Below, in pieces: positions 1 to 38,618 of a stretch of DNA of 38,618 nt. Made by a program: the position numbers and the translations under genes. The DNA is taken from the IMG/VR virus record IMGVR_UViG_3300022221_000016, positions 1 through 38,618 of that record; one strand, given 5' to 3'. Source of the stretch: a virus. The notes beneath the pieces are model-generated. The model was not told the origin of the DNA, did not search any database, and saw nothing but the letters and a program-made list of their open reading frames with translations. How positions within the stretch are numbered: the stretch's first letter is position 1; each line of letters begins with the position of its first letter.

Positions 1-12
1 ACTGGAACATAT

Positions 13-61
13 TGTAGCGCGCCATTTTTTTTGCGATCCAACGACAACAAGTTTGCGATCC
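13..61. other. Probable phage terminus with two transposase-binding-like repeats
   Basis: Base 13 begins 5'-TGTA, the terminal tetranucleotide of Mu-type elements. Just inside lie two copies of TTTGCGATCC, at 30-39 and 52-61, exactly 22 bp apart. Adjacent R1/R2 sites in phage Mu have the same spacing. No gene lies between here and 250. Bases 1-12 would then be host DNA. The exact end is inference; the repeats are directly visible. Confidence 0.6.
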
Positions 62-210
62 GCTTTTCATCGATTGTCTCCCGGTTCAGGGATCATTTAA
101 ACGCCATTTGAGCGGCCGGTTTTGGGTGAAGGGCGCAGGCCGGGTGGGTGGGTGTTCGGGGCTATGTGGGGCGCTGTGGAGGCCGGTTTTTTGAAGGGCA
201 GGGCAAAACA

Positions 211-235
211 GGTAGAAAGGGCGGCGGGGCCGCCC
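211..235 (-). terminator. Rho-independent terminator after the last cassette
   Basis: Read on the minus strand, GGGCGG-CCCCG-CCGCCC (219-235) is a perfect 6-bp GC stem followed by TTTCT. It lies 15 bp past the stop of the gene ending at 250, so it closes the leftmost minus-strand transcript before the phage end. The rest of 62-210 is G-rich and holds no gene I can support. Confidence 0.7.
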
Positions 236-249
236 GTTACTGTTGATCG

Positions 250-492
250 CTACCGTGTCGTAAGTGCTGAGTCAACAATCGACGGCATGGATATTGTTCC
301 GTCAGCAATTAATTGCAGAGCCTCATCGCTGAATTCGTCCAGGATGTCGTATTGATGGGTCATCAGCTGATCCTGCGCAAATTCAGTCCAGCTTCGAACA
401 TGAAAAAGATGCGAGAATCTATTCCAGTTGTTTACTTTTAGGTTAATCAGCCATCCCTTTATCAGGGTTTCATTTGCTCGGATGTTGTTCAT
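250..492 (-). CDS. Hypothetical small protein, terminal cassette
   Basis: An 80-residue protein of unknown function and the last gene before the phage end. I chose the ATG at 492; an in-frame GTG at 504 abuts the stop of the upstream gene, so the two are translationally coupled. The C-terminal half (LDEFSDEALQLIADG) resembles the C-terminal half of the protein at 1292-1537 (ALDNQTLRNIAAG), with the same spacing to a final Ile-containing helix. This suggests a distant paralogue. No membrane segment, signal peptide or catalytic motif is visible. It shares a transcript with the DUF6900-like gene and ends just before a GC hairpin terminator. The base composition is richer in A+T than the structural genes, as is usual for phage accessory genes. 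Confidence 0.7.
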   Translation of the reverse strand: MNNIRANETLIKGWLINLKVNNWNRFSHLFHVRSWTEFAQDQLMTHQYDILDEFSDEALQLIADGTISMPSIVDSALTTR

Positions 493-504
493 TTTATTCA
501 CCAC

Positions 505-699
505 TTATTTTTTTCCCAGGTTTTCACATTTACCTGCTAAATATGCCTGGTATAGTGCTTTCTTAATTGAGTATACGCTTAATTGATAAAAATCAAGATC
601 GTCCATGTTTCTTGTTTCCAATGTTTCAATGCCCAGAGTAAGTTTTGCGATTTTTTGAACTTCCTCTTTTTGAATGTCCCGATCCGTTTTTTTAGCCAT
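505..699 (-). CDS. DUF6900-like small protein
   Basis: A 64-residue protein. The central stretch GIETLETRN followed by DLDFYQLSVYSIKKAL and AYLAG matches the DUF6900 pattern as I know it (Leu-Gly-Ile-x-Thr-Leu, Leu-Asp-Phe, then a helix ending Ala-Gly). This family is common in plasmids and phages and has no assigned function. The start ATG at 699 follows GAGGACGG, a fair ribosome site. It is the first gene after the 722-791 repeat, which supplies its putative promoter, and it is coupled to the gene ending at 250. Family assignment is from memory of the motif, not a search. Confidence 0.75.
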   Translation of the reverse strand: MAKKTDRDIQKEEVQKIAKLTLGIETLETRNMDDLDFYQLSVYSIKKALYQAYLAGKCENLGKK

Positions 700-721
700 T
701 TACCCGTCCTCTTGTTTGTTA

Positions 722-791
722 GTTGACGGTGACATGAACGCTCTGTTGCGGAAGGGAGTCAAGACAAAAAAGCGACAATGATTTGTCGCTT
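722..791 (-). repeat. 70-bp terminator/promoter block, copy 1
   Basis: Identical over all 70 bases to 1179-1248 and 63/70 to 1563-1632. Read on the minus strand, the first half is a terminator: AAGCGACA, 6-nt loop, TGTCGCTT, then a T-run. It is followed at once by TTGACT and a conserved stretch to TTCATGT that precedes the next gene. It therefore stops the upstream transcript and probably starts the next. The -35-like TTGACT is good, but no strong -10 is visible at 16-18 bp, so the promoter may need an activator. Confidence 0.85.
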
Positions 792-801
792 GATTTGGAT
801 T

Positions 802-822
802 GGTGCTGGCCGGGCCAGCACC
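802..822 (-). terminator. GC hairpin after the 108-residue gene
   Basis: GGTGCTGGC-CGG-GCCAGCACC is a perfect 9-bp stem with a 3-nt loop, 10 bp downstream of the stop at 832. It has no T-run of its own but is followed by the AAGCGACA terminator of the 722-791 repeat, so the gene has two tandem stem-loops at its 3' end. Confidence 0.55.
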
Positions 823-831
823 TGTTGGCGG

Positions 832-1158
832 TTAATGCGTCGTGATAAACTTGGCTATTTCGTCGGCAAAAATCAGATCAAACCGGCCGTCATGCTGTTG
901 CTTTCTAACAAATATCGTCTGCCCTTCTACGATGTGATATTTATAGGATAACACCTCATTCATAACTTCCAGACCTTCCGGCAGTTCTTCCATGTCGGGA
1001 TTGGCTGATAAAAATTTGTCGGCCATTGTGCCGGGCCGGTCTGAATTTAGAATTGCCTTCAGGGCTAAAGACGTGTCGGAGGGGTATCCGTCGCGGTGGC
1101 AATAAATTGTTCTTTTTTTGTTGTTTTCTGTAAAAAAAATAATGGCTCGTGTAGACAT
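832..1158 (-). CDS. Phage protein of the 'MSTRA...RDGYP' type
   Basis: A 108-residue protein. It starts MSTRAIIFF and has YCHRDGYPSD near residues 19-28. This resembles a group of small phage and bacterial proteins of unknown function that begin Met-Ser-Thr-Arg and carry (H/R)-x-Asp-Gly-Tyr-Pro. The C-terminal part is a mixed alpha/beta pattern ending FITTH; no membrane segment is seen. AGGAG lies 5-8 bases before the ATG. The gene is a single-gene transcription unit: the identical 70-bp repeat lies on both sides and a 9-bp hairpin follows the stop. An adjacent overlapping frame at 956-1219 is a shadow. The cassette position suggests expression from the prophage or an anti-host-defence role, which is inference. 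Confidence 0.8.
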   Translation of the reverse strand: MSTRAIIFFTENNKKRTIYCHRDGYPSDTSLALKAILNSDRPGTMADKFLSANPDMEELPEGLEVMNEVLSYKYHIVEGQTIFVRKQQHDGRFDLIFADEIAKFITTH

Positions 1159-1178
1159 TGCTTGCTCCTTTTTTTGTT

Positions 1179-1248
1179 GTTGACGGTGACATGAACGCTC
1201 TGTTGCGGAAGGGAGTCAAGACAAAAAAGCGACAATGATTTGTCGCTT
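1179..1248 (-). repeat. 70-bp terminator/promoter block, copy 2
   Basis: Identical base for base to 722-791: the terminator stem AAGCGACA/TGTCGCTT with T-run, then TTGACT and the conserved upstream region of the gene starting at 1158. It ends transcription of the gene at 1292-1537 and begins the next cassette. Perfect identity over 70 noncoding bases indicates a recent duplication or strong conservation. Confidence 0.85.
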
Positions 1249-1262
1249 TGCGGGGGGAGTTA

Positions 1263-1280
1263 GGGCGGCGTGTGCCGCCC
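1263..1280 (-). terminator. GC hairpin after the 81-residue gene
   Basis: GGGCGGC-GTGT(ACAC on minus)-GCCGCCC forms a perfect 7-bp stem, 11 bp after the stop at 1292. The copy-2 repeat terminator follows within 20 bp, so this cassette also has tandem stem-loops, with a gene-specific hairpin before the shared one. Confidence 0.55.
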
Positions 1281-1291
1281 TGTGTGGCAGG

Positions 1292-1537
1292 TTATTTGCG
1301 GGCCGGCTCACTCAAAACGAACTCGGCAATTTTAATCGGGTCGGCCTCTCCGGCGGCGATATTGCGCAGGGTTTGGTTATCTAATGCCTGTACCAGATTA
1401 GTGGCTCTTTTTAGCAATTCCAGCTTTGCCAGTTCTTCCCAGTTGTAATTTTTAAAATCTGCCAGGGATTCCGGTTCGGCGCGTTTCACCCCCCTAAAGT
1501 AATCGGCGAGGCGTTCTTCGGTTTTGTTCAGGCTCAT
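1292..1537 (-). CDS. Hypothetical small cassette protein
   Basis: An 81-residue, probably all-helical, soluble protein of unknown function. It begins MSLNKTEERLADYFRGV and ends with ALDNQTLRNIAAGEADPIKIAEFVLSE. The last 40 residues resemble the C-terminal part of the protein at 250-492. AAGGAG lies about 7 bases before the ATG, a strong ribosome site. It is preceded by the third 70-bp block and followed by a GC hairpin and the second block, so it is an independent transcription unit. Its position at the phage end, size and isolation are typical of moron genes. Confidence 0.75.
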   Translation of the reverse strand: MSLNKTEERLADYFRGVKRAEPESLADFKNYNWEELAKLELLKRATNLVQALDNQTLRNIAAGEADPIKIAEFVLSEPARK

Positions 1538-1562
1538 CGTTTTTCTCCTTGGTTATTTGTTA

Positions 1563-1632
1563 ATTGACGGTGACATGAACGCTCTGTTGCGGGAGGGAGT
1601 CAAGCGAAAGAAGCGACAATGTTCTGTCGCTT
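1563..1632 (-). repeat. 70-bp terminator/promoter block, copy 3 (diverged)
   Basis: 63 of 70 bases match copies 1 and 2. The stem AAGCGACA/TGTCGCTT, TTGACT and the GCAACAGAGCGTTCATGTCA stretch are all kept, while the changes fall in the loop, the T-run and two spacer positions. That pattern argues for selection on the hairpin and the promoter-like element. It lies between the methyltransferase stop and the gene starting at 1537. Confidence 0.85.
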
Positions 1633-1650
1633 CTTTGCCTGTTGCAACGA

Positions 1651-2409
1651 TCACCAGTTGAGGATGATCAGTTCCTTTCTGTCGCGGCCTTTGCCGTTAC
1701 CGCCCACGGTGTAGTTGATGCTGACGGTTTTGGTGCGCAGCCCTTTATACACCCGCTTCATCTCCTTGTGATCATTGATGCTGATGATCATCTTGCCCTG
1801 GATTGTTCTGGCACGCTCAGCCATCTCTTCGTATTGCTCTATGCCGAATTCAACGCCATAGCCTTCGGTGTCCCAATACGGTGGGTCACAATAGAACAGG
1901 GTGTCCGGTCGATCATAACGCTCGATCACATTTTGCCACGGCAGATTTTCGATATAGACACGGTCCAGCCTGAACTTTGCCTCGCTGAGCGTCTCCTCGA
2001 TTCGCCGCAGGTTAAATTTCGGTTTGCTGCTGGGCGCAGTACCAAAGGTCTGACCTGTGGGCCTGGCACCAAAGGCACAGCGCTGCAAATAGTAGAACCG
2101 GGCAGCTCGCTGGATATCGGTAAGGGTAACCGGCGCCGACATCTTGGCCCATTCGAATATCTGCCTGCTGACCAGCGCCCACTCAAACTGCTTCAGAAAT
2201 TCGACCAGGTGGTGCTGTACCACTCGGTACAGGTTGACTAGCTCACCATTTAGGTCGTTCAACACTTCGACCTTGCTTTCTTCTTTTTTAAAGAGCAATG
2301 CGCCAGCACCGGCAAAACATTCGACGTAACAATGGTGCTCGGGGTACAGAGGCAGAATCTTGTCTGCCAGACGGCTTTTGCCGCCCATCCAGGGTATAAA
2401 CGGGTTCAC
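1651..2409 (-). CDS. dam: DNA adenine N6-methyltransferase, Dam/D12 class
   Basis: A 252-residue SAM-dependent adenine methyltransferase, acting on phage or host DNA. The N-terminal WMGGKSRLADKI and FAGAG (residues 32-36) form the SAM-binding motif region, and DPPY (175-178) is the catalytic motif of N6-adenine enzymes. Length fits the D12 class. I chose the GTG at 2409 because AAGGAG sits 10 bases upstream; the longer frame from a TTG at 2439 has no ribosome site. It occupies the same late, end-proximal place as mom in phage Mu, so protection from host restriction is the likely role. The recognition sequence cannot be read from the protein. It is separated from the fibre gene by 159 bp rich in hairpins and ends at the copy-3 terminator. 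Confidence 0.93.
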   Translation of the reverse strand: MNPFIPWMGGKSRLADKILPLYPEHHCYVECFAGAGALLFKKEESKVEVLNDLNGELVNLYRVVQHHLVEFLKQFEWALVSRQIFEWAKMSAPVTLTDIQRAARFYYLQRCAFGARPTGQTFGTAPSSKPKFNLRRIEETLSEAKFRLDRVYIENLPWQNVIERYDRPDTLFYCDPPYWDTEGYGVEFGIEQYEEMAERARTIQGKMIISINDHKEMKRVYKGLRTKTVSINYTVGGNGKGRDRKELIILNW

Positions 2410-2568
2410 TTGCGTGAGTCTCCTTTCGTTAAAAATCAACTTGTGATAGGCTGGCCCTGCCGTCGCGACGGTGGGAGGGCCTTGCCTGACTCACGGTGCT
2501 AACTCACCGTTTGTTGGGGGCCGGTCGGTTGCGCTAACAACTGACGGGTCGCCCTCTCTTAAATCATA
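2410..2568 (-). other. Hairpin-rich intergenic region before the methyltransferase
   Basis: This 159-bp stretch has no gene. It contains a perfect 12-bp palindrome CCGTCGCGACGG (2460-2471) nested between GGCCCT (2453) and AGGGCC (2476-2481), a stem ACGGTG/CACCGT with loop CTAACT (2493-2510), and GTTG..CAAC around CGCTAA (2528-2541). No clear terminator T-run follows. It may separate fibre and methyltransferase expression by termination or RNA structure. Confidence 0.6.
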
Positions 2569-3978
2569 TTACAGAGGCACTATTTTTTTATAAATATATG
2601 CGCTTCCTTGGTTAATTATCGTGTCAATATCATCCGATTTTGCCCCGACAACCAAAGTGTTCCCATCTTTTGACAATGTGGCGCTTGCGCCAAAAAAGTC
2701 GCCGCCAGCATAATCTCCAGCAATAATTATTTGTGACTCGCGCCAATCGCCGGAAAAATAGTTAAAAAGAACAACAGCCCCAGCATCCGAAACCCCGTGA
2801 ACTTTTTTTCCCTCGCAACATGCTGCGATTATTTTACCGTCGCCTGAGATCGATACTTTGTTTCCAAAAGATTTGGTTGTATTCGCTGGAGTGGATGGAT
2901 ATAACGGGCTTCTGTGTGTATAACTTGAACCGTTATAGTGATAGACATATATGGACCCATGATTTGAGATACCTAAATAGGTATCATTCCAGCATCCAAT
3001 TGCAATCACACTAGCGTCGTCACTGATTGCGCAGCTTACACCAAAGTAATCAGTTGCCTGTCCGTCACTTGCAGTCAATAGATGATCTTCTGTCCATACA
3101 GATCCTGTCCGAGTAAACACATACGCTGCTCCTTGATCTGCATTTGCAGCGATGTCATTTCCGAGCGCGCCAACTACGCCTACATTACCGTCTGCTGACA
3201 GCGCTACACAATAGCCAAATTGGTCCCCCGTTGCGGCGTCACTTGCGACGAGTATCTGTTGCTGGGACCAAACACCTGTCGAACGAACAAAGGCATATGC
3301 CGCACCTGTTATCGAATTTCTGGCATACGCACCAATCAACACTGTGTCTCCATTGGACGATATCGAAACTGAAACACCAAATGCATTATTTACGACAGGA
3401 TCGCTGGCAACCAACCTTACCTCATCACCCCAAATGCCACCTGACAACGTATAAACATATGCAGCACCAGCGCCACCGTTCCCACCTTCAGCGCCTATTA
3501 TGGCTGTCGTTCCGTCACTGGATATGTCAATACTTGACCCTAGTCTGTCACTTGCAGCACCATCGCTTGCTGTAATTTTTTGCGTGAACGACCAGACACC
3601 AGCAGTTCGCGTAAATACGTATGCCGCCCCCTGATTTATATTAGACCCAACATCTGCCGCATAAGCGCCAATAATTACCATAGTACCATCTGCCGATATA
3701 GCGGTCGAATAACCAAAGTTGTCAGAGTTTGCGCCATCAGCGCTGGTAATTTTAATATCATCGTCAAACGGAAGACCCCGCAGAAGATGAGAAAGGTGCG
3801 GCAGAAACGATTTGCTCAACTGTGCGTCATCATTCACATCCAGAACTTGTCCGCTTATATTGATGGCATTTTTTAATTCGCGTTGGACGGCGTTCAACCA
3901 GCCAGGAATCAAATCAGTATCGACTTGAAACTCTCCGGCACCGTTTGCTGTTGGTGTATCATCGCCGATTTTATGCAT
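2569..3978 (-). CDS. Tail fibre / receptor-binding protein with seven-bladed FG-GAP propeller
   Basis: A 469-residue protein. Residues 1-70 carry the TPTANGAGEF...PGWLNAVQREL segment typical of prophage fibre N-termini that dock on the baseplate. Residues 75-469 contain seven repeats of about 56 residues, each with an FG/LG followed by a small strand and SxDG: at residues 88, 146, 200, 254, 312, 371 and 429. The repeats also share GAAYVF and GVW, so this is a complete FG-GAP, integrin-alpha-type beta-propeller. The ATG at 3978 follows AGGTG and overlaps the gp48 stop. Position after gp48 is the fibre position in Mu. The coding sequence is visibly more A+T-rich than the baseplate genes, suggesting separate acquisition. 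No fibre-assembly chaperone follows. Confidence 0.85.
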   Translation of the reverse strand: MHKIGDDTPTANGAGEFQVDTDLIPGWLNAVQRELKNAINISGQVLDVNDDAQLSKSFLPHLSHLLRGLPFDDDIKITSADGANSDNFGYSTAISADGTMVIIGAYAADVGSNINQGAAYVFTRTAGVWSFTQKITASDGAASDRLGSSIDISSDGTTAIIGAEGGNGGAGAAYVYTLSGGIWGDEVRLVASDPVVNNAFGVSVSISSNGDTVLIGAYARNSITGAAYAFVRSTGVWSQQQILVASDAATGDQFGYCVALSADGNVGVVGALGNDIAANADQGAAYVFTRTGSVWTEDHLLTASDGQATDYFGVSCAISDDASVIAIGCWNDTYLGISNHGSIYVYHYNGSSYTHRSPLYPSTPANTTKSFGNKVSISGDGKIIAACCEGKKVHGVSDAGAVVLFNYFSGDWRESQIIIAGDYAGGDFFGASATLSKDGNTLVVGAKSDDIDTIINQGSAYIYKKIVPL

Positions 3979-4573
3979 ATCGTTGCACCTCGTAGTTATA
4001 TGTGTATGAATAATCCTGTGCTGCGTTATATGTAAAAGTAGGAATCGCATGCGCCTGATTGAGTCGCACGATCACGCATTCCAGTGCTATCTCTGTGCCG
4101 TAAATACGCAGCGGATATCCTGCGCGATGACCAGGGCCGGCGCCTGCTTTCAGGGTAGTCACCGTGACGCCAGGCACTTTGATCTCGTAGTGGTGAGGCG
4201 TGACCTTATCGACGATGGTGATGGCGAATCCCATGCGGCTTGCCACGCTGACCAGGTACGGGATGTTGTGCCCACCCACACCCAAGTACCGACCCACCAC
4301 GGCAGCGCGGCGCTCGTCGATGGTGGGTGATACGGTGTTGCTGCACTCATCGGGCAGGCCGAGGACTCGCTCCCAGGCGTCGATCATCTCTGTGGTAGTG
4401 CGAGGATCAGTCTCCTGCAGCAGATCGGCCGCTCGGCCATGCACACGAAACAGTTCGTCTGCAATCGCAAACATCAGTGCGGCCATTGTGCTGGTGATAT
4501 CACGCGCCCAGGCGCGGCCACGTGGCAGCAGGTTGAGCAGTGCGTCCCGGTAACTCTCGACGGTTATGCCCAT
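3971..4573 (-). CDS. Baseplate/tail protein, Mu gp48 (DUF2313/YmfQ) family
   Basis: A 200-residue protein beginning MGITVESYRDALLNLLPRGRAWARD. The Leu-Leu-Pro-x-Gly-x-Ala-Trp signature is diagnostic of the DUF2313 family, tail proteins that sit between baseplate J and the fibre. The middle has a helical segment with RAADLLQETDPRTTTEMIDAWE. Length is normal for the family. It overlaps gp47 by 10 bases and the fibre gene by 8, so translation is coupled. Family members are baseplate wedge or tail-tip components of contractile phages; the exact contact is not known to me. Confidence 0.9.
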   Translation of the reverse strand: MGITVESYRDALLNLLPRGRAWARDITSTMAALMFAIADELFRVHGRAADLLQETDPRTTTEMIDAWERVLGLPDECSNTVSPTIDERRAAVVGRYLGVGGHNIPYLVSVASRMGFAITIVDKVTPHHYEIKVPGVTVTTLKAGAGPGHRAGYPLRIYGTEIALECVIVRLNQAHAIPTFTYNAAQDYSYTYNYEVQRYA

Positions 4574-5622
4574 GTGATCACACCCACAACAGGGATCTCG
4601 CTCGGCAGGCTGGTGACATCTGCGGCCGGGATGGTGAGAGTGTGATCCTCTTCATCTTGCGCAATGGAGATCGCTTCATTGATCTGCGACAAATAGATGG
4701 TGCCACCCGGTTCAGCGCGACGACGGAACAGGTCTTTGATCTCCGCTTCCACATCGGCGCGGATCTGCGCCGTGTCCGGCGTGATGGCGATGGTCATTGC
4801 GATGGCTTTGGCAATCGGTGCCTGTACATCGACATTGGCCGTGGCCGGTCGCAGGCTATTGAGATACGCCTGCACTGTGGTCACGTCACCGGGTTGCGGG
4901 ATGCCGTCAGATGGATATACGTCATCCATCATGAATCGAACAACGACCGTACCGGCACCGTTCTCCAGCGGGTAACACCACGAACGCGTTACGCCAGCCA
5001 CATCCTGCGCCCAGGTGATGTAGTCGTTTTTGTTGCCGCCCTGTGTCGGTTTGCGCCAGCGCTCGGTAACGCGGATGCGATAGGCATCATCTGACTCTAT
5101 GTCAGCGCCACCGGTCAGCCCGCCAGCATCAACCGTTGCATTGCTGTTAATACCGGCAAGCGGCGATGAGAGGGTGACGGTGACACCGGCCAGTGTTACG
5201 CCATTTACACCAGCCACGACAGCCGTCACGGCAACCGTGGCGGTACCGGCAGCAATAGTAGCCAGGGCATCGGTGATAAATGCGACCCCATCGGCGCGTT
5301 GCACTTCGGTACCGGCCGGGATATCGGTTCCGTTCGTGCCGGTGATAATAATATTGCCGTTTGACTTCGTGGCAGCTTTGCGCGATATGTCTCGAAGATC
5401 ACCGTGGCGATCCAGATGCTCACCGTCTGCCGTGTCCGGGTGTATTTGTTTGCTTTCCCAAACAAGGTGACCGTGTATCAAATAAACAGCGCCAGCAATT
5501 GCTTCGGCCAGCTTACCCAATACCGTGTGCCGCAACCTGGCATGAGCACCCAACAATCGGTTGTCTACATCGGCGCGGATGCGGTCCTTTAATTCGGACA
5601 GTGTCGGTCTGTTAAACGCCAT
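4564..5622 (-). CDS. Baseplate assembly protein J-like (Mu gp47)
   Basis: A 352-residue protein. The N-terminus MAFNRPTLSELKDRIRADVDNRL, the GEHLDRHGDLRDISRKAATKSNG segment and the central PLAGINSNATVDAGGLTGGADIESDDAYRIRVTERW are characteristic of baseplate J/gp47 proteins, which form the baseplate wedge of contractile tails. Length is normal. It is preceded directly by a 74-residue orphan and overlaps gp48 downstream. An SD-like GAGGTCGAGTAA lies before the ATG. Confidence 0.95.
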   Translation of the reverse strand: MAFNRPTLSELKDRIRADVDNRLLGAHARLRHTVLGKLAEAIAGAVYLIHGHLVWESKQIHPDTADGEHLDRHGDLRDISRKAATKSNGNIIITGTNGTDIPAGTEVQRADGVAFITDALATIAAGTATVAVTAVVAGVNGVTLAGVTVTLSSPLAGINSNATVDAGGLTGGADIESDDAYRIRVTERWRKPTQGGNKNDYITWAQDVAGVTRSWCYPLENGAGTVVVRFMMDDVYPSDGIPQPGDVTTVQAYLNSLRPATANVDVQAPIAKAIAMTIAITPDTAQIRADVEAEIKDLFRRRAEPGGTIYLSQINEAISIAQDEEDHTLTIPAADVTSLPSEIPVVGVITWA

Positions 5623-5847
5623 TTACTCGACCTCATAATTCGCATTAAATGTAATAACGGAACCCTCTGAATCGTGCTCTTTGATGGACCTGTCCATATC
5701 TCTCATTTCATCTTCAAATTGCGAACGAACAAAATCAGGTAACGATGGGTAATAAACTTTTTGCCCGGTATTATTGTTCGGCGAATCTTCAATAAAAGTT
5801 GCAATAAAACCATTCGATATGCGCTCAAGCTTTGCATTAATTTTCAT
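5623..5847 (-). CDS. Hypothetical protein inserted between gp46 and gp47
   Basis: A 74-residue protein, MKINAKLERISNGFIATF..., probably beta-rich at the N-terminus with an acidic helix (FEDEMRDMDRSIKEHD). I recognise no family. It overlaps the gp46 end by 11 bases and stops one base before the gp47 start, so it is embedded in the baseplate operon. It has lower G+C than both neighbours. Mu has no gene at this point; it may be a small baseplate accessory or an inserted early-type gene. Confidence 0.75.
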   Translation of the reverse strand: MKINAKLERISNGFIATFIEDSPNNNTGQKVYYPSLPDFVRSQFEDEMRDMDRSIKEHDSEGSVITFNANYEVE

Positions 5848-6274
5848 TTAATTGCGCCTCCCAAGCGTCAGCAAATTTAAATGTATTTCGATCACCATCC
5901 GGCCGGGTGATATCAACGGTGATGATCATCACGCCGTCTCGCAACCACTCAGTGGTCACGTCAACCACGCGAGCCACGCCATCATCAATCAACCACTGCA
6001 GTGCCTCATGGCAATATTCACGAGCCTGGTTGAGTGTCTCCTGCGTCGCCTTGGCGCGGTCAATTAGCCACAGCTTTGAACCAAACGATCCGCCCCACCA
6101 GCCGCGCCGATCATCGGTGCCGTCCGGTATCAGATCGTCATTTGATGCACGTGCATCGGTATACAGACTGATGATAATCGCCGACTCCAGCCCTGCGTGA
6201 GTAGCCAGATCAACGCCATTGAGAGCGATATCAAAAAATCCATTGTCGTGCTGAATGAGTGCGATGTCAGTCAT
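5837..6274 (-). CDS. Phage gp46-family baseplate protein
   Basis: A 145-residue protein of the Mu gp46 family (a T4 gp25/P2 W functional analogue). It begins MTDIALIQHDNGFFDIALNGVDLATHAGLESAIIISLYTDARA, then has DDRRGWWGGSF, the family's hallmark Arg-Arg-Gly-Trp-Trp-Gly motif, followed by SKLWLIDRAKATQETL. It forms part of the baseplate wedge. It lies one base after the gp45 stop. Confidence 0.93.
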   Translation of the reverse strand: MTDIALIQHDNGFFDIALNGVDLATHAGLESAIIISLYTDARASNDDLIPDGTDDRRGWWGGSFGSKLWLIDRAKATQETLNQAREYCHEALQWLIDDGVARVVDVTTEWLRDGVMIITVDITRPDGDRNTFKFADAWEAQLNEN

Positions 6275-6275
6275 A

Positions 6276-6815
6276 TCAGGTCATCGGTGTAGTTGGTGGG
6301 CTGGTAGGATTACCCAAATTGCCCGTGTGTAGGTGACTGTTGAATGTGGTCACCATCTGTTGCATGGAGCGCGTGCCATCGCTCACGTCACCGGTGGCGC
6401 TCACGTTGCCGGCAACGGACAGATCGCAATTGACGGTCACGCCACCACTTGCATTGATGGTGATGGTTCCGTCATTGTTCAGTATCAATGACGCACCGCT
6501 CTGGTCATACAATGCGACCTGGCCTTCGGTGAGCGAGGTCAGGCGATACCGGCGATCACCGACCACAATGGCGACGGTGTTGGCCCGACGCCCACCCTGG
6601 GAGAGCAGGACCGCCTCGGCCTGTGCGGATGGCCGAGCAGTAAAACCATACGGCTCCACATGTTCGATACCGTCCAGGACTTCGTCCTGCTGTGCGACAA
6701 CCTGCAGCTCTCGGCATAGAGTAGATTCATTTGCGCCGGTGACAATGGCGCGAGAGACAATTGATCTGATACGTCGCACCAGAGGGTCCAGCAATCTGTT
6801 CAAGGCGCGGATCAC
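6276..6815 (-). CDS. Baseplate spike protein, gpV / Mu gp45 family
   Basis: A 179-residue protein. The middle (GEHVEPYGFTARPSAQAEAVLLSQGGRR-like region) is the OB-type N-domain of Mu gp45, with VVGDRRYRLTSLTEGQVALYDQSGASLILNNDGTITINASGG leading into a beta-helical spike. The C-terminal SHLHTGNLGNPTSPPTTP carries the His-x-His motif that in the P2/Mu spike tip coordinates iron. It therefore probably forms the trimeric membrane-piercing needle. It overlaps gp44 by 4 bases (ATGA). Confidence 0.93.
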   Translation of the reverse strand: MIRALNRLLDPLVRRIRSIVSRAIVTGANESTLCRELQVVAQQDEVLDGIEHVEPYGFTARPSAQAEAVLLSQGGRRANTVAIVVGDRRYRLTSLTEGQVALYDQSGASLILNNDGTITINASGGVTVNCDLSVAGNVSATGDVSDGTRSMQQMVTTFNSHLHTGNLGNPTSPPTTPMT

Positions 6816-7858
6816 CAGGCGGCCTCCTGGTCATCAGAAGGCAACGGGATCAGGTCCATCGCCGCTTTTGGCATCAACGTCAGCACGGTGCGTTGGCCTT
6901 TGTCATCCAGTACGAATTGCACCTCAACGATCAACATCCAGATATTATCCAGCCCCATCCAGGGGTCGATCACTTTGACCTGCGTATTTGTGCGCCACAA
7001 TCCATCGGCATGCCGCCAACCACTGACGGTGTACGTCACCTGTCTGCTTCGGCCGTATTGGGTGTTGCGTGTCCACTCCGCAAACTGCTGCACCTTGTCT
7101 TTACCGGTAATGTTATCCACCTGCAGCACAGTGGGACGGTAACGCATCGCCACATCTTCGCTTATGCCTGCCAGGTGAGCGGATGCTGCGCCGTTGTTAT
7201 CATCCCACATTTCCATTTGTGCAACCGTGTGATACTCGCTGAATCGGTCCACCATGCTGAACTCGCCCTCAGCAGACAGGATATTTTTACCCAGCACCAG
7301 GGCGGTGCCGATGCGTTCGTCGCTGGTGCGGGAGACAATCAGATCGCCGTGTTCGTCACACACCAGCCGCACCGCATGCAGGCGAGCCTGTTCGGTAAGA
7401 TACTCGTACACGGTTTGGCCTTTCTCAATTTGCTGCACACGGATTTTTTCGTCGATAACAACATCAACATTATTGATAACGACTATGTCGAAGGGCCTGG
7501 TGAGGATGGTGGCTACCTGATAAAAGGTCTTATTGTTGTATTGGTTTCTTTGCTCCTCATTCAACGGCAAACTACAGTCCACCAGGTCGGCAGTCTTTGC
7601 GCGGCCGGACAGCGTGACTGAGTGCGTAGTTGCGTCATAGCTGGGCTGTACGCTATCGATGTAGCCGGTCAACATCAGGTCATCACCAAACCAGAGCGTG
7701 CAGGGCATGCCGGATTTGATCTTTTTATAATCATCCAGCCAGATATCGCTGACACCCAGCTCAAAGATGTCGGCGATGGATTCCATCGACCGGCGCAGGC
7801 TGATCTGCTTCCACCCTTCAAACTTCTGCCCGTTGACTTTCAGGATTAAATCATTCAC
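6812..7858 (-). CDS. P: Baseplate hub protein P (Mu gp44)
   Basis: A 348-residue protein starting MNDLILKVNGQKFEGWKQISLRRSMESIADIFELGVSD, the standard N-terminus of gpP/gp44 hub proteins (GpD-like fold). It contains SGRAKTADLVDCS, where tube and hub interact in the family. It forms the central baseplate hub that holds the gp45 spike. Length fits Mu P. It overlaps the N gene by 8 bases. Confidence 0.93.
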   Translation of the reverse strand: MNDLILKVNGQKFEGWKQISLRRSMESIADIFELGVSDIWLDDYKKIKSGMPCTLWFGDDLMLTGYIDSVQPSYDATTHSVTLSGRAKTADLVDCSLPLNEEQRNQYNNKTFYQVATILTRPFDIVVINNVDVVIDEKIRVQQIEKGQTVYEYLTEQARLHAVRLVCDEHGDLIVSRTSDERIGTALVLGKNILSAEGEFSMVDRFSEYHTVAQMEMWDDNNGAASAHLAGISEDVAMRYRPTVLQVDNITGKDKVQQFAEWTRNTQYGRSRQVTYTVSGWRHADGLWRTNTQVKVIDPWMGLDNIWMLIVEVQFVLDDKGQRTVLTLMPKAAMDLIPLPSDDQEAAW

Positions 7859-9017
7859 TCAATACCTCCAGCGACTCACCACCTGCCACAAACAGCGGAT
7901 GGCGGATATTGTTACGATTAACAATCTCATCATCACGTGAGGCATCACCATAGAGTTGATGGGCTATGACCAGGGTCGGCTGTGACTGCAATGGCGTGTG
8001 CGTGATTACCCGTGGCAACTGCGCCACACGATCCGACAGGTCGGCGGTGACGGCGGCACGCAATGCGGTGAGGGATAGATAGACTGCATCATCAATCGGC
8101 AGGCCGTTGATCTGATCCACATAATCAAGCTGATCATCAATGGCCTGGCCGATGGCATCACGCCAATGCAATGCATCATTACTACTGGCAAAGCCGGTGG
8201 CGCTGGCCAGCATTGCCGCCTCGGCGATGGCAACGCGGCGGACCAACAGGTGGAGCTGCTCGACATTGGCCGCCTGGCGCTGCCGGTTGGTGGTGGTGAG
8301 CGGGATGGACGGCGAGCTTGCACCGGCATTAAACAGGGATTGATAGATGTTTAATGCCTGCAGCGGCGTATTAACCAGCGTGCTGATCCGATGCATGGAA
8401 CCGACAATGGTGGCGGCCATGTCGGCCGGTGCACGGATCAGATCAGCGATGGGGCTGGTGATGGCGTCGGTCACGTTCTCCACGGCCTGCAGGGTGCGGC
8501 TGATTTCATCTACCACACCATTAACGTAATCCGCCGCCTGGCCCAGCACGCTGAACGCCTCGGCGAAGCTGTTGATGGCATCGGCCAAGGATTGATTGGC
8601 GGCTGCATCAACCACGGCAGCCGTGTCGTCACCGGCGCGTGGAAATGTGGCAGCACCGGCATCCACAAAGGTCACGCTAAACCGACACATACCACCCTCA
8701 CGGGTAGATTCGGTCTTGCGGAAATCGATGACCACGACATTCAGACGGCCGAATCGGGGATGGGCCAGGATGCCCGGCTCCGGCTTATCCAGCGCCTCGA
8801 TCAGCTTGTCACGAGTTTTGTCGTAGTTATCACCGGCCACAAACAGATCGAGGTTGTAACTCTTGGTTTTTTTGCCCAGTATCTCGACCCAGCCGATATC
8901 TCTCAACGGATACTCGTGTTGCTGGGCGCGGTTGCCGCCGGTCATCTCATCAGACGGGCAGACAAACGGAACGCCGCGAAACGAGCCTTTGGCATTGAAA
9001 CGGATGCGCCAGCTCAC
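7851..9017 (-). CDS. N: DNA circularisation / tail hub protein N (Mu gp43)
   Basis: A 388-residue protein. The N-terminal region, with GSFRGVPFVCPSDEMTGGNRAQQHEYPLRD and VEILGKKTKSYNLDLFVAGDNYD, is the DNA-circularisation N family signature. In Mu it is a virion tail protein required for DNA protection or circularisation after injection. The C-terminal half is helical. The first codons lie on top of a plus-strand promoter (8995-9023) for the oppositely oriented small gene, so the two are in conflict at this point. Confidence 0.92.
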   Translation of the reverse strand: MSWRIRFNAKGSFRGVPFVCPSDEMTGGNRAQQHEYPLRDIGWVEILGKKTKSYNLDLFVAGDNYDKTRDKLIEALDKPEPGILAHPRFGRLNVVVIDFRKTESTREGGMCRFSVTFVDAGAATFPRAGDDTAAVVDAAANQSLADAINSFAEAFSVLGQAADYVNGVVDEISRTLQAVENVTDAITSPIADLIRAPADMAATIVGSMHRISTLVNTPLQALNIYQSLFNAGASSPSIPLTTTNRQRQAANVEQLHLLVRRVAIAEAAMLASATGFASSNDALHWRDAIGQAIDDQLDYVDQINGLPIDDAVYLSLTALRAAVTADLSDRVAQLPRVITHTPLQSQPTLVIAHQLYGDASRDDEIVNRNNIRHPLFVAGGESLEVLSE

Positions 9018-9042
9018 TACACTAACCCCATGTACAAGGAGG
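8995..9042 (+). promoter_or_regulatory. Sigma-70-type promoter and ribosome site on the plus strand
   Basis: TTGAAA (8995-9000), 17 bp, TACACT (9018-9023) matches sigma-70 -35/-10 at 5/6 and 4/6 with ideal spacing. AAGGAGG (9036-9042) follows, 7 bases before the ATG at 9050. It drives the plus-strand gene against the tail operon and overlaps the first codons of N. Confidence 0.65.
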
Positions 9043-9049
9043 ACCCACC

Positions 9050-9391
9050 ATGCGCACCCTGATTATCCTGCTGGCCCTGCTGCCCGCCACATTGCAAGCC
9101 GACCCAGCCAGCACCGTGTTTGTTTATGAATGCAAAGAGGCGAATAAGTTGAATGCAGGCTTTACCTGCAGTATCGACAAAGATGGCTACCTGCATCTGC
9201 AGTGGCACATCACGCCTGCCAAAATGACACCTGCTGAGAGAGAGCGGCCAGTTTATGAGTCTGAAAAACTTCTCCTGCGTTATGTACAGTTGGGATTCAA
9301 GCATTTTAGTATTGGTTTTGATAGCTGGCCCAAAGGGAAAGTTCGACTTTGCCAACGCAGATCCAGCAGCCACTATATTTGTCCAGGTTAA
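9050..9391 (+). CDS. Small secreted protein on the opposite strand (moron)
   Basis: A 113-residue protein with a clear signal peptide: MRTLIILLALLPATLQA, cleavage expected after Ala17. The mature ~96 residues contain four cysteines (CKEANKLNAGFTC near the N-terminus and LCQRRSSSHYIC at the C-terminus), which could form two disulfides in the periplasm. I recognise no family. It has a strong ribosome site (AAGGAGG) and its own sigma-70-like promoter, and runs opposite to every neighbouring tail gene, ending two bases before the tape-measure stop. This is the layout of a gene expressed from the silent prophage. The minus-strand frame over the same bases has no such signals. Confidence 0.85.
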   Translation: MRTLIILLALLPATLQADPASTVFVYECKEANKLNAGFTCSIDKDGYLHLQWHITPAKMTPAERERPVYESEKLLLRYVQLGFKHFSIGFDSWPKGKVRLCQRRSSSHYICPG

Positions 9392-9393
9392 CA

Positions 9394-10713
9394 TCACCGC
9401 ACACCAACCTTTTGACTGCCGGATTCAACTTCCACATCCAGGCCGTTTGATCGCAGGCCTTTGACGTCAACCTTTGTGCCGGGCTTGGCTTCCACCTGTA
9501 TTTTTACGGTCGCCTCATCGCGACCGGGACTTTGGTGGTAGGCATCCCAGATATCGGGATCACCGCCGCGAAAATCAAAAACACTCATCACCGAATCCAG
9601 CAGGCCGGTTGCTGTTGATTTGGCCTGCTCAATCTTTGCATTCCCCACATCGGCCATGCGCGTGCTATCTGCCAGGATGGCTCTGCCATCAGACGACAGA
9701 CTCATAAATTTATTTAGCGTTGCTGTGTTGTTGGTGCCCTGAAACTCTGCGCCCAGGAAGTTCAGCCCACGAATGGCCTCCGCCTCAAAAATCGAACCCA
9801 GCTTTGTCTTGTGTCCTTTTGATTTTTGAATGATCTCAGCCAGCAACTCATTGATCGGTCGGAGTTGCTCTTTGCCTTTTTTCAGTTTTTCCGCGTCAAA
9901 AACTTCGATGCCCGCCAGATCGCGAAGTTGTTGTACTTTTTCTTTGTCTGTCAGTGTGCGCATGATCGCCTCGAAGGCGGTGGCCGCCTGTTCGTTGCTG
10001 CCGGTACCCATGCGAATCACCTGCAGCACCGCGCCCAGTTCGCGCATGGCGTCAACGCCGTTGCGACCTGCTGAGGTATACGCAGTGATCACACGCGGAC
10101 CAAGACCCGCCAGCGCCTGCAGCGTGAACGCGCCTTCCTTTCCTTGCGCGGTGAATGTATCCAACACCTGGGCCACTTTCCTGGGATCGGTGATGCCTTG
10201 CTTTTGCAACTCGGCCGCAATCGCGCCGATGTCTTCACCTTGCGCACCGGTGGCCTGGATGGCCAGCGCCAGGTTGCGCATGTTCTGCTCCGCAAATTTC
10301 AGGTCGCCGGTCTTCTCCACGATCTGCTCAATGGCACCGAGCAGTTTGTCAGGCGCAATGCGGATGTCTGACATCTGTGCCGTATCAAATAATTTTTCAC
10401 GCAGGTCACGAGTCGCTGCCGGTGATATTTTTGCCTGCACACCGAGGCGCTCGTAGCGCTCTTCCATTGATAATAAATTACGTCCAGCACCAACAACAGC
10501 AGCACCGGTGAGCCAGGGCGCAAGACCACGCAGACCGCCTGGGCGGAATGTGTTGTTCAGTTTTCGCGTTTCGGTATTCAGTCGACGCAAAGAAGCGCTG
10601 CCACGGCGTGACATGTTTGCTATTGCATCACCATAACGTCTGGCACGACGCTCCAGATCGCCCTTGAGATCAACAATAACCGATGTTTTTAACTCACTCA
10701 CGAATTTGCGCAC
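9394..10713 (-). CDS. Tail tape-measure protein (short)
   Basis: A 439-residue tape measure in the correct position after the tail assembly chaperone. It starts at a GTG (10713) within the end of the frameshift extension. The N-terminal half is helical (LKGDLERRARRYGDAIANMSRRG), then GLAPWLTGAAVVGAGRNLLSMEERYERLGVQ and IEQIVEKTGDLKFAEQNMRNLALAIQATGAQGEDIGAIAAELQKQG, typical of the TP901/Mu-type tape-measure core. It is shorter than Mu gp42, which implies a shorter tail if length scales as usual. The C-terminal 60 residues are beta-type (KIQVEAKPGTKVDVKG). No lysozyme or peptidase domain is visible. Confidence 0.88.
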   Translation of the reverse strand: MRKFVSELKTSVIVDLKGDLERRARRYGDAIANMSRRGSASLRRLNTETRKLNNTFRPGGLRGLAPWLTGAAVVGAGRNLLSMEERYERLGVQAKISPAATRDLREKLFDTAQMSDIRIAPDKLLGAIEQIVEKTGDLKFAEQNMRNLALAIQATGAQGEDIGAIAAELQKQGITDPRKVAQVLDTFTAQGKEGAFTLQALAGLGPRVITAYTSAGRNGVDAMRELGAVLQVIRMGTGSNEQAATAFEAIMRTLTDKEKVQQLRDLAGIEVFDAEKLKKGKEQLRPINELLAEIIQKSKGHKTKLGSIFEAEAIRGLNFLGAEFQGTNNTATLNKFMSLSSDGRAILADSTRMADVGNAKIEQAKSTATGLLDSVMSVFDFRGGDPDIWDAYHQSPGRDEATVKIQVEAKPGTKVDVKGLRSNGLDVEVESGSQKVGVR

Positions 10714-11174
10714 CCATCTTTATTAAACCTGACAACGTAAACCCATACACATCATGCAGCGACAACCGAAACCAGGACGCCACGACAACAGACAAATCAG
10801 CCTGTGCTCTTGCCGCCCTGATTAGATCGCCCCCGTTTCGTCACCGCCTCGGACGCTTTTTTGTTCAACGCGGCATCCAACTCATCGGCTGCGCGTTGCA
10901 ATAATGCAAAGTCGGTAACGCTGAACCGTTTCAGCTCTGCCAGTGTTAACGGCCCATCATGATCACCCACCCGGGTGATCTGTCTGGCCAGCATGGCGGT
11001 GCCCATCACCGACGGACTGATCAGCAGCTCAGGGCCTTGCTCGGTTTGCACCATCTTTTCTGCCGCCTCCTGACACTCGATCAAATCCTTCGTGGTTGGT
11101 GCGCGCAGGGTGGCCGTCATGTGCGTTTGTTCGCCAACCTTAAAGCCATCGATCAAATTGATAGTGACGCTCAT
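10694..11174 (-). CDS. Tail assembly chaperone, -2 frameshift product
   Basis: The zero-frame gene ends at 10797, but the -2 frame is open from the GGGGGCGA at 10827-10834 to a TGA at 10694-10696. It adds 44 residues, starting DLIRAARAQADLSVVVASWF and ending MGAQIRE. The extension overlaps the tape-measure start. A longer form made by frameshift directly before the tape measure is the conserved design of contractile and siphophage tail chaperones, and Mu itself is reported to use a -2 shift. The predicted fusion is about 160 residues. That the shift happens is inference from sequence and synteny. Confidence 0.75.
10797..11174 (-). CDS. E: Tail assembly chaperone, zero-frame form (Mu gp41, E family)
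   Basis: A 125-residue protein: MSVTINLIDGFKVGEQTHMTATLRAPTTKDLIECQEAAEKM..., the tail assembly E/gp41 family, with the common TTKDLIEAQEA helix. ISPSVMGTAMLARQITRVGDHDGPLTLAELKRFSVTDFALLQRAADELD is the conserved second half. It is made in excess and guides tube polymerisation around the tape measure. The last eleven residues, after the slip site, are low-complexity and basic. It lies directly after the tube gene. Confidence 0.92.
   Translation of the reverse strand: MSVTINLIDGFKVGEQTHMTATLRAPTTKDLIECQEAAEKMVQTEQGPELLISPSVMGTAMLARQITRVGDHDGPLTLAELKRFSVTDFALLQRAADELDAALNKKASEAVTKRGRSNQGGKSTG
10827..10834 (-). promoter_or_regulatory. Programmed -2 frameshift site GGGGGCGA
   Basis: Minus-strand codons CGG GGG CGA (residues 114-116 of the E protein) contain GGGGGCGA, the heptamer-type slip site I associate with the Mu -2 shift. 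The resulting frame stays open for 44 codons. Strong conservation of both the motif and its place before the tape-measure gene supports function. Confidence 0.7.
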
Positions 11175-11528
11175 TTACATCGCCTCCACGGATTGACCGG
11201 ACATCTTGATGGCCGCCTTGCCATCACCACTGTGCGGTACCGGATCAACGGTAAACGCCTTGCGCAACACATACTGATGACCGGTGTCTGTGGTGAATAA
11301 CACCGTCGCATTTTTGATGTTACCGAGATAGATCACATCCGTGTCACCAGTCAGCAGTACATTGCCTTCCAGCATCGGTGGCTCTTCGCTTTCGGAATAA
11401 AATGTTTCACCGCCATGACGTTCCGCAGTGCGAGTGACGCCATGCGGTGTCAGTGTTGCGCCGTTCTCAACCGCGATCTTTTGCCCATCGATGCGGATTT
11501 CTGCTTTACCGGTAATTTGATTACTCAT
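11175..11528 (-). CDS. M: Tail tube protein (Mu M, gp40)
   Basis: A 117-residue protein of the Mu-type tail tube family. It has SNQITGKAEIRIDGQKIAVENGATLTPHGV, the usual N-terminal strand pattern, and RTAERHGGETFYSESEEPPMLEGNVLLT in the middle. Homologues polymerise into hexameric rings inside the sheath. Length fits. It follows the sheath by 20 bp with an SD-like GGAGAC. Confidence 0.93.
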   Translation of the reverse strand: MSNQITGKAEIRIDGQKIAVENGATLTPHGVTRTAERHGGETFYSESEEPPMLEGNVLLTGDTDVIYLGNIKNATVLFTTDTGHQYVLRKAFTVDPVPHSGDGKAAIKMSGQSVEAM

Positions 11529-11548
11529 GATGCTTGTCTCCTGTTAGT

Positions 11549-13006
11549 TTACCGACGGAACTGGATCTGCTGTGCATGCACACGCAGGGCGCTGACCAGC
11601 TTGGGCGAGTCCTGGATATCCAACCGGTTCGGATCGGTGGCGTTGATTTCCACGATCAGGCTTGCCTTGTAGCCGTCATAGTCCTGCACCCAGCCTTTAT
11701 CTTCTTCTTCCAGGTAGAGCGATAACAGCTCAGCCCTCGCCACCTTCGGTTGCATAACGGACTGACCTGCTGATACACGCGCAGAGTCTGCCGCCAGTTT
11801 GTGGCGGGGGAACTTGAGCGCAAAGCGGGTGCGCTGTTCATAGCGAATACGTTCCAGTGTTTCGGGTGTCGTGATATCAAGATACGAATCATCCGCAACA
11901 CCGTTGCTGTTGGTTTGGTACATGGTGATTTGTCGCTCGATGTGCACCGCACCGGCGCTGTCCACGGTATGAGTGGCCACACCGTCAAACAGATGGGTGT
12001 TGCGCTCGCTGTCCGTCCAGCGCAGATCGCGAGTTGCCGGTAACACACCGGGCAGGGTGAGCGTCTGCAACGGCCGGGCCGGATCGATGGACAGGGATGC
12101 AGCCGCGACGATGGCATTGACCGCTGCCCAGATGTACGGAGGCGTCGGGCTGATGTTGGTACCCATGCACGTGATGTGTGGACTGTTGCGGCCGTTGCCG
12201 AACGTGGTGGTGGCAGACAGGTTGCCACGATAGGCCGTAAAGGCGCGAGCACCTTTTTGCACCAATGGGCCCCACCGGGTGTCCAGCTCGGCTTCCAGCG
12301 CCGTGAGGTTCGCGGCATCGGTGTAGGGCATGACGATCCAGTTGTACCATTCATCACCCATTGCGGCGATGGCGGTGGCAATGTTCGGATTGGTGGTGCC
12401 AGGCGTGCCATCCGCCACGGCCAGGGCCACACCGGCGGGCAGTGACTCGCCATAGTAACCGACACGGACATCGATACTGTTCGCCGCTTCGCCTTTGTTA
12501 CGTGCGGTGAGTGTGACCACGGCCAACGCGGCACCAGCGGTAAACGGCAAGGTATCATCAGCATTCACGGCCGCCGAGATGGCGGTGGCAATGACCGCGT
12601 TGGCGTCACCGTTGGCAATGGCCACCGCGATTTTCTTGCCGCCTATATATATAGAGGCGGTACCTGCGGCTGTGGCCGGGCCGGTGACCGTGATCGTCTT
12701 GGTGTGGGCCACTGCAGCTCCATCATCGGCCAGGGCAATGGCATGGCATTCGACAAACTGGTTGGCGAGCTTGGCGGCCTTGATCATCTCGGCCAGCATG
12801 GAGCCACGGCCAAAGTATGCCTCGGCCTCATTGGCATTGTTCACCTGCGTCGGCACAGTGGCGGCCGGTGTGCCGGCCGCCAGGCGCTGGCCGATGAACA
12901 ACAGTTTGAAATTGACCTGACTGTTACCGGCCAGCGAGTTGTTGAACTCGATATAGCTACCCGGTATGCGCAGGTTGGCGGGGATACCATCAAATGAGAT
13001 CGGCAT
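11549..13006 (-). CDS. L: Contractile tail sheath protein (Mu L, gp39)
   Basis: A 485-residue protein starting MPISFDGIPANLRIPGSYIEFNNSLAG, the classic Mu L N-terminus, with LLFIGQRLAAGTPAATVPTQVNNANEAEAYFGRGSMLAEMIKAA. The C-terminus DPNRLDIQDSPKLVSALRVHAQQIQFRR is the conserved sheath end. Length matches Mu L. This gene establishes the phage as a myovirus. A perfect inverted repeat around TATATATA at 12638-12659 lies inside it and is explained by coding sequence. Confidence 0.96.
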   Translation of the reverse strand: MPISFDGIPANLRIPGSYIEFNNSLAGNSQVNFKLLFIGQRLAAGTPAATVPTQVNNANEAEAYFGRGSMLAEMIKAAKLANQFVECHAIALADDGAAVAHTKTITVTGPATAAGTASIYIGGKKIAVAIANGDANAVIATAISAAVNADDTLPFTAGAALAVVTLTARNKGEAANSIDVRVGYYGESLPAGVALAVADGTPGTTNPNIATAIAAMGDEWYNWIVMPYTDAANLTALEAELDTRWGPLVQKGARAFTAYRGNLSATTTFGNGRNSPHITCMGTNISPTPPYIWAAVNAIVAAASLSIDPARPLQTLTLPGVLPATRDLRWTDSERNTHLFDGVATHTVDSAGAVHIERQITMYQTNSNGVADDSYLDITTPETLERIRYEQRTRFALKFPRHKLAADSARVSAGQSVMQPKVARAELLSLYLEEEDKGWVQDYDGYKASLIVEINATDPNRLDIQDSPKLVSALRVHAQQIQFRR

Positions 13007-13194
13007 TATTTATCTCCCTTGTTTGTCTTTGGTTTGGTCGGGGTGAACTCGACTACATCACCGTCACGCAGTCGGCGCTGCCAGTAGCTGTTGTTGTCGA
13101 CGTGCTCACCGTCTTGAGACAGCGGTACATTGCCACGCTCGGGCACACGAACAATTGTGTTTGGGTAGTTTGGTTTGACAAATATCTTGCTCAT
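13006..13194 (-). CDS. DUF2635 protein (Mu gp38)
   Basis: A 62-residue protein starting MSKIFVKPNYPNTIVRVPERGNVPLSQDG, the DUF2635 signature (Val-Arg-x-Pro-x-x-x-x-x-Pro-Leu-x-x-x-Gly). Function is unknown; it always lies before the sheath in Mu-like phages. The ATG at 13194 is set by AGGAG nine bases upstream; longer frames to 13290 run into the gp37 gene. Its last base is shared with the sheath start. Confidence 0.92.
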   Translation of the reverse strand: MSKIFVKPNYPNTIVRVPERGNVPLSQDGEHVDNNSYWQRRLRDGDVVEFTPTKPKTNKGDK

Positions 13195-13207
13195 GGTTAA
13201 GCGGCTC

Positions 13208-13771
13208 CTATTGTGCAAGCGTTGTTTGATCAATGGCTGTTGGCGCATCGACCGCGAGGGTATGGGTTGCATTAAACGTGATAAAACCATTCAGGTTCGG
13301 CGGTTCGGCATCGAAGACCAGATTAGGCAGTTCAAAGCTGGCGACATAAACCGATCCGCCCAGCTCAAAGGTGTCCTGACCGAACAAAACGCCGACGCGT
13401 ATCAACTTTAATGATCCCGCACCATCGATGGTGTATCCGTGGAGGTTAGGTATTATCGCGGCCAGCATGTCATAGCATCCAATGTGCTGAGGTGTGCCAA
13501 CGCGTCTTGCCTCTTCGTCCGGGTCTTTGCGCACCACGTACACATCAAGAGTAGCGTTGATGCAGGCCAGATCATCGATGTTGGTGCCGCGATTACCGCC
13601 CAGGAATGAGACGTAGACGGACGGCGATTTTTGCAACACGCGCTTCATAATGTCATACGACCAGGCACCGGGTAGGGTTTCCACCAGCCTGACCTTTTCG
13701 TTGCCAGGCACCATCAAGACCGATTTGATTTTATCGATCATGGCGCTTTCAATGGTTTGGATAATGCTCAT
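13208..13771 (-). CDS. Mu gp37-family (DUF1834) tail terminator-like protein
   Basis: A 187-residue protein: MSIIQTIESAMIDKIKSVL..., with VRLVETLPGAW and PSVYVSFLGG, matching the DUF1834/gp37 family between gp36 and gp38. Position suggests a tail-terminator or head-tail joining role. The last 25 residues (FNATHTLAVDAPTAIDQTTLAQ) extend beyond the usual family end. Good SD-like sequence is weak here. Confidence 0.9.
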   Translation of the reverse strand: MSIIQTIESAMIDKIKSVLMVPGNEKVRLVETLPGAWSYDIMKRVLQKSPSVYVSFLGGNRGTNIDDLACINATLDVYVVRKDPDEEARRVGTPQHIGCYDMLAAIIPNLHGYTIDGAGSLKLIRVGVLFGQDTFELGGSVYVASFELPNLVFDAEPPNLNGFITFNATHTLAVDAPTAIDQTTLAQ

Positions 13772-13782
13772 TTAAATAGTCC

Positions 13783-14202
13783 TTAAATAAAACTGTTGTC
13801 GCGTTTAAATGTACGTCCGTCGCTGACCATCTCAACAGAATTGTCTGATACTGGCTTTGCCCCTGACTTGGTTAATCCCAGCGAGATATCCCGCTTGCTG
13901 ATTGCAGTAAGCGTCTTGATGGCGCTGTCGTATCTGGACTGCACCAGATCCGTAACTGCATCGTCATACAGATAATAGCGAACGACATCGACACAGAGCC
14001 GAACCAGCAGCACAGGGATGTCGGCCGGCAGCGGCAGATCTGTCACGCCATCCAGGTAGCCGTCTATCAGCGCACTCGCATCGGTGATGGCGTTATCCAG
14101 CTTGGTGTCGTCTATCTGTCCGGTATGGTGTTCGTCGGTCAGCTCAACCAATTCATCAAATCCCACCCGATCAATCATGTCCTGTTTGGTGCAATACTTC
14201 AT
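13783..14202 (-). CDS. DUF1320 head-tail connector (Mu gp36)
   Basis: A 139-residue protein: MKYCTKQDMIDRVGFDELVELTD, then DDTKLDNAITDASALIDGYLDG and PADIPVLLVRLCVDVVRYYLYDD, exactly the DUF1320/gp36 pattern. Family members join the head portal to the tail. It overlaps the preceding orphan by 4 bases (ATGA). Confidence 0.94.
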   Translation of the reverse strand: MKYCTKQDMIDRVGFDELVELTDEHHTGQIDDTKLDNAITDASALIDGYLDGVTDLPLPADIPVLLVRLCVDVVRYYLYDDAVTDLVQSRYDSAIKTLTAISKRDISLGLTKSGAKPVSDNSVEMVSDGRTFKRDNSFI

Positions 14203-14531
14203 TGTTGTGTCCTTATTTTTCTGCCGTCAATCCAGATCAAACCGTTCGGATGAGACGCATCAAATACAATCAGACTGCCGGTGTAATTTTTTGATCCCAG
14301 CTGTGTCTTTATGGCATTACCTAGTTCGATTGGTTTCATCGTTATCCTGTCGAGACTTAAATTAATAAACAATGTCTCAACTTGTGAGTCTATCGTGATA
14401 CTCGCAGTATCATTGACCAATACCAGTTGCAACCTGGTGATGGCGGTATGGTCAGGCAGCGGCGTGCTGCCTTCCCGTAACCGCCACTCGACGGTGTTGT
14501 CATGCGACAAATAAAAGACATTGCCATGCAT
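14199..14531 (-). CDS. Hypothetical virion-region protein
   Basis: A 110-residue protein that I cannot assign. The predicted pattern is beta-rich (VEWRLREGSTPL, RLQLVLVNDTASITIDS, LFINLSLDRITM, GSLIVFDASHPNGLIWID). This resembles a small immunoglobulin-like or BppU-N-type sandwich, such as phages use for decoration or fibre attachment, but this is a guess. It is the last of five genes that sit between gp35-like and gp36-like, where Mu has none of similar size, and is coupled to gp36. Confidence 0.8.
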   Translation of the reverse strand: MHGNVFYLSHDNTVEWRLREGSTPLPDHTAITRLQLVLVNDTASITIDSQVETLFINLSLDRITMKPIELGNAIKTQLGSKNYTGSLIVFDASHPNGLIWIDGRKIRTQQ

Positions 14532-14533
14532 GG

Positions 14534-15166
14534 TTACACCGGATCTGGGTAGCCGATCTTGTATGCCGCGAGGTTGATCGGGTTGCCGCTGACAATGACC
14601 TGGTCACTGCTCACATCGGCAACCGACAACACGCGAGGCGCGCCGCCACCGTCATACATCGCCACATGCAGATCTTGCAGTATTTCGTAGACGGACGTGA
14701 CGTCCGGGTTGATGGTCCAGTTTGTCTCGACGGCTAAAACCGTGGCGCTGTTGGTGGTAATGCGACGCAGCTGGCCCACGCCGGTACCGGCTGTGATCTT
14801 GACCATCTTGCCAGCATACACATCCGCACCCCACGCCTTGCCGGTGTCGGTGAGCGTGTTGGCTCCACCGGCTGTCGCTGTACCTGATTCCAGCGCCGGG
14901 ACGTTGACCTGGGCGGTACCGGCCTTGGCAGCAATGGTGATCTCGCGGCCACCACCGACACGATCTGCCAGGGCAAAGTTGCCACCGGCCATTGCGATCA
15001 CATCGGAGATACGCTTGCCTGCAGGGTAAATAGTTGAGGCTTCCGTGCTGTTGGCAGGTACGCCAACCGTCACGACACAGTTCAATACGCCGCCACCCCA
15101 GTTGGCGGTGTTGCTGATCTGCTCGAGACCTTTATCAAATACATCGTTGTGTAATACTTTTGGCAT
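14534..15166 (-). CDS. Hypothetical virion structural protein
   Basis: A 210-residue protein beginning MPKVLHNDVFDKGLEQISNTANW. It has long beta-rich, Gly/Thr/Val-rich stretches (ITIAAKAGTAQVNVPALESGTATAGGANTLTDTG). The segment GKMVKITAGTGVGQLRRITTNSATVLAVETNW resembles beta-sandwich modules found in phage baseplate and head-fibre proteins. No enzyme motif is present. It follows the LamG gene by three bases, so both are probably co-translated structural proteins of the same appendage. Confidence 0.82.
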   Translation of the reverse strand: MPKVLHNDVFDKGLEQISNTANWGGGVLNCVVTVGVPANSTEASTIYPAGKRISDVIAMAGGNFALADRVGGGREITIAAKAGTAQVNVPALESGTATAGGANTLTDTGKAWGADVYAGKMVKITAGTGVGQLRRITTNSATVLAVETNWTINPDVTSVYEILQDLHVAMYDGGGAPRVLSVADVSSDQVIVSGNPINLAAYKIGYPDPV

Positions 15167-15169
15167 GGC

Positions 15170-16345
15170 TTATAGCTCCTGAACAGACCGACGCGGAGTC
15201 AGATCGCTGAATTCATAAAACGGTGTTAAATCATCGATGCTGTAGCCTGCAGTCAAATCATCGATTTGTGGGTCGTTGATAATTCCGATGCCTTTCATTT
15301 GTATCAACACATCACCGACAAAGCTGTCGCTATAAACCGGCAAAACGGTCAAGAAATGATCTTGCGCGAAGGTGATGGCGTCGATCTGTGCCTGGACCAT
15401 CATGTCGGCTATGGTGATCTGCTGGTCATGGGTAACTGAGACATCATCAGCAAAGGTCGCAGCAGTCATCTCATCAACAGCCAGCATCTGATCCTGAGTG
15501 GGCTGCACATCATCAACAAAAGTGATGGCTGTTATATCTGCAACTGCCAACTCATGAGACGCGCCAGCAGCAACCGGGACCCAGATATGATCATTGGCTG
15601 GGGCCAGGTCCTGATAAGGATCTCGGTACAGCGTCAGAATTTCATCCGCCGACAAGGCGCGATGATAAACACGCAAATCAGCGATGGCATCGTTATGAAA
15701 AAATATTGCGTTTGCCCAGCAGCCGATCTTGGGTACATTTGACGATGTAATATCACCGGACGGAATCGAGGTGGTGTCTGACGCATCCAGTGCGCCATCC
15801 AGATAAGATCGCATTGCAACACCATTTTCAAAAACGCCCGCAATGAAGTGCCAGCCAGCAGACAGGACGGCCAGGCCTACAGTGCTTTCCAGTCCGGCAC
15901 CGTTGTCGGTTTGCCAGAAGATGCGGTTCGCAGAGCTGAGTCCCAGGACATACCCTTTCTGTGTGCCTGCTGCGCCGGTGTTCTTTGTGGCAATCAATCC
16001 GCGATAGGTGCTTGAGCCGGTGTTGTATATCCAGCCACACACAGTCGCGTCGTTGTTGCCAATCTCGGCGGTGCCGGTGGGTAACAGCACGTGATCATTC
16101 GAACCGTCAAACTGGATAACCATGCCGCGATTTCGCACTGCCCACACAGGGCCATTGGTTAACGTGCCGTGTGCCTGGCCAACCAGGTCACGCAACACCC
16201 GGCCGTTACCCTCGTTAAACAACCAGCGATTGACCAAGCCGCGAGATAATGGATGCGCCATATCCTGGCGCACCGGGCCGACCGGCTTCTTGCCAGGAAT
16301 CAGCAGGTTTGGTTCGCGCAGTAATTTATGCAGGCGACGATCCAT
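15170..16345 (-). CDS. LamG (concanavalin-type) domain virion protein
   Basis: A 391-residue protein. Residues 1-35 are basic and Pro-rich. Residues ~35-240 form a LamG/concanavalin-like fold: RGLVNRWLFNEGNGRVLRD, VIQFDGSNDHVLLP, ATVCGWIYNT and DLRVYHRALSADEI are typical LamG_3 signatures. Residues ~265-345 contain short repeats around AVADITAITFVDDVQ, AVDEMTAATFADDVS and IADMMVQAQID, an irregular array with a spacing of about 25. The protein probably binds carbohydrate on the virion surface. Where it attaches is inferred from its place among head/connector genes. Confidence 0.85.
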   Translation of the reverse strand: MDRRLHKLLREPNLLIPGKKPVGPVRQDMAHPLSRGLVNRWLFNEGNGRVLRDLVGQAHGTLTNGPVWAVRNRGMVIQFDGSNDHVLLPTGTAEIGNNDATVCGWIYNTGSSTYRGLIATKNTGAAGTQKGYVLGLSSANRIFWQTDNGAGLESTVGLAVLSAGWHFIAGVFENGVAMRSYLDGALDASDTTSIPSGDITSSNVPKIGCWANAIFFHNDAIADLRVYHRALSADEILTLYRDPYQDLAPANDHIWVPVAAGASHELAVADITAITFVDDVQPTQDQMLAVDEMTAATFADDVSVTHDQQITIADMMVQAQIDAITFAQDHFLTVLPVYSDSFVGDVLIQMKGIGIINDPQIDDLTAGYSIDDLTPFYEFSDLTPRRSVQEL

Positions 16346-16773
16346 TAATCACCATAACCATACGGATTGATCTTGAGTGCCGAGTTCACCGGGATGGGCT
16401 GACCAGTGCCATTGTTGTGCAGCACGAATGCTGCCTTGGGTGGTAACTGAATGCCACGAATCGACAGATACTGCGCACCGGTTACGGAGTCAGGATAAAA
16501 GCTGCCGACATAGTTGCGTTTGTAGGTGCTGTCCGGCACCGGGCCGTCATTGGCGCCGTCGATGTCGATGTCTTGCAGGTACAGATCAATCGAGGTGTCG
16601 GCGGTCGGTGCTGTGGTATAGGCCGGCTCATATATCACATCAGCCAGTGGATACAGGTCGGCAGAGTTATCATACGGACCAATTGCAGCCGAGAACGCAT
16701 TGTTCGCTATCGCGAGAATGGTTGTGGATATGGATTGCAGGCCCTTTTCATTGCGTTTCGTTTTTAGCGCCAT
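16345..16773 (-). CDS. Hypothetical virion protein
   Basis: A 142-residue protein starting MALKTKRNEKGLQSISTTILAIANNAFS. The middle has TSIDLYLQDIDIDGANDGPVPDSTYKRNYVGSFYPDSV, and the end is FVLHNNGTGQPIPVNSALKINPYGYGD. No family comes to mind; an appendage or capsid-decoration subunit is likely from context. I chose the ATG at 16773, three bases past the stop of the upstream gene, rather than the in-frame start at 16812, which would overlap the upstream gene by 38 bases. The stop shares a base with the start of the LamG gene. Confidence 0.82.
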   Translation of the reverse strand: MALKTKRNEKGLQSISTTILAIANNAFSAAIGPYDNSADLYPLADVIYEPAYTTAPTADTSIDLYLQDIDIDGANDGPVPDSTYKRNYVGSFYPDSVTGAQYLSIRGIQLPPKAAFVLHNNGTGQPIPVNSALKINPYGYGD

Positions 16774-16774
16774 G

Positions 16775-17191
16775 TTATGCCCCCACCTTAACAATCCAGT
16801 CGGCCAGCTCATCGGCTGTTAGGCGGCCGAAGCCAATCTGATCAGCAATGGAGACCGACGCTGCAGAGATAGCCTGGTTGCGCAGAGCAGCCAGGGCGGG
16901 CAATGTCGCTGAGGTACCGGCAAACGCAGTGGCCAGCAAGGTGGCATCCGCACCCTGAACAAACACATGGTCGGATTGCAACACGGCCAGTACCAGGTTC
17001 TGTTTTTGCGGTGTCAACCCGATAAACTCAGCAGCATCAAACGTGGCACGTATCTGTTCACGCGTGACGCTGACCGATGCGCCATCAACAGGCGCGATGT
17101 TTTTTGCCATCAATGCCGTCACCTTCTGCGCCACGGTCATGGCGTTGTAGCCAGGCTTGGCCAGTTCGGCGATTAATAAATTGGGGTTCAT
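16775..17191 (-). CDS. Hypothetical virion protein, helical
   Basis: A 138-residue protein, MNPNLLIAELAKPGYNAMTVAQKVTALMAKN..., largely alpha-helical, with a repeated Ala-Leu pattern (LLATAFAGTSATLPALAALRNQAIS). No family recognised. It starts the five-gene block between gp35-like and gp36-like genes. An apparent promoter-free gap of 100 bp with a perfect hairpin-like GACTATTCAAAGCAG region precedes it. Confidence 0.8.
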   Translation of the reverse strand: MNPNLLIAELAKPGYNAMTVAQKVTALMAKNIAPVDGASVSVTREQIRATFDAAEFIGLTPQKQNLVLAVLQSDHVFVQGADATLLATAFAGTSATLPALAALRNQAISAASVSIADQIGFGRLTADELADWIVKVGA

Positions 17192-17294
17192 GTTCTCTGC
17201 TCTGTTCTGCTCGATTGTTCTGCTGCTTTGAATAGCCCGCTTTATAACTGACTATTCAAAGCAGCCTGTCCACAAAGGACAGGCTGTCTGATTA

Positions 17295-17528
17295 TTACTT
17301 GTCGGTTCCGGCGCTATCGACGTCAACGACTTCAATCTCACACTCAACAACGACCAGTTTTTTACCATCCTCATCTTTGAGTTGTTCGATTTGTTTCTTG
17401 TCAAACTCAGTCGCCGGCACTTCGGTTACACCATGCCATTCGCGACCGGCGCGACGAAATCCATCGCGCTTGGCCGTGATGCGAAAGCCTGGGACTTTTT
17501 TGGTTTTTGCTGTAGCTTTATTTGCCAC
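17295..17528 (-). CDS. HI1506/Mu gp35-like protein
   Basis: A 77-residue protein: after a basic N-terminus, VPGFRITAKRDGFRRAGREWHGVTEVPATEFDKKQIEQLKDEDGKKLVVVE, the recognisable HI1506-related/gp35 pattern (FRI..kR.GFRRaG.aw......v....f...ql..L..d..L.V.e). Found after the major head protein in FluMu-like phages. Function unknown. AGGAGATAAATCGTGGCAAAT-type start region gives a good SD. Confidence 0.9.
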   Translation of the reverse strand: MANKATAKTKKVPGFRITAKRDGFRRAGREWHGVTEVPATEFDKKQIEQLKDEDGKKLVVVECEIEVVDVDSAGTDK

Positions 17529-17713
17529 GATTTATCTCCTATAAGTGGGGCCGTGGTTCTTTCTTCTGACGGCCACGACCCGGCTGTTATCATCCAAGAG
17601 ATTGCCGCCTGTATCTCTTGTATTATGACCTTGAGAACTGACCCGACAGGGGGCGGGTACGGACATCCATGTCGCTATCCCTGTTGTTCTTGCCGGTCTT
17701 CGCTGTATTCATA
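17529..17713 (-). other. Intergenic region with two hairpins after the major head gene
   Basis: 185 bp without a supportable gene. CAAGAGAT (17595-17602) and ATCTCTTG (17613-17620) form a perfect 8-bp stem with a 10-nt loop, and GGCCGT/ACGGCC (17549-17574) a second stem. No T-run follows on the minus strand. It could reduce read-through from the very highly expressed head gene or protect its mRNA 3' end. A 29-codon frame at 17620-17705 has no ribosome site and was not called. Confidence 0.5.
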
Positions 17714-18610
17714 TTACGGCTTGCCGCCGACACTCAATTGCCAGAAGGAATACCCCGCCTCGCCACGCGCTTCAACACCGAAGTAATACCTCGCACGCAT
17801 GAATACATTTTCAGACTCGCTGTCCGTCATCTTCACAAACTGAGGCTTCTTGCGTGGCTGGTAAATAAACGGTTTGATCGCCTTGGACGTACAGTGCACC
17901 AGCCAGGTGCTGTCGGCCAGGCCGGGATTGACGATCAGCTTGGCGGTGTCGCGGTAGGGATTCTCCGTGCCATCCGTCAGCTTGGCATGCTGCAGGATGA
18001 TCTTGGCTGCCGTATCCAAATTACCGGCTACCTCTAGTATTGTGGGTTTAAGTCCGAGGTTCTTACCTTCTTCGTCTTTAAAGCCCATCATCGCCGTGCG
18101 CGCCGCGCCATAACTGGCATTAGCCGCTGCTATGGTGGCACCGGACAAGGCGGCCGTGATGCGGTTGCTGACACTGGCGCCACCGACCGGATGGTCTGTG
18201 TCATAGAAGTACTGGCCGTCATAACAAGGCGAGGTGAAGGCGTTGTTCTTTGCCTCGTTTACCAGATCACCCGGCCATTCGTTTGCGGATTGGCCAATAC
18301 TGGTAGCCTGGATTCCATAGCTCCCCGTGTTGTCATCTTCGATGTCATCACGCAGCACTTCAATCGTTGCTTCGAATGGTGCGTTGGTGATTGTGTACTT
18401 GTAGGCTTCCAGGCTCTTGATGAACTTCTCGCCAATCCAGCGACGCATGCCCGGAAAGCGACCGAACCACTTGTAAAGATTTTCACCCGCCGTTGATGGC
18501 ACCTCGGTGGCGGTCTCTGACCATTCGCCAGGCGGCGCTTCCAGGGCCTTGTTGAAGAGTGTCAGCAAGCTGACAAAGAAGTCTTCGATTGCCTGTTTAT
18601 TAATAATCAT
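17714..18610 (-). CDS. T: Major head protein, Mu gpT family
   Basis: A 298-residue major capsid protein: MIINKQAIEDFFVSLLTLFNKALE, then WFGRFPGMRRWIGEK, KSLEAYKYTITNAPFEATIEVLRDDIEDDNTGSYG and RARYYFGVEARGEAGYSFWQLSVGGKP, which are all Mu T hallmarks. Forms the icosahedral shell. Length matches Mu T. It follows the decoration-like gene by 24 bp. Confidence 0.96.
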   Translation of the reverse strand: MIINKQAIEDFFVSLLTLFNKALEAPPGEWSETATEVPSTAGENLYKWFGRFPGMRRWIGEKFIKSLEAYKYTITNAPFEATIEVLRDDIEDDNTGSYGIQATSIGQSANEWPGDLVNEAKNNAFTSPCYDGQYFYDTDHPVGGASVSNRITAALSGATIAAANASYGAARTAMMGFKDEEGKNLGLKPTILEVAGNLDTAAKIILQHAKLTDGTENPYRDTAKLIVNPGLADSTWLVHCTSKAIKPFIYQPRKKPQFVKMTDSESENVFMRARYYFGVEARGEAGYSFWQLSVGGKP

Positions 18611-18634
18611 GTGTGCGATTCTCCTTTGAATCCG

Positions 18635-19036
18635 TTAAACGATCTCGACCCACGCGCCATCTGCATCGACATCCTTGATGGTGCCGAGCGCAGAACGTGT
18701 GGCTGTGCCGTTGTTGTCCGCCACGGTCTGGTCGTCAACCACCCAGGCAGTGCCGCCGATATCGGCGCGTGTGATGGTGCCGTCGTTGGCAAACTTGAAG
18801 ACGCCCTTTTCAAATCCGACAGACTTGTCACCGGCAGCACCGGTGGAGTTATCGACATAAGCCATAGCACGTCCCCCAGGCTTAAGCGTGGTGGCGACTG
18901 CGCCAGGTGTTGCATCACCGGATGCGTTGAGCATGACGATGCTGCCTGCGAATATCTTCACAGCAGCGGCGAGCGGTGCGTTGTATTGATCGCCCATACG
19001 CTTTTGCGTATTGCGATCTTTGGTTAATGCGACCAT
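18635..19036 (-). CDS. Capsid cement/decoration protein (DUF2190-like)
   Basis: A 133-residue protein, MVALTKDRNTQKRMGDQYNAPLAAAVKIFAGSIVMLNASGDATPG. The segment GFEKGVFKFANDGTITRADIGGTAWVVDDQTV and GTIKDVDADGAWVEI resemble DUF2190/gp24-type structural cement proteins. It lies between protease/scaffold and major head, the normal place for a decoration protein. It probably binds the outside of the shell. Confidence 0.88.
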   Translation of the reverse strand: MVALTKDRNTQKRMGDQYNAPLAAAVKIFAGSIVMLNASGDATPGAVATTLKPGGRAMAYVDNSTGAAGDKSVGFEKGVFKFANDGTITRADIGGTAWVVDDQTVADNNGTATRSALGTIKDVDADGAWVEIV

Positions 19037-19059
19037 GAGTTATGGACTCCTTTGTTGGG

Positions 19060-20187
19060 TTATGCCGATTCGGCCATCGTCTTCAGCGTTGCCGCGTAAT
19101 CTTCTGGCTTAACTCCAGTGCCTTTACACACCGCCATTTGCTGCTCAGTCAGACCATGCGCATTCTTACCTCCGGCAGCGCCACCCGTCTGACCTGCTTT
19201 TAGTGCAGCGATAGACGGCGCGGTGTCCAGGTAACCCTTCAGTGCAGCCAGGTCTTTGCTACCCAGCTCGACGGCCCAGGCGCGCTGCGCCTCAAGAAGC
19301 TTGCCATCTTCAATTGCGCCATTCACCAGCGCATCAACTTCACCGCCGGTCACTTTGGCCGACAGTGCAGCAAGCTGAGTTTGCAGCGCTTTAACAGTGT
19401 CGATAGGCACGTATTGTGCGGGATCGGGTTTGCCGCCCTGGTTGGCCTTCAGTACAGCAATGGCCTGCGCCACATCGCCATCATCAGACAGCGCCAGGCT
19501 TTTGCGCAGAGCCGACAGGCTGGCCTGACTGGCCTGCATATCCTGGATCGCTTTCAGCACATCAACCTGTTTGACCTTGTCCAGGTCTGTTTCTGTCGCC
19601 GTCGCTGGCAAGATCGCCAGTGCCGACAGTATTGCAATCAGTAATTCGTTCACGGTTTTATCCTCTTGTTTGCTGATTTCAAAATGAGCTGCAGCCAGAC
19701 GTTCGATCTCTGCCATGCCATCGATGGCCGCATAATTGACAACTGCCGCCATGAGGATGTCGGCAATGTGACCTGTCTTGCGGTTGTAAACGATGACGGG
19801 GGAGATATAGCGATACTCCTTTGCCTCGATGGCGGCCGCTGCCTTGGGTGTCCATTCAACTTTGGTGGCGACCAGACCAACACCTTCGCGCCACACGACA
19901 TCTTCACCGCGATACCATCCAGCCGCCGGTGCGGGCTGTCCGTTCTCACGGGTGTAGAGGGTTTGATGGTCGTAGTCGATAACGTAACGATCATTGCGAC
20001 CACGGATTGCGTTGAGCACGTCCTGGGCTACGCTGTTATCGATATACCAACCTTGGGCGACTTCATGAGGGCGACCGTCCTTGGCCCTGAACCGGCCTGA
20101 CGGAGTGAGCTGTATCTCGGTCGCGCCACTGACCAGCTCGAACGAGCAAGGCGCGATACCTATGGATTGTCTTGTCTGCTTTTTCAT
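19060..20187 (-). CDS. I: Head maturation protease and scaffold (Mu I, gp32)
   Basis: A 375-residue protein. The N-terminal ~170 residues are the protease: DGRPHEVAQGWYIDNSVAQ, YVIDYDHQTLYT (residues 69-80) and KEYRYISPVIVYN (123-135), where the Asp-His and Ser regions of the gpI family lie. The C-terminal 200 residues are helical, Ala/Gln-rich scaffold. In Mu the scaffold is also made separately from an internal start; MQASQASLSALRK near residue 220 could mark such an internal start region, but the sequence gives no proof. I chose the ATG at 20187: the longer frame to 20316 would read through the late-promoter dyad at 20226-20241, and its extra residues do not look like the family. Confidence 0.92.
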   Translation of the reverse strand: MKKQTRQSIGIAPCSFELVSGATEIQLTPSGRFRAKDGRPHEVAQGWYIDNSVAQDVLNAIRGRNDRYVIDYDHQTLYTRENGQPAPAAGWYRGEDVVWREGVGLVATKVEWTPKAAAAIEAKEYRYISPVIVYNRKTGHIADILMAAVVNYAAIDGMAEIERLAAAHFEISKQEDKTVNELLIAILSALAILPATATETDLDKVKQVDVLKAIQDMQASQASLSALRKSLALSDDGDVAQAIAVLKANQGGKPDPAQYVPIDTVKALQTQLAALSAKVTGGEVDALVNGAIEDGKLLEAQRAWAVELGSKDLAALKGYLDTAPSIAALKAGQTGGAAGGKNAHGLTEQQMAVCKGTGVKPEDYAATLKTMAESA

Positions 20188-20192
20188 TAGCA

Positions 20193-20241
20193 GACAGATT
20201 ACGGGATGCGGTGGAGTTCGATTAGCCTGAAACGTTTCAGG
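20193..20241 (-). promoter_or_regulatory. Activator-dependent late promoter for the head genes
   Basis: The perfect 16-bp palindrome CCTGAAACGTTTCAGG (20226-20241) is followed on the minus strand, 22 bases later, by CGTAAT and CTGT just before the ATG at 20187. The same arrangement occurs at 28747-28793. A dyad centred ~31 bp before the -10 hexamer is the spacing used by Mor/C-class activators. It corresponds to the Mu PI promoter in location. There is no Shine-Dalgarno sequence between the -10 and the ATG. Confidence 0.65.
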
Positions 20242-20440
20242 CGGGGAATAGGGGAAGGTCACTTCCTTGTGCAGACTATCCAACTTTGATGCTCCAGGCA
20301 AATATAAACAACACACGCAAATAAATTACTGTTTTGTTATGCCTGCGAACAGCCACCCCCTGTTAAGTTTGACAGTCCTTTTTTTCTGATATTTTTCAAT
20401 CAATTTTTATGTCTATATAAAATAAATAGTTATTAACAAT

Positions 20441-20500
20441 TGGACACTTAGCGCAATACCTGTAATATTTGGTAGGTGTGCCGACATAGATATAGGCACA
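20441..20500 (+). promoter_or_regulatory. Promoter and operator-like repeat for the response-regulator gene
   Basis: TGGACA (20441-20446), 16 bp, TAATAT (20463-20468), preceded by an AT-rich stretch (20384-20440) that could act as an UP element. Just downstream, TGTGCC (20477-20482) and GGCACA (20495-20500) form an inverted repeat with 12 bp between, positioned like an operator or a leader hairpin. This gives the plus-strand gene expression independent of the phage operons. The remainder of 20242-20552 has no gene. Confidence 0.6.
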
Positions 20501-20552
20501 AATATCGTCGGAATTAACTGACAAACCATAAGCGCAACTCAGGGACAAATAG

Positions 20553-20945
20553 ATGGTGCTAATCGTTGATGATGATCCGCTGGTGGCCGGTGTTTATCGC
20601 AACCTGCTCAACCAGATGGGGCAGCAGAGCGAGATATATACCTCGGCCGATGCAGCTCTGCGCGCCTTCCACGCCGCACCATCTATATATAGACACGCCG
20701 TTCTGGACGTGTTCCTCCATGCCCAAATGGACGGTCTGGTGTTGGCCGAAAAACTGCGGGAGATCAAGCCCAGCCTGCCCATACTATTTGCGACCGGGCT
20801 GGATGATGAGATCAACAAGACCCGACTGCTACAGGTTGGTTATTATCTGCGCAAGACCAGCCTGATACCATCGATCCAGGCGGCGCTGTACCAGCTGATC
20901 CACGGCGTACCCATGCCGGGATATCCCGACTCCCTGTTACCCTAA
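20553..20945 (+). CDS. Stand-alone response-regulator receiver protein
   Basis: A 130-residue single REC domain. All catalytic residues are present: acidic triad DDD at 6-8, phosphoacceptor Asp52 (AVLDVF), Thr81 (ILFATG) and Lys101 (YLRKTS). MDGLVLAEKLR follows Asp52 as in classical receivers. No output domain is attached, so it would act like CheY or Spo0F by protein contact or as a phosphate sink. It is on the plus strand between gpG and gpI, with its own promoter; Mu has no gene here. It probably is a lysogenic-conversion gene that interferes with or borrows a host two-component system. Its kinase and target cannot be told from the sequence. Confidence 0.93.
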   Translation: MVLIVDDDPLVAGVYRNLLNQMGQQSEIYTSADAALRAFHAAPSIYRHAVLDVFLHAQMDGLVLAEKLREIKPSLPILFATGLDDEINKTRLLQVGYYLRKTSLIPSIQAALYQLIHGVPMPGYPDSLLP

Positions 20946-20988
20946 GCAACACCCGTTTAAATCCTGGTTAATTCGTTTAACCGTTTCG

Positions 20989-21007
20989 CGCTCCGGCCGT
21001 TGGAGCG
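20989..21007 (+). terminator. Possible terminator hairpin between convergent genes
   Basis: CGCTCC (20989-20994), 7-nt loop, GGAGCG (21002-21007), lying between the end of the plus-strand receiver gene and the end of gpG. No T-run follows in either direction, so efficiency is doubtful; a second weak stem GGCCGC/GCGGCC spans about 21018-21045. It could reduce convergent transcription collisions. Confidence 0.35.
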
Positions 21008-21044
21008 ACGAATATTGGGCCGCTGATATCGGCTCTCTGGCGGC

Positions 21045-21608
21045 CTAACCCTGCACGGCGCGACGGTAGTGATCGGCCAGTTTGGCGACAATCAAATTGC
21101 GATCCAGTGCACCGATGCCCAGCACCGGCCGGGCAGGCATCTCGATCTTGTGCGCCCCAATTGTGACCCACTGGGAGAAATTCGACCGGCGCTTGCCGAC
21201 GAACCGGTTGCCAACCTCACCGGTGTTGTTCCGTTTAAAGTAGGCCTGCTGGCTGCGCGCCGCGATTTCAATAGTCCCTCCAAATTGATGGATTGCGGCA
21301 TAGTGTATGTTGGTTCCCACAATGAGTTGGTCACTCCCGGCGATGTATGTATATGAGCCTCGCAGCTGGCTGCTTTCCGTGAGTATTTTATTGTTCTTTT
21401 TCCGTCGCAGTGTTCGCGGACTAAGCTTCGCCCACGGTCGACCATCCGGGTCCATCTCTTTGCTAAAACGATCCTCGATGTTGAGCAGGAAACCTTCGCC
21501 GATATCCATAAAGGCCGCTCGCGCATTACCCGCAGCTCGGCGCAGTCGACGAAACCCATCCAGGATCGGTTTGTCTTTGAATTCATAATCCAGTCTTATC
21601 GTGCTCAT
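21045..21608 (-). CDS. G: Virion morphogenesis protein gpG (Mu gp31)
   Basis: A 187-residue protein with KEMDPDGRPWAKLSPRTLRRKKN (residues ~55-77) and LTESSQLRGSYTYIAGSDQLIVGTNIHYAAIHQFGGTIE, the phage virion morphogenesis (gpG/gpS) family signature, and PARPVLGIGALDRN at the C-terminus. In Mu it influences tail completion and head-tail joining. It overlaps the head morphogenesis gene by 4 bases. Confidence 0.94.
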   Translation of the reverse strand: MSTIRLDYEFKDKPILDGFRRLRRAAGNARAAFMDIGEGFLLNIEDRFSKEMDPDGRPWAKLSPRTLRRKKNNKILTESSQLRGSYTYIAGSDQLIVGTNIHYAAIHQFGGTIEIAARSQQAYFKRNNTGEVGNRFVGKRRSNFSQWVTIGAHKIEMPARPVLGIGALDRNLIVAKLADHYRRAVQG

Positions 21609-22828
21609 GTTTTTTTGCCGTAGAGTAACCGGCCGAGCCTGAACTTGTCGGCGTATTTGATGCGATTGGTGGTGATGATCGAAACCGACTCCAGCATGCC
21701 GCGCACAGCAGCAGCGGAGACCAGGACTTGTTTGCCGTCGAGATTATATGCCTTGATGATGCGTGATCGCAGCTCCACCATGCCGGTGCCGTTATGTTGT
21801 TCGAACCGATACCACACCTCATACGGATCGCTCAATGTATCATTGAGCAACGGCAGGTATTCGCTTTGTTTTAGATCGATGTGTTCGCTCAGGGTGACCG
21901 CATTCACCAGCACCGGCAGACCGGCTGCATTGAATATCTGCTCATCACCACTGAGTTGTTGTTTCAATCTATCGGTCACTTGATCGCGAGTGGCTGCACG
22001 TTCGACTGGTTTGATCTTGGTCGTGACGGTTGGCACCTTGTCCGGTCGGTTGAATGTCTCCGGTCCACCGGAGGTGAGCGGTGTCCAGGCTTTCGGACCC
22101 TGGGCCTGCCATGCGCTCATGGTCTCTTCGCTTAATGGTCTGCCCCAGGCCGCAGTGCCGGGGTTATAGGCAAAGCCGGGGTCGATGCCTTTGGGGACCT
22201 TTACTGTGCGCGGGTTCGGGCCGCGTGCGCCGATGGTCTTTTCGACATACTCGATGGCCGGTGCCTGTGTTGATATGGTCAAGCCTCGCGCTTTTACATC
22301 AGATGCCGAGAGGGTGTACTTTTTACAGGTGCAGCCCCAGCCGTTCATAGGAGTCCAGACATCCCACCACGGATCGTCCAATGGCAGCACCAGGTCGTCA
22401 TTTGCTTCATGGTCCGGCCTTGGTGTAATGGGGTCGCCGTGCTTGTATAAGCCATAGGGCCGGGCCGCTCGCAGATCAGGATCAAGCATCTGCTTTTCAC
22501 GCCCGGCATTGTAGGCCTGGCGCATGTTGGTTTCATAGATAACGCGAGTTCGCCAGCCGCGACCACCGTTATAAGACCAGCCATGTTTGGCCACCACCTG
22601 GTCGAAGCCTTTCCTGAATGCCTCAATACCGGCACCTTCCGCAATGGCGGTGTCAACGATAGATCGCAGGTCGGTCAGCAGCTCCTGTTTCATCGCGCCC
22701 GCCACCACAAAGGCACGGCTATGCATGCCTTCGTAGATGTCGGTCCAGGTGCGGGTGGGCAGGTTGATCTTTTGCCGGAAGTAATTGATGCCTTCAGCGA
22801 ACGGGAGTTTTTTATAATCGACAGGCAT
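21605..22828 (-). CDS. F: Minor head protein gpF family with C-terminal nuclease-like domain (Mu gp30)
   Basis: A 407-residue protein. Residues ~1-190 are the Mu F-like minor head region: WTDIYEGMHSRAFVVAG, TRVIYETNMRQAYNAGREKQM, RPYGLYKHGD, and HGC/Cys-type WGCTCKKYTLS. Residues ~306-407 resemble the phage Barnase-EndoU-ColicinE5/RelE-like nuclease domain that is known at the C-terminus of such proteins: EYLPLLNDTLSDPYEVWYRFE (DPxEVW at ~335-340) and the end YADKFRLGRLLYGKKT. If active, it would be carried in the virion and might be injected with DNA. The domain call is from motif memory; its activity is not shown. Confidence 0.88.
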   Translation of the reverse strand: MPVDYKKLPFAEGINYFRQKINLPTRTWTDIYEGMHSRAFVVAGAMKQELLTDLRSIVDTAIAEGAGIEAFRKGFDQVVAKHGWSYNGGRGWRTRVIYETNMRQAYNAGREKQMLDPDLRAARPYGLYKHGDPITPRPDHEANDDLVLPLDDPWWDVWTPMNGWGCTCKKYTLSASDVKARGLTISTQAPAIEYVEKTIGARGPNPRTVKVPKGIDPGFAYNPGTAAWGRPLSEETMSAWQAQGPKAWTPLTSGGPETFNRPDKVPTVTTKIKPVERAATRDQVTDRLKQQLSGDEQIFNAAGLPVLVNAVTLSEHIDLKQSEYLPLLNDTLSDPYEVWYRFEQHNGTGMVELRSRIIKAYNLDGKQVLVSAAAVRGMLESVSIITTNRIKYADKFRLGRLLYGKKT

Positions 22829-22920
22829 CGGGTTTATTCATCCTCATAATGTCGGCAGCCCGGTGAGTTGACCTTGATGTCGGTTCCCTGCCCACGGGTT
22901 TATTTTGACCTTTGCCTGAT

Positions 22921-23082
22921 TTACCGACCAGGCGCAGGTGTTCGTTTTTTATTTGGGCCACGAATGATTCGCCAGGCAAAAAACAGTCGACGCAAGAAAG
23001 GCCAGCCATCTATTTGTGTCATGGTGGTGCGCAGAAACTGGCGGACCTTGCGGCGATTGTATTTTGCTTGTTTGCCGTTCAT
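22921..23082 (-). CDS. Small basic protein
   Basis: A 53-residue, very basic protein (MNGKQAKYNRRKVRQFLRTTMTQIDGW...). GWPFLRRLFFAWRIIRG is amphipathic. I chose the ATG at 23082, one base after the upstream stop. No family known; small Arg/Lys-rich proteins often sit between portal and gpF in these phages. A competing frame at 22812-23009 has no ribosome site. The 90 bases from here to gpF hold no gene. Confidence 0.6.
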   Translation of the reverse strand: MNGKQAKYNRRKVRQFLRTTMTQIDGWPFLRRLFFAWRIIRGPNKKRTPAPGR

Positions 23083-23083
23083 T

Positions 23084-23353
23084 TTAATCCGATACCTTTT
23101 TGACAATTACCATCCAATCACCGATATCCCTGTCGCCATCGTTTACTCCATCCAGATTAATTGAATATTCATTTAAATGCCTGTCCGATGCCTGACCAAC
23201 CAGCAGATGACAAGCCATTGCCAAATACTCAGGCGCATATTGCTGCTTGAATTCAAGCGCAAGCTTTTTTACCAATCGCCCAAGCGCTTCATCGTCCCAA
23301 TCCAGATAGGTCGGATCGTTTTGTTCTTTTTCTGTCAGAATTAACTCTGCCAT
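23084..23353 (-). CDS. Hypothetical protein between portal and head genes
   Basis: An 89-residue acidic protein, MAELILTEKEQNDPTYLDWDDEALGRLVKKLALEF..., mixed alpha/beta, ending DIGDWMVIVKKVSD. I recognise no family. It starts two bases after the portal stop and shares the portal operon. More A+T-rich than the portal gene. Confidence 0.78.
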   Translation of the reverse strand: MAELILTEKEQNDPTYLDWDDEALGRLVKKLALEFKQQYAPEYLAMACHLLVGQASDRHLNEYSINLDGVNDGDRDIGDWMVIVKKVSD

Positions 23354-23354
23354 A

Positions 23355-24974
23355 TTATTTTTCCTCCTGTGTTACCTCAAACCGCCCGGCCAGCTCTGCT
23401 GCTGCAAAGGCATCCCGCAGGGTGGCGGCCAGGGCCGCGTCATCCATGTCTTTAAACATGGTGTTAATGCCGTTTAACACCTCCTCAAGGGAGGCTGCAT
23501 TGGCAACCAGGTTACGCACCGGATCGGTCAGTTTCTGGAACGCAGCCAGCGCTTGTTCATCGAGTTGATTGATGTAGTGATCAGCCACGTCCAGGTGATT
23601 GGCATTGTGTTTTAGTGCAGCCGTGCTGCAATGCGGGCAACCGGTGTGTCGACCAGACAGACCTTCAGTACCCGTATTACCATCAGGCAGCTCGGGCGGT
23701 GTAACGGTCTTTCGCTGCAGGATGGGCTCGTCGCCTTCGCGCTCCGGTATGCGCAGTTTGTTGGTGACATGTTTGGTGGGTATAGGTACGCCGATATCCA
23801 CCAGGGGCGGCAGCGCTTCAGAATACAACTTAATGTCATCCGGCTCTTCGCAATCAAGCATCAATCGCGGACAGCGATGCATACCGTCAATGCGCAGACC
23901 GTTCAACACAACGAGCGGATAAACCAGATCACGGGTTAATGTGCTGCTCACCTGGCGCGCATCAGCACGGGTCAGATCATGACGCACTTCATTGTGTACA
24001 TTACCCAGGGCGTTAGTGCTGCTTTTACCATCAGCCTGGCTGGTGAGTGTTGCGCCGACGATGACTTTGGACTGAGTGCGTTCGCACCAGTCAGTCATGG
24101 AGTTGTAAGGGCCTTCGCTGCCTTTGGCTGCCTCCTTGAAGTCGATCATCATGCCTTGCGGTACGATACCGGCGGCCGCATGACCAATGTTAACCACGGC
24201 GCGCATCAGCGTGCGCTTTTCTTCGTCGCTTGCACCGGACTGGTACGTACCCAGGCGCAAGGGCAGGCCGTAGATCTCGAGGAACTCGGCCAGGTCGCGG
24301 ACGCTGTAGTTTTTAAACAAGAACGGCCAGGCCAGAACACGATGCAATCCGCCGCGTGCGACGTGACCACTCTTGGTCTTGTGCTTGTGCACGATCCAGC
24401 CGAACGGGTTGAGCGGCTCACCATCCATCACACCATCGCGACGCAGTCGTATCTCGCTCTGATCGTTTGGATTGATCGTAAACCAGGACTGTGGTCGGTA
24501 AATGATTGCCTTGGGCAGGCGTTCGTGTTTGCTGGCCATGTCCCATCCATCAAACTCCAAACACGAAAAGCTTTTGCCGATGGCGTCGGCCATATCGAAG
24601 ATCACATCTTCAAAGTCATTAATGCCTTGCAGCAGTTCATTGGCCTGCTCGGTGATCTTCTTTTCCTGTGCTGTCGGGTTGGGCGGTGGCTCCAGATACC
24701 AGTCCAGGGATTGCAGCGCCAGCTTGCGCTTTTGCATCTCGGCAAAGATATGGCCGTCGCGTTCTTCCATGTCTTCATACAGTTCACACTGTGCACGGAT
24801 GTCACCACATTCCGCTTGCTGCAGAATTGACGCCAGTTTGGCTGGCGTTAAACCCCGAACCGGGTGGTTGGCAAATTCATGGTGCAGGCTGGCAACCTGA
24901 CTGGTTTGTGATTCCACCAGCTCCTTTGTCTTTATCGGGTTGCCGTTTATGTCGACGATACGACCCTCAGGCAT
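23355..24974 (-). CDS. Portal protein, DUF935 family (Mu gp29)
   Basis: A 539-residue portal protein. MPEGRIVDINGNPIKTKELVESQT, VRGLTPAKLASILQQAECGDIRAQCELYEDMEERDGHIFAEMQKRKLALQSLDW and FRYKNYSVRDLAEFLEIYGLPLRLG-like stretches identify DUF935. It forms the dodecameric vertex ring through which DNA passes. I chose the ATG at 24974, which has GGAGG upstream, not the longer frame to 25091 that runs into the gene before. CPHCSTAALKHN near residue ~440 looks like a metal-binding Cys-x-x-Cys insert seen in several Mu-like portals. Confidence 0.95.
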   Translation of the reverse strand: MPEGRIVDINGNPIKTKELVESQTSQVASLHHEFANHPVRGLTPAKLASILQQAECGDIRAQCELYEDMEERDGHIFAEMQKRKLALQSLDWYLEPPPNPTAQEKKITEQANELLQGINDFEDVIFDMADAIGKSFSCLEFDGWDMASKHERLPKAIIYRPQSWFTINPNDQSEIRLRRDGVMDGEPLNPFGWIVHKHKTKSGHVARGGLHRVLAWPFLFKNYSVRDLAEFLEIYGLPLRLGTYQSGASDEEKRTLMRAVVNIGHAAAGIVPQGMMIDFKEAAKGSEGPYNSMTDWCERTQSKVIVGATLTSQADGKSSTNALGNVHNEVRHDLTRADARQVSSTLTRDLVYPLVVLNGLRIDGMHRCPRLMLDCEEPDDIKLYSEALPPLVDIGVPIPTKHVTNKLRIPEREGDEPILQRKTVTPPELPDGNTGTEGLSGRHTGCPHCSTAALKHNANHLDVADHYINQLDEQALAAFQKLTDPVRNLVANAASLEEVLNGINTMFKDMDDAALAATLRDAFAAAELAGRFEVTQEEK

Positions 24975-25245
24975 GATGGCCTCCGATTTGTTTGATGTAG
25001 TGTGCGCTGACCTCCCGCGCACCATGTTCGCGAGCATCCTGTATTTTTGTGCCCATAACAAACAGGTATTTTTTCGACGATCCTTTGTCACAGGAGATCA
25101 TCTGTTGGCCTATGCCAATCTGCACAGCGATCTTCTTTAGTTCGGCGTCCGCCTGCTTTGGATTGGCGCAGTCGGAGAACAGCTTGGTGCCATAGGTACG
25201 ATTACCTTTGTAATAGCAGGATATGGGTTGTTCAAATACTACCAT
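24967..25245 (-). CDS. Hypothetical protein between terminase and portal
   Basis: A 92-residue protein. MVVFEQPISCYYKGNRTYGTKLFSDC..., then IGIGQQMISCDKGSSKKYLFVMGTKIQDAREHGAREVSAHYIKQI. Ends with an amphipathic helix. No family recognised. Overlaps the terminase stop by 7 bases and the portal start by 8, so it is embedded in the packaging operon. Confidence 0.82.
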   Translation of the reverse strand: MVVFEQPISCYYKGNRTYGTKLFSDCANPKQADAELKKIAVQIGIGQQMISCDKGSSKKYLFVMGTKIQDAREHGAREVSAHYIKQIGGHHA

Positions 25246-26900
25246 GCGCCTTTTTCTCCGAAGTTAAAAACTGAATCGTGATCGTCAACATCACCCGGCA
25301 AATCCCAGCGTGATGATTTGTTGGGCGCTGCCTCATATTCAATGGGTGCAACGTCCATGCGTCTGGCGCGATCCGCCATTGCCAGGGCGATTGCACTATC
25401 CCCATGCCGCATGAATTTCTCATTCTTGGTGTCTTTCTGCCGCAGTGCCGGCAACTTGATAATGCCGTTTATCAACTGCAGGGCGCGGATGTCATTTTTC
25501 ACATCTGCGTCGATAGGGATATCGATGGTGCCGTCTTCAAAGGCCGACTGGAACAGCACCATGTTTTCCCGATACCAACTATCACTCAGCATGACCATCT
25601 CGATGCGATGATGGCCATATTTTTCAGCAGTGAATTCGGCTGTTGTAAAACCGTTGCCGGTGGCGTCCAGTGCTGCGCCATAGAAGCGAGGCAGGTGGTC
25701 GATGATGTACCAGAGGATCTGTTGCTGTTCTCTGGTCGGGACGTTTTTCATTTCAACCATGAAAGGGATCTGCAGGGTAAGGTTCTGCAATATCGCACCA
25801 GGTGCAATTACCGCAAAGTCGGCATAGCGAGCATAGTCACTGCCCAGGACGTGACGCAGGTTTTGGTTTAACATTTTTACTAGCGGCGCTAAATGGTCCT
25901 GTATCCACGACTCGATATAAGAGTAACGGTAGCTTTCCGATTTAAGTGCAAACTCATTGTCCAGAGCCAAGCGCAGGATCGGCCGCGCTTCTTTCATGCA
26001 GTTGTCGATCCAGATGCCGGGGATGGCCACGCCACTCCCTTCTCTAGGTATGCCGTCCAGCTCTTCGCGCATAGCATCTTTTCTCGCGCCATAGGCACCG
26101 CGCACTTTCTTGTACCACTTTACTTTGCCTTCCTCGGTCGGCGTCCAGCCTTTAACAAAGCAGACCCGCTCATAGAGTCCATTGGTAACCGCATCGTCAA
26201 AGTAGACGCTGTATACCTTGAATTGATAAATGCCTTTTTTGCTATCTTTGATGAGCTGATTAAACGGGTTGTCAGCGCCATTGTGTGTGCTGATGATGCG
26301 TATCTTGCCACCCCAAATGATCAGTGCCAGACAGGCTTCGATGACTGCGTCGACATTGGCATGGAAGGCAGCCTCATCGATGATGACGATACCCTGCAGG
26401 CCACGAATGTTGGCCGGGTTGGATGACAATGCCACAATTTGAAAACCTGTGGCATAGCGTATTCGATAGCCGGTGATGTGTTTGCTGCTGCCATCCGGTT
26501 GCTGGTCTTCAAACAGAAAGACCTCGATACCGTGCCAGCCATCGGCCATAGCCGACGACATAACCTTGGACATGTGGGCGCAGTAGCCAATAAACTCCAG
26601 ACCTTTCTCTTTGGTGTCGCCGATGTAGTAGACGTTGTCACCACCGGCGCTTTTTTTGCTAGCACTCGTTATCGCCGAGTCCAGTGCCGTGGCATAAGTA
26701 ATACCTGTGCGCCGGCCTTTGTCGGCTATGGTCAGGTCGTAGGCAGCACACAACGACAACCACTCGCGCTGGTGTTGCATGAGTACACCATCAGCCAGCG
26801 GATTCAGGTTGTGCGGGATCTCACGCACTGTGGGCGGCAACTCATCCCAGCCGACATTGCGGATGACATCTGTGGGGATCGCATTGCTAGACATAGACAT
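25239..26900 (-). CDS. Large terminase subunit (Mu gp28)
   Basis: A 553-residue packaging motor. ATPase: KGRRTGIT (residues 61-68, Mu-type Walker A) and IVIIDEAAF (171-179, Walker B with catalytic Glu). RIISTHNGADNPFN is motif III. Nuclease: GSDYARYADFAV with Asp355 and Asp361, GAALDATGNG, and HGDSAIALAMA near the C-terminus supply metal ligands. In Mu it packages host-flanked phage DNA by headful cutting. The start has two alternatives (MSMSSN) two codons apart. Confidence 0.96.
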   Translation of the reverse strand: MSMSSNAIPTDVIRNVGWDELPPTVREIPHNLNPLADGVLMQHQREWLSLCAAYDLTIADKGRRTGITYATALDSAITSASKKSAGGDNVYYIGDTKEKGLEFIGYCAHMSKVMSSAMADGWHGIEVFLFEDQQPDGSSKHITGYRIRYATGFQIVALSSNPANIRGLQGIVIIDEAAFHANVDAVIEACLALIIWGGKIRIISTHNGADNPFNQLIKDSKKGIYQFKVYSVYFDDAVTNGLYERVCFVKGWTPTEEGKVKWYKKVRGAYGARKDAMREELDGIPREGSGVAIPGIWIDNCMKEARPILRLALDNEFALKSESYRYSYIESWIQDHLAPLVKMLNQNLRHVLGSDYARYADFAVIAPGAILQNLTLQIPFMVEMKNVPTREQQQILWYIIDHLPRFYGAALDATGNGFTTAEFTAEKYGHHRIEMVMLSDSWYRENMVLFQSAFEDGTIDIPIDADVKNDIRALQLINGIIKLPALRQKDTKNEKFMRHGDSAIALAMADRARRMDVAPIEYEAAPNKSSRWDLPGDVDDHDSVFNFGEKGAW

Positions 26901-27048
26901 TAAACAGATGGACCAAGAGATAAATAACCGCTGCGGATATCATGCCGCTGAGTTGGCGCGGGAACACATCCCAGCCTGGCACCAAGTTTTCCAGCGCAGT
27001 CATCAGGCCAAGCACTGCCAGCAAATAAACAAACAAACCAAATATCAT
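26887..27048 (-). CDS. Small two-helix membrane protein
   Basis: A 53-residue protein with two hydrophobic helices: MIFGLFVYLLAVLGLMTAL (1-19) and MISAAVIYLLVHLFNVYV (36-53). Start ATG shares ATGA with the upstream stop, and the end overlaps the terminase start by 14 bases, so it is tightly coupled. No family known. A short hydrophobic hairpin protein in this phage without a recognised endolysin makes a lysis role possible but unproven. Confidence 0.7.
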   Translation of the reverse strand: MIFGLFVYLLAVLGLMTALENLVPGWDVFPRQLSGMISAAVIYLLVHLFNVYV

Positions 27049-27905
27049 CACTTCACTCCCAGGACTTTTTCGCGCCAGAATTGCGCCTGCTCTTCACTCA
27101 TACCTTGCTCATGGGCGGCCACAGACACGGCTTCTGCGGCATCGTTCAGCGCCTTCTGTCTGGCCGCCTGTTCGATTTGGAATTTACGCGTGTTGATGTC
27201 GCTCCGGTTCAGTGAGGCAATGGAGCGGATCAGAGCGGGCAGTTTGATGCCTTCGGAGTACTTCCGCTCACGGATGATCGCCATCATCTCTTGTTGTGCC
27301 AGCGCTGTCAGTGTTTGATTCATCGCCGCGCCATCATCACCAACCACTTCGGCGAATGCCTTGGCCATTTCGATTGATTGTCTTAAATTGATCTGTTCAT
27401 CTTTGAATTTCTTGCCGTATCGACCAATCGCCGACTTACTGATTACATAACCTTGCTGCGCCAGCAGATCAGCGAGCTGGACATAGCCGGTGAAGTTGCG
27501 GCTGACCAGTTCCTGGTCCAGCCACGCCTTGGCCTCGGGCGGCAGCAAATCAATGGTCGACACCTGGCCGCACTGTGTGTCACTGGCAGACTCCGGCACT
27601 GTAGTGGTGTGGTAGATGTCATAATCACCAAATGGCTCCGATGACTCCAGCCAACGAACGCCCAGCGCACCGATGCGTCCAGCCATCCAGTTACAATCGT
27701 CCACCCTGATGATGCGCACCATAGAGACGGACTCCAGATAGGTTAACGACAGGCGGATGTCCTCTATCTGTGGTGACAGCTCCCGATCCGGTCGCATCGC
27801 ATACAGGATGGCCGCCTCGCCCATCGGCTCTGGCGCTGAACGCTGCAACGCCTGCAAGACACGCAGGCGTCGCAATCGAGTGATGTGTTGATTGTTATTG
27901 GTCAT
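27048..27905 (-). CDS. Fused gp26-like winged helix and DUF3486 (gp27) protein
   Basis: A 285-residue protein. Residues ~5-95 match the VpaChn25_0724/Mu gp26-like winged helix (RRLRVLQALQRSAPEPMGEAAILYAM, then LTYLESVSMVRIIRV). From ~115 on it is DUF3486: STIDLLPPEAKAWLDQELVSRNFTGYVQLADLLAQQGYVISKSAIGRYGKKFK, the pattern of a small-terminase-like DNA-recognition protein. In Mu these are separate genes. The C-terminal 60 residues (QAARQKALNDAAEAVSVAAHEQG) are helical. I chose the ATG at 27905. Confidence 0.9.
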   Translation of the reverse strand: MTNNNQHITRLRRLRVLQALQRSAPEPMGEAAILYAMRPDRELSPQIEDIRLSLTYLESVSMVRIIRVDDCNWMAGRIGALGVRWLESSEPFGDYDIYHTTTVPESASDTQCGQVSTIDLLPPEAKAWLDQELVSRNFTGYVQLADLLAQQGYVISKSAIGRYGKKFKDEQINLRQSIEMAKAFAEVVGDDGAAMNQTLTALAQQEMMAIIRERKYSEGIKLPALIRSIASLNRSDINTRKFQIEQAARQKALNDAAEAVSVAAHEQGMSEEQAQFWREKVLGVK

Positions 27906-28287
27906 CTGGGGATGCAACCGAATTATTGTTTGAGCCTGATGTCTTTCCGATCAACCGATTAAGATCACGCGCTATTGCGTCGACCTTGTGAAATACGGCC
28001 GCAAAATTATCGCTCACCATTTTTCCCAACGCCTCATAGTCTCGATCATGTTCCGTTTTGCGCACATAATCCTTGTGCACCTCATCGGTTAGTTTACGTA
28101 TGGTCTTGTCGTTGTCGCCGATTGCTTTTTCATTTTTATCCAGACGACCGGCGTGAGCCACGAAACGCTTCTCCACATCATCACGGTGTTTATCGAGCGA
28201 TGTAAAAATAAACTTAAGCAGACCATATATGGAAGCAATGATTGCACCGACGATACCGGCCAGCATGTAGACATCATTCAAAGTCAT
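27895..28287 (-). CDS. Membrane-anchored coiled-coil protein (DUF2730/gp25-like or i-spanin-like)
   Basis: A 130-residue protein with one N-terminal membrane helix (residues ~9-29, MLAGIVGAIIASIYGLLKFIF) and a long charged helical region (LDKHRDDVEKRFVAHAGRLDKNEKAIGDNDKTIRKL). Mu gp25 (DUF2730) has the same topology and place, directly before gp26/gp27. The same topology would also fit an inner-membrane spanin. It overlaps the DksA-like gene by 4 bases. Confidence 0.75.
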   Translation of the reverse strand: MTLNDVYMLAGIVGAIIASIYGLLKFIFTSLDKHRDDVEKRFVAHAGRLDKNEKAIGDNDKTIRKLTDEVHKDYVRKTEHDRDYEALGKMVSDNFAAVFHKVDAIARDLNRLIGKTSGSNNNSVASPDDQ

Positions 28288-28514
28288 TGTTTACTTTCCC
28301 ATGCAGTTTTGCAGCCAACACATCTGACTGCGTTTGGTTTTATTTTAAGACGTTGAGGATCAATAGGCCTCTCACAATCGAGACAGATAACAATGCCGGA
28401 CGAATCACTCTTCTGTGATTCACCGCGCCCCTTATCCGGCGCTGACAAGGCGTTCTGCAGCGCAATCTGCCTATCCTGCATTTCATACTCTTTTGCGCGG
28501 TCTGCTTCATCCAT
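28284..28514 (-). CDS. TraR/DksA-type zinc-finger protein
   Basis: A 76-residue protein: N-terminal helix MDEADRAKEYEMQDRQIALQNALS and a C-terminal four-Cys finger ICLDCERPIDPQRL...VRCVGCKTAWE (Cys-x-x-Cys...Cys-x-x-Cys), the TraR/DksA family. TraR-type proteins bind RNA polymerase through the secondary channel and tune transcription. Corresponds to the zinc-finger gene found at this place in Mu-like phages. Overlaps the holin-like gene by 8 bases. Confidence 0.93.
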   Translation of the reverse strand: MDEADRAKEYEMQDRQIALQNALSAPDKGRGESQKSDSSGIVICLDCERPIDPQRLKIKPNAVRCVGCKTAWESKQ

Positions 28515-28740
28515 GCTCAGCTTTGTCCTTTTCTTTCCATTCGCGGGTTAACCACACACCCAGGACTGCGCCTACGGCCATTGCAAATTCACCGCCGGAC
28601 ATGGCCGGTACTACGCCCAACACACCGAGCGACAGACCGGCCAGGACAAACTTAATAATGACGACAACAAAGGCGACCGCCACAAACAGCAGGGTGGTGG
28701 ATTCTTTGTTGCGACTATCGAGGATGGTGATCATTTTCAT
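28507..28740 (-). CDS. Holin-like two-helix membrane protein
   Basis: A 77-residue protein with membrane helices at ~14-41 (TTLLFVAVAFVVVIIKFVLAGLSLGVLGVV) and ~50-66 (FAMAVGAVLGVWLT), and a charged end REWKEKDKAEHG. This is class-II holin-like topology, and it is first in the late operon, where Mu has lys. A GTG at 28746 and another ATG at 28734 are alternative starts; none has a ribosome site, in keeping with a very short or absent leader after the putative late promoter. No endolysin follows. Confidence 0.75.
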   Translation of the reverse strand: MKMITILDSRNKESTTLLFVAVAFVVVIIKFVLAGLSLGVLGVVPAMSGGEFAMAVGAVLGVWLTREWKEKDKAEHG

Positions 28741-28746
28741 GATCAC

Positions 28747-28793
28747 AGATTAATGGGATAGGGTTTGTTGATACAGGCCTGAAGCATTTCAGG
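28747..28793 (-). promoter_or_regulatory. Activator-dependent late promoter before the holin-like gene
   Basis: CCTGAA-GCAT-TTCAGG (28778-28793) is the partner of the dyad at 20226-20241, with identical 6-bp arms. On the minus strand ATTAAT follows 23 bases later, then CTGT and the gene. Both sites also share ATCCC before the -10. It lies 58 bp downstream of the Mor-like gene, at the Plys position of Mu. Confidence 0.65.
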
Positions 28794-28850
28794 TGCAGCA
28801 GGATTTAAACGGCAATGACACACCGATCATATCCCGGCATGAGGGTAACG

Positions 28851-29258
28851 TCAAAAGAGAGAGGATTGGCGGGTGTCGGCGTGTTTGAATTTGGCGAGGA
28901 TGATCCAGATCATGCGCTCGGTGAGGTCGTATTCACGGGACAGCGAGAGGGCGGTTTCTCCCAAGGCATAGCGGTGGAAGATCTGCCGGTCTCGCACGGC
29001 GATGATCGCTTTCTTGCAGTTGGGGATGTTGTACAAATCTGAGCCGCCATAATTCTTCACCAGTGCTATGGCGGTTGTCTTTCCCAGACTATCAACCAGA
29101 GGATGATCGTCTTCAATCACCCTGGGCACGTGTAAGCGCATCGTGCCGCCATAGCGGCTGACCAACGTCAGCGTGGAGACCAGGCCAAGCGCAACCACAT
29201 ACTCCTGCAGGGATGCAGGCAGATCGTCGGTGGTGAGCTGTGACAGGTTAGTGTTCAT
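28851..29258 (-). CDS. mor: Mor/C-family transcription activator
   Basis: A 135-residue protein of the Mor family: LPASLQEYVVALGLVSTLTLVSRYGGTMRLHVPR, LVDSLGKTTAIALVKNYGGSDLYNIPNC forms the dimerisation part, and RDRQIFHRYALGETALSLSREYDLTERMIWIILAKF (~90-125) the helix-turn-helix. Mor dimers bind dyads near -43 and recruit RNA polymerase. Only one such gene is visible (Mu has Mor and C), and the two conserved dyads (20226 and 28778) are its likely targets. It ends the early operon. Confidence 0.95.
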   Translation of the reverse strand: MNTNLSQLTTDDLPASLQEYVVALGLVSTLTLVSRYGGTMRLHVPRVIEDDHPLVDSLGKTTAIALVKNYGGSDLYNIPNCKKAIIAVRDRQIFHRYALGETALSLSREYDLTERMIWIILAKFKHADTRQSSLF

Positions 29259-29478
29259 TTAAAAGCTGTTTAATCTTCGTTAATTCGTCGACTGCTGCAT
29301 CACTGGTATAGACGGCAGAAGGTTTTTTTGTTTGTTTCGCCGGTTCCATTTTTGGCTTCTTGCGCAGGGTATAGGCAGCAGCCAGGTTCTCTGCTTCCTG
29401 CCGGGACAGGCCGCCATCAAACTCCATGATGGCGGCACGTTCTTCGAGATCTTCTTGTTCATCGTCGGTCACTACCAC
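29248..29478 (-). CDS. Hypothetical early protein
   Basis: A 76-residue acidic protein: MVVTDDEQEDLEERAAIMEFDGGLSRQEAENLAA. The stretch RAAIMEFDGGLSRQEAE resembles a short helix shared by several phage and plasmid proteins with (R)AAI(x)EFDGGL(x)R..AE, sometimes attached to replication or DNA-modification proteins. It overlaps mor by 11 bases and the ASCH-like gene by 7, so it is in the early operon. Confidence 0.82.
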   Translation of the reverse strand: MVVTDDEQEDLEERAAIMEFDGGLSRQEAENLAAAYTLRKKPKMEPAKQTKKPSAVYTSDAAVDELTKIKQLLNEH

Positions 29479-29861
29479 TTGATAATGTCGCCGTAAAACG
29501 GCAGTCCCTGCTTGCGGAAGTAAGCATCAAAGTCGGCAGAGGTATCAAAACCATCCAGCATGGCCAGCTCATATTTCTCTGAGACAGATAGTTTTATACC
29601 GTTTACTGTTACGGACAAAGCATAATCAACGAACGACTGTTGTGCGCCGCAGTGTTCGACCTGGATTAAAATATCGTCGACACACAGGCATTCCTGATCG
29701 TCGATTATTTTTTGGCATGATCTGGTTCGCATGCCGGTATATATCTGTAGCATGTCGCCCGGACTGGCCTGGCGTTTTCTTTTTCTCCTGATGGTTTGGG
29801 ATTTAACCCCAGCCCGAATATCGTCGACAAACTGCTTTTGAAAGTTATATGCGACCATCAC
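29472..29861 (-). CDS. ASCH/PUA-like domain protein
   Basis: A 129-residue protein. MVAYNFQKQFVDDIRAGVKSQTIRRKRKRQASPGDMLQIYTGMRTRSCQKI matches the phage ASCH-type pattern: F...I..G.K.qTIR..R......G..l.lytg.Rt..c. ASCH domains are RNA- or nucleotide-binding folds related to PUA. The function in phages is unknown. It follows the small gene before with a 4-base overlap. Confidence 0.85.
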   Translation of the reverse strand: MMVAYNFQKQFVDDIRAGVKSQTIRRKRKRQASPGDMLQIYTGMRTRSCQKIIDDQECLCVDDILIQVEHCGAQQSFVDYALSVTVNGIKLSVSEKYELAMLDGFDTSADFDAYFRKQGLPFYGDIIKW

Positions 29862-30058
29862 TTTTTGCCTTTTATCAACTTGGATATTCTGGCGCGGACA
29901 GCTTTTTCCCGCGACACTTCTTTACGATCTCGGCAGCCGATTAACAGATCGCAAAGCACAACCGGATCGCTTTCGTGGTGCAGAGATATCTCACAATCGG
30001 ATACTGATGTGTTGATTAGAGAGGAAATTCTTTTTTTCCGTTTTTCTTCTTTATTCAT
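29858..30058 (-). CDS. Hypothetical small basic protein
   Basis: A 66-residue protein, MNKEEKRKKRISSLINTS..., basic at both ends (ARISKLIKGKK). No family known. Overlaps gemA and the ASCH-like gene by 4 bases each (ATGA). The 5' end is A-rich. Confidence 0.75.
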   Translation of the reverse strand: MNKEEKRKKRISSLINTSVSDCEISLHHESDPVVLCDLLIGCRDRKEVSREKAVRARISKLIKGKK

Positions 30059-30504
30059 CTTTTTCTTAACCCCTTACGGTTGGCGTTGCGATACAGTGCC
30101 GCGACGATACCTTTGAGCTGTTCAACGCTGCACCATTCAAATCGGTCGACCTTGTACATGTGTTTGGCGATACCATCGGCATATTCGGTTGGCTTATCCG
30201 CCTCGGCCAGCTGCGCATTGATCTTCTTCACCAGCCCTTCTTTGTCGGCTGCCGGGGTGGTGCGTGCCTGTAGGTTCTTTATCGCTACGTCCGCGCCGCT
30301 TTGTTTGAGGTACTGAATCACCTTGCGCCGCCCATACTGGTCCAGGTCGGCGGACGATTTAACCTGGGCGACGGTCCAGAGCATGGCGTGATATGTGCTC
30401 AGTATTCCTTTTTCCTTATTCCCGTCATCTTTATTAAGTCCAATCTGTTTTGCGCCCATGTGGATCATGGCCAGGTCGCGTCTGCGGCGTTCTTCTTTAG
30501 TCAT
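30055..30504 (-). CDS. gemA: GemA-like early regulatory protein (Mu gp16, DUF1018)
   Basis: A 149-residue protein. RRDLAMIHMGAKQIGLN..YHAMLWTVAQVKSSADLDQYGRRKVIQYLKQSGA is the DUF1018/GemA core, and DRFEWCSVEQLKGIVAALYRNANRKGLRKR the conserved C-terminus. In Mu, gemA affects host DNA supercoiling and gene expression. Overlaps its neighbours in the early operon. Confidence 0.94.
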   Translation of the reverse strand: MTKEERRRRDLAMIHMGAKQIGLNKDDGNKEKGILSTYHAMLWTVAQVKSSADLDQYGRRKVIQYLKQSGADVAIKNLQARTTPAADKEGLVKKINAQLAEADKPTEYADGIAKHMYKVDRFEWCSVEQLKGIVAALYRNANRKGLRKR

Positions 30505-30733
30505 TGTTTATTAACCCCTTAAGGCCGGCCGGTATTGAAGAATCGCCACGCTTTTTTAGCGCGTACTGCCAGTACCGATCTGTTCTTCTCCAGATTTCCT
30601 CGAACTCTTCAAGCAACGCTCGCGGCGCAGCCATATTGTCACCAGCCTCTTCACCTTCCTCGACAAACTCAACTACCGTTTGCGCCAGTTTTTCTGCCAT
30701 GTCCAGCACTTCATCCAATGTTGCATCAGCCAT
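30497..30733 (-). CDS. Hypothetical acidic early protein
   Basis: A 78-residue helical, acidic protein: MADATLDEVLDMAEKLAQTVVEFVEEGEEAGDNM..., then LEEFEEIWRRTDRYWQYALKKR. No family recognised, but proteins of this sort commonly precede gemA in Mu-like phages. It overlaps both neighbours by 8 bases. Confidence 0.8.
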   Translation of the reverse strand: MADATLDEVLDMAEKLAQTVVEFVEEGEEAGDNMAAPRALLEEFEEIWRRTDRYWQYALKKRGDSSIPAGLKGLINND

Positions 30734-31172
30734 TATCTTTTACCTCGGCGAGCAATTTTTTATATTCCTGATAATCAAGCACGCGGATTGATTCGTTGTG
30801 TTTAATCAGATGGCGAACAAAGGGGCCAGGACGAAGCCAGGTGCACAGGTAGTATGTTGTTTTTCTATAAATATCCTGTTTCTTAGCTTCACGCTTGCCA
30901 TAGATTTTTTCCAGTCCCGCGATCTGCTTCTTGCTGTACACCGATCTCGCAGTTGGCCGGTAAAACCGGATTGCTTCCGGGCTTGGGTCGTGACAAAACC
31001 ATTCCCCTCGTATACAGCCATTCACATAGACAATAATTTCCAGCTTGTTGTGTTTCACTCGGGTTAGATGGGCTTGTATCAAATAACCATCGCACTGCAA
31101 ATATATCGGGTTAAGAAAACAGTCCAGCTCTTCGACGAGCTTGTCCTGTTCTGCTTTTGTCAGCTTTGCCAT
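30726..31172 (-). CDS. Hypothetical early phage protein
   Basis: A 148-residue protein of mixed alpha/beta pattern: LDCFLNPIYLQCDGYLIQAHLTRVKHNKLEIIVYVNGCIRGEWF, then YSKKQIAGLEKIYGKREAKKQDIYRKTTYY. Such proteins occur in other Proteobacterial phages as unknowns. No catalytic motif visible. It follows the small gene ending at 31176 by three bases. Confidence 0.82.
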   Translation of the reverse strand: MAKLTKAEQDKLVEELDCFLNPIYLQCDGYLIQAHLTRVKHNKLEIIVYVNGCIRGEWFCHDPSPEAIRFYRPTARSVYSKKQIAGLEKIYGKREAKKQDIYRKTTYYLCTWLRPGPFVRHLIKHNESIRVLDYQEYKKLLAEVKDNG

Positions 31173-31175
31173 GCG

Positions 31176-31382
31176 TTACTCCAGATTCAGCAGTCGGGCC
31201 ATGTCGGCCAGCTCTTTGATAAATTGAAACGCATCGTCCATGCTGCTATCCAGCAGATTGACTGCCTGGTCCAGATTTTCTTCTTCACAGGCCAGGTGTT
31301 CGTTTTCATCCAGCACCAGGGCGCGACGTAATATGCCCTCGGCCATTGGACAGATGACAGGTTTAGGCGGCAGTCCGTACAT
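31176..31382 (-). CDS. Hypothetical small early protein
   Basis: A 68-residue protein: MYGLPPKPVICPMAEGILRRALVLDENEHLACEEENLDQAVNLLDSSMDDAFQFIKELADMARLL. Acidic, helical. I chose the ATG at 31382, just after the upstream stop; the longer frame to 31571 lies inside the upstream gene. No family recognised. Confidence 0.72.
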   Translation of the reverse strand: MYGLPPKPVICPMAEGILRRALVLDENEHLACEEENLDQAVNLLDSSMDDAFQFIKELADMARLLNLE

Positions 31383-31386
31383 GACA

Positions 31387-31701
31387 CTACACCCGTAATT
31401 CGCTATGAACCGACACGCCATTATCATGCAGTTTTTTACATGATGGACAAATTCGGTTGTGCTTGCCTTCTGATGCAAATTTTGTCTTACAGCGCAAGCA
31501 CGGTATTTTGTCACCTGTATTTTTGCAGCTTGATTTCGGCTTGCTGACAAACACATAGCACTCCAGGCCATATTTAACAGCCGTTACAGATCGGTTTAGC
31601 CTGACAGCCATTTCCTCAATCGGTAAATTCTTGGCGTGCATCTCGATCAACAACACTTTGTCATCTTCTGACCATCGACTGTTTCTTTTTGCTATTTCCA
31701 T
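31387..31701 (-). CDS. SANT/Myb-like HTH plus zinc-ribbon protein
   Basis: A 104-residue protein. Residues 5-45: NSRWSEDDKVLLIEMHAKNLPIEEMAVRLNRSVTAVKYGL, a SANT/Myb-like DNA-binding helix bundle with the typical W and 'RS..AV' pattern. Residues 67-92: PCLRCKTKFASEGKHNRICPSCKKLH, a four-Cys zinc ribbon. A small DNA-binding regulator of the early region is likely. GGAGATGAGTT lies just before the ATG, and the ATG overlaps the start-less zinc-finger frame (31661-31903). Confidence 0.88.
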   Translation of the reverse strand: MEIAKRNSRWSEDDKVLLIEMHAKNLPIEEMAVRLNRSVTAVKYGLECYVFVSKPKSSCKNTGDKIPCLRCKTKFASEGKHNRICPSCKKLHDNGVSVHSELRV

Positions 31702-31903
31702 AACTCATCTCCTGTTTTAAAAATGGTGGAGACCTCTCAGCCTCCGCGCCCGGAGTGAACGCCTCAGCGTGCGCTTGACCGGATAGGCAGGATCGCCTGC
31801 TACGGAGCTGCCTCTTGTATCCGTAACAAGCCCGACAGGCATTAACCAGGACTGTCGACTCCCGCTGACATTCATCACAGCCAAATGACCGACTGTCAGT
31901 AGG
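31661..31903 (-). pseudogene. Open zinc-finger frame without a start codon
   Basis: Between stops, the frame is open for 80 codons. Its residues 8-28 read like a zinc ribbon: Cys9-x-x-Cys12, then ten residues and Cys23-x-x-Cys26, followed by YGYKRQLRSRRSC. None of the codons before Cys9 is ATG, GTG, TTG or CTG. Either the 5' end was lost by frameshift (pseudogene), an unusual initiation is used, or the frame is chance. The RNA-structure density in the same bases is high. It overlaps the start of the SANT-type gene. Confidence 0.35.
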
Positions 31904-31995
31904 TCACCGGTTGTTAGAGGTCAGTGGCAACCGGCCCTATCTGCGGGTGTTGTTAGCGACACCGCCCGCTGGTCGCCCCTTTGCAGGGTAGATAT
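31702..31995 (-). other. Structured, gene-poor stretch in the early operon
   Basis: 294 bp without a canonical gene, in an operon whose other genes overlap. Perfect stems include CCGGTTG/CAACCGG (31907-31934), GGTGT/ACACC around GTTGTTAGCG (31946-31963), and GCAGG-ATCG-CCTGC (31787-31800). Conservation of structure would be needed to call an RNA. A 52-codon frame (31727-31885) lacks a ribosome site. Confidence 0.5.
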
Positions 31996-32172
31996 TTACA
32001 GTTTTTTTCTGCGTCGTTTTTGTTTGAGGTACAACTGCTCTTCGATCTTTCGTGCTGCACTGATCGCCTGTGACTGTGTACCCTGTCTGAACACACGCAC
32101 CGGCGTGCCATATTTGCCAGACACATCCAGCACCCAGCCGTCACCCTTTTGTTCGACTACGTTGATAGTCAT
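31996..32172 (-). CDS. Small early protein (58 residues)
   Basis: MTINVVEQKGDGWVLDVSG... ends in a basic KQKRRRKKL. The start shares ATGA with the stop of the Gam-like gene, which strongly supports reality. The pattern (two or three strands, then a helix AISAARKIEEQLYLK) resembles small arc-like or AP2-type phage proteins, but no family can be named. A longer frame at 31953-32144 over the same bases is Cys-rich by chance. Confidence 0.72.
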   Translation of the reverse strand: MTINVVEQKGDGWVLDVSGKYGTPVRVFRQGTQSQAISAARKIEEQLYLKQKRRRKKL

Positions 32173-32699
32173 GCCTCAGTCTCCTCGTGTTTCTCTTTCA
32201 ACAGCGCCTTGACCAGCTTATCCACATTGCTGTCAGTGATCGTGATCACGACCTTGTCATCATCGTCTTCAATCTTGACGCCCAGCTTTTTTAGCTGATC
32301 GGCTGTCAGGTTGCCGAGCGCCTTTTTAACAACTGTCTCGGTCTTCTTGATCAGCGCGTCTTCCATGTCAGGCAAGTGTTTGTGGATTCGCTCGATCACT
32401 TTATCGTCGTCGTTGATTAACAGCTTGCCTTTTGCCTTGCTGTACCCAACACGGATACCGCTGAGCACCTGCGTGCGCGGTTTGACAAACAGGCCGGGGT
32501 TCGCTTCAATGGTGCTGCGCAGCGTCGACTCGATGGTCTTTACCGTCCGCACGGCGGCTTTGATGCCGCGCAGATGTTGCCGGTTAACATCGGCCAACTC
32601 TGCCTCCAGCGCCTGTACACGCTGGGTCACGAGGTCGACGGCATCCGCATACTGCGTCGCAAATCGTTCTATTTTTTCCAGTTCACTTTGTTGCGACAT
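32169..32699 (-). CDS. Gam-like host-nuclease inhibitor
   Basis: A 176-residue protein. Residues 1-70 form a coiled coil (ALEAELADVNRQHLRGIKAAVRTVKTIESTLRSTIEANPGLF). Then GIRVGYSKAKGKLLINDDDKVIERIHKHLP, followed by LIKKTETVVKKALGNLTADQLKKLGVKIEDDDDKVVITI. Architecture, length and position match Mu Gam (174 residues), which binds double-stranded DNA ends like Ku and blocks exonucleases. Sequence identity to Mu Gam itself seems low. It starts seven bases after the previous stop. Confidence 0.72.
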   Translation of the reverse strand: MSQQSELEKIERFATQYADAVDLVTQRVQALEAELADVNRQHLRGIKAAVRTVKTIESTLRSTIEANPGLFVKPRTQVLSGIRVGYSKAKGKLLINDDDKVIERIHKHLPDMEDALIKKTETVVKKALGNLTADQLKKLGVKIEDDDDKVVITITDSNVDKLVKALLKEKHEETEA

Positions 32700-32706
32700 G
32701 CTCCAC

Positions 32707-33057
32707 CTATATGTTTAATCCAAGCTGCCCGGCAATATCTGGCAGCGATTTCTTTTTCATCGCCGCGACCTGCTTGAGTGTGGTCATGGCACGATCAAAC
32801 AAAAACCGACACGTCTCATGCAGCTCATCATCGTTGACTGCAATAAAGTACCCGGTGTGTGGCGTGCCACAGATGGCGTGTCCCTCTTCTCGCAGCTGTT
32901 GGATAAGCTCGCGCAGGTGACGCTCGGCAACCGCGTCGGATTCGCCGCCCAGGATTACCGCCACCAGGTCTTTACCATTGATACCGTTGCTGCGGCCCAC
33001 ATGATGCGTGAGCGCAGACAACAGCGACTGGCTGTGCAGCTTGTTATGCAGAGACAT
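32707..33057 (-). CDS. Winged-helix-like early protein
   Basis: A 116-residue protein. LLSALTHHVGRSNGINGKDLVAVILGGESDAVAERHLRELIQQLREEGHAICGTPHTGYFIA matches a winged helix-turn-helix of the type with Gly-Tyr-Phe wing end. C-terminal helix LFDRAMTTLKQVAAMKKKSLPDIAGQLG. Common next to Gam in Mu-like phages; probable DNA binding. Confidence 0.82.
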   Translation of the reverse strand: MSLHNKLHSQSLLSALTHHVGRSNGINGKDLVAVILGGESDAVAERHLRELIQQLREEGHAICGTPHTGYFIAVNDDELHETCRFLFDRAMTTLKQVAAMKKKSLPDIAGQLGLNI

Positions 33058-33262
33058 GACGCTTCATCTCCGGTGATAACAGCGTGGCGTCAATGCCGAT
33101 CACTTCCTCATCGTCATCAAATGTTACCGGCTCCGGCTGTCTATCGCCGAGCATTCTGATTCGTTGGTCTTTCCGGCAGACCGGACAAAGACCATCAACC
33201 AGATGCAAGTCGTTCAGTCCGCCACACAACCCTTCGCAATACCCTGCTGTATCAGTATTCAT
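33044..33262 (-). CDS. Small Cys-containing early protein
   Basis: A 72-residue protein: MNTDTAGYCEGLCGGLNDLHLVDGLCPVCRKD has Cys-x3-Cys...Cys-x-x-Cys and could bind one zinc ion. The remainder is acidic. Overlaps the outer-membrane gene stop by 4 bases (ATGA) and the winged-helix gene by 14. Confidence 0.78.
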   Translation of the reverse strand: MNTDTAGYCEGLCGGLNDLHLVDGLCPVCRKDQRIRMLGDRQPEPVTFDDDEEVIGIDATLLSPEMKRHVSA

Positions 33263-33702
33263 TGCTTTCCTCCGAGCGTTATCTCTAGTTGAGTAAACAG
33301 CACGCCATCGAATTGGTTATACGATGGCAGCGCCAGGACGTTGATTTTTATGCCGCGATATCCCAGTGTCAGCATTGGTGCGATAACAGCAACGGTTGCA
33401 TTTTGGTAGCCTGTCAGGCCGCCAGTCATGATGCCCGGCGCGATGATCGCGTCGCCTTTGATTATGTCTTTTCGGATGCCGACCAAAATATAATTCGTTT
33501 GCCTGAAGTAGCTGTTGGTGTAAGCGCCAACCGCGACGAATTGGTTGTCGACCTGATAAGTAAATCCCACACCACTATTACGTTCGTTCCAAACGTGTGA
33601 CGGATTGCTATGGCGCGAAATGCCACTCAACTGCAGGCTCAGTTCACCGGCCTGCAGGTTGGTAACAAACAATATCAATAGCGCAATGATTGAGTGTTTC
33701 AT
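33259..33702 (-). CDS. PagP-like outer-membrane beta-barrel
   Basis: A 147-residue protein with a signal peptide (MKHSIIALLILFVTNLQAGE, cleavage about Ala18). The mature part has alternating beta pattern throughout: NERNSGVGFTYQVDNQFVAVGAYTNSYFRQTNYILVGI, then APGIMTGGLTGYQ and IAPMLTLGYRGIKINVLALPSY. Compared with PagP, the NERxxGxGF, GYxNS (in place of the catalytic Asp-Ser), GLTGY, PML and final strand are similar, and His31 could match the catalytic His. It may modify lipid A or hinder superinfection; activity is doubtful because Asn replaces Asp. AGGAGTAGCACATG gives a good start. Confidence 0.78.
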   Translation of the reverse strand: MKHSIIALLILFVTNLQAGELSLQLSGISRHSNPSHVWNERNSGVGFTYQVDNQFVAVGAYTNSYFRQTNYILVGIRKDIIKGDAIIAPGIMTGGLTGYQNATVAVIAPMLTLGYRGIKINVLALPSYNQFDGVLFTQLEITLGGKQ

Positions 33703-33705
33703 GTG

Positions 33706-33987
33706 CTACTCCTTAACGACTTCTGCCGTGACAGTGTTGCCTGACAGATTTTTGATAACCGCCGCTGCTTCTTGCGCATCAGGTCCGTGCGCGATGACAC
33801 GCACACATTGATGATTGACCGCGTAGATGATGGCGTTGATCCTTTGCCCTACACCTCTGTAGACCATCTGATCAGAGTATCGGGTGGCGCTGGCGTTGTA
33901 GGCTGCGTGCAACCAGGTGCTGTACGACTCAACTCCATCCGGCGCTTTGAACATGCCGGACGATGTATCGATATAGATAATGCTCAT
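33706..33987 (-). CDS. HPr-like small protein without the active-site histidine motif
   Basis: A 93-residue protein. Its second half, QRINAIIYAVNHQCVRVIAHGPDAQEAAAVIKNL (residues 48-81), resembles HPr (AKSIxxIxxLxxxxGxxVxIxAxGxDAxEAxxxIxxL). The first half has LHAAYNASATRY where HPr has (G)LHARPAA, so the phosphorylatable His region is altered: His is kept, Arg-Pro is not. It could mimic HPr to bind PTS partners or simply share the fold. GGAGGT precedes the ATG. Confidence 0.72.
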   Translation of the reverse strand: MSIIYIDTSSGMFKAPDGVESYSTWLHAAYNASATRYSDQMVYRGVGQRINAIIYAVNHQCVRVIAHGPDAQEAAAVIKNLSGNTVTAEVVKE

Positions 33988-34364
33988 GTCACCTCCATTG
34001 TGTTGATTGGTTTTGCTTTTGGCCGGAAACAACTTTTCCGATTTGACTGGTGCTTTTTGTGATGTAATGGCTCTACATGGGCACCGCCCCGAAAGACGAT
34101 CTGATCGTCGCCATCCAGCTCTTCCTGCAGGGCGTGCAAATCTTCCGTGTACATGAACTCAGCCACCGCCTCTTGTTGTTGCAACAGCGGCAGGAATTCC
34201 GGAACTTTTTTCTCTCCCTGCCAAAGACAATCAGGTTGTGCAAAGTCCCACGTCATCATGAACAGGAACAGATTGAAGCTGACGCCCGTGAACCGAACGC
34301 GCTGGTCTTCGTAGATATCAGCCCAATAGTCGATCACTTCGTCGGGATATCTGAACAGATACAT
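33984..34364 (-). CDS. Hypothetical early phage protein
   Basis: A 126-residue protein: MYLFRYPDEVIDYWADIYEDQRVRFTGVSFNLFLFMMTWDFAQPDCLW..., ending with basic, His-rich HHKKHQSNRKSC. AGGAGG lies 4-9 bases before the ATG at 34364. No family recognised. It overlaps the HPr-like gene by 4 bases. Confidence 0.8.
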   Translation of the reverse strand: MYLFRYPDEVIDYWADIYEDQRVRFTGVSFNLFLFMMTWDFAQPDCLWQGEKKVPEFLPLLQQQEAVAEFMYTEDLHALQEELDGDDQIVFRGGAHVEPLHHKKHQSNRKSCFRPKAKPINTMEVT

Positions 34365-34366
34365 GC

Positions 34367-34699
34367 TCACCTCCTGTAATTGGGGCAACCACTGCGACAT
34401 GCTTTAAACAACTTCACGCGCATCGGATTGGTGGCGGCGAACGGCTGGCGCTGATGGGTTAAACACACATCGCCAGGCATCTCGCCCATAACCGGACACA
34501 CCACCGATTTATTCATCAACGCACCGCATACTGCCTGTTGAACCGCAGTTAAATCGCCCTTGTATGTGCCTTTCAGCACCTGGTTGACTGTTGTTGCCGA
34601 ATAACCAATCCTCTGCGAGACCTTTTTTTGTGAAGTGCAATCGCACGCTTCACGCAGGACATCGACCCAATTATCTTCAACGGCTGCAGCATTAGTCAT
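34367..34699 (-). CDS. Helix-turn-helix DNA-binding protein
   Basis: A 110-residue protein. SQKKVSQRIGYSATTVNQVLKGTYKGDLTAVQQAV (residues ~24-58) is an XRE-like helix-turn-helix. The C-terminal third has Cys-containing VVCPVMGEMPGDVCLTHQ and FKACRSGCPNYRR, a probable zinc site. Proteins of this kind follow B in other Mu-like phages. I chose the ATG at 34699, which overlaps the preceding stop by 8 bases. Confidence 0.87.
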   Translation of the reverse strand: MTNAAAVEDNWVDVLREACDCTSQKKVSQRIGYSATTVNQVLKGTYKGDLTAVQQAVCGALMNKSVVCPVMGEMPGDVCLTHQRQPFAATNPMRVKLFKACRSGCPNYRR

Positions 34700-35327
34700 T
34701 GGCCACCTCCGTGACGTTTGGTGCCCACACCACTTGTCCAATATTTGGATCAAAGAGCTGGCTCACGCGCAGGATGATTGGCGGCAGCGGGCCGGAGTAT
34801 CGAGATATAATCAAGGTATATCGTTTCTCGCCGTTTGTTTTCCCCTCCTGCTTGAGATATCCGGCCTTGCATAAGTACGACAGGTAACGTCGGGTATCTT
34901 TGACTGAGACGGTCACATTACCTGCGGAGGCAACACCGGCGAGTTCGGAGGCGGTGAACTGCTTGAGTACTTTGATACCCCGCCACATGTTTTCGCGCCC
35001 GCGCCCACGCGTTACTTCTGCGCCGTTTCTGTCAAGCCGAGGCGCGTCTACACCAGGGTCTTTTATTAATATCCAGATCATCCTTTTGAACTGGCCGGAA
35101 TTGACTGCGGTGTCGTTCGGTTCATTTTTCGACAGATACCCCGCCAACTGCAGGCTGCTCACATAGGTGCGTATCGTTTGTATGTTGATGCGCGTCACGC
35201 CTTCAATGTCCAGGATTGTGAACTGCTTTAGTTGGCGGATAGCTTGCCATATTACCTGCCTGCCTTCTGGTCGCTTTGCATCAGCGACCAGGTTGGCAGG
35301 TTTGCGCCCAGGGTGTTTAGATGCCAT
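34692..35327 (-). CDS. Tandem winged-helix protein
   Basis: A 211-residue protein with an internal duplication: VIWQAIRQLKQFTILDIEG...TIRTYVSSLQLAGYL (residues ~25-64) and MWRGIKVLKQFTASELAGVA...DTRRYLSYLCKAGYL (~115-158). Each is a helix-turn-helix with the same KQFT and AGYL landmarks. The duplication suggests binding to direct or inverted repeats as a monomer. Unnamed family commonly adjacent to A/B in Mu-like phages. Confidence 0.85.
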   Translation of the reverse strand: MASKHPGRKPANLVADAKRPEGRQVIWQAIRQLKQFTILDIEGVTRINIQTIRTYVSSLQLAGYLSKNEPNDTAVNSGQFKRMIWILIKDPGVDAPRLDRNGAEVTRGRGRENMWRGIKVLKQFTASELAGVASAGNVTVSVKDTRRYLSYLCKAGYLKQEGKTNGEKRYTLIISRYSGPLPPIILRVSQLFDPNIGQVVWAPNVTEVAND

Positions 35328-35577
35328 TCGCAGCCTCCTGGTCCGGCGTTAAACCAAGACGACGCAACAACAGCCGTGCTGCGTGATACGCTTCCTTGAA
35401 GCTGCCGCAGATATAGACCTGACACACATCCCAATCGTCATAATCAAACACATCTCCATCAAACGTATGCGGATACGTATCAACTTGCAGCATGCCGTCA
35501 TCATCACGCCAGATACGGTCTCGCAGGATGGGTGACAGTTCGACGATATCTTGCTGATTCGTTACAAGTCTCACCAT
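35317..35577 (-). CDS. Hypothetical early protein after B
   Basis: An 86-residue protein, MVRLVTNQQDIVELSPILRDRIWRDDDGMLQVDTYPHTFDGDVFDYDDWDVCQVY..., acidic centre, then a helix FKEAYHAARLLLRRLGL. I chose the ATG at 35577, one base after the B stop; the longer frame to 35655 lies inside B. Family unknown. Confidence 0.78.
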   Translation of the reverse strand: MVRLVTNQQDIVELSPILRDRIWRDDDGMLQVDTYPHTFDGDVFDYDDWDVCQVYICGSFKEAYHAARLLLRRLGLTPDQEAANGI

Positions 35578-35578
35578 G

Positions 35579-36328
35579 TCACACCTTCCGAACCGGTGCG
35601 TTGCCGGTAAACAACTCTCGGCCACCCCAGGATTGACTGTCCATCTGTTCCGCACCTTCGGTCAGCGCGACCTGTCTGATGCGCTCAATGTTGACGCAGA
35701 TACGACGGATGCCGCCGTTACACTGCTGCTGTACCAGGGCCAGTAGATCGTCGGCGATATCGACGTCGCCACTGTATAACTTCACGAGTTGACGCATATC
35801 GGCAACACTGGCTGGCTGAGCAGGCTTCCAATCCAGCACACGGTTGTGAAATCGTTCGTATGGTTGCAGACTTTTTTCAAGATGTTCCTCTCCGATGATC
35901 AGGATGGGCGCATTGCTGGATTCATAAATGTCGCGGATGATCTCGACATAACCTTTGGCGACCACATGATCCATCTCGTCGATGATGAGAGGTCGACCGG
36001 ACAAGGAGAGTTGCTCGGCGATCTGGTCGGTCATCTCATACATCACTTTGGCTGGTTTGACGCCCATCTCCTTCAGGATATTTTGCAGCAGGGCCTTGCC
36101 AGTCCAGGTACGTTTAACTTCCACGTAATAGGCGCGGTGTGTGTTGGCGGCGTAGGCTGCCGAGACTGACTTGCCGATGCCTGAGTAACCATAGAAGGCG
36201 ATGATGCCGGGGAGGTGCTGCGGACGATTAATTGCCGTCGTCAGCGCCTGGTTGCACAGCGCCACGTTGGTCAGTGGCGCGATGGTCATGGGTAGTTCGA
36301 GATTGACAACATTGTTTTTTGGGTTCAT
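35579..36328 (-). CDS. B: Transposition ATPase B (MuB-like AAA+)
   Basis: A 249-residue AAA+ ATPase. Walker A GYSGIGKS (residues 47-54), Walker B PLIIDEMDH (113-121), sensor 1 region LIIGEEHL and an arginine finger region RFHNRVLDW. In Mu, B polymerises on target DNA and delivers it to A. Compared with Mu B (312 residues), it lacks the N-terminal helix-turn-helix domain and begins nearly at the ATPase core; this short form is common in FluMu-like phages. The ATG at 36328 is set by AGAGGA; an ATG eight codons earlier is weaker. Confidence 0.95.
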   Translation of the reverse strand: MNPKNNVVNLELPMTIAPLTNVALCNQALTTAINRPQHLPGIIAFYGYSGIGKSVSAAYAANTHRAYYVEVKRTWTGKALLQNILKEMGVKPAKVMYEMTDQIAEQLSLSGRPLIIDEMDHVVAKGYVEIIRDIYESSNAPILIIGEEHLEKSLQPYERFHNRVLDWKPAQPASVADMRQLVKLYSGDVDIADDLLALVQQQCNGGIRRICVNIERIRQVALTEGAEQMDSQSWGGRELFTGNAPVRKV

Positions 36329-36357
36329 ATTTATATCCTCTTTTACACACATTTAAT

Positions 36358-36379
36358 AACCCGCCTCGGCGGGTTTTTT
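36358..36379. terminator. Hairpin between A and B
   Basis: AACCCGCC-TC-GGCGGGTT followed by T6 on the plus strand is a textbook terminator facing right. On the minus strand the same stem is followed by TTATT, a weaker stop. It lies between the A stop (36383) and the B ribosome site. It could attenuate A-to-B read-through or block antisense transcription into A. Confidence 0.6.
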
Positions 36380-36382
36380 CTT

Positions 36383-38563
36383 TCACGCCTGGGCGTCATC
36401 GACCTCCAGGCTGAAGTCGGCAAAAAATCGCTGCATGGATAAATACTCATCGGTCTTCTTGTATCGCGTTAATCCATCGCGCTCCTGATCAGATACGGCC
36501 TGACCACTCTGGATGCGCTGTTCAATGCGCACCCAGCGCTTATAACGGCGTTGCGGATCATCAGATTCGATCACCCTGGCGACGGGTTTGTTGAAATTGG
36601 CCACAAAGCTATCCATGTCCACGTCACTGGTGTTGGTGCGCATATCATCAGCGCGAGCGGCCTGACCTGCAGCATTAAGCGCGGTGGTGGTGTAATCGGT
36701 TGATGGTTTGGGTAACTCGGCGACATTTGCTGAGTTAGTGATTCGGTGTTGCAACACCAGGTCAGCGACGTTTTTCTTGTTGTTACGCTTGGCGTCTTTC
36801 AGCTCATCACGCTGCCTGGCCAGCAGTTTTTTCTGCCCTGCCTTCGCCGCCGATGCCACTTCGGCGCTGTTGATGCCGAGTATCTTGTGCGCCTTGGCAA
36901 CACAGACAAACTCGCCATCCATGTTGTAGACATACAGCCGGCCGATATCATCCGGGTCAATCTTGATGTACACATCATCACCAATGATTGATGCCAGAGT
37001 GGGATCAATATAATTGTGATGTTGATGACGGATGCCGTTCTTGGTGACCGTCTTGGTGCCACCCAGTTCGGCGAGCAAGACATCGAGGGCGCGTTCGTCG
37101 TTGATGCGCTTGACCGGTTGCGTCCATTCATTGGCAACCTGCCAGGGTGATTTACCATTCAGACCGCTGTGTTCATTACGGCCATATTCGTATTCACACC
37201 ATTGGTCCAGTTTCTGCTGCAGCTCTGCAGCAGTCATCGAAACTTCCACGACTTCATCTTTTGACATGATGCGCTGGGCAAAGGATTTGCGTGCTTCGAT
37301 CACTTTTCGTTCGGCGACGTTGTGTCCGATAAAACCGGGCAGCAGATCCAGGATGCCGTGGCTCATGGTCCGCATGGCGCGCTCGATAGTGCCTTTTTGT
37401 TCCGACGCGAAGGGCATACAGAGACGCGGTTCTATCTCCAGGTCTCGCAACACGCCGGTGAATCGCTTGCTGACATAGTCCTTGCCGTTATCGGTTCGCA
37501 CACCATCAGGCAAACCCCATGCGATGACTGCATCACGGAAGGTGTAACACACCGCTTCGGCCTTGGATGTTTTTGAGACCCTGAATTTCAATCTCCGACT
37601 ATACATATCGATGGCACCGATAACGCAGTGCCGCCCATCGGCCAGCATCCAGTCGGCCGGTGTGCTGTCCATCTCCCAGAGCTGGTTGAGATAGGTGATC
37701 TCTTCATGATGCGATCCAAAGGCAGCCATGTAGATGTTCTTCCACTTGTCCGGGTTGGTCATGTAGGTCCAGAGCTGCGCGTTGTCTTCTTTCCAGCTCT
37801 TCATGAATCGTTCTATGGATTTGAGTGACACCACATCGAGGTCAGTGTGTTCAACTTCAAGGAAGCGCTTGACCTTCACGGCCATGATGTGCGGGTTGTT
37901 GATCAGCAGGCCGAGCACGATTTCTTTGAGTTCGGGATTTGTTTCGATCTTGCTCTGGCCTTTGGTCTTGCCGTGGCCGGTGGTCAATCCAGCCAGACCC
38001 TGCTCTTGATACGCTTTGCGCCAGCGCAGAAGGGTGGCGCGATGCAGATGGCGGACACCATCGCGTAATGGCATCCATTCCTGGTGCTGTTGAGGTATGA
38101 CAATCTCGCCGCTGTTGTAGGCATTGACAAAGTCAACGACCACGCTGTTCACCGATGTTTTGTGCAGTCTGGCATAATCGGCCAGGCGGCATAACAACCA
38201 TTCGCGTGCAGCGGCGCGGCTCTTCTGCGGATGATCATCCGGCAATCCGGCCAGCTTTTTCATGCCGTCTTGTTTGACTTTTAAACGCTCATTAACAGCC
38301 GTTTCATCGGCGGTGTGCTGCAGTTCGGTAAACGCCTGCACTGACGCATCATCAAACTGGTTGACATAGTCAACAGCATGCTCGCGCACCAGGTGCGCGC
38401 GGGTTTGTTCCGGTAATGATTCAATGTGATATTCCAGCCCTTTTCCTTTTGCTCTTTTTTGAGATTTCCAATTTTCGCGCTGGGCAGCGATCCTGATACC
38501 GCGATCTGTTCCGGGTATACCGGGCAGTCCGGCAAGTTCGGTAGTTGAATACCACACCTTCAT
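36383..38563 (-). CDS. A: Transposase A (MuA-like DDE recombinase)
   Basis: A 726-residue transposase. N-terminal winged helix KVWYSTTELAGLPGIPGTDRGIRIAAQRENWKSQKR. The catalytic triad is visible: Asp299 (WEMDSTPAD), Asp358 (RTDNGKDY) and Glu394 (KGTIERAMRTMSHG), with 35 residues between the last two. A C-terminal region (SVQEL-free, DDPQRRYKRWVRIEQRIQSGQAVSDQE) corresponds to MuA domain III where B and ClpX interact. It performs strand transfer for integration and replicative transposition. AAGGAGGATGT before the ATG is an excellent ribosome site. Length is a little above MuA (663). Confidence 0.97.
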   Translation of the reverse strand: MKVWYSTTELAGLPGIPGTDRGIRIAAQRENWKSQKRAKGKGLEYHIESLPEQTRAHLVREHAVDYVNQFDDASVQAFTELQHTADETAVNERLKVKQDGMKKLAGLPDDHPQKSRAAAREWLLCRLADYARLHKTSVNSVVVDFVNAYNSGEIVIPQQHQEWMPLRDGVRHLHRATLLRWRKAYQEQGLAGLTTGHGKTKGQSKIETNPELKEIVLGLLINNPHIMAVKVKRFLEVEHTDLDVVSLKSIERFMKSWKEDNAQLWTYMTNPDKWKNIYMAAFGSHHEEITYLNQLWEMDSTPADWMLADGRHCVIGAIDMYSRRLKFRVSKTSKAEAVCYTFRDAVIAWGLPDGVRTDNGKDYVSKRFTGVLRDLEIEPRLCMPFASEQKGTIERAMRTMSHGILDLLPGFIGHNVAERKVIEARKSFAQRIMSKDEVVEVSMTAAELQQKLDQWCEYEYGRNEHSGLNGKSPWQVANEWTQPVKRINDERALDVLLAELGGTKTVTKNGIRHQHHNYIDPTLASIIGDDVYIKIDPDDIGRLYVYNMDGEFVCVAKAHKILGINSAEVASAAKAGQKKLLARQRDELKDAKRNNKKNVADLVLQHRITNSANVAELPKPSTDYTTTALNAAGQAARADDMRTNTSDVDMDSFVANFNKPVARVIESDDPQRRYKRWVRIEQRIQSGQAVSDQERDGLTRYKKTDEYLSMQRFFADFSLEVDDAQA

Positions 38564-38616
38564 ACATCCTCCTTGATAATCAGCTCGAGTTCCGGGCAGT
38601 CAGCTTTGCTGACGTT
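38560..38616 (-). CDS. 3' end of the gene upstream of A (partial)
   Basis: The last 18 codons of a frame, reading NVSKADCPELELIIKEDV and a TGA that shares ATGA with the A start. Overlap with A, as for most genes of this phage, supports it. The rest lies beyond the window; in Mu-like phages a ner-like or small regulatory gene is expected here. Confidence 0.5.
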   Translation of the reverse strand, partial: NVSKADCPELELIIKEDV

Positions 38617-38618
38617 TT

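Follow-up and report, generated by a model that had tools for sequence, protein, structure and literature searches.

Three nearly identical 70-bp blocks lie between small genes at one end of a Mu-like phage, and the question they raise is what such a repeated intergenic element does there. The 38.6-kb stretch of DNA analysed here, referred to as the window, is a viral record that holds the phage in reverse orientation. A Mu transposase is encoded at 36383–38563 and a Mor-family late activator at 28851–29258, both on the minus strand. Toward the window start, the tail genes are followed by dam, which encodes a D12-class DNA adenine methylase (1651–2439, minus strand; the true start is probably the GTG at 2409), and by four small ORFs. 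The phage right end (TGTAGCGCGCC..., positions 13–62) matches the ends of two related phages, L006 (...GGCGCGCTACA) and L056 (...CGCGCTACA). Because the match begins at about base 13, bases 1–12 are probably flanking host DNA, and the blocks lie at the right end of the phage.

Several other features of the phage were recorded. Two GGATCGCAAA repeats at 33–62 adjoin the phage end and are candidate transposase-binding sites. A gene for a CheY-like receiver protein (20553–20945, plus strand) runs opposite to the surrounding head-region genes and looks like another accessory gene. The gene at the tail-fibre position (2569–4050, minus strand) is built of repeats of the 'GAY...NQGAAYVF' type; at the same position in the relative L050 (about 9626–10789), the repeats are 174-bp units that are about 90% identical, which suggests rapid repeat turnover in that gene.

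Layout of the blocks and of the units they head

A direct-repeat search of the window returned a single three-copy family, all on the minus strand. Copy 3 (1563–1632) lies between dam and an 81-aa gene, copy 2 (1179–1248) between the 81-aa gene and a 108-aa gene, and copy 1 (722–791) separates the 108-aa gene from a DUF6900 gene. No base differs between copies 1 and 2, and copy 3 agrees with them at 63 of 70 positions. With up to 3 mismatches allowed, the window contains the 23-nt core of the block three times, where 100 dinucleotide-preserving shuffles gave an expectation of 0. Searches of the rest of the phage for diverged copies or for similarity to late promoters gave scores no higher than those of shuffled queries.

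Each block opens with a hairpin of 8 to 10 bp; a T-rich run and TTGACT come next, and another 35 conserved bases complete it. Read along the minus strand, the terminator comes first, followed by TTGACT, the conserved stretch, the Shine-Dalgarno sequence and the start codon; the block ends just before the Shine-Dalgarno sequence of the next gene, and each gene has its own ribosome-binding site. The complete minus-strand order is dam, copy 3, the 81-aa gene, a hairpin (GGGCGGC/GCCGCCC), copy 2, the 108-aa gene, a hairpin (GGTGCTGGC/GCCAGCACC), copy 1, the DUF6900 gene, a 79-aa gene, a hairpin (GGGCGGC/GCCGCCC) and the phage end. The GC-rich 3′ hairpins after the 81-aa and 108-aa genes and at the end of the third group are of a strength found in 0.3–0.6% of 45-nt windows. 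Since a hairpin of its own closes each of the three groups, a unit is best described as block, gene or genes, and hairpin.

The genes carried by these units have a GC content of 0.34–0.50, compared with 0.53 for the phage, and PADLOC gave no defence match for them. The 81-aa gene (1292–1537, minus strand) is homologous to the gene that stands last in Pseudomonas phage Bise (38% identity over 63 aa), and its product had no match in Pfam, PHROG, PADLOC or NCBIfam. The 108-aa gene (832–1158, minus strand) has a weak match to phrog_23089 and phrog_1987, both of unknown function; a search with its protein gave no hit in viral contigs and a single weak match among phages. The third unit holds two genes, namely the 64-aa DUF6900 gene (PF21841; 505–699, minus strand), which is 50% identical to the Bise gene after dam and whose product finds relatives in many unrelated phages, and a 79-aa ORF (250–489, minus strand; 84 aa from an upstream GTG at 504), which is another homologue of the last Bise gene.

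We consider it rather probable that the right end of the phage carries three moron-like transcription units, each headed by a copy of one 70-bp 5′ control block. A repeated element that alternates with single small genes also brings integron-type gene cassettes with attC-like recombination sites to mind. The block, however, has neither a GTTRRRY/RYYYAAC core pair nor a full-length palindrome, and it precedes genes that have their own leader; no tyrosine integrase was found among the window ORFs, where the only recombinase recognised is the Mu-type transposase. We therefore give the integron reading practically no credence. CRISPR and site-specific cassette readings were likewise ruled out on anatomy.

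The two halves of the block

RNA folding showed that the hairpin AAGCGACA/TGTCGCTT forms in all three copies. The terminator scan called copy 1 (770–791, 9-bp stem with T-run) and copy 2 (1226–1249, 10-bp stem with T-run), both on the minus strand. Copy 3 fell below the T-run rule of the scan, its run being changed from TTTTTT to TTCTTT, and this poor T-run speaks against the moron-type reading. Together with a flanking AAAG outside the block, copy 3 forms a longer, 12-bp terminator-type stem (AAAGAAGCGACA/TGTCGCTTCTTT), in which AAAGAAGCGACA-GAACAT-TGTCGCTTCTTT (1607–1636, minus strand) extends 4 nt beyond the block. The block hairpins are thus predicted intrinsic terminators, and the first half of the block would stop transcription coming from dam or from the preceding unit.

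The other half is the conserved 41-nt stretch TTGACT...GTCAAC, which in copy 1 occupies 722–762 on the minus strand and is proposed as a promoter or operator. TTGACT itself (757–762) is a good −35-like hexamer. The best hexamer at a 17-nt spacing, GTTCAT (734–739), matches a −10 element at 3 of 6 positions and lacks the key A, and a sigma-70 scan reported no site in any block. This poor −10 counts against the moron-type reading, and because of it we treat the promoter assignment as a guess; the 41-nt half probably holds a promoter for the downstream unit, perhaps one that is activator-dependent or operator-controlled. With a terminator and a probable promoter in each block, each accessory unit would be insulated and separately expressed.

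The weak −10 can also be taken to mean that the 41-nt half acts in cis as an operator or mRNA leader rather than as a promoter, with transcription arriving from upstream and with a phage repressor, the Mor-type activator or an RNA-binding protein as candidate binders. An imperfect dyad (GTTCATGTCACCGTCAAC) and the presence of a Mor-family activator gene in the phage are consistent with this. The terminator directly upstream, however, would shut the unit off unless transcription was anti-terminated; the 41-nt half folds weakly as RNA, and no similar sequence occurs elsewhere in the phage. On balance, a leader or operator in place of a promoter appears possible but not probable.

How the differences of copy 3 are distributed bears on whether this half does anything at all. 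Relative to copy 1, the 29-nt terminator part carries 5 substitutions and the 40-nt segment running from TTGACT to GTCAA carries 1; the half beyond the terminator is therefore no less conserved than the terminator and is not mere filler. Copies 1 and 2, on the other hand, are identical beside unrelated genes, and the block must therefore have been duplicated or homogenised recently; their 70/70 identity suggests a duplication or a gene-conversion event as the cause. The block is known from one genome only, so that its conservation is not separable from recent duplication, which is another argument against the moron-type reading.

The same observations raise the alternative of a plain local duplication of a regulatory or terminator segment, with or without a gene, through illegitimate recombination or gene conversion and with little function beyond termination. 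The confinement of the blocks to one locus of one genome, the identity of copies 1 and 2, and the relationship of both the 81-aa and the 79-aa genes to one Bise gene would all fit such an event. However, each copy stops exactly at a functional boundary, just ahead of a ribosome-binding site, and copy 3 has kept its non-terminator half better than its terminator. Pairwise alignment detected no similarity between the 81-aa and 79-aa proteins, and the blocks must for this reason be far younger than that gene duplication. Plain duplication has a small but real chance of being the right reading. What the moron-type reading adds by inference from the sequence is a functioning terminator, an actual promoter and joint movement of the block with the gene downstream of it.

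The sequence-only reading had described three terminator/promoter blocks separating single-gene cassettes. The three repeats were recovered with the same degrees of identity, and a conserved terminator plus leader does precede each small-gene unit. The terminator part of the description agrees with our predictions, and the promoter part is a guess, no −10 having been recognised. Single-gene cassettes describe the 81-aa and 108-aa units and not the two-gene third unit. The view that the differences in copy 3 spare the stem holds in that the hairpin still folds, with the qualification that the T-run is altered and the flank contributes to a 12-bp stem.

Related right ends and the search for further copies

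Related loci were gathered by means of the dam protein, the baseplate protein gp47 and DUF6900. The most informative is the right end of Pseudomonas phage Bise (OR683401; L131), which reads dam, 48 nt, a DUF6900 gene, a 76-aa gene and the phage end. The window shares with it dam, the DUF6900 gene (50% identity between the proteins), a small last gene and the phage end. The 76-aa Bise protein matches the 81-aa protein of the window (E = 1e-14) as well as the 79-aa protein (E = 1e-8), and each of these two thus has its relative in the single Bise gene. In contrast to the window, Bise has no block and no 108-aa unit in the 48 nt between dam and DUF6900, has one copy of the 76- to 81-aa family, and has another gene order. 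From this comparison, the window consists of Bise-type genes plus a second member of the small family, the 108-aa gene and the blocks. Because the gene order differs, insertion between dam and DUF6900 is only one possible history, and this difference also weighs against the moron-type reading. In Bise, a four-helix-bundle protein and a reverse transcriptase are encoded just upstream of the dam region (503–2259), as in a diversity-generating retroelement.

Other relatives differ again at this site. The phage end follows dam directly in L056; a 228-aa gene and others stand at the right end of L006, other genes in L055 as well, and a 296-aa gene in L082; L052 has no dam and other small genes. The right end is hypervariable among related Mu-like phages. 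Repeats were examined in 80 gp47-anchored relatives, and nearly all were inside ORFs. The exception is L057, in which two 49-nt hairpin repeats (10998–11046 and 11388–11436; 88% identical) surround an 84-aa Gly/Ser-rich gene before dam; their layout is similar to that of the window blocks, their sequence is different, and their A/T-run is on the other strand.

Several collections were searched for further copies of the block itself. Exact 18-mers were absent from viral_contigs. Exact and degenerate pattern scans of that collection, in which a pattern has to be matched exactly, used three parts of the block; the third part gave one match, a chance coding match in a PhoX-like gene. Sensitive blastn found no copy in phages or plasmids. 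A single scan of genome_contigs with a 20-mer gave only a match in a Clostridia MAG, which was due to chance. The block was also absent from the collected loci of relatives and from the whole records of 14 relatives.

These results bear on the proposal of a dedicated, lineage-wide mobile cassette system, in which the block would be a homology arm for single-gene swaps between phages, as proposed for the promoter early stem-loop elements (PeSLs) discussed below. Identical copies flanking unrelated genes, the hypervariability of the site in relatives, and the possibility that copies 1 and 2 could recombine and thereby excise exactly the 108-aa unit (457 bp) all accord with it. However, none of the viral, phage, plasmid and genome collections, nor the 14 relatives, contained a block next to different genes, and we regard such a system as unlikely. 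The earlier proposal of a variable accessory site was borne out by the low-GC genes of no assigned function and by the different genes after dam in relatives; the cassette system of the lineage was not.

A leader RNA upstream of dam, and known systems

The region directly upstream of dam (2409–2515, minus strand) is conserved far better than the neighbouring proteins. RNAalifold derived a structure from nine aligned leaders, in which 5 pairs are changed on both sides yet kept. A covariance model searched against 92 sources (952 kb) gave 35 matches with E < 1. Most of these could be placed relative to a methylase gene that was annotated or found by alignment, and the placed ones lie immediately upstream of that gene or of a com gene preceding it, as in phage B3. 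Copies are found in L057 (11432–11528), L066 (10726–10836), L010 (2889–2986), L212, which is phage B3 (1236–1324), L213 (2229–2320), L216 (1400–1506) and Bise (2352–2448). In 26 sequences, 91.7% of cells pair, compared with 26–36% when the partners are slid by 1–3 columns, and the covariation score is 0.341 against at most 0.081 for slid partners, figures that lean toward the structure because the alignment was fitted to it. The RNA has a 5′ hairpin, a stem P1 (GAGCC/GGCTC) that reaches the Shine-Dalgarno and start region, and nearly invariant AAGGC...AGCCTAnCA strands; no match was found in Rfam 15. These features suggest translational control of dam, and the RNA is a candidate riboswitch or protein-bound translational switch. 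The mom mRNA of phage Mu is controlled via a Com-bound hairpin adjoining a translation-inhibiting structure (PMC6483171), a functional parallel that does not imply homology. Given its presence across many phages and the lack of any Rfam counterpart, the leader RNA may matter more than the blocks and is probably the more interesting of the two.

The com-mom region of Mu also resembles the window in placing a DNA-modification gene with accessory genes at the right end. It has mom where the window has dam, the repeated blocks are found only in the window, and inspection of the window by eye found no com gene.

A closer comparison is with morons, for which a definition is quoted in a study of accessory genes of P. 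aeruginosa Mu-like phages (PMC4378225). Like the morons of HK97 and HK022, the units contain small genes of deviating GC content with an upstream control region and a predicted 3′ hairpin of their own, and they are extra relative to a related genome, here Bise, at the dam/DUF6900 junction. Of the moron promoter, TTGACT is present and a −10 of standard quality is not. Ordinary morons, however, have unrelated control regions, whereas the three units share a near-identical 5′ block, and one unit has two genes.

The PeSLs of T4-type phages (Arbiol 2010 and Comeau 2014, as cited in PMC4503421) are the closest published analogue of the block. As described there, a terminator stem-loop and a promoter-like stretch are repeated between small genes in a hypervariable region, and the block looks like a functional counterpart. 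The two are unrelated in sequence. A PeSL would be expected beside different genes in several related genomes, and in a T4-type virulent phage; the collections searched contained no second genome with the block, and the window, with its Mu transposase and Mor-family activator, represents a Mu-like temperate phage. We do not class the block as a PeSL, its promoter being a proposal and its sequence being absent from every other genome searched. That it is a phage-specific, PeSL-like exchange block of temperate Mu-like phages, combining a terminator with a regulated promoter, allowing accessory genes to come and go singly at the right end, and known from one phage because the close relatives of that phage are unsequenced, seems distinctly unlikely.

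At present, the blocks are a single case, known from one genome. Should the block function as proposed, it would show how a transposable phage can take up accessory genes one at a time while its late operon stays undisturbed, and it would provide a sequence tag for hunting such genes. If this is true, PeSL-like logic would have arisen independently outside the T4-type phages.

Follow-up and report, generated by a model that had tools for sequence, protein, structure and literature searches.

In Mu-like phages, the junction between gpG and gpI is a known site for accessory genes, anti-CRISPRs among them. In those infecting Pseudomonas aeruginosa, this region (RGP G) is accessory, has a low GC content and carries anti-CRISPR genes (PMC4378225), and matches to solved chains place AcrF1 and Aca1 between the gpG and gpI homologues of phage JBD30. 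The phage protein PIT4 binds histidine kinase domains of its host and is a suppressor of pilus motility (PMC10714779), and Tip, Aqs1 and PIT4 are phage proteins that control the pilus (PMC11656802, PMC10714779). On the bacterial side, Osp, a single-domain receiver-like protein, inhibits the kinase CckA directly (PMC9430884). The F-A-T-G motif is found in receivers of phosphorelays, MrrA and SdrG being examples, and the FATGUY motif reads PFxFATG[GY] (PMC5964349). A study of hybrid-kinase receivers treated the Lys-Pro cis-peptide, by which the lysine is positioned in the active site, as a hallmark (PMC9981736).

Phages seldom carry receivers, but there are examples. A receiver-pattern scan detected a 130-aa stand-alone receiver between the tail genes of an unrelated phage (L237:3986-4375) and another one, read against the tail operon, in a further unrelated phage (L244:3857-4354), and a structure search retrieved a few annotated phage receivers, including BFVD A0A6J5RMP2. 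Two more records with receivers (L245 and L250) were left out as phage examples and may be bacterial sequence. No functional description of phage receivers was found in the open-access literature searched.

A stand-alone receiver in the cargo slot of a Mu-like phage

The window, i.e., the whole 38,618-nucleotide stretch analyzed here, which is an IMG/VR-type virus record, carries a Mu-like gene set composed of a transposase, a transposition protein, Gam, GemA, Mor, portal, gpF, gpG, gpI and a gpT-type capsid protein (Table 1). Other features were observed along the window. The gpF product (21605-22828) has a C-terminal PBECR2 nuclease-like domain (E 1.5e-16), and the tail region encodes a protein with six FG-GAP repeats (2569-4050) whose GC content of 0.456 and codon usage are unlike those of other genes. 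A Dam/D12-type adenine methyltransferase (1651-2439) lies near the phage end, roughly at the place of the Mu mom region, and three copies of an 81-nt repeat (89-100%; 711-791, 1168-1248 and 1552-1632) are interspersed with small ORFs at the phage's tail end, and a GCGACAATG-TGTCGC inverted repeat closes each copy.

The stand-alone receiver that a preliminary description had assigned to this phage was confirmed by a PF00072 profile match of its product (E 5.6e-13, 49.5 bits against a cut-off of 30.2), by the modeled fold and by the lack of an output domain, which was sought downstream, where the convergent gpG ends 99 bp on. The gene is also opposite to the head operon, as that description had it, since it is read on the plus strand against the Pfam-identified gpG and gpI, and the translation and alignment revealed all the named phosphorylation residues (D6, D7, D8, D52, T81 and K101) at their positions. 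In addition, Y98 (K-3) occupies the place of the CheY switch aromatic and forms with T81 a Thr/Tyr switch pair. The ORF is a real gene, because its codon usage is phage-typical (31 of the 40 phage genes score lower) and surpasses that of each of the five alternative frames. Supplied with thirteen viral-contig receivers, AlphaFold gave a model with a mean pLDDT of 89.1 and a pTM of 0.84 (the single-sequence model, at pLDDT 47.6, was useless), in which five strands (2-5, 26-29, 48-52, 77-81 and 97-100) alternate with five helices, including alpha4 at 86-95. Foldseek retrieved hundreds of solved-chain matches with this model, the best of which were receivers at a TM of about 0.8. As modeled, the phage protein has the (beta-alpha)5 receiver fold.

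Table 1. Coordinates of the receiver gene, its flanks and the late-transcription features in the window
Feature	Position	Strand	Basis or remark
gpI, Mu-like head protease/scaffold, left slot border	about 19060..20187	-	PF10123 E 8.1e-97; start inferred from JBD30 alignment
Intergenic region, receiver/gpI divergent, 365 bp	20188..20552		Includes the low-GC stretch 20301-20530
Perfect 18-bp palindrome GCCTGAAACGTTTCAGGC	20225..20242		About 37 bp upstream of gpI start; position of Mu promoter PI
Leader inverted repeat TGTGCC-N12-GGCACA	20477..20500	+	Upstream of receiver
Stand-alone receiver gene, 130 aa	20553..20945	+	PF00072 match, translation, AlphaFold model
Spacer, receiver/gpG convergent, 99 bp	20946..21044		GC-rich hairpins
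gpG, Mu-like virion morphogenesis protein, right slot border	21045..21608	-	PF05069 E 7.3e-27
Near copy of the palindrome GCCTGAAGCATTTCAGGT	28777..28794		About 36 bp upstream of first ORF after mor; position of Mu promoter Plys
Mor-type activator of middle/late transcription	28851..29258	-	PF08765 E 3.3e-12

It had also been claimed that the gene splits gpG from gpI where Mu has nothing. In line with this, the G-I gap of the Mu-type phage D108 holds just a 42-codon ORF. The placement is not anomalous, however, since this is a known cargo slot. In a survey of relatives from viral contigs and genomes, comprising 105 distinct records with both border genes, the gap was short (<450 bp, median 272 bp) in 67 and contained cargo in 38, such as AcrF3, AbiH-like proteins, a KAP NTPase, D12/type II methyltransferases and candidate defense proteins. 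About 11 of the 84 other slot ORFs had a defense-related match and most had none, so that the slot alone does not predict function. Large cargo of 2-3.4 kb was observed in other Mu-like phages (L075:1964-4950, L105:1840-5001, L130:2876-4900 and L203:7559-10936), and the longest cargo ORFs of L075 and L130, which gave no PADLOC match, are possible new defense genes.

In the window, the receiver is the only recognizable gene of the slot, which has no acr or aca gene. Receiver cargo is unique in the sample of related loci, as the receiver profile, applied to 15,387 ORFs from 192 loci (the window's among them), hit only the window's own receiver and none in the 191 related loci, and PF00072 found none in 50 whole related viral records. 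Conservation is consequently unusable as a sign of selection. Concerning the features of a moron, the receiver is an extra gene between two genes that are direct neighbors in the 67 records without cargo, and the region upstream of it is the lowest in GC, the gene itself having a phage-typical base composition. A strict moron structure is not established, because promoter matches occur at chance level and no terminator was found.

Candidate expression signals and late-activator sites

The receiver is likely transcribed on its own, since it faces away from gpI and toward gpG. The promoter of its own proposed in the preliminary description is compatible with two overlapping sigma-70-like matches (9/12) upstream of the gene and with an AT-rich stretch there (20301-20530), where GC falls to 0.326, lower than in any other 230 bp of the window (median 0.53), but with 1.5 such matches expected by chance there is no excess. 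Similarly, the inverted repeat reported in the leader exists, but this leader folds no better than its shuffles (z -1.64, 14/200). No T-run terminator was found in the spacer after the receiver, which has GC-rich hairpins only, and an Rfam search found nothing.

The perfect palindrome in the same intergenic region is more significant than the leader repeat and adjoins gpI, and it probably serves gpI and not the receiver. Three copies of its core, CTGAAN4TTCAG, lie in the window, where chance would give 0.03. Given their positions, the palindrome and its near copy would be candidate sites of the phage's own Mor-type late activator. The third core copy, inside a tail ORF (10921-10934), may be due to chance. 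If transcription starts anew at gpI from a late promoter just past the slot, this would account for the tolerance of the G-I slot to an insert.

Phosphorylation site and relatives of the receiver

The receiver had been described as complete, which holds for its catalytic residues but not for their surroundings. Relative to 53 cellular receivers with both the phospho-Asp and the Lys, taken from a few genomes and plasmids, the phage protein departs at three points. K101 is followed by a threonine (T102), whereas K-P is found in 50 of the 53 cellular and in all 13 viral receivers. The loop glycine after the phospho-Asp lies at D+9, compared with D+8 in 52/53, and T81 and K101 are 20 residues apart, compared with 22 in 46/53. 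None of the 53 combines the three. As D+9 spacing and short stretches before beta5 recur in several viral receivers, both belong to a wider subfamily; the missing proline does not. The reading of the extra residue after D52 as degeneration was dropped for the same reason. The loss of the proline may reduce phosphorylation, which, judging from the residues present, is plausible but not assured, given that the Lys-Pro cis-peptide places the lysine.

The beta4 strand is also peculiar, its F79-A80-T81-G82 being unique among the 55 receivers examined, and the phage P-I-L-F-A-T-G-L fits PFxFATG[GY] at all positions but two (the F and the G/Y). Membership of the FATGUY group is not claimed, as Y98 on beta5 and the modeled alpha4 speak against it.

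The protein was first named CheY-like, a term that suits its fold but not its sequence. PDB CheY chains scored at most 20.9 bits, far down the match list behind many other receivers, and CheY was not the closest relative, hybrid-kinase and rhizobial receivers being nearer. In the sampled genomes, a PAS hybrid kinase supplied the best single match with its C-terminal receiver (L182, 38-39% identity), ahead of single-domain receivers of rhizobial plasmids (34-37% identity over 87-99% of the length), and a PRK13557-type profile matched at E 1.9e-10, under that family's own cut-off. Peptide patterns found no close receiver relatives in viral contigs, and the phage collection contained none at E 1e-5, with only generic receivers at E 1. 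Among 369 sampled genomes from the class of a Chromatiales MAG there was no receiver relative at E 1e-13, and 297 from the phylum of a Desulfobulbaceae MAG yielded one hybrid-kinase receiver at 39%; related phage head genes occur in both groups. One tree placed the phage receiver with the rhizobial single-domain receivers (95/84), on a long branch, and alternative groupings with L182 or L237 were not rejected (AU p 0.58). The search and the phylogeny thus delivered rhizobial and hybrid-kinase matches but no close relative in the sampled genomes, and with a long branch and unrejected alternatives the origin is not fixed.

Possible role in the lysogen and comparison with known systems

We give about an even chance to the reading that the receiver gene is accessory cargo (a moron) and that, in the lysogen, its product binds a histidine kinase or phosphorelay of the host or drains it. 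Since the gene is read alone and against the late operon, its expression would most likely come from the prophage or fall early in infection. Having no output domain, the receiver must act by protein contacts, and it might attach to histidine kinases or phosphotransfer domains of the host, one or several of them, either taking the phosphoryl group as a sink or blocking the docking face as a competitor. A host two-component pathway would thereby be shifted, and the lysogen might be protected, e.g., against superinfection, through changed surface structures or an altered defense state. Among the phage's own genes, no partner kinase turned up. Action on the kinase or phosphotransfer side is the most likely form because of the accessory slot, the conserved catalytic residues and the distance from CheY, and the precedents of PIT4 and Osp support it. 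Action on host signaling in the lysogen, as proposed at the outset, stands as the likeliest function class for this stand-alone receiver, but the specific outputs named there (motility, biofilm or stress) are conjectural, and the motility version is possible but not favored, there being no closeness to CheY.

Some of the same observations could indicate a passenger, i.e., a captured receiver drifting without function or unexpressed. Its uniqueness in the sample, the long branch in the trees, the departures around the phosphorylation site and the lack of a significant promoter are all consistent with this, but the frame is open, its codon usage is phage-typical and the catalytic residues are all kept. 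The retention of D52, T81, K101, D6/D7 and Y98 favors function, since a mere remnant need not keep them. Moreover, phage head operons are compact and rarely retain 0.8 kb of useless insert for long, and we consider a passenger unlikely.

The T81/Y98 switch pair and the modeled alpha4 in a stand-alone receiver would also suit an output of the CheY/PilG type, in which the protein would be phosphorylated by a host chemosensory kinase, bind the motility machine and alter the swimming or twitching of the lysogen. Phage precedents for pilus control are provided by Tip, Aqs1 and PIT4 (PMC11656802, PMC10714779), but the remoteness of the sequence from CheY, with its nearest relatives among hybrid-kinase and rhizobial single-domain receivers, makes such an output rather improbable.

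An anti-defense factor, blocking a host defense system directly or via the two-component pathway that controls it, would be in keeping with the company in the slot (AcrF1/Aca1 in JBD30, AcrF3 and other defense-related genes), but it is very unlikely given the few defense matches among the other slot ORFs and the absence of an aca-type regulator beside the gene. An equally slight probability attaches to a phage-internal regulator that would report the host kinase or acetyl-phosphate state to a lysis-lysogeny or late-gene switch, e.g., via the gpI promoter, as the divergent 365-bp region with a palindrome recurring after mor might suggest, because the receiver has no DNA-binding domain and the palindrome, close to gpI and present also where there is no receiver gene, is better explained by the Mor-type activator.

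If the product works on host kinases, a temperate phage would reprogram a two-component pathway with one captured receiver, and the G-I slot would hold signaling modifiers besides anti-CRISPRs. Surveying this slot is a simple way to seek defense and counter-defense genes in Mu-like phages outside Pseudomonas. A broader proposal, that phages repeatedly capture single receivers to decoy the histidine kinases of the host or draw off their phosphate, these receivers serving as lysogen or anti-defense factors distinct from the known phage inhibitors, with one here in an anti-CRISPR slot, is doubtful.

Compared with other phage receivers, the window's gene resembles L237, L244 and A0A6J5RMP2 in being a single receiver domain carried as an extra gene. 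These three are located in tail clusters or unplaced and share about 20-29% identity with it, and L237 and L244 have the canonical K-P that it lacks. Among cellular proteins, the rhizobial receivers (the S. meliloti plasmid response regulator L179 and Rhizobium L181) also stand alone but display the canonical K-P and T-K spacing, and those of PAS hybrid histidine kinases (L182 and PRK13557-type) are kinase-fused with the canonical K-P. The FATGUY receivers Sma0114, SdrG and MrrA share with it the single domain and the F-A-T-G of beta4, which in the phage protein is followed by L-D instead of the FATGUY G/Y; unlike Sma0114, which is devoid of the beta5 aromatic and of alpha4, it has Y98 and a modeled alpha4. 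PIT4 of phage LSL4 is likewise a phage protein acting on host two-component systems, but LSL4 is lytic, and the parts of the source consulted do not present PIT4 as a receiver (PMC10714779). The closest counterpart of the locus as a whole is the JBD30-type anti-CRISPR locus (RGP G, PMC4378225), with the same gpG-gpI position, accessory content and low-GC stretch; its cargo is acr/aca and, in JBD30, acrIF1-aca1 is read with the head operon, whereas the window carries a receiver read against it.
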